From: a virus
Strand: one strand, 5' to 3'
DNA: 37,405 bases
Virus record (IMG/VR): IMGVR_UViG_3300035703_000217
Span: 1 to 37,405 of that record
Below, one piece after another: positions 1 to 37,405 of the stretch. The notes under the pieces were generated by a model that was given only the letters and a program-made list of their open reading frames with translations, searched no databases and was not told where the DNA came from. Both the position numbers and the translations under genes were made by a program. Position 1 is the stretch's first letter; each line of letters starts with the position of its first letter.

Positions 1-109
1 ACATATTTGTTACAACAGCCAATAAATTTTTAGAAATTATTGGTAATCGTACAAGTAAGGAAACTGTAGAAAAACTCGCCAAGGCGTCACTGTCTGCACA
101 ATCGTTTGA
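1..109. repeat. Terminal direct repeat, left copy (assembly/circularity overlap)
   Basis: The first 109 bases are identical to 37297-37405. The repeat lies inside an open coding sequence that reads in the same frame across both copies. This is what a circular or circularly permuted genome gives when the contig ends overlap. A physical T7-style terminal repeat is less likely because those usually lie outside genes. Confidence 0.95.
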
Positions 110-320
110 TGAACTATTAGCAACACTACCGGCTAAAGAACGCAATAAAGTGTTGCAAGTTATCAGTGACCCGAAAACATGGGCTAATGTTCCAACGGTG
201 ACTCAGGAAAAAGTTAAAAAACTGGGCGGTGCTATCACAAGTGCTATGACAACAACCGTAGCAGAAGAACCACGCAACAACTTAGCACCAGTAACCAATC
301 AAAATGCACTAGCGAGGTAA
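1..320 (+). CDS. C-terminal part of the third ejection protein (gene continues from 35541)
   Basis: Reading from base 3, 105 codons run open to a TAA at 318-320. The frame is the one entered by the gene that starts at 35541 when position 37297 is laid on position 1. Joined, the protein is about 691 residues. This tail has no catalytic motif that I recognise. It is helical and polar, with Lys/Glu-rich stretches and an Asn/Pro-rich end. It is followed two bases later by the first lysis gene, so late transcription probably runs from virion genes into lysis genes. Confidence 0.9.
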   Translation, partial: IFVTTANKFLEIIGNRTSKETVEKLAKASLSAQSFDELLATLPAKERNKVLQVISDPKTWANVPTVTQEKVKKLGGAITSAMTTTVAEEPRNNLAPVTNQNALAR

Positions 321-322
321 AA

Positions 323-538
323 ATGGCATTTGAAGATGGTCAGATTGACCCCGTTAAGTATGGCGTTCTCTGGCAAAAAGTGCAAGAAATGGATAAGAAG
401 GTAGACAAATTAGAACGCAGCATTGAAGAATTACTGGCATTGGCTAATAAAGGTAAAGGTGGTTTGTGGTTCGGTATGTCTATTGTCAGTGCCATATCTG
501 CGTGCGTTGGGTTTGTTATTAGCCATATCAAAGGGTAA
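323..538 (+). CDS. Small XhlA-like membrane protein, putative holin or holin partner
   Basis: The 71-residue protein has a charged amphipathic helix at about residues 15-41, with heptad-like K/E/L spacing, and one membrane segment at about 47-68. This layout (cytoplasmic coiled coil, then one C-terminal membrane helix) matches the XhlA/haemolysin type of small phage lysis protein. An SD-like GAGG lies just before the ATG. It sits two bases after the ejection protein stop and two before the endolysin. Its exact lysis role (holin, antiholin or accessory) is inferred from size, topology and position. Confidence 0.65.
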   Translation: MAFEDGQIDPVKYGVLWQKVQEMDKKVDKLERSIEELLALANKGKGGLWFGMSIVSAISACVGFVISHIKG

Positions 539-540
539 TC

Positions 541-921
541 TTGTATACACTTAGCTCACGGTCATACAAGCGTCTCGAAGGTGTACACCCTGACCTAGTG
601 CGTGTGGTTGAGCGTGCCATTGCTATCACTGAAGTTGACTTTGTGGTGTTAGAAGGTTTACGTACCAAAGAACGCCAGGCACAACTGTTAATAGCTGGCG
701 CTAGTCGTACCATGAACAGCCGACACATCACTGGTCATGCTGTAGACTTAGGTGCATGGGTTGGTAAAGAGGTACGTTGGGACTGGCCGTTGTACGCTAA
801 GATAGCTACGGCTATGAAGAAAGCGGCAACAGAACAGAATGTACCTATTGTATGGGGTGGTGATTGGCGCACGTTTAAAGACGGCCCACACTTTGAATTA
901 AACAGGAGTAAATATCCATGA
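541..921 (+). CDS. Endolysin, M15-family peptidase (L-alanyl-D-glutamate endopeptidase type)
   Basis: The protein has 126 residues, the usual size of single-domain M15 phage endolysins. It carries the zinc signature SxHxxGxAxD at residues 60-69 (H62 and D69 as likely ligands) and a third ligand in GPH at H117. Family members cut the L-Ala-D-Glu or similar peptide bond of peptidoglycan. There is no signal peptide, so it depends on a holin. The start is TTG, preceded by AAAGGG at a normal distance. The opening residues MYTLS match the usual family start, so I accept the TTG. It overlaps the next gene by ATGA. I see no spanin gene nearby. Confidence 0.9.
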   Translation: MYTLSSRSYKRLEGVHPDLVRVVERAIAITEVDFVVLEGLRTKERQAQLLIAGASRTMNSRHITGHAVDLGAWVGKEVRWDWPLYAKIATAMKKAATEQNVPIVWGGDWRTFKDGPHFELNRSKYP

Positions 922-1115
922 ATCCGGTACTTATACAAGCCTTAGTAAGACATCTTTTGACCGCTTTGGGCGGCGGTTTTTTGGCAAGCTATGGGTTAAG
1001 TGGCGAGGTAGTTGAAGCAGCCGCTGGCGCTATTGCCACACTCGCCGGTGTAGCTTGGTCAGTTTACGATAAACGCAATAGCACCAATAACACTAAACAA
1101 GAAAACCAAGAGTAA
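918..1115 (+). CDS. Small holin-like membrane protein
   Basis: The 65-residue protein starts at an ATGA overlap with the endolysin stop. It has two short hydrophobic stretches (about 8-25, glycine-rich, and 30-48) and a charged Lys/Asn tail. The pattern RHLLTALGGG followed by GAIATLAGVAWSVYDKR resembles the Pam3_gp28-type putative holins as I remember them. The gene converges on, and overlaps by 57 bp, the end of a minus-strand gene. Inside it, at 960-982, ACCGC and GCGGT arms are followed by six T, a possible weak internal terminator. Confidence 0.75.
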   Translation: MNPVLIQALVRHLLTALGGGFLASYGLSGEVVEAAAGAIATLAGVAWSVYDKRNSTNNTKQENQE

Positions 1116-1265
1116 ACTTAAAAACACCTTGGCGATTACACGCATATCATCAGCCCACATGGTGTAATAATCGTTTTCGTACTTTGAATAACTGCAACCG
1201 ATTGGTGCTACTTGCGCAGGGCAATCACGCCCTTGGTTGCAATTGTTATTACAACAATCTTTCAT
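1059..1265 (-). CDS. Cys-rich small membrane protein (NQGRDCPA motif)
   Basis: The 68-residue product has a Cys-rich N terminus (C4, C5, C9, C15, C24) with the segment CNQGRDCPA. I know this from small proteins of many tailed phages, without a function. One strong membrane helix lies at about 45-67. The cysteines could bind a metal, but this is untested inference. It is the last gene of the long minus operon and starts at an ATGA overlap with the gene before it. Its 3' end overlaps the holin-like gene on the other strand. Confidence 0.7.
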   Translation of the reverse strand: MKDCCNNNCNQGRDCPAQVAPIGCSYSKYENDYYTMWADDMRVIAKVFLSLLLVFLFSVIGAIAFIVN

Positions 1266-1744
1266 TTAATATTCTCCAACAACGGTAACTTGGTGGTATC
1301 TCGATTGTGTTTGATTTTTTGATTCACAAGCGCAATTGCTTTAATCATGTCGCCTACTGTAATCACGTCCATTTGCGCATCGTTTAGTTCCATAAGCATA
1401 TTCAACGCCCTAATTTCTTCACCAGTTGGCGTAAATTTTCCATGCTTCTGTGCTCGATACACAATGTTCAGTATGGCAACACGACCATCAACACAAACAT
1501 CTTTATATTCTCTACCAAAACCCAACTCGTATAAAGCTTCAGTAGCATTCGACATATTTACCAACGTGTCAATATCATCTCTGGTAGCTGTACCACGCAT
1601 CAAAGACAGCATGGATTCGCTGTTTTTGATTTTTAAGTTCAGCAAATAATTTTTATGTTTTGACACTGGTGTAATTGACTCAATGGTAAAAGCCACTGGG
1701 TCAGTCAGTATGGGTCTTGGTCTGTATTTGCTACGTTTTCTCAT
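1262..1744 (-). CDS. Conserved phage protein of unknown function, 160 aa
   Basis: The 160-residue protein starts with the basic segment MRKRSKYRPR, followed by a mostly helical body with no known catalytic motif. It looks like a family I recall in betaproteobacterial prophages that also begins with an RKRSKYRP-type motif. I know no function for it. It is soluble, without signal peptide or membrane segment. It sits in a chain of ATGA-type overlaps (with 1741-2004 before and 1059-1265 after), so it is translationally coupled at the distal end of the early operon. Confidence 0.75.
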   Translation of the reverse strand: MRKRSKYRPRPILTDPVAFTIESITPVSKHKNYLLNLKIKNSESMLSLMRGTATRDDIDTLVNMSNATEALYELGFGREYKDVCVDGRVAILNIVYRAQKHGKFTPTGEEIRALNMLMELNDAQMDVITVGDMIKAIALVNQKIKHNRDTTKLPLLENIK

Positions 1745-2004
1745 AACGTTTTCCGTTTGCTTCTACGACCTGTTTTTCTTGGTCTTGGACAATTAGGCGG
1801 CGGTGGATGTAAACACCAGATTGCCGCATAAGTTCTGTTTTCACCATATATCCAACGGTCAATATAAACATCAGGCATACTTTTTAAAGCTCTGCGTAAT
1901 GATGACTCTCGTGAACCAATCATTTCCATTAGCTGCTGTACCGTTAAGCCTTCTGGATACTGGCGCAACAACTCACGACACAAGACTATATTTGGCCTTC
2001 TCAT
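1741..2004 (-). CDS. Small protein with a possible helix-turn-helix
   Basis: The 87-residue product has an N-terminal stretch (about 7-45) with the pattern of a short winged or simple HTH: LLRQYPEGLTVQQLMEMIG, then SRESSLRRALKSMP. The C terminus is very basic and Pro-rich (about 66-87), as in nucleic-acid-binding tails. No exact family is recognised. It overlaps both neighbours by a few bases. A role as a local transcription regulator is inference from the fold pattern only. Confidence 0.65.
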   Translation of the reverse strand: MRRPNIVLCRELLRQYPEGLTVQQLMEMIGSRESSLRRALKSMPDVYIDRWIYGENRTYAAIWCLHPPPPNCPRPRKTGRRSKRKTL

Positions 2005-2210
2005 GTGTTGTCCCCAGTAACATCATGTAAATATGCGTTTAGACGTTTTATTTTGGTTTCGTAATACTTGCACATAGCTTCGGCGTATTCGCGGTTGCTA
2101 TACGCATCCAATAGCGTGCGTTTGCATTCTTCAAGCTCACGCAAAGCAATAGCTTCAGCACTTGGTGGTTGAAACATACCGCGCATCCAATTTATAGTGT
2201 CACTAAACAT
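2001..2210 (-). CDS. Small helical phage protein, unknown function
   Basis: The 69-residue product is predominantly helical. Residues about 18-62 have the heptad-like hydrophobic spacing of a short coiled coil (ALRELEECKRTLLDAYSNRE). It resembles short coiled-coil proteins encoded near replication genes in other phages, with no known job. It is the first gene after a 36-bp gap that holds a palindrome and an extended -10 element, so it may begin a separate sub-operon. AAGGAG precedes the ATG. Confidence 0.65.
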   Translation of the reverse strand: MFSDTINWMRGMFQPPSAEAIALRELEECKRTLLDAYSNREYAEAMCKYYETKIKRLNAYLHDVTGDNT

Positions 2211-2231
2211 TACAATTACTCCTTGTGTTAA

Positions 2232-2251
2232 TGTGACACTATTGTATCACA
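2232..2251 (-). promoter_or_regulatory. TGTGA-N10-TCACA palindrome with an extended -10 promoter element
   Basis: TGTGA at 2232-2236 and TCACA at 2247-2251 are perfect inverted arms around ten bases. On the minus strand the same bases read TGATACAAT, a good extended -10 (TACAAT at 2246-2241). No convincing -35 is seen at 17 bases. The half GTATCAC also occurs in the 9.8 kb control region. It probably gives an internal promoter for the genes from 2210 to 1059 and a possible repressor site. Confidence 0.4.
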
Positions 2252-2552
2252 CTTGTTTTACGAATATTCCTTCTTTTGTCAAAAAACCTTTACGGTCTTT
2301 AATTTGTTCGTAAGCGCCGGCTAAACACTGGGTCAGGTCTAAGTCAAGCACAGCACACACCATAATCAGCGTTACCACAATGTCTCCAATGGCATCCTTG
2401 GTTGCTTCTCTGTCGCCTTTGTTCAGTGCGTCGAATAACTCCGTAACTTCTTCCAGTGTCTTAATAGCTTGTGATTGCGCTGTTGCGTTCTGCACAATTC
2501 CACGTGCTTCACCCCACTGAACAACTTTCATTTCATATTCTGCGTAACTCAT
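2247..2552 (-). CDS. MazG-like nucleotide pyrophosphohydrolase
   Basis: The 101-residue product has the MazG/all-alpha NTP-PPase pattern: EEVTELFDAL at about 34-43, giving the ExxE ligands, then DAIGDIVVTLIMV at about 54-66, giving ExxD/D-type ligands with DIGD-like spacing. Such enzymes hydrolyse (d)NTPs to monophosphates and pyrophosphate. In phages they may clean the nucleotide pool or lower the host alarmone level. A good AGGAG lies before the ATG. It follows the helicase stop directly, so it is part of the nucleotide and replication operon. Confidence 0.8.
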   Translation of the reverse strand: MSYAEYEMKVVQWGEARGIVQNATAQSQAIKTLEEVTELFDALNKGDREATKDAIGDIVVTLIMVCAVLDLDLTQCLAGAYEQIKDRKGFLTKEGIFVKQV

Positions 2553-3959
2553 TCATACTCCTTTTGATTGACGATATTGCTTGACTGCATTACGTAGTCC
2601 TGCTTGGGTTGTAGCCTTGTCATCCAAAGCTAATGCTTGCGCATGGTCTAATGTGTTCTGCATCAAGATTCTGTGGCATATTACTGGTGCTCCTTGTCCT
2701 TGTCGCCTAACACGGGCATTAAATTGTTCGTATAAGTCAAGACTCCAATTCAATCCGTACCATACAAGGATGTGACCGTTTTTCTGTAAACCATCAATAC
2801 CATGACCCATGCTTGCAGGATGACCTATCATCAACTGGCAGTCGCCAGTTTTCCATCGGTGCATGGCATTGGTTAACGATGTTTCTGTTTTACATTCAGT
2901 CAGATTGATTGGTCGTATGGCTTTGAATCGTTCCATGATGCGCTCGGCATCACTGCGATAAGCATAGCTACACAACACTGGTGAACCTTGTGCTTCGTCT
3001 AGTATTTCCTCTAGTGCATCAAGTTTTAAGTCATGCACTGGTTCCCACAATGGCATACCTGCTATTGGATACATAGCACCATTAGAGAACTGTAAACACT
3101 TGTTGGTAAGTGCAGCTTGGTTGAACGCTTCCACTTCTTTGCCACTGTCCAGCACCAAGAAGAACTCTTTCTCTAGTCGGTCGTACTTGGCACGTAACTC
3201 GTCAGGCATTTCAATCTCAACGTTGTTCACAATCAAGTCAGGCAATGGGTTGTAATCCTCTGCTGACATTTCCAGTGTGATGTCACCGATTAACTTCTTG
3301 ATGGTGTCCTCAGTGTCCTCATACGCCACTTCTTTGTATGGCCCTACTTTTCGATAGAACCTAGTGCGGAACGCTGTCTTGCTGGTGCCTAATCGTTCCC
3401 CACGGTCAACCACAAGAAATTGACCATGTAGGTCTTTGTAGCCGTTGCTTGCTGGTGTGCCTGTCAGTCCAGTAGTCCATTGGAACTGGTCAGCAATCTT
3501 TTTGTAAGACTTCACGCGCTCCGTTGCGCTGTTCTTCATCTTGCTTATTTCGTCCCAAACAATACCGTTAAACGGCATGGGTTTGTTCTTCTTTACAAAA
3601 TAAGTCTGCAACACTTCTGCAAGCCAGCCAAGGTTTTCATAGTTAATAAGGTACACATCAGCAGGGCGCAATAATGCTCGTGTACGCTGGTCTTTAGTAC
3701 CTGCAACCATGCTAAACTTTAAATGCTTAGTGTGTTCCCACTTAGCAGCTTCTTGACGCCACACCAGTCGGATAACTCGAATGGGTGCGACGATAATCAC
3801 ACCCTTCAAGAATCCAGTGTTAATAAGATGCGCCAACGTGGTCAGTGTGATAACAGTCTTTCCCAATCCCATATCCAGCCATAACATTGAGTGCTGGTGA
3901 GTACATTGGAAATTAACCGCTTTCTTTTGGTAATCGTGGAGTAGGTCAGGTGTCAACAT
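2553..3959 (-). CDS. SNF2/DEAD-type superfamily 2 DNA helicase
   Basis: From the ATG at 3959 the protein has 468 residues. It has Walker A DMGLGKT at about 29-35, a DEIS Walker B box at about 136-139, TGLTGTPAS as motif III at about 163-171, and a C-terminal motif VI of form ARVRRQGQ. This is the compact SNF2-like helicase found in many phages next to VRR-NUC genes. It probably unwinds or remodels replication or recombination intermediates. An ATG twelve bases further upstream (3971) is also open, but 3959 has GGGG in SD position and forms a TAATG junction with the upstream stop, so I prefer it. Confidence 0.92.
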   Translation of the reverse strand: MLTPDLLHDYQKKAVNFQCTHQHSMLWLDMGLGKTVITLTTLAHLINTGFLKGVIIVAPIRVIRLVWRQEAAKWEHTKHLKFSMVAGTKDQRTRALLRPADVYLINYENLGWLAEVLQTYFVKKNKPMPFNGIVWDEISKMKNSATERVKSYKKIADQFQWTTGLTGTPASNGYKDLHGQFLVVDRGERLGTSKTAFRTRFYRKVGPYKEVAYEDTEDTIKKLIGDITLEMSAEDYNPLPDLIVNNVEIEMPDELRAKYDRLEKEFFLVLDSGKEVEAFNQAALTNKCLQFSNGAMYPIAGMPLWEPVHDLKLDALEEILDEAQGSPVLCSYAYRSDAERIMERFKAIRPINLTECKTETSLTNAMHRWKTGDCQLMIGHPASMGHGIDGLQKNGHILVWYGLNWSLDLYEQFNARVRRQGQGAPVICHRILMQNTLDHAQALALDDKATTQAGLRNAVKQYRQSKGV

Positions 3960-4552
3960 TACACACCCCATTGTGCAGCCATAGCATCAGCAATCCCTTG
4001 GTAAGTGGTACTACGCAACTTCCATCGGTCTGCGCTAGGTGGTAAATAATGCAATCTTTCTCTTTCTTTTTTTGGCAATTTCATCATTTCATCTTTAACA
4101 TTAACTGTAGGTTGTAATAACGGAAGTCCATCAAGCCAAAGGCAAGTTGCCTTTTGTTCCATGTGACCAAACATCCAAGGTTGAATAATTTGAGATTGTT
4201 TTTTACCAATTCGCTCTTTTGCATATTTGTGTTGAATGGGGTTTTCAATACATTTGAAAGGAATTGGACATTCCAATAATTTTTTAAAAAATGCAGCACC
4301 TTCATCCAATAAAGTCCAACGTGATGGATCTTTATGCAACCAGCAAACACCAGAATTGGTAAGATATGTACATGGAGGATGCGCAATCATTAAATCCCAT
4401 CCTTGATTGATAATGTCAAATACGTCACCTTGGTAATGCAGCCCTGGTGCATCACTTGGAAGCAAATCACAAGACATAGCAAAATGACCCATTTTTGTAA
4501 ATGCGTCACGTACACGACCACTGTATTCGCAAGCAACAAGAACTTTTAGCAT
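3959..4552 (-). CDS. Short C5-cytosine-methyltransferase-like protein
   Basis: The 197-residue product begins with a motif I-like segment (VACEYSGRVRDAF, about 6-18). It then has HPPCTYLTNSG at about 58-68, giving the PC nucleophile motif IV, and IENP at about 101-104, in the place of the ENV motif VI. No clear QRR motif VIII or target-recognition domain is seen. It is much shorter than normal m5C methyltransferases, which exceed 300 residues. Proteins like this are common in phage replication operons and are often called DNA cytosine methyltransferase. Whether this one methylates DNA, nucleotides or nothing cannot be read from sequence. Confidence 0.75.
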   Translation of the reverse strand: MLKVLVACEYSGRVRDAFTKMGHFAMSCDLLPSDAPGLHYQGDVFDIINQGWDLMIAHPPCTYLTNSGVCWLHKDPSRWTLLDEGAAFFKKLLECPIPFKCIENPIQHKYAKERIGKKQSQIIQPWMFGHMEQKATCLWLDGLPLLQPTVNVKDEMMKLPKKERERLHYLPPSADRWKLRSTTYQGIADAMAAQWGV

Positions 4553-4830
4553 CCCATCACCATAAAATCAACCATTGTTTTACCTTCTTCCACGTTGTCT
4601 ATGACAAACACATTTACCTTGTGTTGCCGTAGCCGATGGTGTTCACGTTCCTGTGCTTCGGTAGGCTTTGCACCCTGACGTTTAAACTCTACAAACCACA
4701 TACGCCCATCTGGTCGGATAAACAATCTGTCAGGTACAGCGGCACGAGCAGGACTGGTGAACTTATAAACCAGTACATTCTTGGTCTTGGCGTACTCGCA
4801 CACTTTGGCTTCTATCTGTTTTTCCAGCAT
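4546..4830 (-). CDS. VRR-NUC domain nuclease
   Basis: From the ATG at 4830 the product has 94 residues and is a bare VRR-NUC domain of the PD-(D/E)XK fold: E7 in QIEAKV, PDR at about 33-35, and the VEFKR core at about 47-51. In the family these coordinate metal and cut structured DNA such as flaps and junctions. A TTG at 4848 extends the frame, but GGAG at 4838-4841 is well placed for the ATG at 4830. It overlaps the upstream DUF3310 gene by 68 bp in another frame. It sits beside the SF2 helicase, its usual partner in phages. Confidence 0.88.
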   Translation of the reverse strand: MLEKQIEAKVCEYAKTKNVLVYKFTSPARAAVPDRLFIRPDGRMWFVEFKRQGAKPTEAQEREHHRLRQHKVNVFVIDNVEEGKTMVDFMVMGC

Positions 4831-5095
4831 TTCTTTTCTCCAACTCAATCAATAATTCAATGTAATGTTTTGCTTTTTCTAAATCTGCTATACCGTTTTT
4901 GTTTCTCCACCGGCTTACGTACTTGATTACGTTGCCTTCAAAGTACCCAATCGCATTAGCATGGATGTACTCTACGGGTTGAATTGGTAAATCCTTGTAA
5001 TGTGTTCCTGCAACTTGTTTGTTTAATGCTGTCATTCTGTTCCACTCCTCAAGTTCTTCATTGGTTACTTCAATGTTTACGCTAGACTCAGACAT
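4763..5095 (-). CDS. DUF3310 protein (nucleotide-kinase-like, T7 gp1.7-related domain)
   Basis: The 110-residue product has the DUF3310 signature QVAGTHYKDLPIQPVEYI at about 27-44, then GYFEGNVIKYVSRWRNKNGIADLEKAKHYIE at about 50-80. The domain occurs in T7 gp1.7, a dGMP/dTMP kinase, but many members are uncharacterised. A nucleotide-supply role is therefore likely but not proven. The last ~28 residues are polar and low in complexity. Most are encoded where the VRR-NUC gene overlaps in another frame, which suggests the tail is a by-product of the overlap. Its start overlaps the polymerase stop by 19 bp. Confidence 0.85.
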   Translation of the reverse strand: MSESSVNIEVTNEELEEWNRMTALNKQVAGTHYKDLPIQPVEYIHANAIGYFEGNVIKYVSRWRNKNGIADLEKAKHYIELLIELEKRNAGKTDRSQSVRVRQDQECTGL

Positions 5096-6909
5096 ACCTT
5101 CTCCACTTCATTGATGTAATATTCATAATCAATCGGTAACGTAGCATCAGCAATGTTGTTGCATACCTGCACACCCCAACCACTTTCTACGCTTATCCTG
5201 CGCCATTCAGTTTTGTTCTTTAATGGCGGCATCACCTTGGTTAGTGGCTTACCATCCTTGGCAATGTAGTACCTAGTTGTGTTCTGCACACGGTCAGTAC
5301 CCCATTCCAAGTAACTACTTCTAGGTACTTTAGTGCGTAACATGAAGTCCATCTTGTCAGGCCATTGTTCTACTGTTTGACGGATAGGTGCATCTTCTAC
5401 CAGCACCTTCTCTGCTACCTTGGGTATTACCAGACCACCAGCGTTCTGATGCCATTGTGCTTTCCATTCATAAGCACCTTTACGCTTTGTGCTACCGTCC
5501 TCATAGACTGCGATGTAGTTGTTCACATCACGTATCATCATGGACTTGTAAACGGCTTCTTCTAAGTTCAATCCAGTGCGTTCTTGCCATGCTGCACGCG
5601 CCAAGTCCACCAATATCTTTTGACTACGTAATACTCGTATAGTCAAACCATCGGTGTTAATCTGAATAATCTGCAAACCCGGTATGGTCATTAAACCTTC
5701 AGCCAATAAACAAAGCAGCAGTTGACCATTTAGCGTAATGCTCATAGTAAACAGCGGGTCGTAAAACACACTGAATTGGTTGTTACTATCGCCATATACG
5801 CCATTAAGAGCCAACTTTAACATGGCACTTTCCGCTGACTTCTTGTTGTACTGCTTGCGCTGCTCAAACAGGTTTTTATAAATATCTACAAATTGCTTGC
5901 CAAGGTGTGCAGGATAAAACCCATTGGTGATAGCAAGGTTCGGGTAGTAGCTGGTAACATCAAGGTCAACAATAACGTACTTATCATCTGAATGCACCAC
6001 GGTAGACTCTAATGAACCATGAATACCACCCAAACCAAATACGAAAGTAAAGCCATTGACGACAGCAGTAAGGTCGTTGAATACACCTTTAGTTTCTGTA
6101 ATCGACTGCGCTTTAAGCCAGTTCAACACACGATTGAACTCAGGCTGGTCAAAACGTATCCAAGGCAGGATAGCATTCTTCAAATGAATTACAGGTCGTT
6201 TAGTTTGTCTTGGTGTACGTCCATTGTTTGAGTAGTCGTAACAAGCAACACCAGCTTCTTCCAGCTTCATGATGAAGAACTCTTTACCAATCTTGGTGTC
6301 GTTGTAGTTAATCCAGTCTTTACCCGGATACAACGTACACAATTTTTCACGAAAATTAAGCATATCAAGTGTGACGTGCATAAATTTCTTGGTTTCTTTA
6401 ACATCGTGTTGGTTGTACTGCTTCAACACTTCCACCTGCTCACGAGTGAGTGATGTGCCTATTGCAAAAGGTAAGTCCTCAATGGTATCGCTACGCATAT
6501 TGAACTCTAGTGACTTCAAACTGGTGGTACGTGCCTTGTTGTCAAAGTGATGGATTTTGTATAAGTCAATCTGCTCTACATATCGGTCTGTTGGATTAAC
6601 CAAGTGCGCCCACTTGTCGTTATCCTCTGCGTCAATAATGGCCTGTGCTTTTTGGTACAGGGTGTACGCATCAGATTTACCCATACGTATCAGGGTATGC
6701 AGTACAGGGTAGTCAAAGCCAAGGTTGTTGAATCCAACCATGCGAGCGTTGGTGTTTTTCAAATGCTGAAGAAACGCCACTATTTCTTTGGAGTCGTTGC
6801 GCCAATTGCTAATCTCAAACAACCACGTTAACGGTGCTTCTGCGTGCTCTACTGCTAATGTGAATACGTTAGGGAATGTCTCAATATCGTAGATGTAGTC
6901 ATTACGCAT
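5077..6909 (-). CDS. Family B DNA polymerase with 3'-5' exonuclease
   Basis: The 610-residue protein has Exo I DIE at 8-10, Exo II NNLGFDYP at 61-68 and Exo III YNQHD at 165-169. The palm has motif A DLDVTSYYPN at 315-324, motif B KLALNGVYG at 365-373, and motif C INTDG at 417-421. This is a complete proofreading family B replicase of compact phage size. Motif C has Asn in place of the first Asp of the usual DTD. The Pro-Leu-rich fingers are short, and no protein-priming TPR insert is obvious. It lies downstream of the SSB and the structured spacer. Confidence 0.95.
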   Translation of the reverse strand: MRNDYIYDIETFPNVFTLAVEHAEAPLTWLFEISNWRNDSKEIVAFLQHLKNTNARMVGFNNLGFDYPVLHTLIRMGKSDAYTLYQKAQAIIDAEDNDKWAHLVNPTDRYVEQIDLYKIHHFDNKARTTSLKSLEFNMRSDTIEDLPFAIGTSLTREQVEVLKQYNQHDVKETKKFMHVTLDMLNFREKLCTLYPGKDWINYNDTKIGKEFFIMKLEEAGVACYDYSNNGRTPRQTKRPVIHLKNAILPWIRFDQPEFNRVLNWLKAQSITETKGVFNDLTAVVNGFTFVFGLGGIHGSLESTVVHSDDKYVIVDLDVTSYYPNLAITNGFYPAHLGKQFVDIYKNLFEQRKQYNKKSAESAMLKLALNGVYGDSNNQFSVFYDPLFTMSITLNGQLLLCLLAEGLMTIPGLQIIQINTDGLTIRVLRSQKILVDLARAAWQERTGLNLEEAVYKSMMIRDVNNYIAVYEDGSTKRKGAYEWKAQWHQNAGGLVIPKVAEKVLVEDAPIRQTVEQWPDKMDFMLRTKVPRSSYLEWGTDRVQNTTRYYIAKDGKPLTKVMPPLKNKTEWRRISVESGWGVQVCNNIADATLPIDYEYYINEVEKVCLSLA

Positions 6910-6929
6910 TACAGATTACTTTATAAGGT

Positions 6930-7021
6930 GGAAAGCCTCGATTTGGGTTTCAATAAATCACGGGTGAAAACCAGAAAACCCCGTGAGTCGCCATCCTCGA
7001 ATGCTGGTTTAACAGCTTTCC
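6930..7021 (-). ncRNA. Candidate structured RNA, domain II (untranslated spacer before the polymerase)
   Basis: In minus-strand sense, GGAAAGC (7021-7015) pairs with GCTTTCC (6936-6930) and encloses a 7-bp stem TCACGGG/CCCGTGA (6986-6980 with 6964-6958) with a 15-base loop. GCTG/CAGC makes another small stem near 7003-7016. No open frame of note covers it, and the spacer between SSB and polymerase genes is far longer than elsewhere in the operon. No U-run follows, so it is not a simple terminator. The function is unknown: a processed leader, translational control or an origin-like DNA structure are all possible. Confidence 0.45.
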
Positions 7022-7040
7022 AAAACTATTAAATAAAGGT

Positions 7041-7135
7041 GGGGTGGCAGGCGCTGATCTCCTGCTTTGTTAATTTGTCGGCAATAAGTCCGACTGGCTC
7101 CAACTGACTAGCGCATCAGCCTGCGCATTCACCCC
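7041..7135 (-). ncRNA. Candidate structured RNA, domain I (long imperfect stem; C4-like?)
   Basis: In minus sense, GGGGTG (7135-7130) pairs with CACCCC (7046-7041). GCAGGC (7124-7119) and CTGAT (7119-7115) pair with GCCTGC and ATCAG on the other arm around 7047-7058. An inner stem GTCGG/CCGAC (7094-7090 with 7081-7077) closes an 8-base loop. The outer helix is about 16 pairs with one small bulge. The layout reminds me of phage C4 antisense RNAs, but I cannot verify the match. It lies directly downstream of the SSB gene on the same strand. Confidence 0.45.
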
Positions 7136-7143
7136 AAAAACTA

Positions 7144-7821
7144 TCAACCAAAAAACGAAGGCAAGCCAGCAGGTGCGCCAAATGGTGCAGCGGGCATGGC
7201 TTGTGCTACTGGTGCAAAGCCCGGTGCTGCGGGTGCAGCATTTATTGCACCGAACAGTTTAGACGCATCTACAGTGCCTTCACCAAAAGGTGTATCGTCA
7301 GCGGCAAATTGGACAGCAATCAAGTCGCAACGGATACCACGACCATGTTTGTTATCCTGCGCCCAAGGTTTAACGGCAGCGTTAACACGGCAACCACCAT
7401 ACATCTTACGTGCCAGTGCTTGATATGCCATTGTGTTATTCGGGTCAACGGCTGTACCGTCTGCTTGAATCATCTGTGGTGCGCTATCACGACCAGCAGT
7501 GATAAACACGTTACCAGCATACCCATCGTAAGGTTGAAAGTTTTTCTTGTTAACTTTTTCCTCACCACGTCCATAACAACGGGTCTTGCGGTCATTTTGA
7601 ATCATACTCATTACAGCTTGGGCGTGTTCTTTCCACTTGTCCAAAGCAATCTCACCGTAGCGTTTCATGAACTGTTGAAAACCAGCATGGTCATGTGGCA
7701 TGATGAACTCACAGTTATACGAAATACGGGTTGCACCAGTTGTTTCATTCACTTGCTTTTGTGGTTCAGCAAGGTGTGGAAAAGACAAACGAACATTGGA
7801 CAGAAAAATAATATCAGACAT
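7144..7821 (-). CDS. Enc34-type single-stranded DNA-binding protein (DUF2815)
   Basis: The 225-residue product starts SDIIFLSNVRLSFPHL, the typical opening of the DUF2815/Enc34 ssDNA-binding family. It has the usual NFQPYDGYAGNVFITAG region (about 94-110) and a MYGGCRVNA strand (about 140-148), followed by a flexible Ala/Pro/Phe-rich C terminus ending in PSFFG. Family members are OB-fold SSBs that protect unwound phage DNA. The short aromatic end may recruit replication proteins, as in other SSBs. It lies between the DUF2800 nuclease and the polymerase. AGAGG precedes the ATG. Confidence 0.9.
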   Translation of the reverse strand: MSDIIFLSNVRLSFPHLAEPQKQVNETTGATRISYNCEFIMPHDHAGFQQFMKRYGEIALDKWKEHAQAVMSMIQNDRKTRCYGRGEEKVNKKNFQPYDGYAGNVFITAGRDSAPQMIQADGTAVDPNNTMAYQALARKMYGGCRVNAAVKPWAQDNKHGRGIRCDLIAVQFAADDTPFGEGTVDASKLFGAINAAPAAPGFAPVAQAMPAAPFGAPAGLPSFFG

Positions 7822-7839
7822 AACAATTACCTCTTAAAG

Positions 7840-9141
7840 TTACATGAGCCACGAGGGCAGGGATTCGGCAGCGGGTGCTACCTCTACAGCACTAAATAAC
7901 GGTGCTGCATTCGTTACGACAGCCGGGCGACTATCAGATTCAGATACAACGGTCAGCTTACCAGCAAGTTTAGATACATACTCTTGTTCTAACCGTTTCA
8001 ATTGAAGTTCAGACAATGACACTTTGGAACCATCACGTTTCTCCCATGTCAGCTTCTCAGCTTTTGCGGGTGATACTAACTTAGTTTCATAAATAGCAGA
8101 CTTAGGGATACCCATCTTAACCAGCTTCTCAGCAATCTGTTCTTCGGGTAAATTCCATGCACGACTACCACGACCATGAACCAGCTTCAAACCATTGATG
8201 GATTGACCAGACTCTAAACGTCGCAAGGCTTCTTTCTCTACGCCTTCGAGTAGCTGGCGCATGAGTGGTGCTGCTTCCATAATTTGACGAATCTGGTCAT
8301 CAGACATGGTTGCAGGGTCTTTATCTGCGCTTTGCTGCGCAATGTCAAGCGTTTGATTTACAGGTTGAAACATAACACCTACTTCTTTCATTACATTACT
8401 TGCCAGTGCAGAGCATGAACCCTTGGCACGACAATATTTACATTGACTTTCACCTGGCACCAGTGGTGCATTAACGGCATCTGTGGCTAATGCTTCATGA
8501 AATAATTCATCGGTACGTTGCAGCAGATATGATACAGGAACTATCCATGTCACAATCGGTTGCATACCCTTCAATGCCAATTTAGGCTGGATGATGGTCA
8601 TGCGCACTTCACGCCACGGATACATTGCTGGCATATTTATCGGCAGTTTGCACTCAGCTAACTTACCAATAGCATACTGTTCCAATTGCAGATTGTTCTC
8701 TGCTTCTACTGGAGCCATACCGTCTTTGTAGTCGATAATCTCCAGCACGTTACCAGCAATAATTTGAACGTCCACGGTGCCTGATAAATCATCACGACCA
8801 GTAAACCACTTTGGGTCAACTCGCGTTTCAGATATGACTTGAGCATCCGCGCAGTCCTTCACACGCTCTTTGATGTAATCAATGGCAATCTTTACACGGG
8901 CAGCGCGGTCAGCATCAACCACAAATTCACCGTCATCGTCTGCAAACTTTTCACCAACTTCACCAGTTGGGTCGGACAGTCCATTATTGATGCAGTGCTC
9001 CAGCAGTGTATGCGTATGCGTCCCGTCAATGGCAGCAGCGTTGTTACGTTCTTCAGGGAACTTAGCTTCCTCACGGACGCTACCGGGGCATAACGCCCAA
9101 CGATGCCGCTTGGATGGTGATAGTTGGGCGTGCGTACTCAT
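7840..9141 (-). CDS. DUF2800 PD-(D/E)XK nuclease, Cas4/RecB-like
   Basis: The 433-residue product starts MSTHAQLSPSKRHRWALCPGS, typical of DUF2800. Nuclease motifs are GTHTHTLLE at 40-48, GTVD at 121-124, IDYK at 136-139 and QLEQY at 152-156. A cysteine group C234-x2-C237-x5-C243 (CKYCRAKGSC), perhaps with a further cysteine, suggests an Fe-S cluster as in Cas4/AddB-type nucleases. A C-terminal helical part follows. It is probably an exonuclease for recombination-linked replication working with the SSB. It is coupled to the upstream gene by a TAATG junction at 9141. Confidence 0.88.
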   Translation of the reverse strand: MSTHAQLSPSKRHRWALCPGSVREEAKFPEERNNAAAIDGTHTHTLLEHCINNGLSDPTGEVGEKFADDDGEFVVDADRAARVKIAIDYIKERVKDCADAQVISETRVDPKWFTGRDDLSGTVDVQIIAGNVLEIIDYKDGMAPVEAENNLQLEQYAIGKLAECKLPINMPAMYPWREVRMTIIQPKLALKGMQPIVTWIVPVSYLLQRTDELFHEALATDAVNAPLVPGESQCKYCRAKGSCSALASNVMKEVGVMFQPVNQTLDIAQQSADKDPATMSDDQIRQIMEAAPLMRQLLEGVEKEALRRLESGQSINGLKLVHGRGSRAWNLPEEQIAEKLVKMGIPKSAIYETKLVSPAKAEKLTWEKRDGSKVSLSELQLKRLEQEYVSKLAGKLTVVSESDSRPAVVTNAAPLFSAVEVAPAAESLPSWLM

Positions 9142-9584
9142 TACGCTGCTTTCAGTGCTTCAATACCTTGATGCAATGCCCCGTAGTGTTCAGGCTTCAC
9201 ATCGTTTATGTTTTGGTATCCAAGACCAGTTAAGATGTTTTGAATCTGTGCGCCCTTCTGTGGCCCCATAGCTTTATATGCACCCATTACATAGTCAATT
9301 AGACCTTTACCATCGGTAAACGGTGCGCTAGTGTTAGCGGCAACAGGTGCGGGTGCTGCTACTGGTGCGAACGTAGGTGGTGCTGGCATAGCAGGTGCAG
9401 GTGCAGGTGCAGGAGTTGGCGCAGGTGCAGGGGTTGGTGCTGGCATAACAGGTGCAACAGGTGCAGCTACTGGTTCGGGTGTAGATGCTACAGGTGCAGC
9501 AATTACATTACCTTTACTTTTTACAGCGTTGGTGAGTTCGATTACAGCGGCGGTCAAAGCAGCTAATTGGTTTTCAATTGACAT
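9141..9584 (-). CDS. Pro/Ala-rich linker protein with a C-terminal helical domain
   Basis: From the ATG at 9584 the product has about 147 residues. It has an N-terminal helix (about 1-24), a long PAP/APTPAPAP low-complexity linker (about 28-95), then a small globular helical domain (about 98-147). The C-terminal part (LIDYVMGAYKAMGPQKGAQIQNIL, 24 residues, given here only by its ends LIDY...QNIL) is seen in other phages beside DUF2800/SSB genes. A tethering or SSB-accessory role is plausible but unproven. A TTG at 9596 is open, but GGAG at 9590-9593 favours the ATG at 9584. Confidence 0.75.
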   Translation of the reverse strand: MSIENQLAALTAAVIELTNAVKSKGNVIAAPVASTPEPVAAPVAPVMPAPTPAPAPTPAPAPAPAMPAPPTFAPVAAPAPVAANTSAPFTDGKGLIDYVMGAYKAMGPQKGAQIQNILTGLGYQNINDVKPEHYGALHQGIEALKAA

Positions 9585-9768
9585 AGAGTTCTCCAAGTTT
9601 ACGAGTTACAGGGGGTTTGATTTGGATACGGTTCTCAATGAACGCATCCACTATTTCGCGCAAGACCTCAGACGGTTTACCAATCTTGATTGCCTTATCG
9701 CAAAATTGCTTGTACTGTTCGCTAGTTACACGGACAGATAAAAAATGATTGCGGGTTTCAGAAGTCAT
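9574..9768 (-). CDS. Ribbon-helix-helix (CopG/Arc-type) regulator
   Basis: From the ATG at 9768 the product has 64 residues: a short beta strand (HFLSVRVTSEQ, about 8-18), helix 1 (QYKQFCDKAIKIG) and helix 2 beginning with the N-cap KPSEVLREIVDAFIEN (about 31-46). This is the RHH dimer fold that binds palindromic operators with its strand. It is the first gene of the early minus operon, and its promoter overlaps the opposed primase promoter, so autoregulation and switch control are likely. A GTG at 9783 extends the frame, but GAGGA before the ATG suits 9768. It overlaps the next gene by 11 bp. Confidence 0.8.
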   Translation of the reverse strand: MTSETRNHFLSVRVTSEQYKQFCDKAIKIGKPSEVLREIVDAFIENRIQIKPPVTRKLGELYVN

Positions 9769-9790
9769 AATAAAATTCCTCACTAATTGT

Positions 9791-9819
9791 TTGTCAGTGT
9801 ATCACGACTGCGTTACAAT
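9791..9819 (+). promoter_or_regulatory. Sigma70-type promoter for the primase/helicase gene
   Basis: TTGTCA (9791-9796) and TACAAT (9814-9819) are 17 bases apart, each five of six to consensus. The predicted start is near 9826, giving an untranslated leader of about 118 bases before the ATG at 9944. It lies on top of the minus operon promoter. Confidence 0.65.
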
Positions 9820-9825
9820 GGTCAA
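9796..9825 (-). promoter_or_regulatory. Sigma70-type promoter for the early replication operon
   Basis: In minus sense TTGACC (9825-9820) is followed after 18 bases by TACACT (9801-9796), preceded by TGA as an extended -10. It points at the RHH gene (start 9768). Its -10 shares bases with the -35 of the opposite promoter, so the two cannot be used at once. Confidence 0.65.
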
Positions 9826-9854
9826 ACAATTTGCAAACTTTTTTACGCTTCTGC

Positions 9855-9882
9855 AAAAAAATAGCCGCGTTGCGAGCGCGGC
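9855..9882 (-). terminator. Intrinsic terminator facing the early operon from behind
   Basis: In minus sense GCCGCG (9882-9877) pairs with CGCGGC (9869-9864) around a 7-base loop, followed by a T-rich tract (9863-9855, seven T in a row). It would stop transcripts coming antisense through the primase gene before they reach the minus operon promoter. In plus sense no T-run follows. Confidence 0.65.
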
Positions 9883-9943
9883 ATTAGAGGAGTACCTAAG
9901 TTGAGACATAGTTTACGCGGAGCACGCAAACCGGAATCATTAT

Positions 9944-12439
9944 ATGACATCTTTACAAACAGTCCAATCTCACCCTGCATCGGTGGATGCGTATATTCGC
10001 CAAGGGTGGAGTCTAGTTCCTATTCCATTCGGCACTAAAGGCCCACGTTCTACAGGTTGGAACCTAAAAGAAAACGCTTTAAAGTCCCAATCTGACTTGC
10101 CATTGGGTTATGGTATCGGTCTAGCCCATGCGTATAGTGGCACTATGGCACTGGATATAGACAATTGGGTTATCGCCAGTACAGTGTTAGCTGACTATGG
10201 TATAGACCTGCAACTACTCTACGATGCACCCGACGCAGTAGTTATTAACTCAGGTAAACCGGGCCACGGTAAACTGCTTTACGCTATGCCATTCGGTGCT
10301 GTATTACCAAGTAAAAAGGTGATGCACAACAACATCACGGTGTATGAATTACGCTGTGCCACTGCATCAGGCTTGACCGTCCAAGACGTTTTGCCACCAT
10401 CTATCCATCCTGAAACGCAACAGTCTTATACATGGGCTGGTAAAGGTCATTGGACACGCTTACCAATTATCCCTCAGATGTTGCTTGACTTGTGGAATGG
10501 TATGTTGGAGCAGGACAAACAGCGTACCATTGCCACGGCTGGTACGGTTGATGCTTCATGGGAAGAAATACGTCAAGCACTTGAGCATATATCTCCTGAC
10601 TGTTCCTACGATGACTGGGTAAACATTGGTATGGCTCTGCATTGGGCTGGTTCTCAGACTGACCAGTTAGACCAAGCACTTGCACTCTACAACGATTGGA
10701 GTGCCACGGCTCAGACTAAGTATGCCGGCGAGAAGAATATTTTAATGAAGTGGGGTAGTTTTTCTACTGCCAAGTCAACCGCTATTAAACTTGGAACGTT
10801 ATTCCATATTGCACGTCAAAACGGCTGGACACGTCCCATGCCTGATGTGTCCGACTTGTTTGGTAAAGTTGAAAACAAGTCACCCCATGATGTCATTGAA
10901 GGTCTGCGCCCAAAACGTCCAGAAATGAACATGGCAATCTGGCCTAGTGTGTTGTCCACTCGTGCAGAAGAAGTAGCGGAAAGTGTGGGCTGTGACCCTT
11001 TGGTGCCTTTGTACGCTGGTTTAGCCGCTGTCTGCGGCGTGATTGATGCCCGTATGCGATTGGAACTCATGCCGGGCTTTAAAGTTCCACCTGTTCTGTG
11101 GCTTATGACTGTAGGCGACCCTGCCGACAAGAAGTCCCCCGGCTCACGTCCCATGTTATCGCCACTGCGAGACATTGAAGCAGAAGATAGACCACGTTAT
11201 GGGAAAGAACTGCTTGATTGGGAGGGCAAGGAAGCCGCCTATGCCAGCGCAAAAAAGTCATTCCTTGAATGGTCAGCATCGCCTGATGCACTCATGGGTG
11301 CTGACCAAGCACCACCTGTACCGGATATGCCACCGCAACCCGTACCATTGAAAATCACTATATCGGACATTACCAGTCAAAAGCTGGTACGTACTGCTGC
11401 TGACCGTCCAAGGGGTTTACTATGCCACCTTGATGAAATGAACTCATGGGTACGAAAACTTACCGATAAGACTACTGGTGAAGACAGGTCTGCATGGGTT
11501 GTGTCCTATGAGTCTGAGCATTATGAGATGGACAGGGTTGGTGCTGGTTCTATCCATGCGGAAAACCTTGCAGTTGCCATTTATGGGAACATACAACCCC
11601 AAGTGTTAAAAGCCAATTTTTCATCGTTATCTGCTGATGGTCTACTGCAACGGTTTATTCCTGCTCTGCTACGTCCACGTAAGACCAAACTAGGCCAGCC
11701 AATACCGGAATATCTTACCAGTGGTGAAGTATGGTCAAACACTCTACGGTTAATCTATGCTCTGCCACCTCAAACCTACCGGCTATCACCCGATGCATTC
11801 GATGTGTATCGTGCATTCCAATCATGGTATGAGCAAGCTAAACAGGATGAACGCTTATTGTCTGCTGGTGTGGAGTACATGACAGCGTTCGGTAAACTAG
11901 AGGGTTTAACTGGTCGGATGTGTTTAATATGGCACGTTATCGAGTCGCCATTTAGCCCTACCATATCCGCTGACCTTATGCACCGAGTGATTGATTTAGT
12001 ACGTGGTTACATCATTCCAGCTTACCGTTGGATGTATGGTGAACTATGCGAGGATGATAATTTTACTAACTGGGTCATTGAGCATATAGTGCAAAATAGC
12101 GCAGATTTACGGACTGTTGATTTTAGAAGCATCAGGCGTTCGGCTCGTAGAGTATTTGAAAAAATGCCACTTCTAACCGAACACCAGAAAATGCAAATGG
12201 TGCTCGATTCCATGAGTGTGCTTGAATCGTCCGGTTGGGCTATTAAGACTGAAGAAGAACTACACAAGCAGCGCATCGTCTGGGCCATAAATCCAAACCT
12301 CCCGGCATTGTTTAAAGAATATCGAGAGGATGTGATTAGGGCCAAGCAACGCCATGCTGACTACATCTACAGATATGCCTACGATAAGGGTTACAAGCGT
12401 AAACTGGTCAAGGGGTACGACCCCGATACAATGGATTGA
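9944..12439 (+). CDS. Primase-helicase: prim-pol, PriCT-2 and DUF3987 domains
   Basis: The 831-residue protein has an N-terminal bifunctional primase-polymerase domain (about 10-185) with MALDID carrying D71/D73, and a basic SGKPGHGKLL loop. A PriCT-2-like linker (about 201-290) begins WEEIRQALEHISPD. A DUF3987 helicase-like domain follows (about 325-760), with VGDPADKKSP in the P-loop position; this lacks the normal GK(S/T). It should prime and help unwind DNA for the family B polymerase coded on the other strand. It is the only gene of its transcription unit. The SD before the ATG is weak (GGAA). Confidence 0.88.
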   Translation: MTSLQTVQSHPASVDAYIRQGWSLVPIPFGTKGPRSTGWNLKENALKSQSDLPLGYGIGLAHAYSGTMALDIDNWVIASTVLADYGIDLQLLYDAPDAVVINSGKPGHGKLLYAMPFGAVLPSKKVMHNNITVYELRCATASGLTVQDVLPPSIHPETQQSYTWAGKGHWTRLPIIPQMLLDLWNGMLEQDKQRTIATAGTVDASWEEIRQALEHISPDCSYDDWVNIGMALHWAGSQTDQLDQALALYNDWSATAQTKYAGEKNILMKWGSFSTAKSTAIKLGTLFHIARQNGWTRPMPDVSDLFGKVENKSPHDVIEGLRPKRPEMNMAIWPSVLSTRAEEVAESVGCDPLVPLYAGLAAVCGVIDARMRLELMPGFKVPPVLWLMTVGDPADKKSPGSRPMLSPLRDIEAEDRPRYGKELLDWEGKEAAYASAKKSFLEWSASPDALMGADQAPPVPDMPPQPVPLKITISDITSQKLVRTAADRPRGLLCHLDEMNSWVRKLTDKTTGEDRSAWVVSYESEHYEMDRVGAGSIHAENLAVAIYGNIQPQVLKANFSSLSADGLLQRFIPALLRPRKTKLGQPIPEYLTSGEVWSNTLRLIYALPPQTYRLSPDAFDVYRAFQSWYEQAKQDERLLSAGVEYMTAFGKLEGLTGRMCLIWHVIESPFSPTISADLMHRVIDLVRGYIIPAYRWMYGELCEDDNFTNWVIEHIVQNSADLRTVDFRSIRRSARRVFEKMPLLTEHQKMQMVLDSMSVLESSGWAIKTEEELHKQRIVWAINPNLPALFKEYREDVIRAKQRHADYIYRYAYDKGYKRKLVKGYDPDTMD

Positions 12440-12440
12440 T

Positions 12441-12653
12441 TTATTTTAATCGTGATGTATCAATAACCATCATATTTTGCATATAAACCTGAAACGATGC
12501 CTTTGTGTCTTTCTCCAAGGGCATTTTTGCTATACGTTCCATCAGTTCTGTTAATGCGCTATTCCATCCAGAAACAAACACCCATTTAGCAGCGTCATTC
12601 TCTGACAAGTCCATCGCGCCATATAAATCTCTAAAGTGTTCTAATACGTCCAT
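12441..12653 (-). CDS. Small phage protein, unknown function
   Basis: The 70-residue product is soluble and helical, with a central acidic-aromatic patch (AAKWVFVSGWNSALTELMERI) of a kind seen in short accessory proteins of other phages. No function is known. Its stop is one base from the primase stop on the other strand. It lies downstream of the terminator at 12712-12731, so it depends on read-through or on a weak promoter (CATAAT-like -10 near 12690). GGGG precedes the ATG. Confidence 0.6.
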   Translation of the reverse strand: MDVLEHFRDLYGAMDLSENDAAKWVFVSGWNSALTELMERIAKMPLEKDTKASFQVYMQNMMVIDTSRLK

Positions 12654-12711
12654 TTTTAGCCCCTACAAGCGATTTTTTTAGATTATGTGGTACTTTGGTA
12701 TACCCATGCGT

Positions 12712-12731
12712 AAAAAGCCCCTGACGGGGCT
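12712..12731 (-). terminator. Rho-independent terminator of the small-gene/clamp operon
   Basis: In minus sense AGCCCC (12731-12726) pairs with GGGGCT (12721-12716) around GTCA and is followed by TTTTT (12716-12712). It lies 17 bases after the last small membrane gene (stop at 12748). This is a compact, strong-looking hairpin. Confidence 0.85.
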
Positions 12732-12747
12732 GTAATGAGTTTATAAG

Positions 12748-12819
12748 CTAGTCTTTGAACCATTCTTCTATCAGTCCAACGGCAACGGCAACAGATACGG
12801 CCACAATAACTGTAATCAT
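12748..12819 (-). CDS. 23-residue single-pass membrane peptide
   Basis: The frame MITVIVAVSVAVAVGLIEEWFKD starts at an ATGA overlap with the stop of the preceding gene and ends 17 bases before a terminator. Residues 2-17 are a Val/Ala/Ile membrane helix followed by a charged EEWFKD end. It is too short for ordinary gene callers. Support comes from the coupled start, its place in a chain of overlapping genes and its hydrophobic pattern. The function is unknown; small phage membrane peptides may affect the host envelope or exclusion. Confidence 0.5.
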   Translation of the reverse strand: MITVIVAVSVAVAVGLIEEWFKD

Positions 12820-12989
12820 TGTGGTACGTCCATGAGTGCTGATTCAAGCCTGCATACTTCATCCTGCAATTGTTTAACCTCTTGCTCAAGGTCAACGATA
12901 CGTGCGAATAGTTCAGCCGTACCATAAAAGCCTTCGGCATAGGCTAATCGTTCTGCTTCACTAGCTGGTAGTCGTAATAGGTCAATCAT
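12816..12989 (-). CDS. 57-residue coiled-coil protein, unknown function
   Basis: The frame MIDLLRLPASEAERLAYAEG... has a strong GGAG eight bases before the ATG. It also overlaps the stop of the gene before (ATGA). Residues about 25-52 form a heptad coiled coil (LFARIVDLEQEVKQLQDEV, then CRLESAL). It is soluble, and the Cys at about 46 may cross-link dimers. It is followed by a coupled 23-residue membrane peptide. It resembles short unknown proteins of phage early regions. Confidence 0.7.
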   Translation of the reverse strand: MIDLLRLPASEAERLAYAEGFYGTAELFARIVDLEQEVKQLQDEVCRLESALMDVPQ

Positions 12990-13213
12990 CTTTTGCTCTC
13001 CTGAATGGCTATGCTTGCATATTGCTGGAATAAAGCTTTAGTGCTTTCAATGTGGCGAACTATGGCTTGTGGTGGCTCATATTCGATTAACTCAATGAAC
13101 CATATATTGTTATCTTCGCCGTTGGCTATCATGGTCAGAATGGTAGAGTAATCTACCCCATCAGGATAGCCCTCAAGCCATTGGGCTAGTGCGAATGCTT
13201 CAGATGTAGTCAC
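12986..13213 (-). CDS. Small acidic phage protein, unknown function
   Basis: The 75-residue product starts with GTG at a GTGA overlap with the gene before. It is acidic in the middle (ANGEDNNIWFIELIEYEPP, about 30-49) and helical at both ends. I recognise no family. The GTG start, the overlaps on both sides and consistent strand make it a real member of the operon. Confidence 0.65.
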   Translation of the reverse strand: MTTSEAFALAQWLEGYPDGVDYSTILTMIANGEDNNIWFIELIEYEPPQAIVRHIESTKALFQQYASIAIQESKR

Positions 13214-13503
13214 GGTGTCACCTTATTTGCGTCACGAATGCCGCGCATATAGGCATCTATCAATTCAGACAACTGACGGGCTGGGATATGCCCCATGTTG
13301 AATACGTCAGATTCCCCCGTAGACTGGTGCATTTTATGAAGTGAAAATCCGCCATATGCCGATCTAATGAAATAAACACCTTCAACACCACCGGTAATCT
13401 TGTCGTTTTCATCATATGTGTAAATCTCATCATCAAGATTAAATAGTCGGTTTAAATTGCTTACTTGTGTAAGCAGAAATTGTTTTGTTATGCGTTGCTT
13501 CAT
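13210..13503 (-). CDS. Conserved small phage protein, unknown function
   Basis: The 97-residue product begins MKQRITKQFLLTQVSNLNRLF and has the segment SAYGGFSLHKM (about 48-58), then IPARQLSELIDAYMRGI (about 73-89). This combination recurs in small proteins of many tailed phages near replication genes, without known function. It is mixed alpha/beta and soluble. Its 5' leader at 13504-13590 is a copy of the leader in front of the clamp-like gene, with the same SD context (TTTTTTGGAGT), so the two genes may be co-regulated after transcription. Confidence 0.75.
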   Translation of the reverse strand: MKQRITKQFLLTQVSNLNRLFNLDDEIYTYDENDKITGGVEGVYFIRSAYGGFSLHKMHQSTGESDVFNMGHIPARQLSELIDAYMRGIRDANKVTP

Positions 13504-13590
13504 GGTAAGACTCCAAAAAATTACAGTTACAGGGTTACACGGTGCAAAGCCGCACCCATAAGACCACGATTACGCATGGCCTTATAGAAC
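13504..13590 (-). promoter_or_regulatory. Structured mRNA leader, copy B (two hairpins)
   Basis: In RNA sense, stem 1 is AUAAGGCCA/UGGUCUUAU (13585-13577 with 13566-13558, one G-U pair) with loop UGCGUAAUCG. Stem 2 is GGUGC/GCACC (13556-13552 with 13545-13541) with loop GGCUUU. Then come UGUAA repeats and UUUUUUGGAG before the AUG of 13503. The order and loops match copy A at 14165-14249, and the stems differ by compensatory changes. No U-run follows, so it is not a terminator. Confidence 0.6.
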
Positions 13591-13594
13591 GGCC

Positions 13595-14164
13595 TTAATA
13601 CCAGGTTGGAGCGCTTACAACCTCAGGATATGCCCTAAGAGGCATAACGTAGGCATGGACTACATCATTAAGGCTGCAATAGCCTACACTATCGCCATTT
13701 TGCTGCACGATATAAGGTAGTACCCGCTTATTGATAATCTGACCAGCCTTGTTAACCAGTGCCAAGTAGTCGGGGTTGAAATACGCACGCTCTCCGGTTT
13801 GTGGTGCTTTGACCACTCTGCGCCAATCAGGATAAACACCATCCAGAACTGGTACGGTTACTGCACCACCAGTACCAGTTAGTTTAACTTGATTGTCAGG
13901 CATGGTATCAATCTTGATGCTGTACTTATTGGTCTTTAAAATAGCTTCGATATGGTCACGGTGCACCAGCACGCTGCACGATTCGCGGCCTTGGGTTTCA
14001 TCAATACGCGCTACAGCTATGCAATAGCCGTTGGTAGCTACTGCGCATGTGCCGGTGTTAGTAGTCTCAAAATAAACACCATTGAGATAATAGCGATTGT
14101 CCTGCTTAGCAGCGAACATTAGCAAGGCTTTAAGGGTAGATGCTTCAATGGTAGCGTTAAACAT
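13595..14164 (-). CDS. Sliding-clamp-like protein (DNA polymerase III beta-related)
   Basis: From the ATG at 14164 the product has 189 residues. Its N-terminal part (MFNATIEASTLKALLMFA, then YYLNGVYFE and AVATNGYCIAVARI) follows the strand-helix pattern of a beta-clamp domain. VLDGVYPDWRRVV at about 109-121 is the typical clamp segment between domains. At about two domains in length it would be a short clamp that oligomerises around DNA and holds the phage polymerase. An ATG at 14209 is open too, but it lies in the leader hairpin, and GGAG eight bases before 14164 decides the start. Confidence 0.7.
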   Translation of the reverse strand: MFNATIEASTLKALLMFAAKQDNRYYLNGVYFETTNTGTCAVATNGYCIAVARIDETQGRESCSVLVHRDHIEAILKTNKYSIKIDTMPDNQVKLTGTGGAVTVPVLDGVYPDWRRVVKAPQTGERAYFNPDYLALVNKAGQIINKRVLPYIVQQNGDSVGYCSLNDVVHAYVMPLRAYPEVVSAPTWY

Positions 14165-14249
14165 AAGATTACTCCAAAAAATTACAAGGTTACAGATTAC
14201 ATGATGCAAAGCGCATCAGATAGGCCACGATTGAGCATGGCCTATCGGA
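14165..14249 (-). promoter_or_regulatory. Structured mRNA leader, copy A (two hairpins)
   Basis: In RNA sense, stem 1 is GAUAGGCCA/UGGCCUAUC (14246-14238 with 14227-14219, nine pairs) with loop UGCUCAAUCG. Stem 2 is UGAUGC/GCAUCA (14218-14213 with 14207-14202) with loop GCUUU. UGUAA repeats and UUUUUUGGAG then lead to the AUG at 14164. It shares 16 identical bases at the SD with copy B and the same fold. It lies between a tiny membrane gene and the clamp-like gene. Confidence 0.65.
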
Positions 14250-14330
14250 TTACATTACATAGGCAAAGTACAACGCCATTGGTAAACCAATCACAGCAGA
14301 CACAATCAGGGCTTCGGTAAAGTTACGCAT
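14250..14330 (-). CDS. 26-residue single-pass membrane peptide
   Basis: The frame begins MRNFTEALIVSAVIGLPMAL and ends YFAYVM. Residues 6-26 form one membrane helix with a short charged N terminus. GGAG stands before the start, whose ATG follows directly after the stop of the preceding tiny gene (TGA ATG). It ends at TAA just before leader copy A. The function is unknown. Confidence rests on SD, coupling and hydrophobic pattern. Confidence 0.5.
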   Translation of the reverse strand: MRNFTEALIVSAVIGLPMALYFAYVM

Positions 14331-14408
14331 TCATTTACTCCAAAGTAAAGCATTGATGACATAAGGTAAGCATACAAGGCATACCAAAGATAAGCGAAGG
14401 ATAATCAT
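14331..14408 (-). CDS. 25-residue membrane peptide
   Basis: The frame begins MIILRLSLVCLVCLPYVINA and ends LLWSK. It is almost wholly hydrophobic with two cysteines (positions 10 and 13) and a Lys end. The ATG overlaps the stop of the gene before (ATGA), and GGAG lies seven bases upstream. It could be a true tiny membrane protein or only a coupling device for its neighbour. The function is unknown. Confidence 0.45.
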   Translation of the reverse strand: MIILRLSLVCLVCLPYVINALLWSK

Positions 14409-14536
14409 TTAGTTACTCCATGAATTCTATTTAACAATGCCAGTCGTTCATTTTGAGCTTTTTCGAGCCATGCTAAGCCAACTACAAAACCAACTATTGT
14501 CAATGTGGCGATTGTGTATAAAAAGATTGTTTCCAT
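14405..14536 (-). CDS. 43-residue membrane protein, first gene of the clamp operon
   Basis: The frame begins METIFLYTIATLTIVGFVVG. It has a membrane helix at about 4-24 and then a charged helical tail (WLEKAQNERLALLNRIHG). GGAG lies seven bases before the ATG, and a strong promoter (14568-14595) lies 30 bases upstream, so this is the first and probably best expressed gene of the minus operon. No family is recognised. An N-in/C-out or reverse topology cannot be told from sequence. Confidence 0.65.
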   Translation of the reverse strand: METIFLYTIATLTIVGFVVGLAWLEKAQNERLALLNRIHGVTK

Positions 14537-14558
14537 TTAGTTACTCCATTACGTTTAA

Positions 14559-14605
14559 GATGTTTCTATTGTAGCACGATTGTTTAACGTGTCAATAGAA
14601 ACATC
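14559..14605. repeat. 13-bp inverted repeat spanning the clamp operon promoter
   Basis: GATGTTTCTATTG (14559-14571) and CAATAGAAACATC (14593-14605) are perfect inverted copies 21 bases apart. They cover the -10 and -35 of the minus promoter. The outer seven bases are the same GATGTTT/AAACATC words used in the array, in opposite orientation. This is a likely operator. Confidence 0.7.
14568..14595 (-). promoter_or_regulatory. Strong sigma70-type promoter of the clamp/small-gene operon
   Basis: In minus sense a perfect TTGACA (14595-14590) is followed after 16 bases by TACAAT (14573-14568), preceded by TGC (extended -10). Transcription would begin near 14560, 24 bases before the ATG at 14536. 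It is enclosed in a 13-bp inverted repeat. Confidence 0.8.
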
Positions 14606-14612
14606 GAAATAA

Positions 14613-14951
14613 AAACATCCTTTTTTTACCGATGTTTTTTCTTCTTGTTTACTGTTGTTTAACTTTGTGACAATTTGCCCTTTTATCTTAGGGGGTCGAT
14701 TTTAGGAATCTGGGGAAAAAGACGTTTCAAAAAATGGTATAGAACAAGGATGCGCGCGCGCGAAGTAACAATTGTCACAAAAACCCGCAAAACAGCAAAC
14801 ATCAAAATTCTGCCGATGTTTTGACCAGGTAAACATCAAAATTCTAGCCATGTTTCAAGAAACATCGGTAAATCACGGATGTTTCAATGACGCATCAAAC
14901 TGTGCGCACAATCCACACATTGCACCGAACATCAAAATTCTGCCGATGTTT
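14613..14951. repeat. Array of five 25-bp inverted repeats, AAACATC-N11-GATGTTT
   Basis: Sites are 14613-14637, 14797-14821, 14831-14855 (right arm CATGTTT), 14860-14884 and 14927-14951 (left arm GAACATC). The spacer is exactly 11 bases in all. In the second and fifth sites the spacer AAAATTCTGCC is also identical, and the third is close. Constant spacing of two half-sites points to a dimeric DNA-binding protein. Iteron-type origin or multi-site operator are the main readings. Confidence 0.85.
14664..14781. repeat. 12-bp inverted repeat TTTGTGACAATT / AATTGTCACAAA
   Basis: The arms at 14664-14675 and 14770-14781 are perfect inverted copies 94 bases apart. Each arm holds the near-palindrome TTGT-S-ACAA, so each may be a binding site by itself. 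The enclosed DNA has a (GC)n tract at about 14752-14762. Confidence 0.55.
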
Positions 14952-15060
14952 TGCTGCTCCTCCTGCTGCTGCTCGATTCCTGCTGGTGAAAACGACCCCC
15001 CCCCGCCCCTACGCCCCCAAAGGTCCGGCGGCGACCGTGACTGCGCAGGCTGGCATCACG

Positions 15061-15133
15061 AAACCCGTGAAAATTTTTTTAGAATTGAATGTGTGACAAG
15101 TAAGACAAAACCCGTGAAAATTTTTTTAGAATT
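15061..15133. repeat. 26-bp direct repeat, two copies 47 bp apart
   Basis: Copies at 15061-15086 and 15108-15133 are identical. Each starts AAACCCGTGAAAA, continues with seven T and ends AGAATT. The A/T tracts are typical of bent or easily melted DNA. They lie just upstream of the terminase promoter. Confidence 0.8.
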
Positions 15134-15171
15134 TTTTCTGTACAACAAACGTAACACATGACCCAACAATA

Positions 15172-15200
15172 TTCACGAAACAAGTTCCATGTGCTACCAT
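15172..15200 (+). promoter_or_regulatory. Probable promoter of the packaging operon
   Basis: TTCACG (15172-15177), 17 bases, then TACCAT (15195-15200) preceded by TGC (extended -10). The predicted start is near 15207, only a few bases before the ATG at 15210, so the terminase mRNA may be nearly leaderless. GTTCCAT (15184-15190) and ATGGAAC (15210-15216) make a 7-bp inverted repeat around it. Confidence 0.45.
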
Positions 15201-15209
15201 AGCTGTACT

Positions 15210-15794
15210 ATGGAACAATCGTTTACTAATTCTGTAGGTACAACTGTCACGGGCAGTGAAACATCGACACCATTACCCACTTGGCTTTCTGTGCCTGACC
15301 CCAAACCACCACGGCTACCAGTACAAGCCCGTGAACTGTTGCACGTGCAATATGAGCAAATGTTTGAGCGTGTCATTGAAGATATATACCGTGGGCGTTC
15401 ACTTCAATCACTGATACGTGACGACCATCGGGAAGTTTCGTATGAGGATTTCTTACGTTGGGTTAAAAAAGACCCAATGCGCCATGAACGGTTTAAAGAA
15501 GCGCAGGAAATGCGTACTGAGTTTTTGGCTAGTGAAATTTTACAAATTGCCGATGGTATAGATTCAATAGAACCTGCATCTAATGATGCGGTTAATCGGG
15601 ACAAGTTACGGATTGATACGCGCAAATGGTTGATGGGTGCGCATAACAAGAAACGGTATGGTGAGATTAAACAAGTGGAGGTTGCCACGTCCATATCCAT
15701 TACCGACGCACTGGCGCAGGCACAAGCCCGCGTAATTGATGCTGAAGTGGCTGATGTAATAGATAACTCCAACAACCTACAGATAGAACAGTAA
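15210..15794 (+). CDS. Terminase small subunit
   Basis: From the ATG at 15210 the product has 194 residues. After a disordered Thr/Pro-rich N terminus (about 1-35) comes a helical domain. It holds a DNA-binding-like segment (IYRGRSLQSLIRDDHREVSYEDFLRWVKKDP, about 58-88) and the typical TerS helix FLASEILQIADGIDS (about 105-119). It recognises the packaging site and loads TerL. An ATG at 15189 in frame adds seven residues (MCYHSCT) that look unlike a real start; neither has a clear SD. Its stop overlaps TerL (TAATG). Confidence 0.8.
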   Translation: MEQSFTNSVGTTVTGSETSTPLPTWLSVPDPKPPRLPVQARELLHVQYEQMFERVIEDIYRGRSLQSLIRDDHREVSYEDFLRWVKKDPMRHERFKEAQEMRTEFLASEILQIADGIDSIEPASNDAVNRDKLRIDTRKWLMGAHNKKRYGEIKQVEVATSISITDALAQAQARVIDAEVADVIDNSNNLQIEQ

Positions 15795-17335
15795 TGCAGA
15801 AACCACGTTATTCACCTGAAGATGAGCAGTTGTTGATGAGCCAGCTATGGTCTCCACAACTGAAGGATGACCCAGAAGCGTTTGTATTATTTGTGTTTCC
15901 TTGGGGTCAGAAGAATACCCCACTGGAGCACTTCAAGTCACCTCGCAAATGGCAGCGTGAAGTGTTACGTGAAATTCGGGACTTTATTAAGACTAATCGC
16001 AACAACATTACCAATGGTGAGTTGATTGATGCGATGCGACAAGCCGTATCATCTGGTCGTGGTGTGGGGAAGTCGGCACTGGTGAGTTGGTTAATCTTGT
16101 GGATGCTGACTACCAGAATAGGCAGTTCGGTTATTGTTAGTGCTAACAGTGAGTCGCAGTTGCGTAAGGTAACATGGGGTGAGTTGACCAAGTGGGTAAC
16201 GATGGCGTTGAATGCACACTGGTGGGAACCAACGGCTACAAGTCTTAGCCCTGCACAATGGCTGACTGCACTGGTGGAGCGTGACCTGCGTAAAGGTACG
16301 CGGTACTGGGGTGCAGAGGGAAAGCTATGGTCAGAGGAGAACCCTGATGCCTATGCTGGTGTACACAACATGGACGGCATGATGGTGATATTCGATGAAG
16401 CGTCGGGTATACCAGATAGCATATGGTCAGTTGCAGCGGGGTTCTTTACAGAGAACATATTGGATAGGTATTGGCTGGCGTTTAGTAACGGTCGGCGTAA
16501 CACTGGGTACTTTTACGAAGCGGTGGATGGGTCGAAGCGTGACTTCTGGCGTAGTCGGAAGATTGACGCTAGACAGGTAGAAGGTACGGACAAGACTATT
16601 TACCAGCAGATTATTAACGAGTATGGTGAGGACTCAGACGAAGCTCGCGTTGAAGTCTATGGTGACTTTCCTAAATCAGGTCAAGACCAGTTTATTTCAC
16701 CCCATGTGGTAGACGACGCCATGAAACGCCCGCTGTACAAGGACATGACAGCACCAGTAGTTATTGGTGTTGACCCTGCACGCGGTGGTATGGACAGCAC
16801 AGTGATTGCGGTACGTCAAGGTCGTGACATCATTGCCATCAAACGTTACCGTGGCGACGATACCATGACTACTGTTGGTCACGTTATTGATGCCATCGAG
16901 GAGTATCGCCCCACGTTGACCGTGATTGATGAAGGTGGGTTGGGCTACGGCATACTTGACAGATTAACAGAGCAGAAGTATAAAGTACGCGGGGTTAACT
17001 TTGGATGGAAAGCAAAAAACCCGGTAATGTGGGGTAACAAACGGGCTGAGATGTGGGGCGCAATGCGGGAATGGTTAAAAACCGCTGCAATACCTACAGA
17101 TAGATTGCTAAAAAGTGATTTAACTGGTCCGATGAAAAAGCCCGATTCGTCCGGTACGATTTACTTGGAGGGCAAAAAGGAAATGAAGTCACGCGGTTTA
17201 GCATCACCAGATGCGGCTGATGCGATTGCTGTAACTTTTGCTTTCCCTGTTGCACATCGTGAGTATAATCCCCGTACAATTACTCGGTACAGTAATCAAG
17301 GCAGCGGTGTTGCTACTTCTTGGATGGGTGCATAA
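15794..17335 (+). CDS. Terminase large subunit (packaging ATPase/nuclease)
   Basis: The 513-residue protein has Walker A SGRGVGKS at 87-94, Walker B VIFDEAS at 198-204 (with the catalytic Glu in DEAS), and an RNase H-like nuclease domain. The nuclease has GVDPARGGMD at 325-334, TVIDEGG at about 377-382 and SPDAADAIAV near 470. It pumps DNA into the procapsid through the portal and cuts it. The length is that of a normal two-domain TerL. It begins at the TerS stop (TAATG) and ends in a TAATG overlap with the next small gene. Confidence 0.96.
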   Translation: MQKPRYSPEDEQLLMSQLWSPQLKDDPEAFVLFVFPWGQKNTPLEHFKSPRKWQREVLREIRDFIKTNRNNITNGELIDAMRQAVSSGRGVGKSALVSWLILWMLTTRIGSSVIVSANSESQLRKVTWGELTKWVTMALNAHWWEPTATSLSPAQWLTALVERDLRKGTRYWGAEGKLWSEENPDAYAGVHNMDGMMVIFDEASGIPDSIWSVAAGFFTENILDRYWLAFSNGRRNTGYFYEAVDGSKRDFWRSRKIDARQVEGTDKTIYQQIINEYGEDSDEARVEVYGDFPKSGQDQFISPHVVDDAMKRPLYKDMTAPVVIGVDPARGGMDSTVIAVRQGRDIIAIKRYRGDDTMTTVGHVIDAIEEYRPTLTVIDEGGLGYGILDRLTEQKYKVRGVNFGWKAKNPVMWGNKRAEMWGAMREWLKTAAIPTDRLLKSDLTGPMKKPDSSGTIYLEGKKEMKSRGLASPDAADAIAVTFAFPVAHREYNPRTITRYSNQGSGVATSWMGA

Positions 17336-17589
17336 TGGCAAAAAACGTATCATTGAGCGTAGGTCGCGGCGAAAAGTTACCCGTCAGCAAAGGCGCTGGT
17401 TTAACGGCTAAAGGGCGCGAGAAGTATAACCGTGAAACAGGTAGTAAATTAAAACCACCTGCACCAAACCCTAAGACTAAAGCCGATGAGGGACGTAAAA
17501 AGTCATTTTGTGCTCGTATGGGTGCTGTTGCTGCTAAAGCCAAAGATGGTGAGCGTGCTAAAGCATCGTTAAAACGCTGGAAGTGTTGA
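17335..17589 (+). CDS. Small basic phage protein (DUF6321-like)
   Basis: From the ATG at 17335, in a TAATG overlap with TerL, the product has 84 residues. It is very basic, with SVGRGEKLPVSKGAGLTAKGREKYNRETGS at about 6-35 and KKSFCARMGAV at about 58-68, ending ASLKRWKC. This pattern is conserved in many phages between terminase and portal and is called DUF6321 as I remember. The function is unknown; its charge suggests DNA or head-assembly contact. The open start at 17320 inside TerL is less likely. Confidence 0.78.
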   Translation: MAKNVSLSVGRGEKLPVSKGAGLTAKGREKYNRETGSKLKPPAPNPKTKADEGRKKSFCARMGAVAAKAKDGERAKASLKRWKC

Positions 17590-17591
17590 TT

Positions 17592-17750
17592 ATGGCTACT
17601 AAACCCGGTCTTTATGCTAACATTCACGCCAAACGTGCTCGTATTGCCGCTGGTAGCGGCGAGAAGATGCGCAAACCCGGCACTGCTGGCGCACCTACTG
17701 CTAAAGCCTTTAAAGAGTCGGCTAAGACAGCCAAAAAGGGGAAGAAATAA
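17592..17750 (+). CDS. 52-residue basic phage protein
   Basis: The frame MATKPGLYANIHAKRARIAA continues GSGEKMRKPG and ends KTAKKGKK. It is strongly basic, with repeated Ala/Lys and no membrane segment. I recognise the GLYANIHAKR...AGSGEKMRKPG pattern from small genes in the same place (terminase-portal interval) of other phages, without function. It ends in a TAATG overlap with the next gene. It may help head assembly or bind DNA; this is inference from charge and position. Confidence 0.75.
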   Translation: MATKPGLYANIHAKRARIAAGSGEKMRKPGTAGAPTAKAFKESAKTAKKGKK

Positions 17751-17905
17751 TGCCATTGGTCAAGTCTCCATCTAAAGAAGCATTCCGTAAAAACGTTAAA
17801 GCGGAAATAGCTGCTGGTAAACCACAAAAACAAGCCGTGGCAATTGCATACGCTACAAAACGCCAAGCTGAAAAATCTAAGTCGTCAAAGAAAAGCTGCA
17901 AATGA
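17750..17905 (+). CDS. 51-residue basic phage protein
   Basis: The frame MPLVKSPSKEAFRKNVKAEI continues AAGKPQKQAVAIAYATKRQA and ends SSKKSCK. The AAGKPQKQAVAIAYA motif is common in tiny basic proteins of phages and is unknown in function. It starts at a TAATG overlap and ends in an ATGA overlap with the portal gene. It is therefore tightly coupled to the portal, and a minor capsid or assembly role is possible. Confidence 0.75.
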   Translation: MPLVKSPSKEAFRKNVKAEIAAGKPQKQAVAIAYATKRQAEKSKSSKKSCK

Positions 17906-20055
17906 AAAACCCGACAGGTCTTGACCAAGCTGGTGCTGTAGCTGCACGCGGTGGTTCTTACGTTAGCACCGACCACACTGATAAATTGTCTCAAATGCGC
18001 GATAGATTACGCATGGCAATTTCTTGTTATGCTGAGTCGCGTGAAGATGAACTGGACGACTTGCGCTTTATGGCAGGTTCACCAGATAATCAATGGCAGT
18101 GGCCGCAGGATGTATTAGCTACACGTGGTTCGGTGCAGGGTCAAACTGTTAACGCACGCCCATGTTTGACAATTAACAAGTTGCCGCAACACGTTCGTCA
18201 AGTAACCAACGAGCAACGGCAGAATCGCCCATCAGTAAAAGTTATTCCTGCTAACGATGAAGCCGATGCTGACGTAGCTGAAGTATTTAATGGCATGATT
18301 CGCCACATTGAGTATGTATCCGATGCTGACGTGGCATACGACACTGCTTGCGACAATCAGGTAACGTATGGCGAAGGTTACATACGCGTACTGACTGAGT
18401 ATTGTGATGAGAACTCGTTTGACCAAGACATCCGTATTGGTCGTGTACGTAACTCGTTTAGTGTGTACATGGACCCGTTGATTCAAGACCCAACGGGTGC
18501 CGATGCTGAATGGTGTTTCATCACTGAGGACTTAACCCGTGAAGAATACCAACGGTTGTATCCTGATGCTGCACCGTTAACGTCTATTATGGCGCAGGGT
18601 ATTGGCGACCAAGAGATTAGTCAATGGATTACAGAAAACACAATCCGCATTGCTGAGTATTTTTACATTCAGCATAGCAAAGGCACACTGGTAATGTTTC
18701 CTAACGGCATGACTGCGTTTAAGGATTCACCAGAAGCCAAAGAAATGTCACGCATGGGTGTTAAGCCAATTAGGGAGCGTGAAGTTGACCGCCGTAAGGT
18801 TATGTGGATGAAAACCAACGGTTACGAAGTGCTTGAAGAACGTGAATGGGCTGGTAAATACATTCCGATTGTTCGAGTCATTGGTAACGAGTTTGAGGTT
18901 GACGGACGCATCTTTATTTCTGGCATCATTCGCAATGCCAAAGATGCGCAGCGTATGTACAACTACTGGACTTCGCAAGAAGCTGAGATGTTGGCGCTGG
19001 CACCCAAGGCACCGTTTATTGGTTACGGTGGTCAGTTTGAAGGTTACGAGTACCAGTGGAAAACAGCCAACACACAAAACTGGCCGTATTTAGAAGTTAA
19101 CCCAGACGTTACAGACGGTTCAGGTGCTGTTTTACCGTTGCCACAACGTGCTGCTCCACCATTGGCGCAGACAGGGCTTATACAAGCCAAAATGGGCGCT
19201 TCTGATGACATCAAAGCTGTTACAGGTCAGTATGATGCAAGCCTTGGCGCTGCTGGTAATGAGCGTTCAGGACGTGCTATTTTGGCGCGTGAACGTCAAG
19301 CAGATACGGGCACATATCACTACGTAGATAACTTGGCTCGTGCCGTTCGTCACGTTGGACGTCAATTGGTTGACCTGATACCTAAGATTTACGATACACA
19401 ACGTATTGCCCGTACCATTGGTGTAGATGGCGAGACTAGCATGGTCAAAATTAACCCTGACCAGCCAGAACCAACGCGTAAGATTGTCAATCAAGCCGGT
19501 GTGGTGATTGACAAGATTTATAACCCATCTGTAGGTAAGTACGACGTTGTTGTTACTACTGGTCCGAGCTACATGACTAAACGCCAAGAGTCTATGGATG
19601 CGATGTCCCAGATTCTGCAAGGCAATCCGCAGCTATGGGGCGTTGCTGGCGACTTGTTTGTTAAAAACATGGACTGGCCCGGTGCTGCTGAAATGGCACA
19701 ACGGTTGCGTAAAACCATTGACCCGAAAGTATTGGCTGACACTGATAATGACCCTGCGTTACAAGCTGCACAAATGCAGATGCAAGCTATGCAGCAAGAA
19801 ATGCAGCAAATGGCATCTATGTTGCAAAACGTCAATCAATCAATGGAAGCACAAGAACTGCGGATTAAAGAATACGACGCAGAAACTAAACGCATATCCG
19901 CTGTATCAGCAGGTATGACACCTGACCAAGTTCAAGATGTTGTAATGCAAACATTGCGTGATGTAATGAACACTGGTGATATGGTAATTGCGCAACAAAA
20001 CGCACCACAAATGCCCGTACCCGCTGAACAAATACCACCCGAAGGAATGATGTAA
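17902..20055 (+). CDS. Portal protein, P22 gp1-like
   Basis: The 717-residue protein is close in length to P22 gp1 (725). Features include LMAGSPDNQWQWP-like segment at about 53-65, RPCLTINKLPQHVRQVTNEQRQNRPSVKV at about 83-111 (typical of the P22 portal family), a central wing/stem region, and a C-terminal Gln/Met-rich coiled-coil barrel (about 610-665, QMQMQAMQQEMQQMASML). It forms the dodecameric ring at the capsid vertex that works with TerL and the tail adaptor gp4. It overlaps its upstream gene by ATGA and its downstream gene by TAATG. Confidence 0.93.
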   Translation: MKNPTGLDQAGAVAARGGSYVSTDHTDKLSQMRDRLRMAISCYAESREDELDDLRFMAGSPDNQWQWPQDVLATRGSVQGQTVNARPCLTINKLPQHVRQVTNEQRQNRPSVKVIPANDEADADVAEVFNGMIRHIEYVSDADVAYDTACDNQVTYGEGYIRVLTEYCDENSFDQDIRIGRVRNSFSVYMDPLIQDPTGADAEWCFITEDLTREEYQRLYPDAAPLTSIMAQGIGDQEISQWITENTIRIAEYFYIQHSKGTLVMFPNGMTAFKDSPEAKEMSRMGVKPIREREVDRRKVMWMKTNGYEVLEEREWAGKYIPIVRVIGNEFEVDGRIFISGIIRNAKDAQRMYNYWTSQEAEMLALAPKAPFIGYGGQFEGYEYQWKTANTQNWPYLEVNPDVTDGSGAVLPLPQRAAPPLAQTGLIQAKMGASDDIKAVTGQYDASLGAAGNERSGRAILARERQADTGTYHYVDNLARAVRHVGRQLVDLIPKIYDTQRIARTIGVDGETSMVKINPDQPEPTRKIVNQAGVVIDKIYNPSVGKYDVVVTTGPSYMTKRQESMDAMSQILQGNPQLWGVAGDLFVKNMDWPGAAEMAQRLRKTIDPKVLADTDNDPALQAAQMQMQAMQQEMQQMASMLQNVNQSMEAQELRIKEYDAETKRISAVSAGMTPDQVQDVVMQTLRDVMNTGDMVIAQQNAPQMPVPAEQIPPEGMM

Positions 20056-20417
20056 TGAGTTGCGAAAACTTCTTAGGTCAGTTATTTTTAGCACGAGATG
20101 TTGCGCATTCAGTGCATTTAAACACCCGTAGTTATGCTAAACACAAAGCCCTTGGTCATTTTTACGAAGATGTAATTGAACTTGTGGATAAGTTTGCTGA
20201 AGCATACCAAGGGCGTAAAGGATTGATAGGCCCTATATCCTTGCAGTCTGCGCGTAAAAACGGTAACATCATTGAGTTTTTGCAAGACTCGATGGAACAA
20301 ATTGAAGAAATGCGTTATACGGTAGTAGACAAAACAGATACACCGTTGCAAAATATCATTGATGAAATAATTGGGTTATACTTGACCACACTATACAAGT
20401 TGAAGTTTTTAGCTTAA
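20055..20417 (+). CDS. DUF5856-like protein (ferritin-like helical fold?)
   Basis: The 120-residue product is all helical: LGQLFLARDVAHSVHLNTRSYAKHKALGHFYEDVIELVDKFAEAYQG at about 7-53, then two more helices. It fits the DUF5856 phage family as I remember it, which has a Dps/ferritin-like four-helix look with His/Glu residues in the helices (H18, H21, H29, H34, E38). Whether it binds metal or is a structural head protein is unknown. It is coupled to the portal gene by TAATG. Confidence 0.7.
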   Translation: MSCENFLGQLFLARDVAHSVHLNTRSYAKHKALGHFYEDVIELVDKFAEAYQGRKGLIGPISLQSARKNGNIIEFLQDSMEQIEEMRYTVVDKTDTPLQNIIDEIIGLYLTTLYKLKFLA

Positions 20418-20426
20418 GGATTAGCA

Positions 20427-20729
20427 ATGGAATTGCTTAAACCAATGACCAAAGCGGATTTTCCCGCACAAACAGCGTCGTACACCGGCACCGTTGCTAG
20501 TACTACCGGCTGGAACGCTGGCCCGCAAGGTGTTGTTGTGTGGTCTGACCAAGCTTGCTACGTTGAAGTAGGCGAGGGTGCTGTAGCAACTACTGCTAGT
20601 ACCCCGATTCCTCCATTTACACCTATTCCGTTTGCTGTACCTATTACAACATCGGGCGTATGGCGTGTTAGTGCCATTCGTGTGTCAAACGATGGTGTGA
20701 TTTACTGCAAACCGATTAACAAAGAATGA
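20427..20729 (+). CDS. Small beta-rich phage protein, unknown function
   Basis: The 100-residue product is mainly beta strand and Thr/Val/Gly-rich, with an acidic middle and no signal peptide. It occurs beside spike/fibre genes, and a minor virion or decoration role is possible by position only. I recognise no defined family. AAGGA stands before the ATG, and its stop overlaps the next gene by ATGA. Confidence 0.65.
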   Translation: MELLKPMTKADFPAQTASYTGTVASTTGWNAGPQGVVVWSDQACYVEVGEGAVATTASTPIPPFTPIPFAVPITTSGVWRVSAIRVSNDGVIYCKPINKE

Positions 20730-20890
20730 GTTTCTTTGGCGTTGCAATTCGCAATTCACTAGCCATTGGGTTAGGTGGAATCGTATGCTTGTTTTCCGGT
20801 CGAGCACATGACCAAGCACAAGGCGATTTGCTAACCGAAAGTAATGATAACCTAGTCCAAGAGGACGGCGGGTTAATCTTATTGGAGTAA
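20726..20890 (+). CDS. 54-residue phage protein ending in repeated L-E units
   Basis: The frame MSFFGVAIRNSLAIGLGGIV continues CLFSGR and ends GDLLTESNDNLVQEDGGLILLE. The N-terminal half is Gly-rich and hydrophobic. The C-terminal half has LLTES(x)NLVQEDGGLILLE, a pattern of short repeats that I know from small genes just before fibre genes in other phages. It starts at an ATGA overlap and ends three bases before the spike gene. The function is unknown. Confidence 0.65.
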   Translation: MSFFGVAIRNSLAIGLGGIVCLFSGRAHDQAQGDLLTESNDNLVQEDGGLILLE

Positions 20891-20893
20891 TAC

Positions 20894-23128
20894 ATGGCCG
20901 TCAATCTTTCCCCTGTCGGCGGCGTTGCAGCCCAATTTTTTACAAATACTAGCGCACCTGTACCGTTGAACGGCGGTAAAATTTTTACATACGCTGCTGG
21001 TACTACTACACCACAAGTTGCATACACAACATCACAAGGTAACATACCTTGGTCAAATCCTATTGTTTTAAACTCCGCAGGTCGTGTACCCAGTAGTGGT
21101 GAAATCTGGATTACTGACGGTTTAATTTACAAATTTGTACTTAAAGACGCCAACGATGTTTTAATTGCTACTTACGACAACATCACCGGCATCAACTCCA
21201 ATTCTGTTGCGTACACTAATCAGCAAGAAATTGCTACAGCTACCGCAGGTCAAACAGTTTTTAACCTTGGTATCAATTACCAGCCCGGAACTAACAGTTT
21301 GTCAGTGTTTGTAGACGGTGTAAATCAGTACGGCCCCGGTGCTCAATACGCTTACACTGAAACTGACAGCAACACGGTAACGTTTAATAGTGGCCTTCAC
21401 GTAGGCGCATTGGTTAAGTTTACCACTACGCAACAACAAGGTGCTGGCGCTGTAGATGCTGAACAAGTGTCATATGACCCACCGTTTACAAATTCTGTAA
21501 CGACTAATGTCGAGGTTAAATTAGCGCAAACAGTTAGCGTATTAGATTTTGGCGCAATTGGCGATGGTGTTACAAACGATTGGGAGGCTTGTCAAAAAGC
21601 CTGTGATTACATCCAAGGGCTTGGGGGCGGCACAGTAATTTTTCCCGCAGGCAAAACTTTTCGCATTGCAGGCAACACAATCATTATTTGGGGTAACAAC
21701 GTCAATTTGATTGGTTATGGGGCAACGCTCTATAAAGACAACGCAGGTGGTTCTGCGGGGTATTATGGCGACGCGCTCACTGTTTTTGGCAAAGCAACTG
21801 GCTATTTGTACTACTCTCCACAAGTTGCTGGTGGATCATACACATCGCCTGCAACCTACAACGGCCCTAACGTACCATCTACAAATATCAATATTGAGGG
21901 TTTTACCGTTACTTTTGGAACGCATACGACGGATTCCATCAACGGGATTTCTGGCGACAACTTGGCGCACGTTACCGTAAAAAATTGCTACGTCGAAAAC
22001 GCTCCTCAAACAAGTTTTGCGTGGGTTGCCACAGAAAACAGAAGTTGCATCCACATTACGATGGACAACTGTTTTTCTGATGGCGCAGGGATGCAAGCGT
22101 TCCGTTTCAACTCTTACGACACGAATCCTAACGATGCAGGGGAAATGTTCGCTAAGGTTATCAATTGTCGGTCAGAAAACACTCAATTGACCGTTGTGTC
22201 TCCTTGGCCTGAGCAATATGGTCTGCCATCATCGGCATTTGTTCGTGCTTCTGGTAATGACATTCAATTCCAAGTATCGTTTGATAACTGCCAGTTTGAC
22301 GCTACAACACATTTGCTAGATGGATACCGCACTACCAGTTTTCGCAATTGTCGAATGGGGTTTGTGTTTGCGTTAAATGCTAGCCCCGCTTGCGCGTTGA
22401 TGTTTGATAATTGCAGATTCCGCGCTTTTGATAAAGCAACAGGGTTTGGCGGTATTGATGCCCAATTGTTTGGGCGTAACACATCAAATGACAAGGCTGT
22501 AATTACAGTGAAAGCCTGCACGTTTGAAACACCCGTTGCTGGCGATTACAACATTTACAACCGAGGGTTTGACCTTGACGTTTCAGATTGCACAGGAGAC
22601 ATGGCAATCTATGGCATCGACTGGTCAACGGATACGCCGTCTATGATGGTAAAAAATTGTACGCTTCAAAACCCTGGCTCATCGGCTATTACGTTTGCAG
22701 GGCAAAACGTAAACGTGTCTAGTTGCACAGTCAAATCGCCAATCAACATCATTCAGCCTGGGGCTAAATCAGTTACTGTTCAAGACAACAAATTTATTGT
22801 TGACAACACTTTTGCGACATATTGTGTTGTTGTGACTAATGGAAACGTATCGGCAGTTAACAACATTGTTGACTACACAAGCAACGCTTACGCCACCGTT
22901 TTGATTGCGCCGATTGCAAACACAATGCTTAAAGCAAACCAATATCTGTATGCTGGTGGTACAGAGCTGTCTTACGACGAGAGTTACGCAACAGCTACTC
23001 CGTCTACGGGCTATTGGCAAAGGACTTCTCGCATCATCAACTCACAGCCATCTGGCGGCCAACCCAAAGCATGGGTTTGCACGGTAGCAGGCGCACCGGG
23101 CACTTGGGTGTCTGAAGGCAATCTGTAA
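20894..23128 (+). CDS. Tailspike with P22-like head-binding domain and beta-helix
   Basis: The 744-residue protein has an N-terminal domain (about 1-110; GGKIFTYAAGTTTPQVAY, then SNPIVLNSAGRVPSSGEIW) like the head-binding domain of P22 tailspike. A linker repeat region follows. Then comes a pectate-lyase-type right-handed beta-helix starting at VSVLDFGAIGDGVTNDWEA (about 214-232) with GGGTVIFPAGKTFRI. Repeated N-x-(C/F)-x-F/V turns run to about 680. It should bind, and perhaps cleave, a host surface polysaccharide. Catalytic residues cannot be named from sequence. Confidence 0.88.
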   Translation: MAVNLSPVGGVAAQFFTNTSAPVPLNGGKIFTYAAGTTTPQVAYTTSQGNIPWSNPIVLNSAGRVPSSGEIWITDGLIYKFVLKDANDVLIATYDNITGINSNSVAYTNQQEIATATAGQTVFNLGINYQPGTNSLSVFVDGVNQYGPGAQYAYTETDSNTVTFNSGLHVGALVKFTTTQQQGAGAVDAEQVSYDPPFTNSVTTNVEVKLAQTVSVLDFGAIGDGVTNDWEACQKACDYIQGLGGGTVIFPAGKTFRIAGNTIIIWGNNVNLIGYGATLYKDNAGGSAGYYGDALTVFGKATGYLYYSPQVAGGSYTSPATYNGPNVPSTNINIEGFTVTFGTHTTDSINGISGDNLAHVTVKNCYVENAPQTSFAWVATENRSCIHITMDNCFSDGAGMQAFRFNSYDTNPNDAGEMFAKVINCRSENTQLTVVSPWPEQYGLPSSAFVRASGNDIQFQVSFDNCQFDATTHLLDGYRTTSFRNCRMGFVFALNASPACALMFDNCRFRAFDKATGFGGIDAQLFGRNTSNDKAVITVKACTFETPVAGDYNIYNRGFDLDVSDCTGDMAIYGIDWSTDTPSMMVKNCTLQNPGSSAITFAGQNVNVSSCTVKSPINIIQPGAKSVTVQDNKFIVDNTFATYCVVVTNGNVSAVNNIVDYTSNAYATVLIAPIANTMLKANQYLYAGGTELSYDESYATATPSTGYWQRTSRIINSQPSGGQPKAWVCTVAGAPGTWVSEGNL

Positions 23129-23138
23129 AGGATAGATC

Positions 23139-23912
23139 ATGGCCGACAAAAAGATTTCTCAGCTTACTGGCGCCACCACGCCGCTTGGCGGCACTGAAGA
23201 AGTGCCGTTGGTTCAAAGCAGTACGACTAAAAAAGTGACTGTGGAAAATCTTACCGCAGGCCGGTCTGTTGCCGCAGCGTCGTTTCAAGCAAACGGGCGA
23301 ATCGTGTACGGCGCAACCGCCATCTATGATGTTCCTGGGCCAACTGGAAACAATACGGGCCTTAGCTTTAGCGGCAATCTTTATTTGCCTGTTGATGGCA
23401 CCGGGACGCTAACAAATGGTGTCGTAAGTATCGGATCGTCTTCGTACCGATACAACGACATTCATATTGCGGGCAACGTGATTCCTGGCACCGCAGCCAA
23501 AGGCATCAATTTCACCGCCAACACGCCCGCAGCGGGCATGACGAGCCAGTTGCTGAACTGGTACGAGGAAGGGACTTGGACGCCCAGTGTAATATCATCT
23601 AGTGGAACAATTACTACGGTTGGAACTTGTACGGGACAGTACACACGAATTGGTCGTCAAATTACGCTGTCAATGGATTTGCGTATTACAAACAATGGCA
23701 CCGGTGCAGGATACTTAAAAGTTACCGGGATTCCTTTTAATATGGGAGCAACATTATACGGCGCTGGTGTTGGTTCGGAAATTAACGTTACCGGAAAAAT
23801 GTTGCAACTGTCAGGAATTAGCACAACTGAAATTGCAATTACAAATTATGATGGAACTTACCCAGGCGCTACAGGTTTTCGCGCAAATTTAGTGTGGACA
23901 TATTTTGTCTAA
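23139..23912 (+). CDS. Tail fibre/spike accessory protein with a C-terminal jelly-roll-like module
   Basis: The 257-residue product starts MADKKISQLTGATTPLGGTEEVPLVQ, a common opening of phage fibre proteins (VPLVQ...TKKVTV). Residues about 140-257 begin WYEEGTWTPSVISSSG and end with YDGTYPGATGFRANLVW, a module typical of trimeric spike ends. The same module closes the next gene. It probably forms a second receptor-binding spike or an assembly part of the spike complex. It lies 10 bp after the first spike gene. Confidence 0.75.
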   Translation: MADKKISQLTGATTPLGGTEEVPLVQSSTTKKVTVENLTAGRSVAAASFQANGRIVYGATAIYDVPGPTGNNTGLSFSGNLYLPVDGTGTLTNGVVSIGSSSYRYNDIHIAGNVIPGTAAKGINFTANTPAAGMTSQLLNWYEEGTWTPSVISSSGTITTVGTCTGQYTRIGRQITLSMDLRITNNGTGAGYLKVTGIPFNMGATLYGAGVGSEINVTGKMLQLSGISTTEIAITNYDGTYPGATGFRANLVWTYFV

Positions 23913-23921
23913 GGATTAATC

Positions 23922-25517
23922 ATGGCGCTGACCAAAGTTTCTTACTCTATGATTACCGGTTCTCCGGTAAACGTGCTTGATTATGCCGATTTGGTTGTTA
24001 CCAGAACTGGCCCTTTACGTGGAGTTGACCCATCTACAGGTTGGCTTGGGTCTAGTTACGAAGATTGGCAAGCTGCAATTCAAGCTGCTTTTGATGCTGC
24101 GGAAAATGGTTCAGTTGTGTTACCCGACAAAGGAAGTCCTTACGTCATTAGTGATGTGGTAATTCTTCGCACAAACACTACGTTTTATTGCGATGGTTGG
24201 ATTAAGTTAGGTAACGCTACAACCGGAGGTGGTATAGCGGGCACACTAGATGGCTCTAGTAATTGCACCATTTACGGTTTGAAAATTGATGGGAGCAACA
24301 TTTACACAGGTGGCAGCGGAGAAAACGGATGGGGATTTGGTGGTTCCTACCATCGCCTTAACGGTGGACACATTAAAAATTGCGCTAGAGGGGCATCCAA
24401 TGGCGACGGTGGTAAAGGTATTCAAAACGAAACTGAATACGGAAACATTATAATTGATGGTGTGTCGTTTGAAAATTGTTTTATGGCGATGAGCACGCGC
24501 CAAGAGCATATTCTGCACGCATACGATTGTGGCCCTCAAATTTTTTCAAACATTACAGCTGAAAATTGTAATATTTTATTTTTTGTTGAATACGCTGGTG
24601 TTGGGTCAGCACCTGACGGCAAAAAACATTCTGTCGTGCTTGATGGTTTTTCAGCAAGAAATTGTGGCAATTTTGAAGGCGCACTACAGTTTAGCAACGC
24701 TGGTAATGTACTCGTTTCCAATGGTTTAATTATTAACCCCGGATTTATCACCCCTGCGTTTATTCGCGGTCGGCATCGGTATTGCCAGTTTAATAACTTG
24801 CAATTTTCTGGCAATTGCACAAACATCATTAATAATTCTCCTGGAACTTATTCTCCGCTTACGGCAGGTTCAGAACAAAATACTTACGCAATACAACATA
24901 TCGGTACTATTTCAACCGCAATCGGAAGTTCCGTAACGGTTGACCGAGTTATTGCAAACTCATTTATCAATCTAACAATTGACACTGATGTAAGTAGCGG
25001 GCTAGTAGATTCTGACGTTGATGACACATCAACAAACTGCGTAATTACTTTTGACGATAAAGTATTACGCGGTTCTACTACGTTTATTGCTACTTATTGC
25101 CCAACTTTTGCAACAGTTGGTTGGACTGGGGATGTTATTGGAAATTGCCAGGCGGGTGTTTGGACTCCGACGATTACATCTAGTAGTGGAGTTATTACCA
25201 CAATATCCAATGTTGTTGGTTTGTACCGTAAAGTTGGACGTCAAGTAAACTTGTTTTTAACTTTTGATATTACAAACAACGGAACCGGGTCAGGAGCGTT
25301 ACTATTGTCCACAAGCACTTTGCCAGCTAGTGTGACCCCACCAGTACAAGGAACAACGGGTACGTTTACAGAAAATACTATCGGACCGTTTTTTGGTTTT
25401 GCGTATAATCCCGGTACAGGCGGTAATCCACTGGGGTTGTTGAAATATGACGCAACTTACCCCGGTGTTACTGGTGGTAGATACTCTTGCGCAATTCAGT
25501 ATTCTGTTGCCAATTAA
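23922..25517 (+). CDS. Second tailspike-like protein, pectate-lyase beta-helix
   Basis: The 531-residue protein begins MALTKVSYSMITGSPVNVLDY, a usual spike N-terminal anchor. A beta-helix follows from about residue 45 (YEDWQAAIQAAFDAAENGSVVLPDKGSPYVI) to about 390, with repeated N-C-x-I/F turns. The last ~125 residues (AGVWTPTITSSSGVITTI ... YDATYPGVTGG) repeat the C-terminal module of the preceding gene. It lacks the P22-like head-binding domain of the first spike, so it may attach to it. It probably determines host range. Confidence 0.82.
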   Translation: MALTKVSYSMITGSPVNVLDYADLVVTRTGPLRGVDPSTGWLGSSYEDWQAAIQAAFDAAENGSVVLPDKGSPYVISDVVILRTNTTFYCDGWIKLGNATTGGGIAGTLDGSSNCTIYGLKIDGSNIYTGGSGENGWGFGGSYHRLNGGHIKNCARGASNGDGGKGIQNETEYGNIIIDGVSFENCFMAMSTRQEHILHAYDCGPQIFSNITAENCNILFFVEYAGVGSAPDGKKHSVVLDGFSARNCGNFEGALQFSNAGNVLVSNGLIINPGFITPAFIRGRHRYCQFNNLQFSGNCTNIINNSPGTYSPLTAGSEQNTYAIQHIGTISTAIGSSVTVDRVIANSFINLTIDTDVSSGLVDSDVDDTSTNCVITFDDKVLRGSTTFIATYCPTFATVGWTGDVIGNCQAGVWTPTITSSSGVITTISNVVGLYRKVGRQVNLFLTFDITNNGTGSGALLLSTSTLPASVTPPVQGTTGTFTENTIGPFFGFAYNPGTGGNPLGLLKYDATYPGVTGGRYSCAIQYSVAN

Positions 25518-25521
25518 CTGA

Positions 25522-25549
25522 TTGACACCGCGCCTTCTTAGCGCATAAT
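25522..25549 (+). promoter_or_regulatory. Strong sigma70-type promoter before the scaffold gene
   Basis: A perfect TTGACA (25522-25527) is followed after 16 bases by CATAAT (25544-25549). It starts five bases after the second spike stop and lies 50 bp before the scaffold start at 25599. It can drive scaffold and coat separately from the spike genes. A short palindrome GATTC-TAAG-GAATC (25580-25593) covers the SD. Confidence 0.7.
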
Positions 25550-25598
25550 CTGAGAACTGTATCGGCCCAGTAGACCGAGGATTCTAAGGAATCAGTAA

Positions 25599-26375
25599 AT
25601 GACTGAAGAAGTCCAAAACTTAGCGGAAGTTGAAACCGCGCCAGCACCCGAAGTGACGGCCACTACGGATAATGCACAAAACGCGCCGGAGGAAAATGTT
25701 AGTGAGCAGCAAAAGACCTTTACACAAGAGGAATTGGATGCAATCATTAGCAAACGCCTTGCTAAAGAGCAGAGAAAATGGGAACGAGAGCAAAAGACAC
25801 GGGCAATACCCAAGCCTGTAGTTTCTGCTGAGTTACCGAGTGTTGACCAATTTGAAACACCAGAAGCCTATGCTGATGCACTGGCAGAACGGAAAGCGGT
25901 AGAGTTGATAGCACAACGGGAAGCGCAACAGAAACACGCTGAAACTCTCGAAGCGTATCATGAACGTGAAGAAGAAATACGGAACAAGTATGATGACTTT
26001 GAACAAGTTGCATACAATCCAAAACTCCCAGTCACGGACGTAATGGCGCAGACGATTCAAGCATCTGACATTGGGCCAGAGATAGCTTACTATCTTGGGT
26101 CTAATCCGAAAGAAGCTGACCGTATTTCCAGATTAACGCCTTTTATGCAAGCAAAAGAAATTGGACGGATTGAAGCTCGTTTGAGCGATAATCCACCAGT
26201 AAAGAAACCGTCGAGTGCTCCCGCACCGATTGCGCCGGTTACTCCAAGGGGTAACACTGGTAAGACTTATGATACGACCGACCCGCGTTCCGTTAAGGAA
26301 ATGTCAACATCGGAGTGGATTGAGGCTGAACGTCAACGGCAAATAAAGAAGTGGGAAGCGCAAAGACTTCGCTAA
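25599..26375 (+). CDS. Scaffolding protein
   Basis: The 258-residue product is rich in Glu, Gln and Lys, with an acidic disordered start (about 1-45), a long helical coiled coil (FTQEELDAIISKRLAKEQRKWEREQ, about 41-65, then further heptads to about 150) and a basic C terminus (IEAERQRQIKKWEAQRLR), as in P22 gp8 and related scaffolds. It would assemble with coat protein into the procapsid and leave afterwards. Its place directly before the coat gene supports this. Sequence likeness to P22 gp8 itself is low. Confidence 0.85.
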   Translation: MTEEVQNLAEVETAPAPEVTATTDNAQNAPEENVSEQQKTFTQEELDAIISKRLAKEQRKWEREQKTRAIPKPVVSAELPSVDQFETPEAYADALAERKAVELIAQREAQQKHAETLEAYHEREEEIRNKYDDFEQVAYNPKLPVTDVMAQTIQASDIGPEIAYYLGSNPKEADRISRLTPFMQAKEIGRIEARLSDNPPVKKPSSAPAPIAPVTPRGNTGKTYDTTDPRSVKEMSTSEWIEAERQRQIKKWEAQRLR

Positions 26376-26395
26376 TTTTTGAAAGGTAGATAAAC

Positions 26396-27601
26396 ATGGC
26401 TAATTCATTATTGACGATTGACATGATTACTCGCAAGGCTCTTGAAATCCTTGAGAATAATCTGGTCATCACCCGCAACGTAAACCGTCAGTATGACGAC
26501 TCTTTCGCTGTTGAAGGCGCAAAGATTGGTTCTACTCTGCGTATCCGTTTACCCGACCGCGCTCTGGTTACTGACGGTGCAGCTTTGCAAGTGCAAGCTG
26601 ACAACGAACAGTTCACCACTTTGACCGTTGCATCGCAAAAGCATATTGGTGTTAACTTCACATCTGCTGAATTGACTTTGCAATTAGACGACTTTGCAGA
26701 GCGTGTTCTGAAACCTCGTATTAGCCAATTGGCTGCATCTATTGATGCTGACGTTGCTAACAGCTTCAAGAACGTATATCAGTCTGTAGGTACACCCGGT
26801 ATTACTCCTGCTACTTCTTTGGTTCTGTTGCAAGGTCAACAAAAACTGAACGAGTCTGCTGCTGTAATGTCCCCACGTTACGCTACTGTAAACCCTGCTG
26901 CTAATGCTGGCTTGGTTGAAGGCATGAAAGGTTTGTTCAACCCCACCGACACTATCAGCCGCCAGTTCAAAAACGGCATGATGGGTATGGGCGTGTTGGG
27001 TTACGAAGAAATCAATATGTCTCAGTCTATCAAGAACTTTACAACCGGCACCCGTACCAACGGTACAACCGCTGCTGCTGTAACTTCTGAAGGCGCTACT
27101 AGCATTTCCTTGACCATCAACGCAGGTGGTACATTGAACGTTGGTGACGTGTTTACCGTGGCTGACTGCTTTGCTGTAAACCCACAAACCCGTGAATCTA
27201 CTGGTTCACTGCAACAGTTTGTTGTTACCCAAGCTGCTACTGCTGATGGTGGTGGTGCTGTCACTGTTAGTGTTTCTCCTGCTATCTACACAGCTAGCAA
27301 CGCTTTGGCAACTGTAAACACTTTCCCCGGTAACGGTAAAGCTGTAACTTTTGTTGGTGCTGCAAGTTCTTCTTTTGCACAGAACCTGATTTACCACAAA
27401 GACGCTATCACTTTCGCAACTGCCGATTTGATGATGCCACAAGGTGTTGACATGGCTTCTCGCCAAGTTCACAATGGTATTTCGATGCGTATTGTTCGTC
27501 AGTACGACATCAACAATGACCGTATGCCTTGCCGTATTGACGTTCTGTACGGTTACAGCGTCATTCGTCCACAAATGGCTGTCCGTATGTGGGGCGCTTA
27601 A
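26396..27601 (+). CDS. Major capsid protein, P22 gp5-like coat
   Basis: The 401-residue protein (P22 gp5 has 430) has the family start MANSLLTIDMITRKALEILENNLVITRNVNRQYDDSFA, RIRLPDRALVTDG and TSAELTLQLDDFAERVLKPRI. It has a Gly/Ala/Thr-rich insertion-domain stretch (about 215-310) and the closing segment IRVVRQYDINNDRMPCRIDVLYGYSVIRPQMAVRM-like. It builds the icosahedral HK97-fold shell. GAAAGGT stands before the ATG. It is downstream of the scaffold. Confidence 0.95.
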   Translation: MANSLLTIDMITRKALEILENNLVITRNVNRQYDDSFAVEGAKIGSTLRIRLPDRALVTDGAALQVQADNEQFTTLTVASQKHIGVNFTSAELTLQLDDFAERVLKPRISQLAASIDADVANSFKNVYQSVGTPGITPATSLVLLQGQQKLNESAAVMSPRYATVNPAANAGLVEGMKGLFNPTDTISRQFKNGMMGMGVLGYEEINMSQSIKNFTTGTRTNGTTAAAVTSEGATSISLTINAGGTLNVGDVFTVADCFAVNPQTRESTGSLQQFVVTQAATADGGGAVTVSVSPAIYTASNALATVNTFPGNGKAVTFVGAASSSFAQNLIYHKDAITFATADLMMPQGVDMASRQVHNGISMRIVRQYDINNDRMPCRIDVLYGYSVIRPQMAVRMWGA

Positions 27602-27626
27602 TTAACTCGTATCGAAAGGATTTATC

Positions 27627-28028
27627 ATGGCACTCTCTAATGGAACTGGTGGTTATCAGGTAGGCGCAGGCGCAACCGACGAACCGTTACTGTTTGTTCA
27701 AGGCGCTCCCACTGCTTTAACCGCTGCTGCAACTGCAACTCCGGCTCAATTGGCAAATGGTTTGTTTACTTTCAACGGTACTGCTGGCAATTTGACTTTG
27801 CCAACTGTTGCTGATTTAGAGCAAGCATTTCCATCTGCTGCCCGTGTAAACCAAGCCTTTGACTTCTTTGTTGTCAATATTGACGCATCGGGTTCTGACT
27901 CTGTTACATTGGCTATTGGTACTGGCTGGACTATTGTTGGCGCTGCTGCTGTTGTGGTAAACACATCGGCTCATTTCCGCGCCCGTAAGACCGGCGACAG
28001 CACTTGGACTGCATACCGCATCAGCTAA
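27627..28028 (+). CDS. Small beta-rich head protein, possible decoration protein
   Basis: The 133-residue product is Ala/Thr/Gly-rich, with no signal peptide or membrane segment. Its last 60 residues (FFVVNIDASGSDSVTLAIGTGWTIVG ... ARKTGDSTWTAYRIS) look like a small beta sandwich of the kind used for capsid decoration. The same type of ending is found in the 456-residue tail protein at 31175. Position right after the coat gene supports a capsid-surface role. No function is proven. Confidence 0.65.
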   Translation: MALSNGTGGYQVGAGATDEPLLFVQGAPTALTAAATATPAQLANGLFTFNGTAGNLTLPTVADLEQAFPSAARVNQAFDFFVVNIDASGSDSVTLAIGTGWTIVGAAAVVVNTSAHFRARKTGDSTWTAYRIS

Positions 28029-28032
28029 TAAC

Positions 28033-28057
28033 TAGGGGGTGTAACAGCCCCCTATTT
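28033..28057 (+). terminator. Hairpin after the coat/decoration genes, probable partial terminator
   Basis: TAGGGGG (28033-28039) pairs with CCCCCTA (28048-28054) around an 8-base loop. Only TTT follows. The stem is very GC-rich, but the T-run is short, so it may reduce rather than stop transcription and lower the level of later virion genes relative to coat. Confidence 0.55.
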
Positions 28058-28071
28058 AACAAGGATTTATC

Positions 28072-28665
28072 ATGGCAAACAATAAACCTATTGGTGTTGC
28101 GTATGCTGACCCTGCTTTAGACAGTTACCAAGTTGGTACGTCGTCGGAGCCGGTTGTTCAGTCTTTAGCCGGTAACGTTACCCAGTTGTACGCTACTGCT
28201 TCTCACGCATCTGGTGGTGTCCGTGGTTATTATTCACGTGTAAATTTCACAGGCGCTGGTGCTGGTGAAACTCTGCGTGCATTTTCTACCGTGGCTGCTG
28301 CACAAGGTGCCGGTCAAACAACCAATGGCGCACACATTTCTATGTCTGTTAACTCTGGTGGTTCCATCAGTGGTGCAGGTAATGCTTTGCGTGCAACTCT
28401 TGGTGTAGCTGCTGGTGTAACACCCGGTGGTACTTTGGCTTCTATCCAAGTAGACTCAGATTTTCCTAGCAGTGTTACGTTGCCCGGTTCGGCTGCATTT
28501 TTGCGCTTTACCAACAGCAACACCGGCACTATTGACAATCTGATGAACGTGCCTGCTGCTATGGTTGTAGCTAAAGGTTCTTCTACTGGTTTTAGTCATG
28601 TCGTTAAGATTGTAGATAGCGCAGGCGCTACTTATTACTTAATGGCTACTAACAGTGCGCCGTAA
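28072..28665 (+). CDS. Putative virion protein, unknown, 197 aa
   Basis: The 197-residue product is beta-rich, with long Ser/Gly/Thr/Ala runs (about 60-150) and no cysteine. It lies just downstream of the coat and decoration genes. Similar proteins occur next to P22-like capsid genes in environmental phages, without assigned role. An inferred minor capsid or stabilising role rests on position only. It ends in a TAATG overlap with the next gene. Confidence 0.65.
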   Translation: MANNKPIGVAYADPALDSYQVGTSSEPVVQSLAGNVTQLYATASHASGGVRGYYSRVNFTGAGAGETLRAFSTVAAAQGAGQTTNGAHISMSVNSGGSISGAGNALRATLGVAAGVTPGGTLASIQVDSDFPSSVTLPGSAAFLRFTNSNTGTIDNLMNVPAAMVVAKGSSTGFSHVVKIVDSAGATYYLMATNSAP

Positions 28666-28835
28666 TGAGTATCAGCAAGGAGTTTATTCTTGCTGAGATA
28701 GAGCAGGTTCAGCGTGAGTTACAAAAAGCACAAGTTTTTGTGATTCAAGCTGAAACCTCTCTTTCTATTTACAGAATGTTGTTAAGTAAGTTAGAAGAAC
28801 CCGTTAAAATGGAACCAGAAAAAGGAACAAAATAA
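28665..28835 (+). CDS. 56-residue coiled-coil protein
   Basis: The frame MSISKEFILAEIEQVQRELQ continues KAQVFVIQAETSLSIYRMLL and ends KLEEPVKMEPEKGTK. It is fully helical with heptad spacing from residue 5 to 43. TAATG overlaps join it to both neighbours. Short proteins of this type lie between head genes in many podophages and have no known function. Confidence 0.75.
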   Translation: MSISKEFILAEIEQVQRELQKAQVFVIQAETSLSIYRMLLSKLEEPVKMEPEKGTK

Positions 28836-29032
28836 TGGCTGTAATTTACTTAAGACATCCAAAGTACGGTACTAAAGTTGCGTCGCTTGACCAAGAAGCT
28901 GAGTACGACAAAGAGCATGGATGGGAAGAATACGACCCATACGAAGAAGTAGCTGATGAAACTGCTACTGAACTGATGAACACCCTTCGATTAAAGAGAC
29001 GTGGGCGCTCACGTCAGGAGAATGTAGAATGA
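28835..29032 (+). CDS. 65-residue acidic phage protein
   Basis: The 65-residue product begins MAVIYLRHPKYGTKVASLDQ and has an acidic middle (EAEYDKEHGWEEYDPYEEVADE) and a basic end (RLKRRGRSRQ). The LRHPxxGxKVA...DxEHGWEEYDP type is conserved in small proteins near the tail adaptor genes of podophages. The function is unknown. It ends in an ATGA overlap with the adaptor gene. Confidence 0.72.
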   Translation: MAVIYLRHPKYGTKVASLDQEAEYDKEHGWEEYDPYEEVADETATELMNTLRLKRRGRSRQENVE

Positions 29033-29742
29033 GTACCAGTGCTGGCGACCTCATTAAAGGTTCATTGCGCTTAATTGGCGTTTTGGCTGAAAGTGAAGAA
29101 CCGTCAGCGGCGACCATGCAAGATTCGATTGCGGCAATGAACGCAATGATTCAATCATGGGATACTGAGCGTTTATCCGTATTCAGTACACAGTCTCAGG
29201 TATTCTTTTGGCCCGCTGGTCAAGCTAAACGTACCCTTGGACCAACTGGTGACTTTGTGGGTGACAGACCCATTTTAGTAGATGATTCTACTTACTTTAA
29301 AGATAACAGTAGCGGATTGTCTTTTGGTATTAAGCTGATTAACCAGCAACAATACAACGGTATTGCGTTAAAGACTGTTACCAGCACATACCCGCAAGTC
29401 ATGTGGGTTAACATGACTTATCCTAATATTGAAATGACCGTGTACCCCATTCCAACTAAAACACTGGAATGGTACATTGTGTCCGTGGAAAAGTTAACGG
29501 AAGTTAGCAGTGTTGCTACACCAATTGACTTTCCACCGGGTTATATTCGAGCATTCCGTTACAACTTAGCAATGGAACTAGCACCTGAGTTTGGTGTAGA
29601 ACCTAGCCCGCAAGTGGTACGTATTGCCATGACCAGTAAACGCAATATTAAACGCATCAATAATCCTGATGACTTAATGGCAATACCATACCCATTGGTT
29701 GCAACTCGTCAGCGGTACAACATCTACGCTAACAACTTCTGA
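29029..29742 (+). CDS. Tail accessory/head-tail adaptor, P22 gp4-like
   Basis: The 237-residue product has the gp4-family start AGDLIKGSLRLIGVLAESEEPSAATMQDSIAAMNAMIQSWDTE (about 5-48). P22 gp4 has 166 residues, so this one carries a longer C-terminal part. It should bind below the portal ring and join it to the gp10-like protein encoded next. In P22, gp4 also has peptidoglycan-cleaving activity; I cannot say whether this one does. It overlaps the next gene by one base (TGATG). Confidence 0.85.
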   Translation: MSTSAGDLIKGSLRLIGVLAESEEPSAATMQDSIAAMNAMIQSWDTERLSVFSTQSQVFFWPAGQAKRTLGPTGDFVGDRPILVDDSTYFKDNSSGLSFGIKLINQQQYNGIALKTVTSTYPQVMWVNMTYPNIEMTVYPIPTKTLEWYIVSVEKLTEVSSVATPIDFPPGYIRAFRYNLAMELAPEFGVEPSPQVVRIAMTSKRNIKRINNPDDLMAIPYPLVATRQRYNIYANNF

Positions 29743-31175
29743 TGAAAACACCCATACTTGGCTCGACATACGTTGCTCGTTCGGTCAACGCTGCCGATGC
29801 GAGAATGGTAAACCTGTTTCCAGAAATAGTACCAGAAGCAGGAAAAGAACCTGCGTTTCTGCAACGTGCTCCCGGCTTACGTAAACTGGCAACTATAGGT
29901 AACGGCCCTATCCGTGGGTTATGGGAATACAACGGCTTTATGTACGTTGTTAGCGGCAACCAAGTGTACAAAGTTAATAGCAGCTACACAGCCACGTTAT
30001 TAGGCACTGTAGCAAACGCTAGTGGCCCCGTAAGCATGGTAGACAATGGCACACAGCTATTCATTGCTTGTAACGGCCCTAGTTACATTTACAACGCTAC
30101 TACCAATGTGTTTCAGCAGATTACAGACCCTGACTTTCCCGGTGCTGTTACCGTTGGTTATCTTGATGGTTACTTTGTATTTAACGAACCCAATAGTCAA
30201 CGTATCTGGGTTACGAGTATTCTTGATGGTCTAAGTGTTGACCCATTAGATTTTGCCAGTGCGGAAGGCTCACCCGATGGTGTTGTAGGCATTATTGTTG
30301 ACCATCGAGAAGTATGGGTGTTTGGTACAAATTCCGTTGAAGTCTGGTACGACGCTGCTACACAAGGGTTTCCTTTAGAACGTATCCAAGGAGCGTTTAA
30401 TGAGTTGGGTTGTGCTGCGGCTTATTCTATTGCTAAGATGGACAATGGACTATTTTGGCTTGGTAAAGACGCTCGTGGTCAGGGTATTGTTTATCGCGCA
30501 AATGGTTATACTGGTCAACGCATCTCGACTCATGCCGTAGAGTGGCACATACAGCAATACGGTAACTTGTCAGACACCATTGGTTACACTTATCAGCAAG
30601 ACGGTCACAGCTTCTACGTGCTGGTGTTTCCAAGTGCAGATACCACATGGGTTTACGATGTAGCTACTGGCGCATGGCATGAACGAGCAGGATTTACCAA
30701 TGGTGTGTTTACTCGTCATCGTGGCAACTGCCAAGTGTTTTTCAACAATGAAGTAACCATAGGTGACTACCAAAACGGTAACATTTATGCTTTTGACCTT
30801 GATGTATACGCTGATGACGGCGCTATTCAGAAATGGTTACGTACGTGGCGTGCGTTACCTACAGGACAGAACAATCTAAAACGTAGCGCACAACATAGCC
30901 TACAGTTAGATTGCGAAACAGGTGTTGGATTAAATCTTGGTCAAGGTAGTAACCCAGAAGTCATGCTTCGTTGGAGTGATGATGGCGGTCACACTTGGAG
31001 CAATGAACACTGGGTAAGTATTGGTAAGATTGGTGAATATGGCCGACGTGCTATCTGGCGGCGTTTAGGCATGACCATGAAGATTCGTGATAGAGTTTAC
31101 GAAGTGTCAATGACTGACCCCGTAAAGATTGCCATAATGGGCGCTGAGTTACAGATTAGCGGAACCAATGCGTAA
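29742..31175 (+). CDS. Packaged-DNA stabilisation/tail protein, P22 gp10-like
   Basis: The 477-residue protein is very close in length to P22 gp10 (472). The start PILGSTYVARSVNAADARMVNLFPEIVP and LQRAPGLRKLATIGNGPIRGLW, followed by repeated blades with YVVSGNQVYKV-type strands, fit the gp10 beta-propeller. DHREVWVFGTNSVEVWYDAATQGFPLERIQGAF (about 186-218) is typical of the family. It builds the tail hub that carries the spikes and closes the DNA exit. It overlaps both neighbours by one base. Confidence 0.88.
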   Translation: MKTPILGSTYVARSVNAADARMVNLFPEIVPEAGKEPAFLQRAPGLRKLATIGNGPIRGLWEYNGFMYVVSGNQVYKVNSSYTATLLGTVANASGPVSMVDNGTQLFIACNGPSYIYNATTNVFQQITDPDFPGAVTVGYLDGYFVFNEPNSQRIWVTSILDGLSVDPLDFASAEGSPDGVVGIIVDHREVWVFGTNSVEVWYDAATQGFPLERIQGAFNELGCAAAYSIAKMDNGLFWLGKDARGQGIVYRANGYTGQRISTHAVEWHIQQYGNLSDTIGYTYQQDGHSFYVLVFPSADTTWVYDVATGAWHERAGFTNGVFTRHRGNCQVFFNNEVTIGDYQNGNIYAFDLDVYADDGAIQKWLRTWRALPTGQNNLKRSAQHSLQLDCETGVGLNLGQGSNPEVMLRWSDDGGHTWSNEHWVSIGKIGEYGRRAIWRRLGMTMKIRDRVYEVSMTDPVKIAIMGAELQISGTNA

Positions 31176-32545
31176 TGGCAAACATCACACTTACCAATAT
31201 CACACCACCCCGTGTACCGCTGACTGACCAGCGTACAGGGTTAATCTCCCGTGAGTGGTATCGGTTTTTTCTAAATCTATTTGAATTAACAGGCGGCGGT
31301 CAAAACACTACGTCTTTGACAGACTTGCAGGTAGGGCCGCCGTTTCCAACACAAGAAGATATTACGGACATCAATGTAAACATTGAGTCATTGGAAAAAC
31401 AACCAACGGAACAATCAGCATTAGACCAGATAGCCGAACTGCAAAAACAGATTCAAGGATTAGAAACACAGGTTTGTTGCCAAGTAAACGAAGTGTTTGA
31501 ATTGCAAAAACACATTCAAGCGTTGGAGTTACAACGGCAACCAGAACTTGGCACGTTGTCGCAAATACAACAAGATAATGTACCGTGGATGACGTTTGAC
31601 ACCACACCGGAGTCAGTACCTACTGCTGTAGGTACGTTGGCTTGGGATGGCGGCACAACATTAGGTGTTCAAATGACAGCTAATGTGTTACTCAAAGTAG
31701 GTGAAGCTGAATATGTTTATGCCAAAGCATCAGCTACTATTACTAAAGGTCAATTGTGTTATCACACTGGCGCAGTAGGGTCATCTGGTGTTACTACAGT
31801 AGCACCAGCGCCAATTGGTTTAACTGACCCCAATGAGATTGTCGGTATTGCTGCTGAATCAATTGCGCTTAACGACTTCGGGTTAATCCAAGTTAGCGGT
31901 GACATAAAAGGATTTGATACCACTGGTAGTAGCGTTGGTGAAACATGGGCTGACGGAGACCCGTTGTACTACAACCCTGCGTATGTTGGTAGCATGACCA
32001 ATGTTAAACCGTCTGCTCCCAACCAAAAGACCTATATGGGTGAAGTTATCAATGCGGGTTCTGGCGGTTCGGGTTCTATGCACATTCGCATCGTGCAAGG
32101 GTCTGTACTTGGCGGTACGGATAGTAACGTACAGTTCGGCACTCTTAACAATGGTGATTTAATCCAATATGATTCGACTTTGCAGTATTGGAAAAACGTA
32201 ACTGCGTCGTCCGTAATTGCTGGTACTGCAACTGCACCTGTTACCAAGACTGCGGATTTTACTGTTGCTGCTGGTGAAAAGTGGATAATTAACAACAAGT
32301 CCGGTTCATCGTGTACAGTTACATTACCAACAGCATCAAGCAACACTGGGCGTGAATTGTATTTTTTAAATCATCAAGCACAAACACTGGTGTCTGCGTC
32401 AAGTAACGTAGTACCGTTAGCTGGCGGTTCTGCTACTACTGCCATATTGGAAGCTGTTGCTGGTTCTAATGCAACGCTTGTATCTGATGGAACAAACTGG
32501 ATAATGATGCAGTACGATTCAAATAACGCACTGCAACTTGAATAA
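31175..32545 (+). CDS. Tail needle/fibre-like virion protein with central coiled coil
   Basis: The 456-residue product has an N-terminal anchor (LTDQRTGLISREWYRFFLNLFELTGG, about 17-42) and a coiled coil (ALDQIAELQKQIQGLETQ and ELQKHIQALELQRQPELG, about 84-125). It then has an 'AYVYAKASATITKG' type beta domain (about 180-310) and a small C-terminal beta domain (KWIINNKSGSSCTVTLP). Its position after gp10 is where P22 has the needle gp26, but it is twice as long, and the middle domain is common in podophage tail proteins. The needle function is inferred. Confidence 0.65.
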   Translation: MANITLTNITPPRVPLTDQRTGLISREWYRFFLNLFELTGGGQNTTSLTDLQVGPPFPTQEDITDINVNIESLEKQPTEQSALDQIAELQKQIQGLETQVCCQVNEVFELQKHIQALELQRQPELGTLSQIQQDNVPWMTFDTTPESVPTAVGTLAWDGGTTLGVQMTANVLLKVGEAEYVYAKASATITKGQLCYHTGAVGSSGVTTVAPAPIGLTDPNEIVGIAAESIALNDFGLIQVSGDIKGFDTTGSSVGETWADGDPLYYNPAYVGSMTNVKPSAPNQKTYMGEVINAGSGGSGSMHIRIVQGSVLGGTDSNVQFGTLNNGDLIQYDSTLQYWKNVTASSVIAGTATAPVTKTADFTVAAGEKWIINNKSGSSCTVTLPTASSNTGRELYFLNHQAQTLVSASSNVVPLAGGSATTAILEAVAGSNATLVSDGTNWIMMQYDSNNALQLE

Positions 32546-32556
32546 GGGGTTTTATT

Positions 32557-32892
32557 ATGACTGTCACCGTTAAAGCATTAGTACCTGCTAAAACAGTAGA
32601 GAATACGCAGACTACTCAGTACACCGCTACTGGTGTTACTACCATCATTGACAAGTTTACATCTACAAATTACAGCGCAACGGCTGCAACAATTAGTGTT
32701 AACTTAGTCACATCTGCTGGTTCTGCTGGTAATCAAAACTTAATTACCAAAACCAAAACATTGCAACCCGCAGAAGTATATACTTTTCCAGAACTTGTTG
32801 GTCAAGTGTTGAATCCCGGTGACTTTATCAGTACCATTGCTGGTACAGCGTCTGCTATCAATATGCGCGTCAGTGGTCGTGAAGTTACCTGA
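32557..32892 (+). CDS. Small virion-block protein, unknown, 111 aa
   Basis: The 111-residue product is beta-rich and Thr/Ala/Val-heavy (MTVTVKALVPAKTVENTQTT ... VLNPGDFISTIAGTASAINMRVSGREVT) and appears to be a small beta sandwich. Similar short proteins follow the tail genes of many podophages. The function is unknown; a minor tail or head surface role is likely by position. GGGG lies before the ATG. It overlaps the next gene. Confidence 0.65.
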   Translation: MTVTVKALVPAKTVENTQTTQYTATGVTTIIDKFTSTNYSATAATISVNLVTSAGSAGNQNLITKTKTLQPAEVYTFPELVGQVLNPGDFISTIAGTASAINMRVSGREVT

Positions 32893-33217
32893 TAATGTTT
32901 GGCAAGTCATCAAAGATTATTACCAGATTACCGATGACTTGCGTGATGTTGTTGAAGAAAAAGCGGAAACGTATTTGTTTAACGGTGGCGCATTTTTATC
33001 AGTAGGAAACGAGATTGACTTGTTTGTTATTCCTGAGAAAAGAGGACACTGGCGTATGCGCACTGAAATAACAAAATACCTTGACGCTATGGGTAGACGG
33101 TACGGTAAAATTGTTGCGCGGATAAATGAATGTAACAGCCCTTCACTACGACTGGCGCGGCATTTCGGGTTTCATGAAGTAAGCCGAGAAAACGGCGTTG
33201 TTCGATTGGAGAAATAA
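32879..33217 (+). CDS. GNAT-like acetyltransferase-fold protein
   Basis: The product begins MKLPDNVWQVIKDYYQITDD with a GTG start at 32879 (112 residues), overlapping the previous gene by 14 bp. The middle holds the GNAT pattern LFVIPEKRGHWRMRTEITKYLDAM, with the acetyl-CoA loop-like RGHWRM, and then CNSPSLRLARHFGFHEV. It is short for a full GNAT. Such proteins are regularly found among internal virion genes of podophages. The substrate is unknown. An ATG at 32819 is in frame but lies deep inside the previous gene; GTG 32873 is an alternative. Confidence 0.7.
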   Translation: MKLPDNVWQVIKDYYQITDDLRDVVEEKAETYLFNGGAFLSVGNEIDLFVIPEKRGHWRMRTEITKYLDAMGRRYGKIVARINECNSPSLRLARHFGFHEVSRENGVVRLEK

Positions 33218-33219
33218 TT

Positions 33220-33993
33220 ATGGGTCAGGCATTAGGTACAGTTCTTGGCGGTGTTGGCGGTTTCTTAGTAGGTGGGCCTGCGGGTGCTGCTATTGGCGCA
33301 AGCCTTGGTGGTAGTGTTGATGCTGCACGAGCAGGTGAACAACAAGCCGCTGCTGCACAACAAGCCGCTGGTACTTACGCATCATCTGCTGACCGTGCTG
33401 CTGAACTACAACGCGAGATGTTTGAACGTCAAGTTGCGTTACAAGAACCGTTTCGACAAGCGGGTATATCAGCACTAAACCGATTAGTTCCTTTAGCAAC
33501 CGAGTACAAACCATTTGGAATGCAACAATTCCAACAAGACCCCGGTTATGCGTTTCGATTGTCTGAGGGTATGAAAGCACTTAACCAACAAGCCGCTGCC
33601 CGTGGTGGTCTGATGTCTGGTAATGCACTAAGAGCCGCACAACAATATGGTCAAGGGTTAGCATCACAAGAATACGAAAACGCTTTTAGACGTTATCAGC
33701 TAGAACGTGAAGCGCAACTAAATCCATTACAGTCATTGGCAAATGTTTCTCAAACAGGCGTTGGTAATTTAGGTGCTGCTGGTCAACAATACGCTAGTAA
33801 TGTAGGTAATATTGGCATGGGTGCAGGTGCTGCACAAGGTAATGCGTTACTTGCTGCTGCACAAGCTAGAGGTAGTGCGTATAAAGGGATTGGTCAAACA
33901 CTTGGTGGTGTATTTGGACAACCTGAAACACAGAACTATTTGGGTGGTTTGATGAACCAGTATGCTCCCACATTTGGTTATTCAGGTCAGTAA
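33220..33993 (+). CDS. DNA ejection/internal virion protein 1 (gp7-like role)
   Basis: The 257-residue product has a Gly-zipper-like hydrophobic N terminus (MGQALGTVLGGVGGFLVGGPAGAAIGASLGG, about 1-31), then an Ala/Gln-rich helical part and the conserved DPGYAFRLSEGMKALNQQAAARGGLMSGNALRAAQQYGQ (about 107-145). The latter is typical of this ejection protein family in podophages. In P22, gp7, gp20 and gp16 pass from the virion into the host envelope with the DNA. The glycine-rich start suits membrane insertion. GGAG lies before the ATG. Confidence 0.82.
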   Translation: MGQALGTVLGGVGGFLVGGPAGAAIGASLGGSVDAARAGEQQAAAAQQAAGTYASSADRAAELQREMFERQVALQEPFRQAGISALNRLVPLATEYKPFGMQQFQQDPGYAFRLSEGMKALNQQAAARGGLMSGNALRAAQQYGQGLASQEYENAFRRYQLEREAQLNPLQSLANVSQTGVGNLGAAGQQYASNVGNIGMGAGAAQGNALLAAAQARGSAYKGIGQTLGGVFGQPETQNYLGGLMNQYAPTFGYSGQ

Positions 33994-34002
33994 GGAACAA
34001 TC

Positions 34003-35538
34003 ATGGCTTTAAATTTTAATTTGCTAAACCCTGACTTACCTGAACAAATTGCAGGTAGTTTCCAACAAGGATACCAAGGGGCACAAGACCGCGCTAATGT
34101 ATTAGAACAACGAGAACAACAAAAACGCGACAGAGTAGCGCGAATTATCCAAGATGGTGCTAAAGCTATTGTGGCAACACCCGGTGCTTACAAATCTGTA
34201 TTTGCAAGAGTAAATAAAGTAACCGGTGTTCCGCTTGATGATGATGAAAGACGATACGACGAAGCATTTGCAACAGGTGGAGAAGATGCTGTAAAAAAAT
34301 TAGCAATGGCAGATGCTAATTTTGATATAGAAACAGTTTTGTCTTTAAGAGACAGAGAAGCGTATGAAGCATATTTAAAAGGTCAACAACCTGCTACTAT
34401 GCCAAGTGCTATGCCAAGTGCTGCACCAACTGTTGCGCAAAATGTAGATTTAAATAAGTATCCTCCCGTCAATCCTCTCATAACGTCAATAGGTTTATCG
34501 CAACCAAAGGCGCAACGAGTTACTAATGCGTTAGACCCTTCGATTATTGAAAGAGTGGGTTTATCACCACAAACTACTAACGCTTTAGCTCCTACACCCA
34601 CTGCTCAAGCACCTGCTGCACCTGTTAATGCACTGGTTTCTGCACCAGTTGACCCAAGAGCAGCTATTCGAAATGAAATAGCACAATTGCTTAATTTTAA
34701 AGACCCTCGCGCTGCTGTCAGAATTAGACAATTGGAACAACAATTAACGGCAATGGAACCTCGTGTTGTAGGTGGTTCTGTATACTATCCTGACACTGGT
34801 GAATTCAAAACACCAACTAGACCATCAAGTAAACTAATTTCGGTATTAGTTAATGGTCAGCCTACGCTTGTACCAGAAGAACAAGCTGTTGGCATGACAC
34901 CAGCTACAGCTCAAACAATGCGCAGAATGGGTGCAGGTGCTGCACCTAGTGCTGGTGGTGCTCGTGCTGGTGTACCTAAAGCAGAAGCTGGTGTAGCTGC
35001 TCCATTTTTAACTCGCAAAGAAATGGAAAAACGTGAAGCCGCGTTACCTAAAGCAACACAGGCTGTAAAAATTGTCGGCAACACTATGTCCACAATTGAA
35101 CAAACCGTGGATAGATTGATTAACAACCCAGAAGGACTAAACGGTATTACTGGTTTGATTTATGGTCGCACACCTGGTATTACCGATGCAGCACGTCAAG
35201 CAGAAGCAGATTTGAATCAACTAAAAAATCTTGCATTTGTTCAAGGATTAACTGAATTACGTGAAGCATCTAAAACGGGCGCAGGTGTTGGTAACGTTTC
35301 CAACAAAGAAGGTGAACGTTTTGAGAACTTAAAAGCATCATTAGATCGTACACAATCTTTTGAATCGCTAAGTCAAGCATTATTGCGACTGAAAGCACAA
35401 GCACAATTTACTAAACAGTCACTGCAAGAAGCGTTTGATGACACATACCAATATCGTAGTGGTCAGGCTACGGCTGCACCATCAGCGACAAAAGCAACAG
35501 CACCTAACATTGATGCTTTACTTGAAAAGTACAAATAA
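34003..35538 (+). CDS. DNA ejection/internal virion protein 2 (gp20-like role)
   Basis: The 511-residue product is helical, Ala/Gln/Arg-rich, with a Pro/Ala-rich variable linker (about 125-215) and a C-terminal coiled-coil domain (about 340-510). Typical segments are RDREAYEAYLKGQQPA and LTELREASKTGAGVGNVSNKEGERFENLKASLDRTQS. The second is shared by many podophage internal virion proteins. It is placed second of three in the ejection block, as gp20 in P22, but sequence likeness to P22 gp20 is not claimed. It lies 2 bp before the next gene. Confidence 0.78.
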   Translation: MALNFNLLNPDLPEQIAGSFQQGYQGAQDRANVLEQREQQKRDRVARIIQDGAKAIVATPGAYKSVFARVNKVTGVPLDDDERRYDEAFATGGEDAVKKLAMADANFDIETVLSLRDREAYEAYLKGQQPATMPSAMPSAAPTVAQNVDLNKYPPVNPLITSIGLSQPKAQRVTNALDPSIIERVGLSPQTTNALAPTPTAQAPAAPVNALVSAPVDPRAAIRNEIAQLLNFKDPRAAVRIRQLEQQLTAMEPRVVGGSVYYPDTGEFKTPTRPSSKLISVLVNGQPTLVPEEQAVGMTPATAQTMRRMGAGAAPSAGGARAGVPKAEAGVAAPFLTRKEMEKREAALPKATQAVKIVGNTMSTIEQTVDRLINNPEGLNGITGLIYGRTPGITDAARQAEADLNQLKNLAFVQGLTELREASKTGAGVGNVSNKEGERFENLKASLDRTQSFESLSQALLRLKAQAQFTKQSLQEAFDDTYQYRSGQATAAPSATKATAPNIDALLEKYK

Positions 35539-35540
35539 TT

Positions 35541-37405
35541 ATGGCAACACTTGAACAACTTAGTGCCGCGTTGGTCAAGGCTGACGCAGCGGGAAATACC
35601 GAAGATGCAAAAGTGTTAGCTGATGCTATTCGTAAAATGCGTGTTGCTACACCAGAACAACCAAAAGCAGCACCAGAACAACCGTCAGAAATACCAATAA
35701 GACGTAATCAAGCTGAAGCCACTGGTTCATTACTACCATCAGCACAAACACTTGGAAACATTGCAGCGGGTGCATTGCGTGGTGCTGGTTCTATTGGTGC
35801 AACTTTAATTCGTCCATTTGAAACAGCAGAAGAAAATGCTGCTCGTCGTCGTGCAATGGATGAAGCATTAGCAAGCATGGGTGCACAACCAGAATCAACT
35901 ATGTACGGTGTTGGTAAGTTCGCTGGTGAAATGGCGGGAACTGCTGGTGCGGGTGGTGCGTTAGCAATACCTGTAAAAGCTGCTGCACGTTTTGCACCAA
36001 GTGTTGCTGCACCTATCGCTACTGCTTTGGAAACAGGTGGTTTAGTTGCTAAAGTAACAGGTAGGCCAGTTAGTACCGCTGCACTTCGACTTGGTACTGG
36101 CGCAGCTACTGGTGCTGCTGGTGCCACATTGATTGAACCAACATTATCCAACATACAGACAGGTGCAACATTTGGCGCTGCCGTTCCTGTAGTTGCACCT
36201 TTGGTCGGTAAAGCCGTTGGTAAAGTAATGGATATTGGTAAAGGAACAAACCAATTAGCTGCTCAAATTGCTCGTGAATCTTTAGGTTCACCGGAACAAA
36301 TTGCTGCTGCTCGTAATGCACTTCAAAAAGCACAGCAACAAGGTTTAGATTTAACTGCACAACAAGCATTGGCTCGTGGTGGTGTTATTGCACCAAGCGC
36401 ACAAGCAACAATGGAAAAAGCCATTAAGTTAACAGGCGCTGTTGATACTCGTGCAGCAAAAGAAGCAACGCAAGAAGCAGCACGTAAGAGCACAATTAAA
36501 GCAATTACACCAGATATGGAAGCTGCTGTTACCGCTAGACGTGCAGCATCACAACCATTGTATGAAGCAGCGGATAAAGCAGTTGTTGTGATTGACCAAG
36601 ACCTTGACAATTTGTTTGCAAGAATGCCAACAGGTACACTTTCCAAAGCAGCGGAAATTGCCAAGATGGAAGGTCGCCCGTTTATTATGGGTGAAACCAA
36701 AGTAGCACAAATGGTGCCAACTGGTGTACTAGACGCGGCTGGTAATCCAGTTATGCGTCAAGTTGCTGGAACAGAAGCAAACATTACAGGCGAATCGTTG
36801 CATTACATCAAACGTGCTTTGTCTGATATTGCAAACGCTCCACCTGCGACTACTGGTATGGGTCGAGATACCCAACTTGCGGCTCGCGGATTGCTTGATG
36901 ATTTTGTTAAAACATTTGAAGCAAAAGTACCGGAATACGGTCAAGCACGTAGACTATATTCCGACTTGTCTGCACCAGTTAATCAAGCGCAAGTGCTAAA
37001 AGAAATGCTGTCGGTTTTGGAAAAACCGAGAGGTGGTGAACGAATTACACCTTTCTTAAATGTACTTGGACGTGGTGAAGAAGCCATGTTAAAACGTGCA
37101 GGTGGTCGTGGTGCACCAAGATATGAAGCACTGACTGATGTTTTGACTCCTGAACAAATATCCAAGGTTCGAGAAGTAGCACGACAACTTACAACAGAAA
37201 CTACCATTGGTAAACAAGTTGCCGATGCTGGACAACTTAGAGCAGCAGAGTTAATAAAAGACGAATTGCCGAATTATCGTTTACCGGGTTGGTTTAACAT
37301 ATTTGTTACAACAGCCAATAAATTTTTAGAAATTATTGGTAATCGTACAAGTAAGGAAACTGTAGAAAAACTCGCCAAGGCGTCACTGTCTGCACAATCG
37401 TTTGA
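35541..37405 (+). CDS. DNA ejection/internal virion protein 3 (gp16-like role), N-terminal part
   Basis: The frame from the ATG at 35541 stays open to the window end and, through the 109-bp overlap, continues to the stop at 320, giving about 691 residues. It begins MATLEQLSAALVKADAAGNT and has a Gly/Ala-rich hydrophobic region (about 65-225; AGTAGAGGALAIPVKAAARF-like), consistent with membrane interaction. A helical C-terminal half follows. Length and place match the largest ejection protein of P22-like phages (gp16, about 609 residues). No lytic transglycosylase motif is seen. Confidence 0.82.
   Translation, partial: MATLEQLSAALVKADAAGNTEDAKVLADAIRKMRVATPEQPKAAPEQPSEIPIRRNQAEATGSLLPSAQTLGNIAAGALRGAGSIGATLIRPFETAEENAARRRAMDEALASMGAQPESTMYGVGKFAGEMAGTAGAGGALAIPVKAAARFAPSVAAPIATALETGGLVAKVTGRPVSTAALRLGTGAATGAAGATLIEPTLSNIQTGATFGAAVPVVAPLVGKAVGKVMDIGKGTNQLAAQIARESLGSPEQIAAARNALQKAQQQGLDLTAQQALARGGVIAPSAQATMEKAIKLTGAVDTRAAKEATQEAARKSTIKAITPDMEAAVTARRAASQPLYEAADKAVVVIDQDLDNLFARMPTGTLSKAAEIAKMEGRPFIMGETKVAQMVPTGVLDAAGNPVMRQVAGTEANITGESLHYIKRALSDIANAPPATTGMGRDTQLAARGLLDDFVKTFEAKVPEYGQARRLYSDLSAPVNQAQVLKEMLSVLEKPRGGERITPFLNVLGRGEEAMLKRAGGRGAPRYEALTDVLTPEQISKVREVARQLTTETTIGKQVADAGQLRAAELIKDELPNYRLPGWFNIFVTTANKFLEIIGNRTSKETVEKLAKASLSAQSF
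37297..37405. repeat. Terminal direct repeat, right copy
   Basis: These 109 bases are identical to 1-109. Position 37297 corresponds to position 1, and the reading frame of the ejection protein gene runs on without change. The unit genome is therefore 37,296 bp. Confidence 0.95.

Follow-up and report, generated by a model that had tools for sequence, protein, structure and literature searches.

The two leaders analyzed here appear to be copies of a modular mRNA element that would control the translation initiation of early genes in phages with P22-like portals, a reading to which we give about an even chance. They lie in a 37,405-base IMG/VR virus record (the window, i.e., the whole stretch of DNA that was analyzed), which encodes a P22-like portal, a terminase, a polymerase, an SNF2-type helicase, an exonuclease and a primase-helicase. 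Among annotated phages, the closest relative is Phage DSL-LC05, whose terminase is 89% identical; it was assembled from a lake and assigned to the proposed family 'Luchaoviridae' (PMC10611076). The element is well supported as an RNA structure, and its position suggests an effect on translation. An earlier note on this DNA had described the leaders, their stems and the shared Shine-Dalgarno (SD) context, all of which stood, but had missed three UGUAA repeats and a third helix.

Both leaders were read on the minus strand, at 13504-13598 and 14165-14256, where two-hairpin leaders had been proposed. Each has two hairpins and three UGUAA repeats, and the ribosome-binding context UUUUUUGGAG is identical in the two. 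In the second leader (copy 1), placed before a 97-aa gene, hairpin 1 (P1) is AUAAGGCCA-UGCGUAAUCG-UGGUCUUAU (13585-13558) and hairpin 2 (P2) is GGUGC-GGCUUU-GCACC (13556-13541), followed by a GUAAC array of three units, GUAACCCUGUAACUGUAA (13538-13521), the SD context UUUUUUGGAG (13520-13511) and the AUG of the 97-aa gene at 13503. In the clamp leader (copy 2), P1 is GAUAGGCCA-UGCUCAAUCG-UGGCCUAUC (14246-14219), with 9 bp plus inner U.G and G-C pairs and a NNNAAU loop, P2 is GAUGC-GCUUU-GCAUC (14217-14203), and the three-unit GUAA array GUAAUCUGUAACCUUGUAA (14200-14182) is followed by UUUUUUGGAG (14181-14172) and the AUG of the clamp-like gene at 14164. The 16-base SD context reported as identical in the two leaders corresponds to repeat family D8.

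The pair-preserving changes between the copies were confirmed, with four pairs changed on both sides plus one G-C/G-U. A pair specific to minus-strand RNA had also been claimed, and the U.G inside the loop indeed forms in that strand only, so hairpin 1 has 11 bp. When compared with dinucleotide shuffles, the folding of the two leaders gave z values of -3.4 and -3.0, each leader beating nearly all of its shuffles. In addition, GGCCATGNNNAATCGTGG occurs without mismatch at these two leaders only, and the window contains two UGUAA triplets where 0.02 are expected.

A single strong promoter-like site, TTGACA-16-TACAAT (14595-14568), precedes both leaders. Since no minus-strand terminator was found ahead of or between them, both leaders are probably inside one early transcript. 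A role as operators or transcription signals at the DNA level, the view that Pope et al. favored for the inverted repeats of cluster K mycobacteriophages (PMC3203893), was considered very unlikely. The palindrome AACCCAGTGGGTT is found in early promoters of relatives, so these phages seem to use operators near gene starts, but the two leaders of the window have different stems, the U.G pair is confined to one strand and the position of the element is tied to the SD sequence. At the leaders themselves, neither a promoter-like site on the minus strand nor an intrinsic terminator (a G+C-rich hairpin and then a T run on the coding strand) was found.

Other repeats were observed around the early promoters. 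In L034, L071, L113 and other loci, AACCCAGTGGGTT overlaps the -10 of the early promoter, and the window and L032 have AAACATC repeats in its place. In the window, direct and inverted AAACATC...GATGTTT repeats at 14559-14953 are likely repressor operators, and among them a perfect 13-base inverted repeat (14559-14571 / 14593-14605) flanks the early promoter. The divergent intergenic region at 15058-15133 carries ACRAAACCCGTGAAAATTTTTTTAGAATT in two nearly identical copies.

The clamp-like identity previously given to the gene at 13595-14164 (minus strand, 189 aa) holds, with a match to the DNA polymerase III beta central domain (PF02767, E 1.3e-11) and to PHROG 947, DNA polymerase processivity factor. 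Its best PHROG is labeled RusA-like resolvase, a label that may be wrong; Pfam and NCBIfam say polymerase III beta fold. For the 97-aa protein (P0002; 13210-13503, minus strand), no known family was found, and its AlphaFold model is poor (pLDDT 62), with structural matches almost all to uncharacterized phage proteins. Family members occur in L032, L313 and L146 (alignment A5). A scan with this protein found L031/L032, with 79% identity to it, where the same two-hairpin leader precedes both the clamp and the 97-aa gene with different stems. It is a reasonable inference that the two window genes are under shared post-transcriptional control. Immediately ahead of the clamp leader, the window has a 26-aa ORF (MRNFTEALIVSAVIGLPMALYFAYVM; 14250-14330, minus strand), and small membrane-like ORFs are found at the equivalent position in L032 and L002.

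At the DNA level, nothing similar to the leader region was found among the phage collection records. No Rfam covariance model matched the leaders (gathering score, or local E below 1), and the literature searched does not mention this element, the papers with the repeat string not being about phages. A terminase scan gave 80 loci of relatives, with dozens of sites of repeated GTAA upstream of an SD sequence and a start. A search of viral contigs by the loop pattern only gave chance matches and was rejected. L007 (1612-1660) and L016 were also set aside as probably unrelated; they show a 13-bp hairpin with a similar loop, UGAGCAAUCG, between a tail gene and a small gene, without repeats.

The first five leaders have all 75 cells of the two hairpins paired (75/75), with five pairs doubly changed. 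As the earlier note had suggested, a covariance model was searched; built from these five leaders, it found L145/L165, L146, L049, L051 and L043 at 27-36 bits, the matches outside the training set having E values of 1e-8 to 1e-5. Only matches above 24.6 bits, the highest score of the control loci, were counted, a limit that is not a clean null since the control loci were themselves picked for GTAAC repeats or the loop pattern. In the alignment of seven distinct leaders, P1, P2 and the third helix (P3) comprise 20 pairs, and 97.9% of the 140 cells are paired, compared with 85% in shuffles (0 of 500 reach the real value) and 31-41% in slid registers. Nine pairs are changed on both sides across the seven leaders, and the U.G pair, which forms in the mRNA sense only, is retained in all of them. 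Loop 1 varies widely among leaders. An arm-swap test was discounted because it is biased by the choice of arms for their complementarity, and the five- and seven-leader alignments were used instead. A lack of structural homologues, or stems not conserved, had been named as the outcome that would speak against the structure; such homologues were found, and compensatory changes keep their stems paired, which supports selection on RNA structure.

P3 is the pairing of the hairpin 2 loop with a segment just 5' of hairpin 1. The idea arose from the energy folding of copy 1 and L312b, which gave a longer stem; in the lowest-energy fold of copy 1, AAGGCC pairs with the GGCUUU loop instead of the two hairpins being formed. 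The 5' strand AAGGCC of copy 1 (13591-13596, minus strand) pairs with GGCUUU of hairpin 2 and overlaps the clamp stop codon (13597-13595). In the clamp leader, the 5' strand AAUGU (14252-14256, minus strand) includes the first base of the stop codon of the 26-aa ORF (14252-14250) and has one U-U mismatch with loop 2, which counts against the main explanation in the window itself.

Complementarity between loop 2 and the segment 4-7 nt 5' of hairpin 1 is present in 10 of 11 leaders. In alignment A6 (columns 4-8 and 49-53), 94.3% of the P3 cells are paired over seven leaders, which none of 500 shuffles reached, and covariation is 0.77 compared with 0.30 in shuffles, with the pairs in the same columns in all seven leaders. 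Leaders fetched after the idea gave a P3 score of 70, whereas shuffling of their upstream segments gave 33 (0/5000). The loop-swap control was weaker where related leaders share loops (201/5000 in group A and 291/5000 in the later leaders), and P3 in most group B leaders is GAU:AUC only.

Since P2 and P3 have no common nucleotides, they can coexist as a pseudoknot. A five-base loop that is fully paired would be strained in terms of RNA geometry. Single-strand folding favors P1 plus P3 in the four leaders examined. Both P2 and P3 covary, which suggests a use for both, simultaneous or alternating. P3 would form either a pseudoknot or a two-state switch, the coexistence of P2 and P3 being putative. 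Its 5' strand overlaps or adjoins the upstream stop codon, which is UAA in copy 1 and L312b, UGA in L312a and UGAUAA in most group B leaders. Loop 2 also shows complementarity to the SD sequence (108, compared with 82 for shuffled loops, 6/5000, and 43 for loops of one-hairpin leaders), which is not leader-specific, as loop swapping gave 802/5000. It is possible that the leader works as a switch sensing upstream translation.

Two-hairpin leaders precede seven protein families that are mutually dissimilar (blastp, E 1e-3), namely the clamp, the 97-aa and the 101-aa proteins (L115, L156) and those of the genes in L049, L043, L044 and L051/L145; one apparent match of the clamp to P0002 was discarded as an artefact, its clamp file having contained P0002 too. 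The two-hairpin class of L156 and L322 was assigned by eye. In further scans, L334, L335 and L339-L350 were found to carry the leader before varied genes. In IMG/VR, relatives carry the element not only at these two genes but also before five or more others that are not homologous to one another, and the array alone, or with one stable hairpin, stands before many other early genes. The tie of the leader to two genes, as previously described, was real but too narrow, since it is a module before many unrelated early genes and includes a third helix.

A mobile regulatory cassette, spread and kept because it provides short homology at gene boundaries for the shuffling of small early genes, as proposed for the PeSL elements of T4-like phages, would also place the same leader before non-homologous genes and could explain why leaders are at least as alike within a genome as between orthologues (88% and 91% compared with 86% and 76%). 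This reading was judged unlikely, since recombination needs identity, but compensatory changes keep pairing and not identity. Moreover, repeats precede a core gene of 147 aa (9141-9584, minus strand; CTGTAACTCGTAAACTTGGAG before the start), where they fall inside coding sequence, and the two-repeat pattern is also found before most of its homologues for which the start could be placed. The cassette reading is compatible with a regulatory role. In many relatives, the polymerase and ssb starts (6909 and 7821 in the window, minus strand) read GGTAACTGTAATG or similar, so GUAA units reach into the spacer between the SD sequence and the start.

The array consists of 2-5 GUAAC units, abuts the SD sequence on the 3' side and is more widespread than the two-hairpin part, some leaders having repeats without any hairpin. 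In 18 genomes or arms, 81 GTAAC pairs were found compared with 7.5 expected from shuffles, and 55 of them are followed by an SD sequence and a start codon, compared with 0.9 expected. Outside the window, the sites are confined, with one exception, to a single strand of each contig, which is the strand of replication and small early genes. Across all loci, 192 distinct GUAAC-repeat leaders were counted, sited on the early arm, although they share descent and copying, so that these counts are not independent events. A genome contig scan for (GTAACCC)n gave an SD sequence and a start in 6 of 144 matches; since most lack both, it says little about hosts.

Between the array and the start, the RNA is unstructured (mean -1.1 kcal/mol, z +0.69 relative to its own shuffles), and the 36 nt before the array form hairpins (z below -2) in 28 of 97 leaders, compared with 5-9 in control stretches. 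With an array-to-start region less structured than shuffles, hairpins just upstream, and one-hairpin leaders that often have very stable stems and GNRA-like loops, a constitutive initiation module is possible, though not probable. In such a module, the hairpins would shield or space the site and the GUAAC array would be an open standby site, without a trans-acting factor. However, openness needs no exact GUAAC unit, repeated and conserved across genes and phages, and the covarying P3 and P2 are left unexplained. That GUAAC is conserved exactly argues that something recognizes it. Pairing of the repeat with ribosomal RNA was not supported, the complement strands of E. coli 16S, 23S and 5S being no better than shuffles. 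A weak likeness, in sense, to the gammaproteobacterial 16S rRNA 3' end (GTAACAAGGTAACCGTAGGGGAACC) is seen for GTAACCCGTAACCGTAAAGGAACC in L113 (34155-34178) and similar leaders, the best 16S score being reached by 3 of 300 shuffles with six strands tested.

The unit spacing (n = 168) is 7 nt in 109 cases, 6 nt in 38 and 8 nt in 12. It is hardly credible that the repeats are a stop-codon insulator, in which GTAACCCGTAACCCGTAA would place a UAA in each frame before the start. Three frames do result from the most frequent spacing, 7 nt, and the upstream stop codon is often supplied by the first unit, but all-frame coverage shows no excess (26 compared with 26.6 under independence), 38 of 97 leaders have two units only, and GUAAC is conserved well beyond UAA.

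In the leaders where this was read, the element starts at or beside the stop codon of the preceding gene, and P1, P2 and P3 are all preserved through compensatory changes. In the preferred reading, that of a modular element acting on translation initiation, a phage or host protein would bind the GUAAC array on single-stranded RNA, its binding would be nucleated by the folded 5' part, where present, and the putative bound protein would compete with the 30S subunit. A set of early genes might be turned down together in this way; the sequence alone fits repression or activation. P3 and P2 are perhaps alternatives, since the P2 loop resembles an anti-Shine-Dalgarno sequence and a ribosome at the upstream stop would block P3, so that the leader might sense whether the upstream gene is translated. 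An autogenous control like that of gene 32, exerted by the single-strand binding protein of the phage, is not favored, since the window ssb homologue has only GTAACTTTAAGAGGTAATTG before its start, without the full leader. A more ambitious version is rather doubtful, namely a phage-wide RNA regulon with a portable pseudoknotted leader, an anti-SD P2 loop freed or captured by ribosomes ending upstream and a GUAAC array bound by a dedicated early-gene regulator. If true, the regulon would be a translational switch copied by phages from gene to gene.

The closest known kind of element is the start-associated sequences (SAS) of cluster K mycobacteriophages, short repeats that share one orientation and mark the starts of many non-structural genes, a subset with inverted repeats upstream, and whose role is thought to concern translation initiation (PMC3203893). 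The leaders share with them the position, the orientation, the restriction to non-structural genes and the upstream inverted repeats in a subset, and are SAS-like in the wide sense, with a repeat just 5' of starts, in one orientation and at non-structural genes only. However, they belong to other phages and have another sequence: the 13-bp SAS consensus GGGATAGGAGCCC is absent from both window leaders and from the listed relatives' leaders, which have GUAAC arrays instead. The cluster K SAS is a single 13-bp copy containing the SD sequence, whereas here the array is 5' of it. According to Pope et al., the changes in the cluster K inverted repeats do not support RNA pairing (PMC3203893), whereas here pairing is supported and there is a third helix. 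The SAS of mycobacteriophages, known since 2011, lack a mechanism; a similar system in unrelated phages, common in a viral-contig collection and with a covariation-supported fold, would make the mechanism testable by reporters in a laboratory host. The placing of the element before many unrelated early genes of related phages suggests a shared, previously undescribed way of controlling their translation.

Hairpin-bearing modules between early genes also recall the PeSL cassettes of T4-like phages, which combine an early promoter and a stem-loop and are linked to gene shuffling (cited in PMC4503421); unlike these, the leaders have no promoter and are tied to the SD sequence. One trans-acting factor at the initiation regions of many early mRNAs, as in the T4 RegA regulon, would give such a set of leaders, but the sites that RegA binds lie close to the AUG, are unstructured and A+U rich and show poor conservation (PMC3014915). 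The closest functional analogue is the T4 gene 32 operator, with a 5' pseudoknot, unstructured short UUAAA/UAAA repeats and a ribosome-binding site, which serves one gene under autogenous control by gp32 (PMC535899, PMC3014915). The order of parts is the same here, with a putative pseudoknot in which P2 and P3 covary, unstructured repeats and a ribosome-binding site, but the leaders serve many genes, the repeats are GUAAC, a hairpin is inserted in the putative pseudoknot and the ssb homologues lack the leader. The layout would be that of the gene 32 operator, distributed over many genes in the manner of the RegA regulon, and would give another pseudoknot-plus-repeats arrangement, in this case common to many genes.
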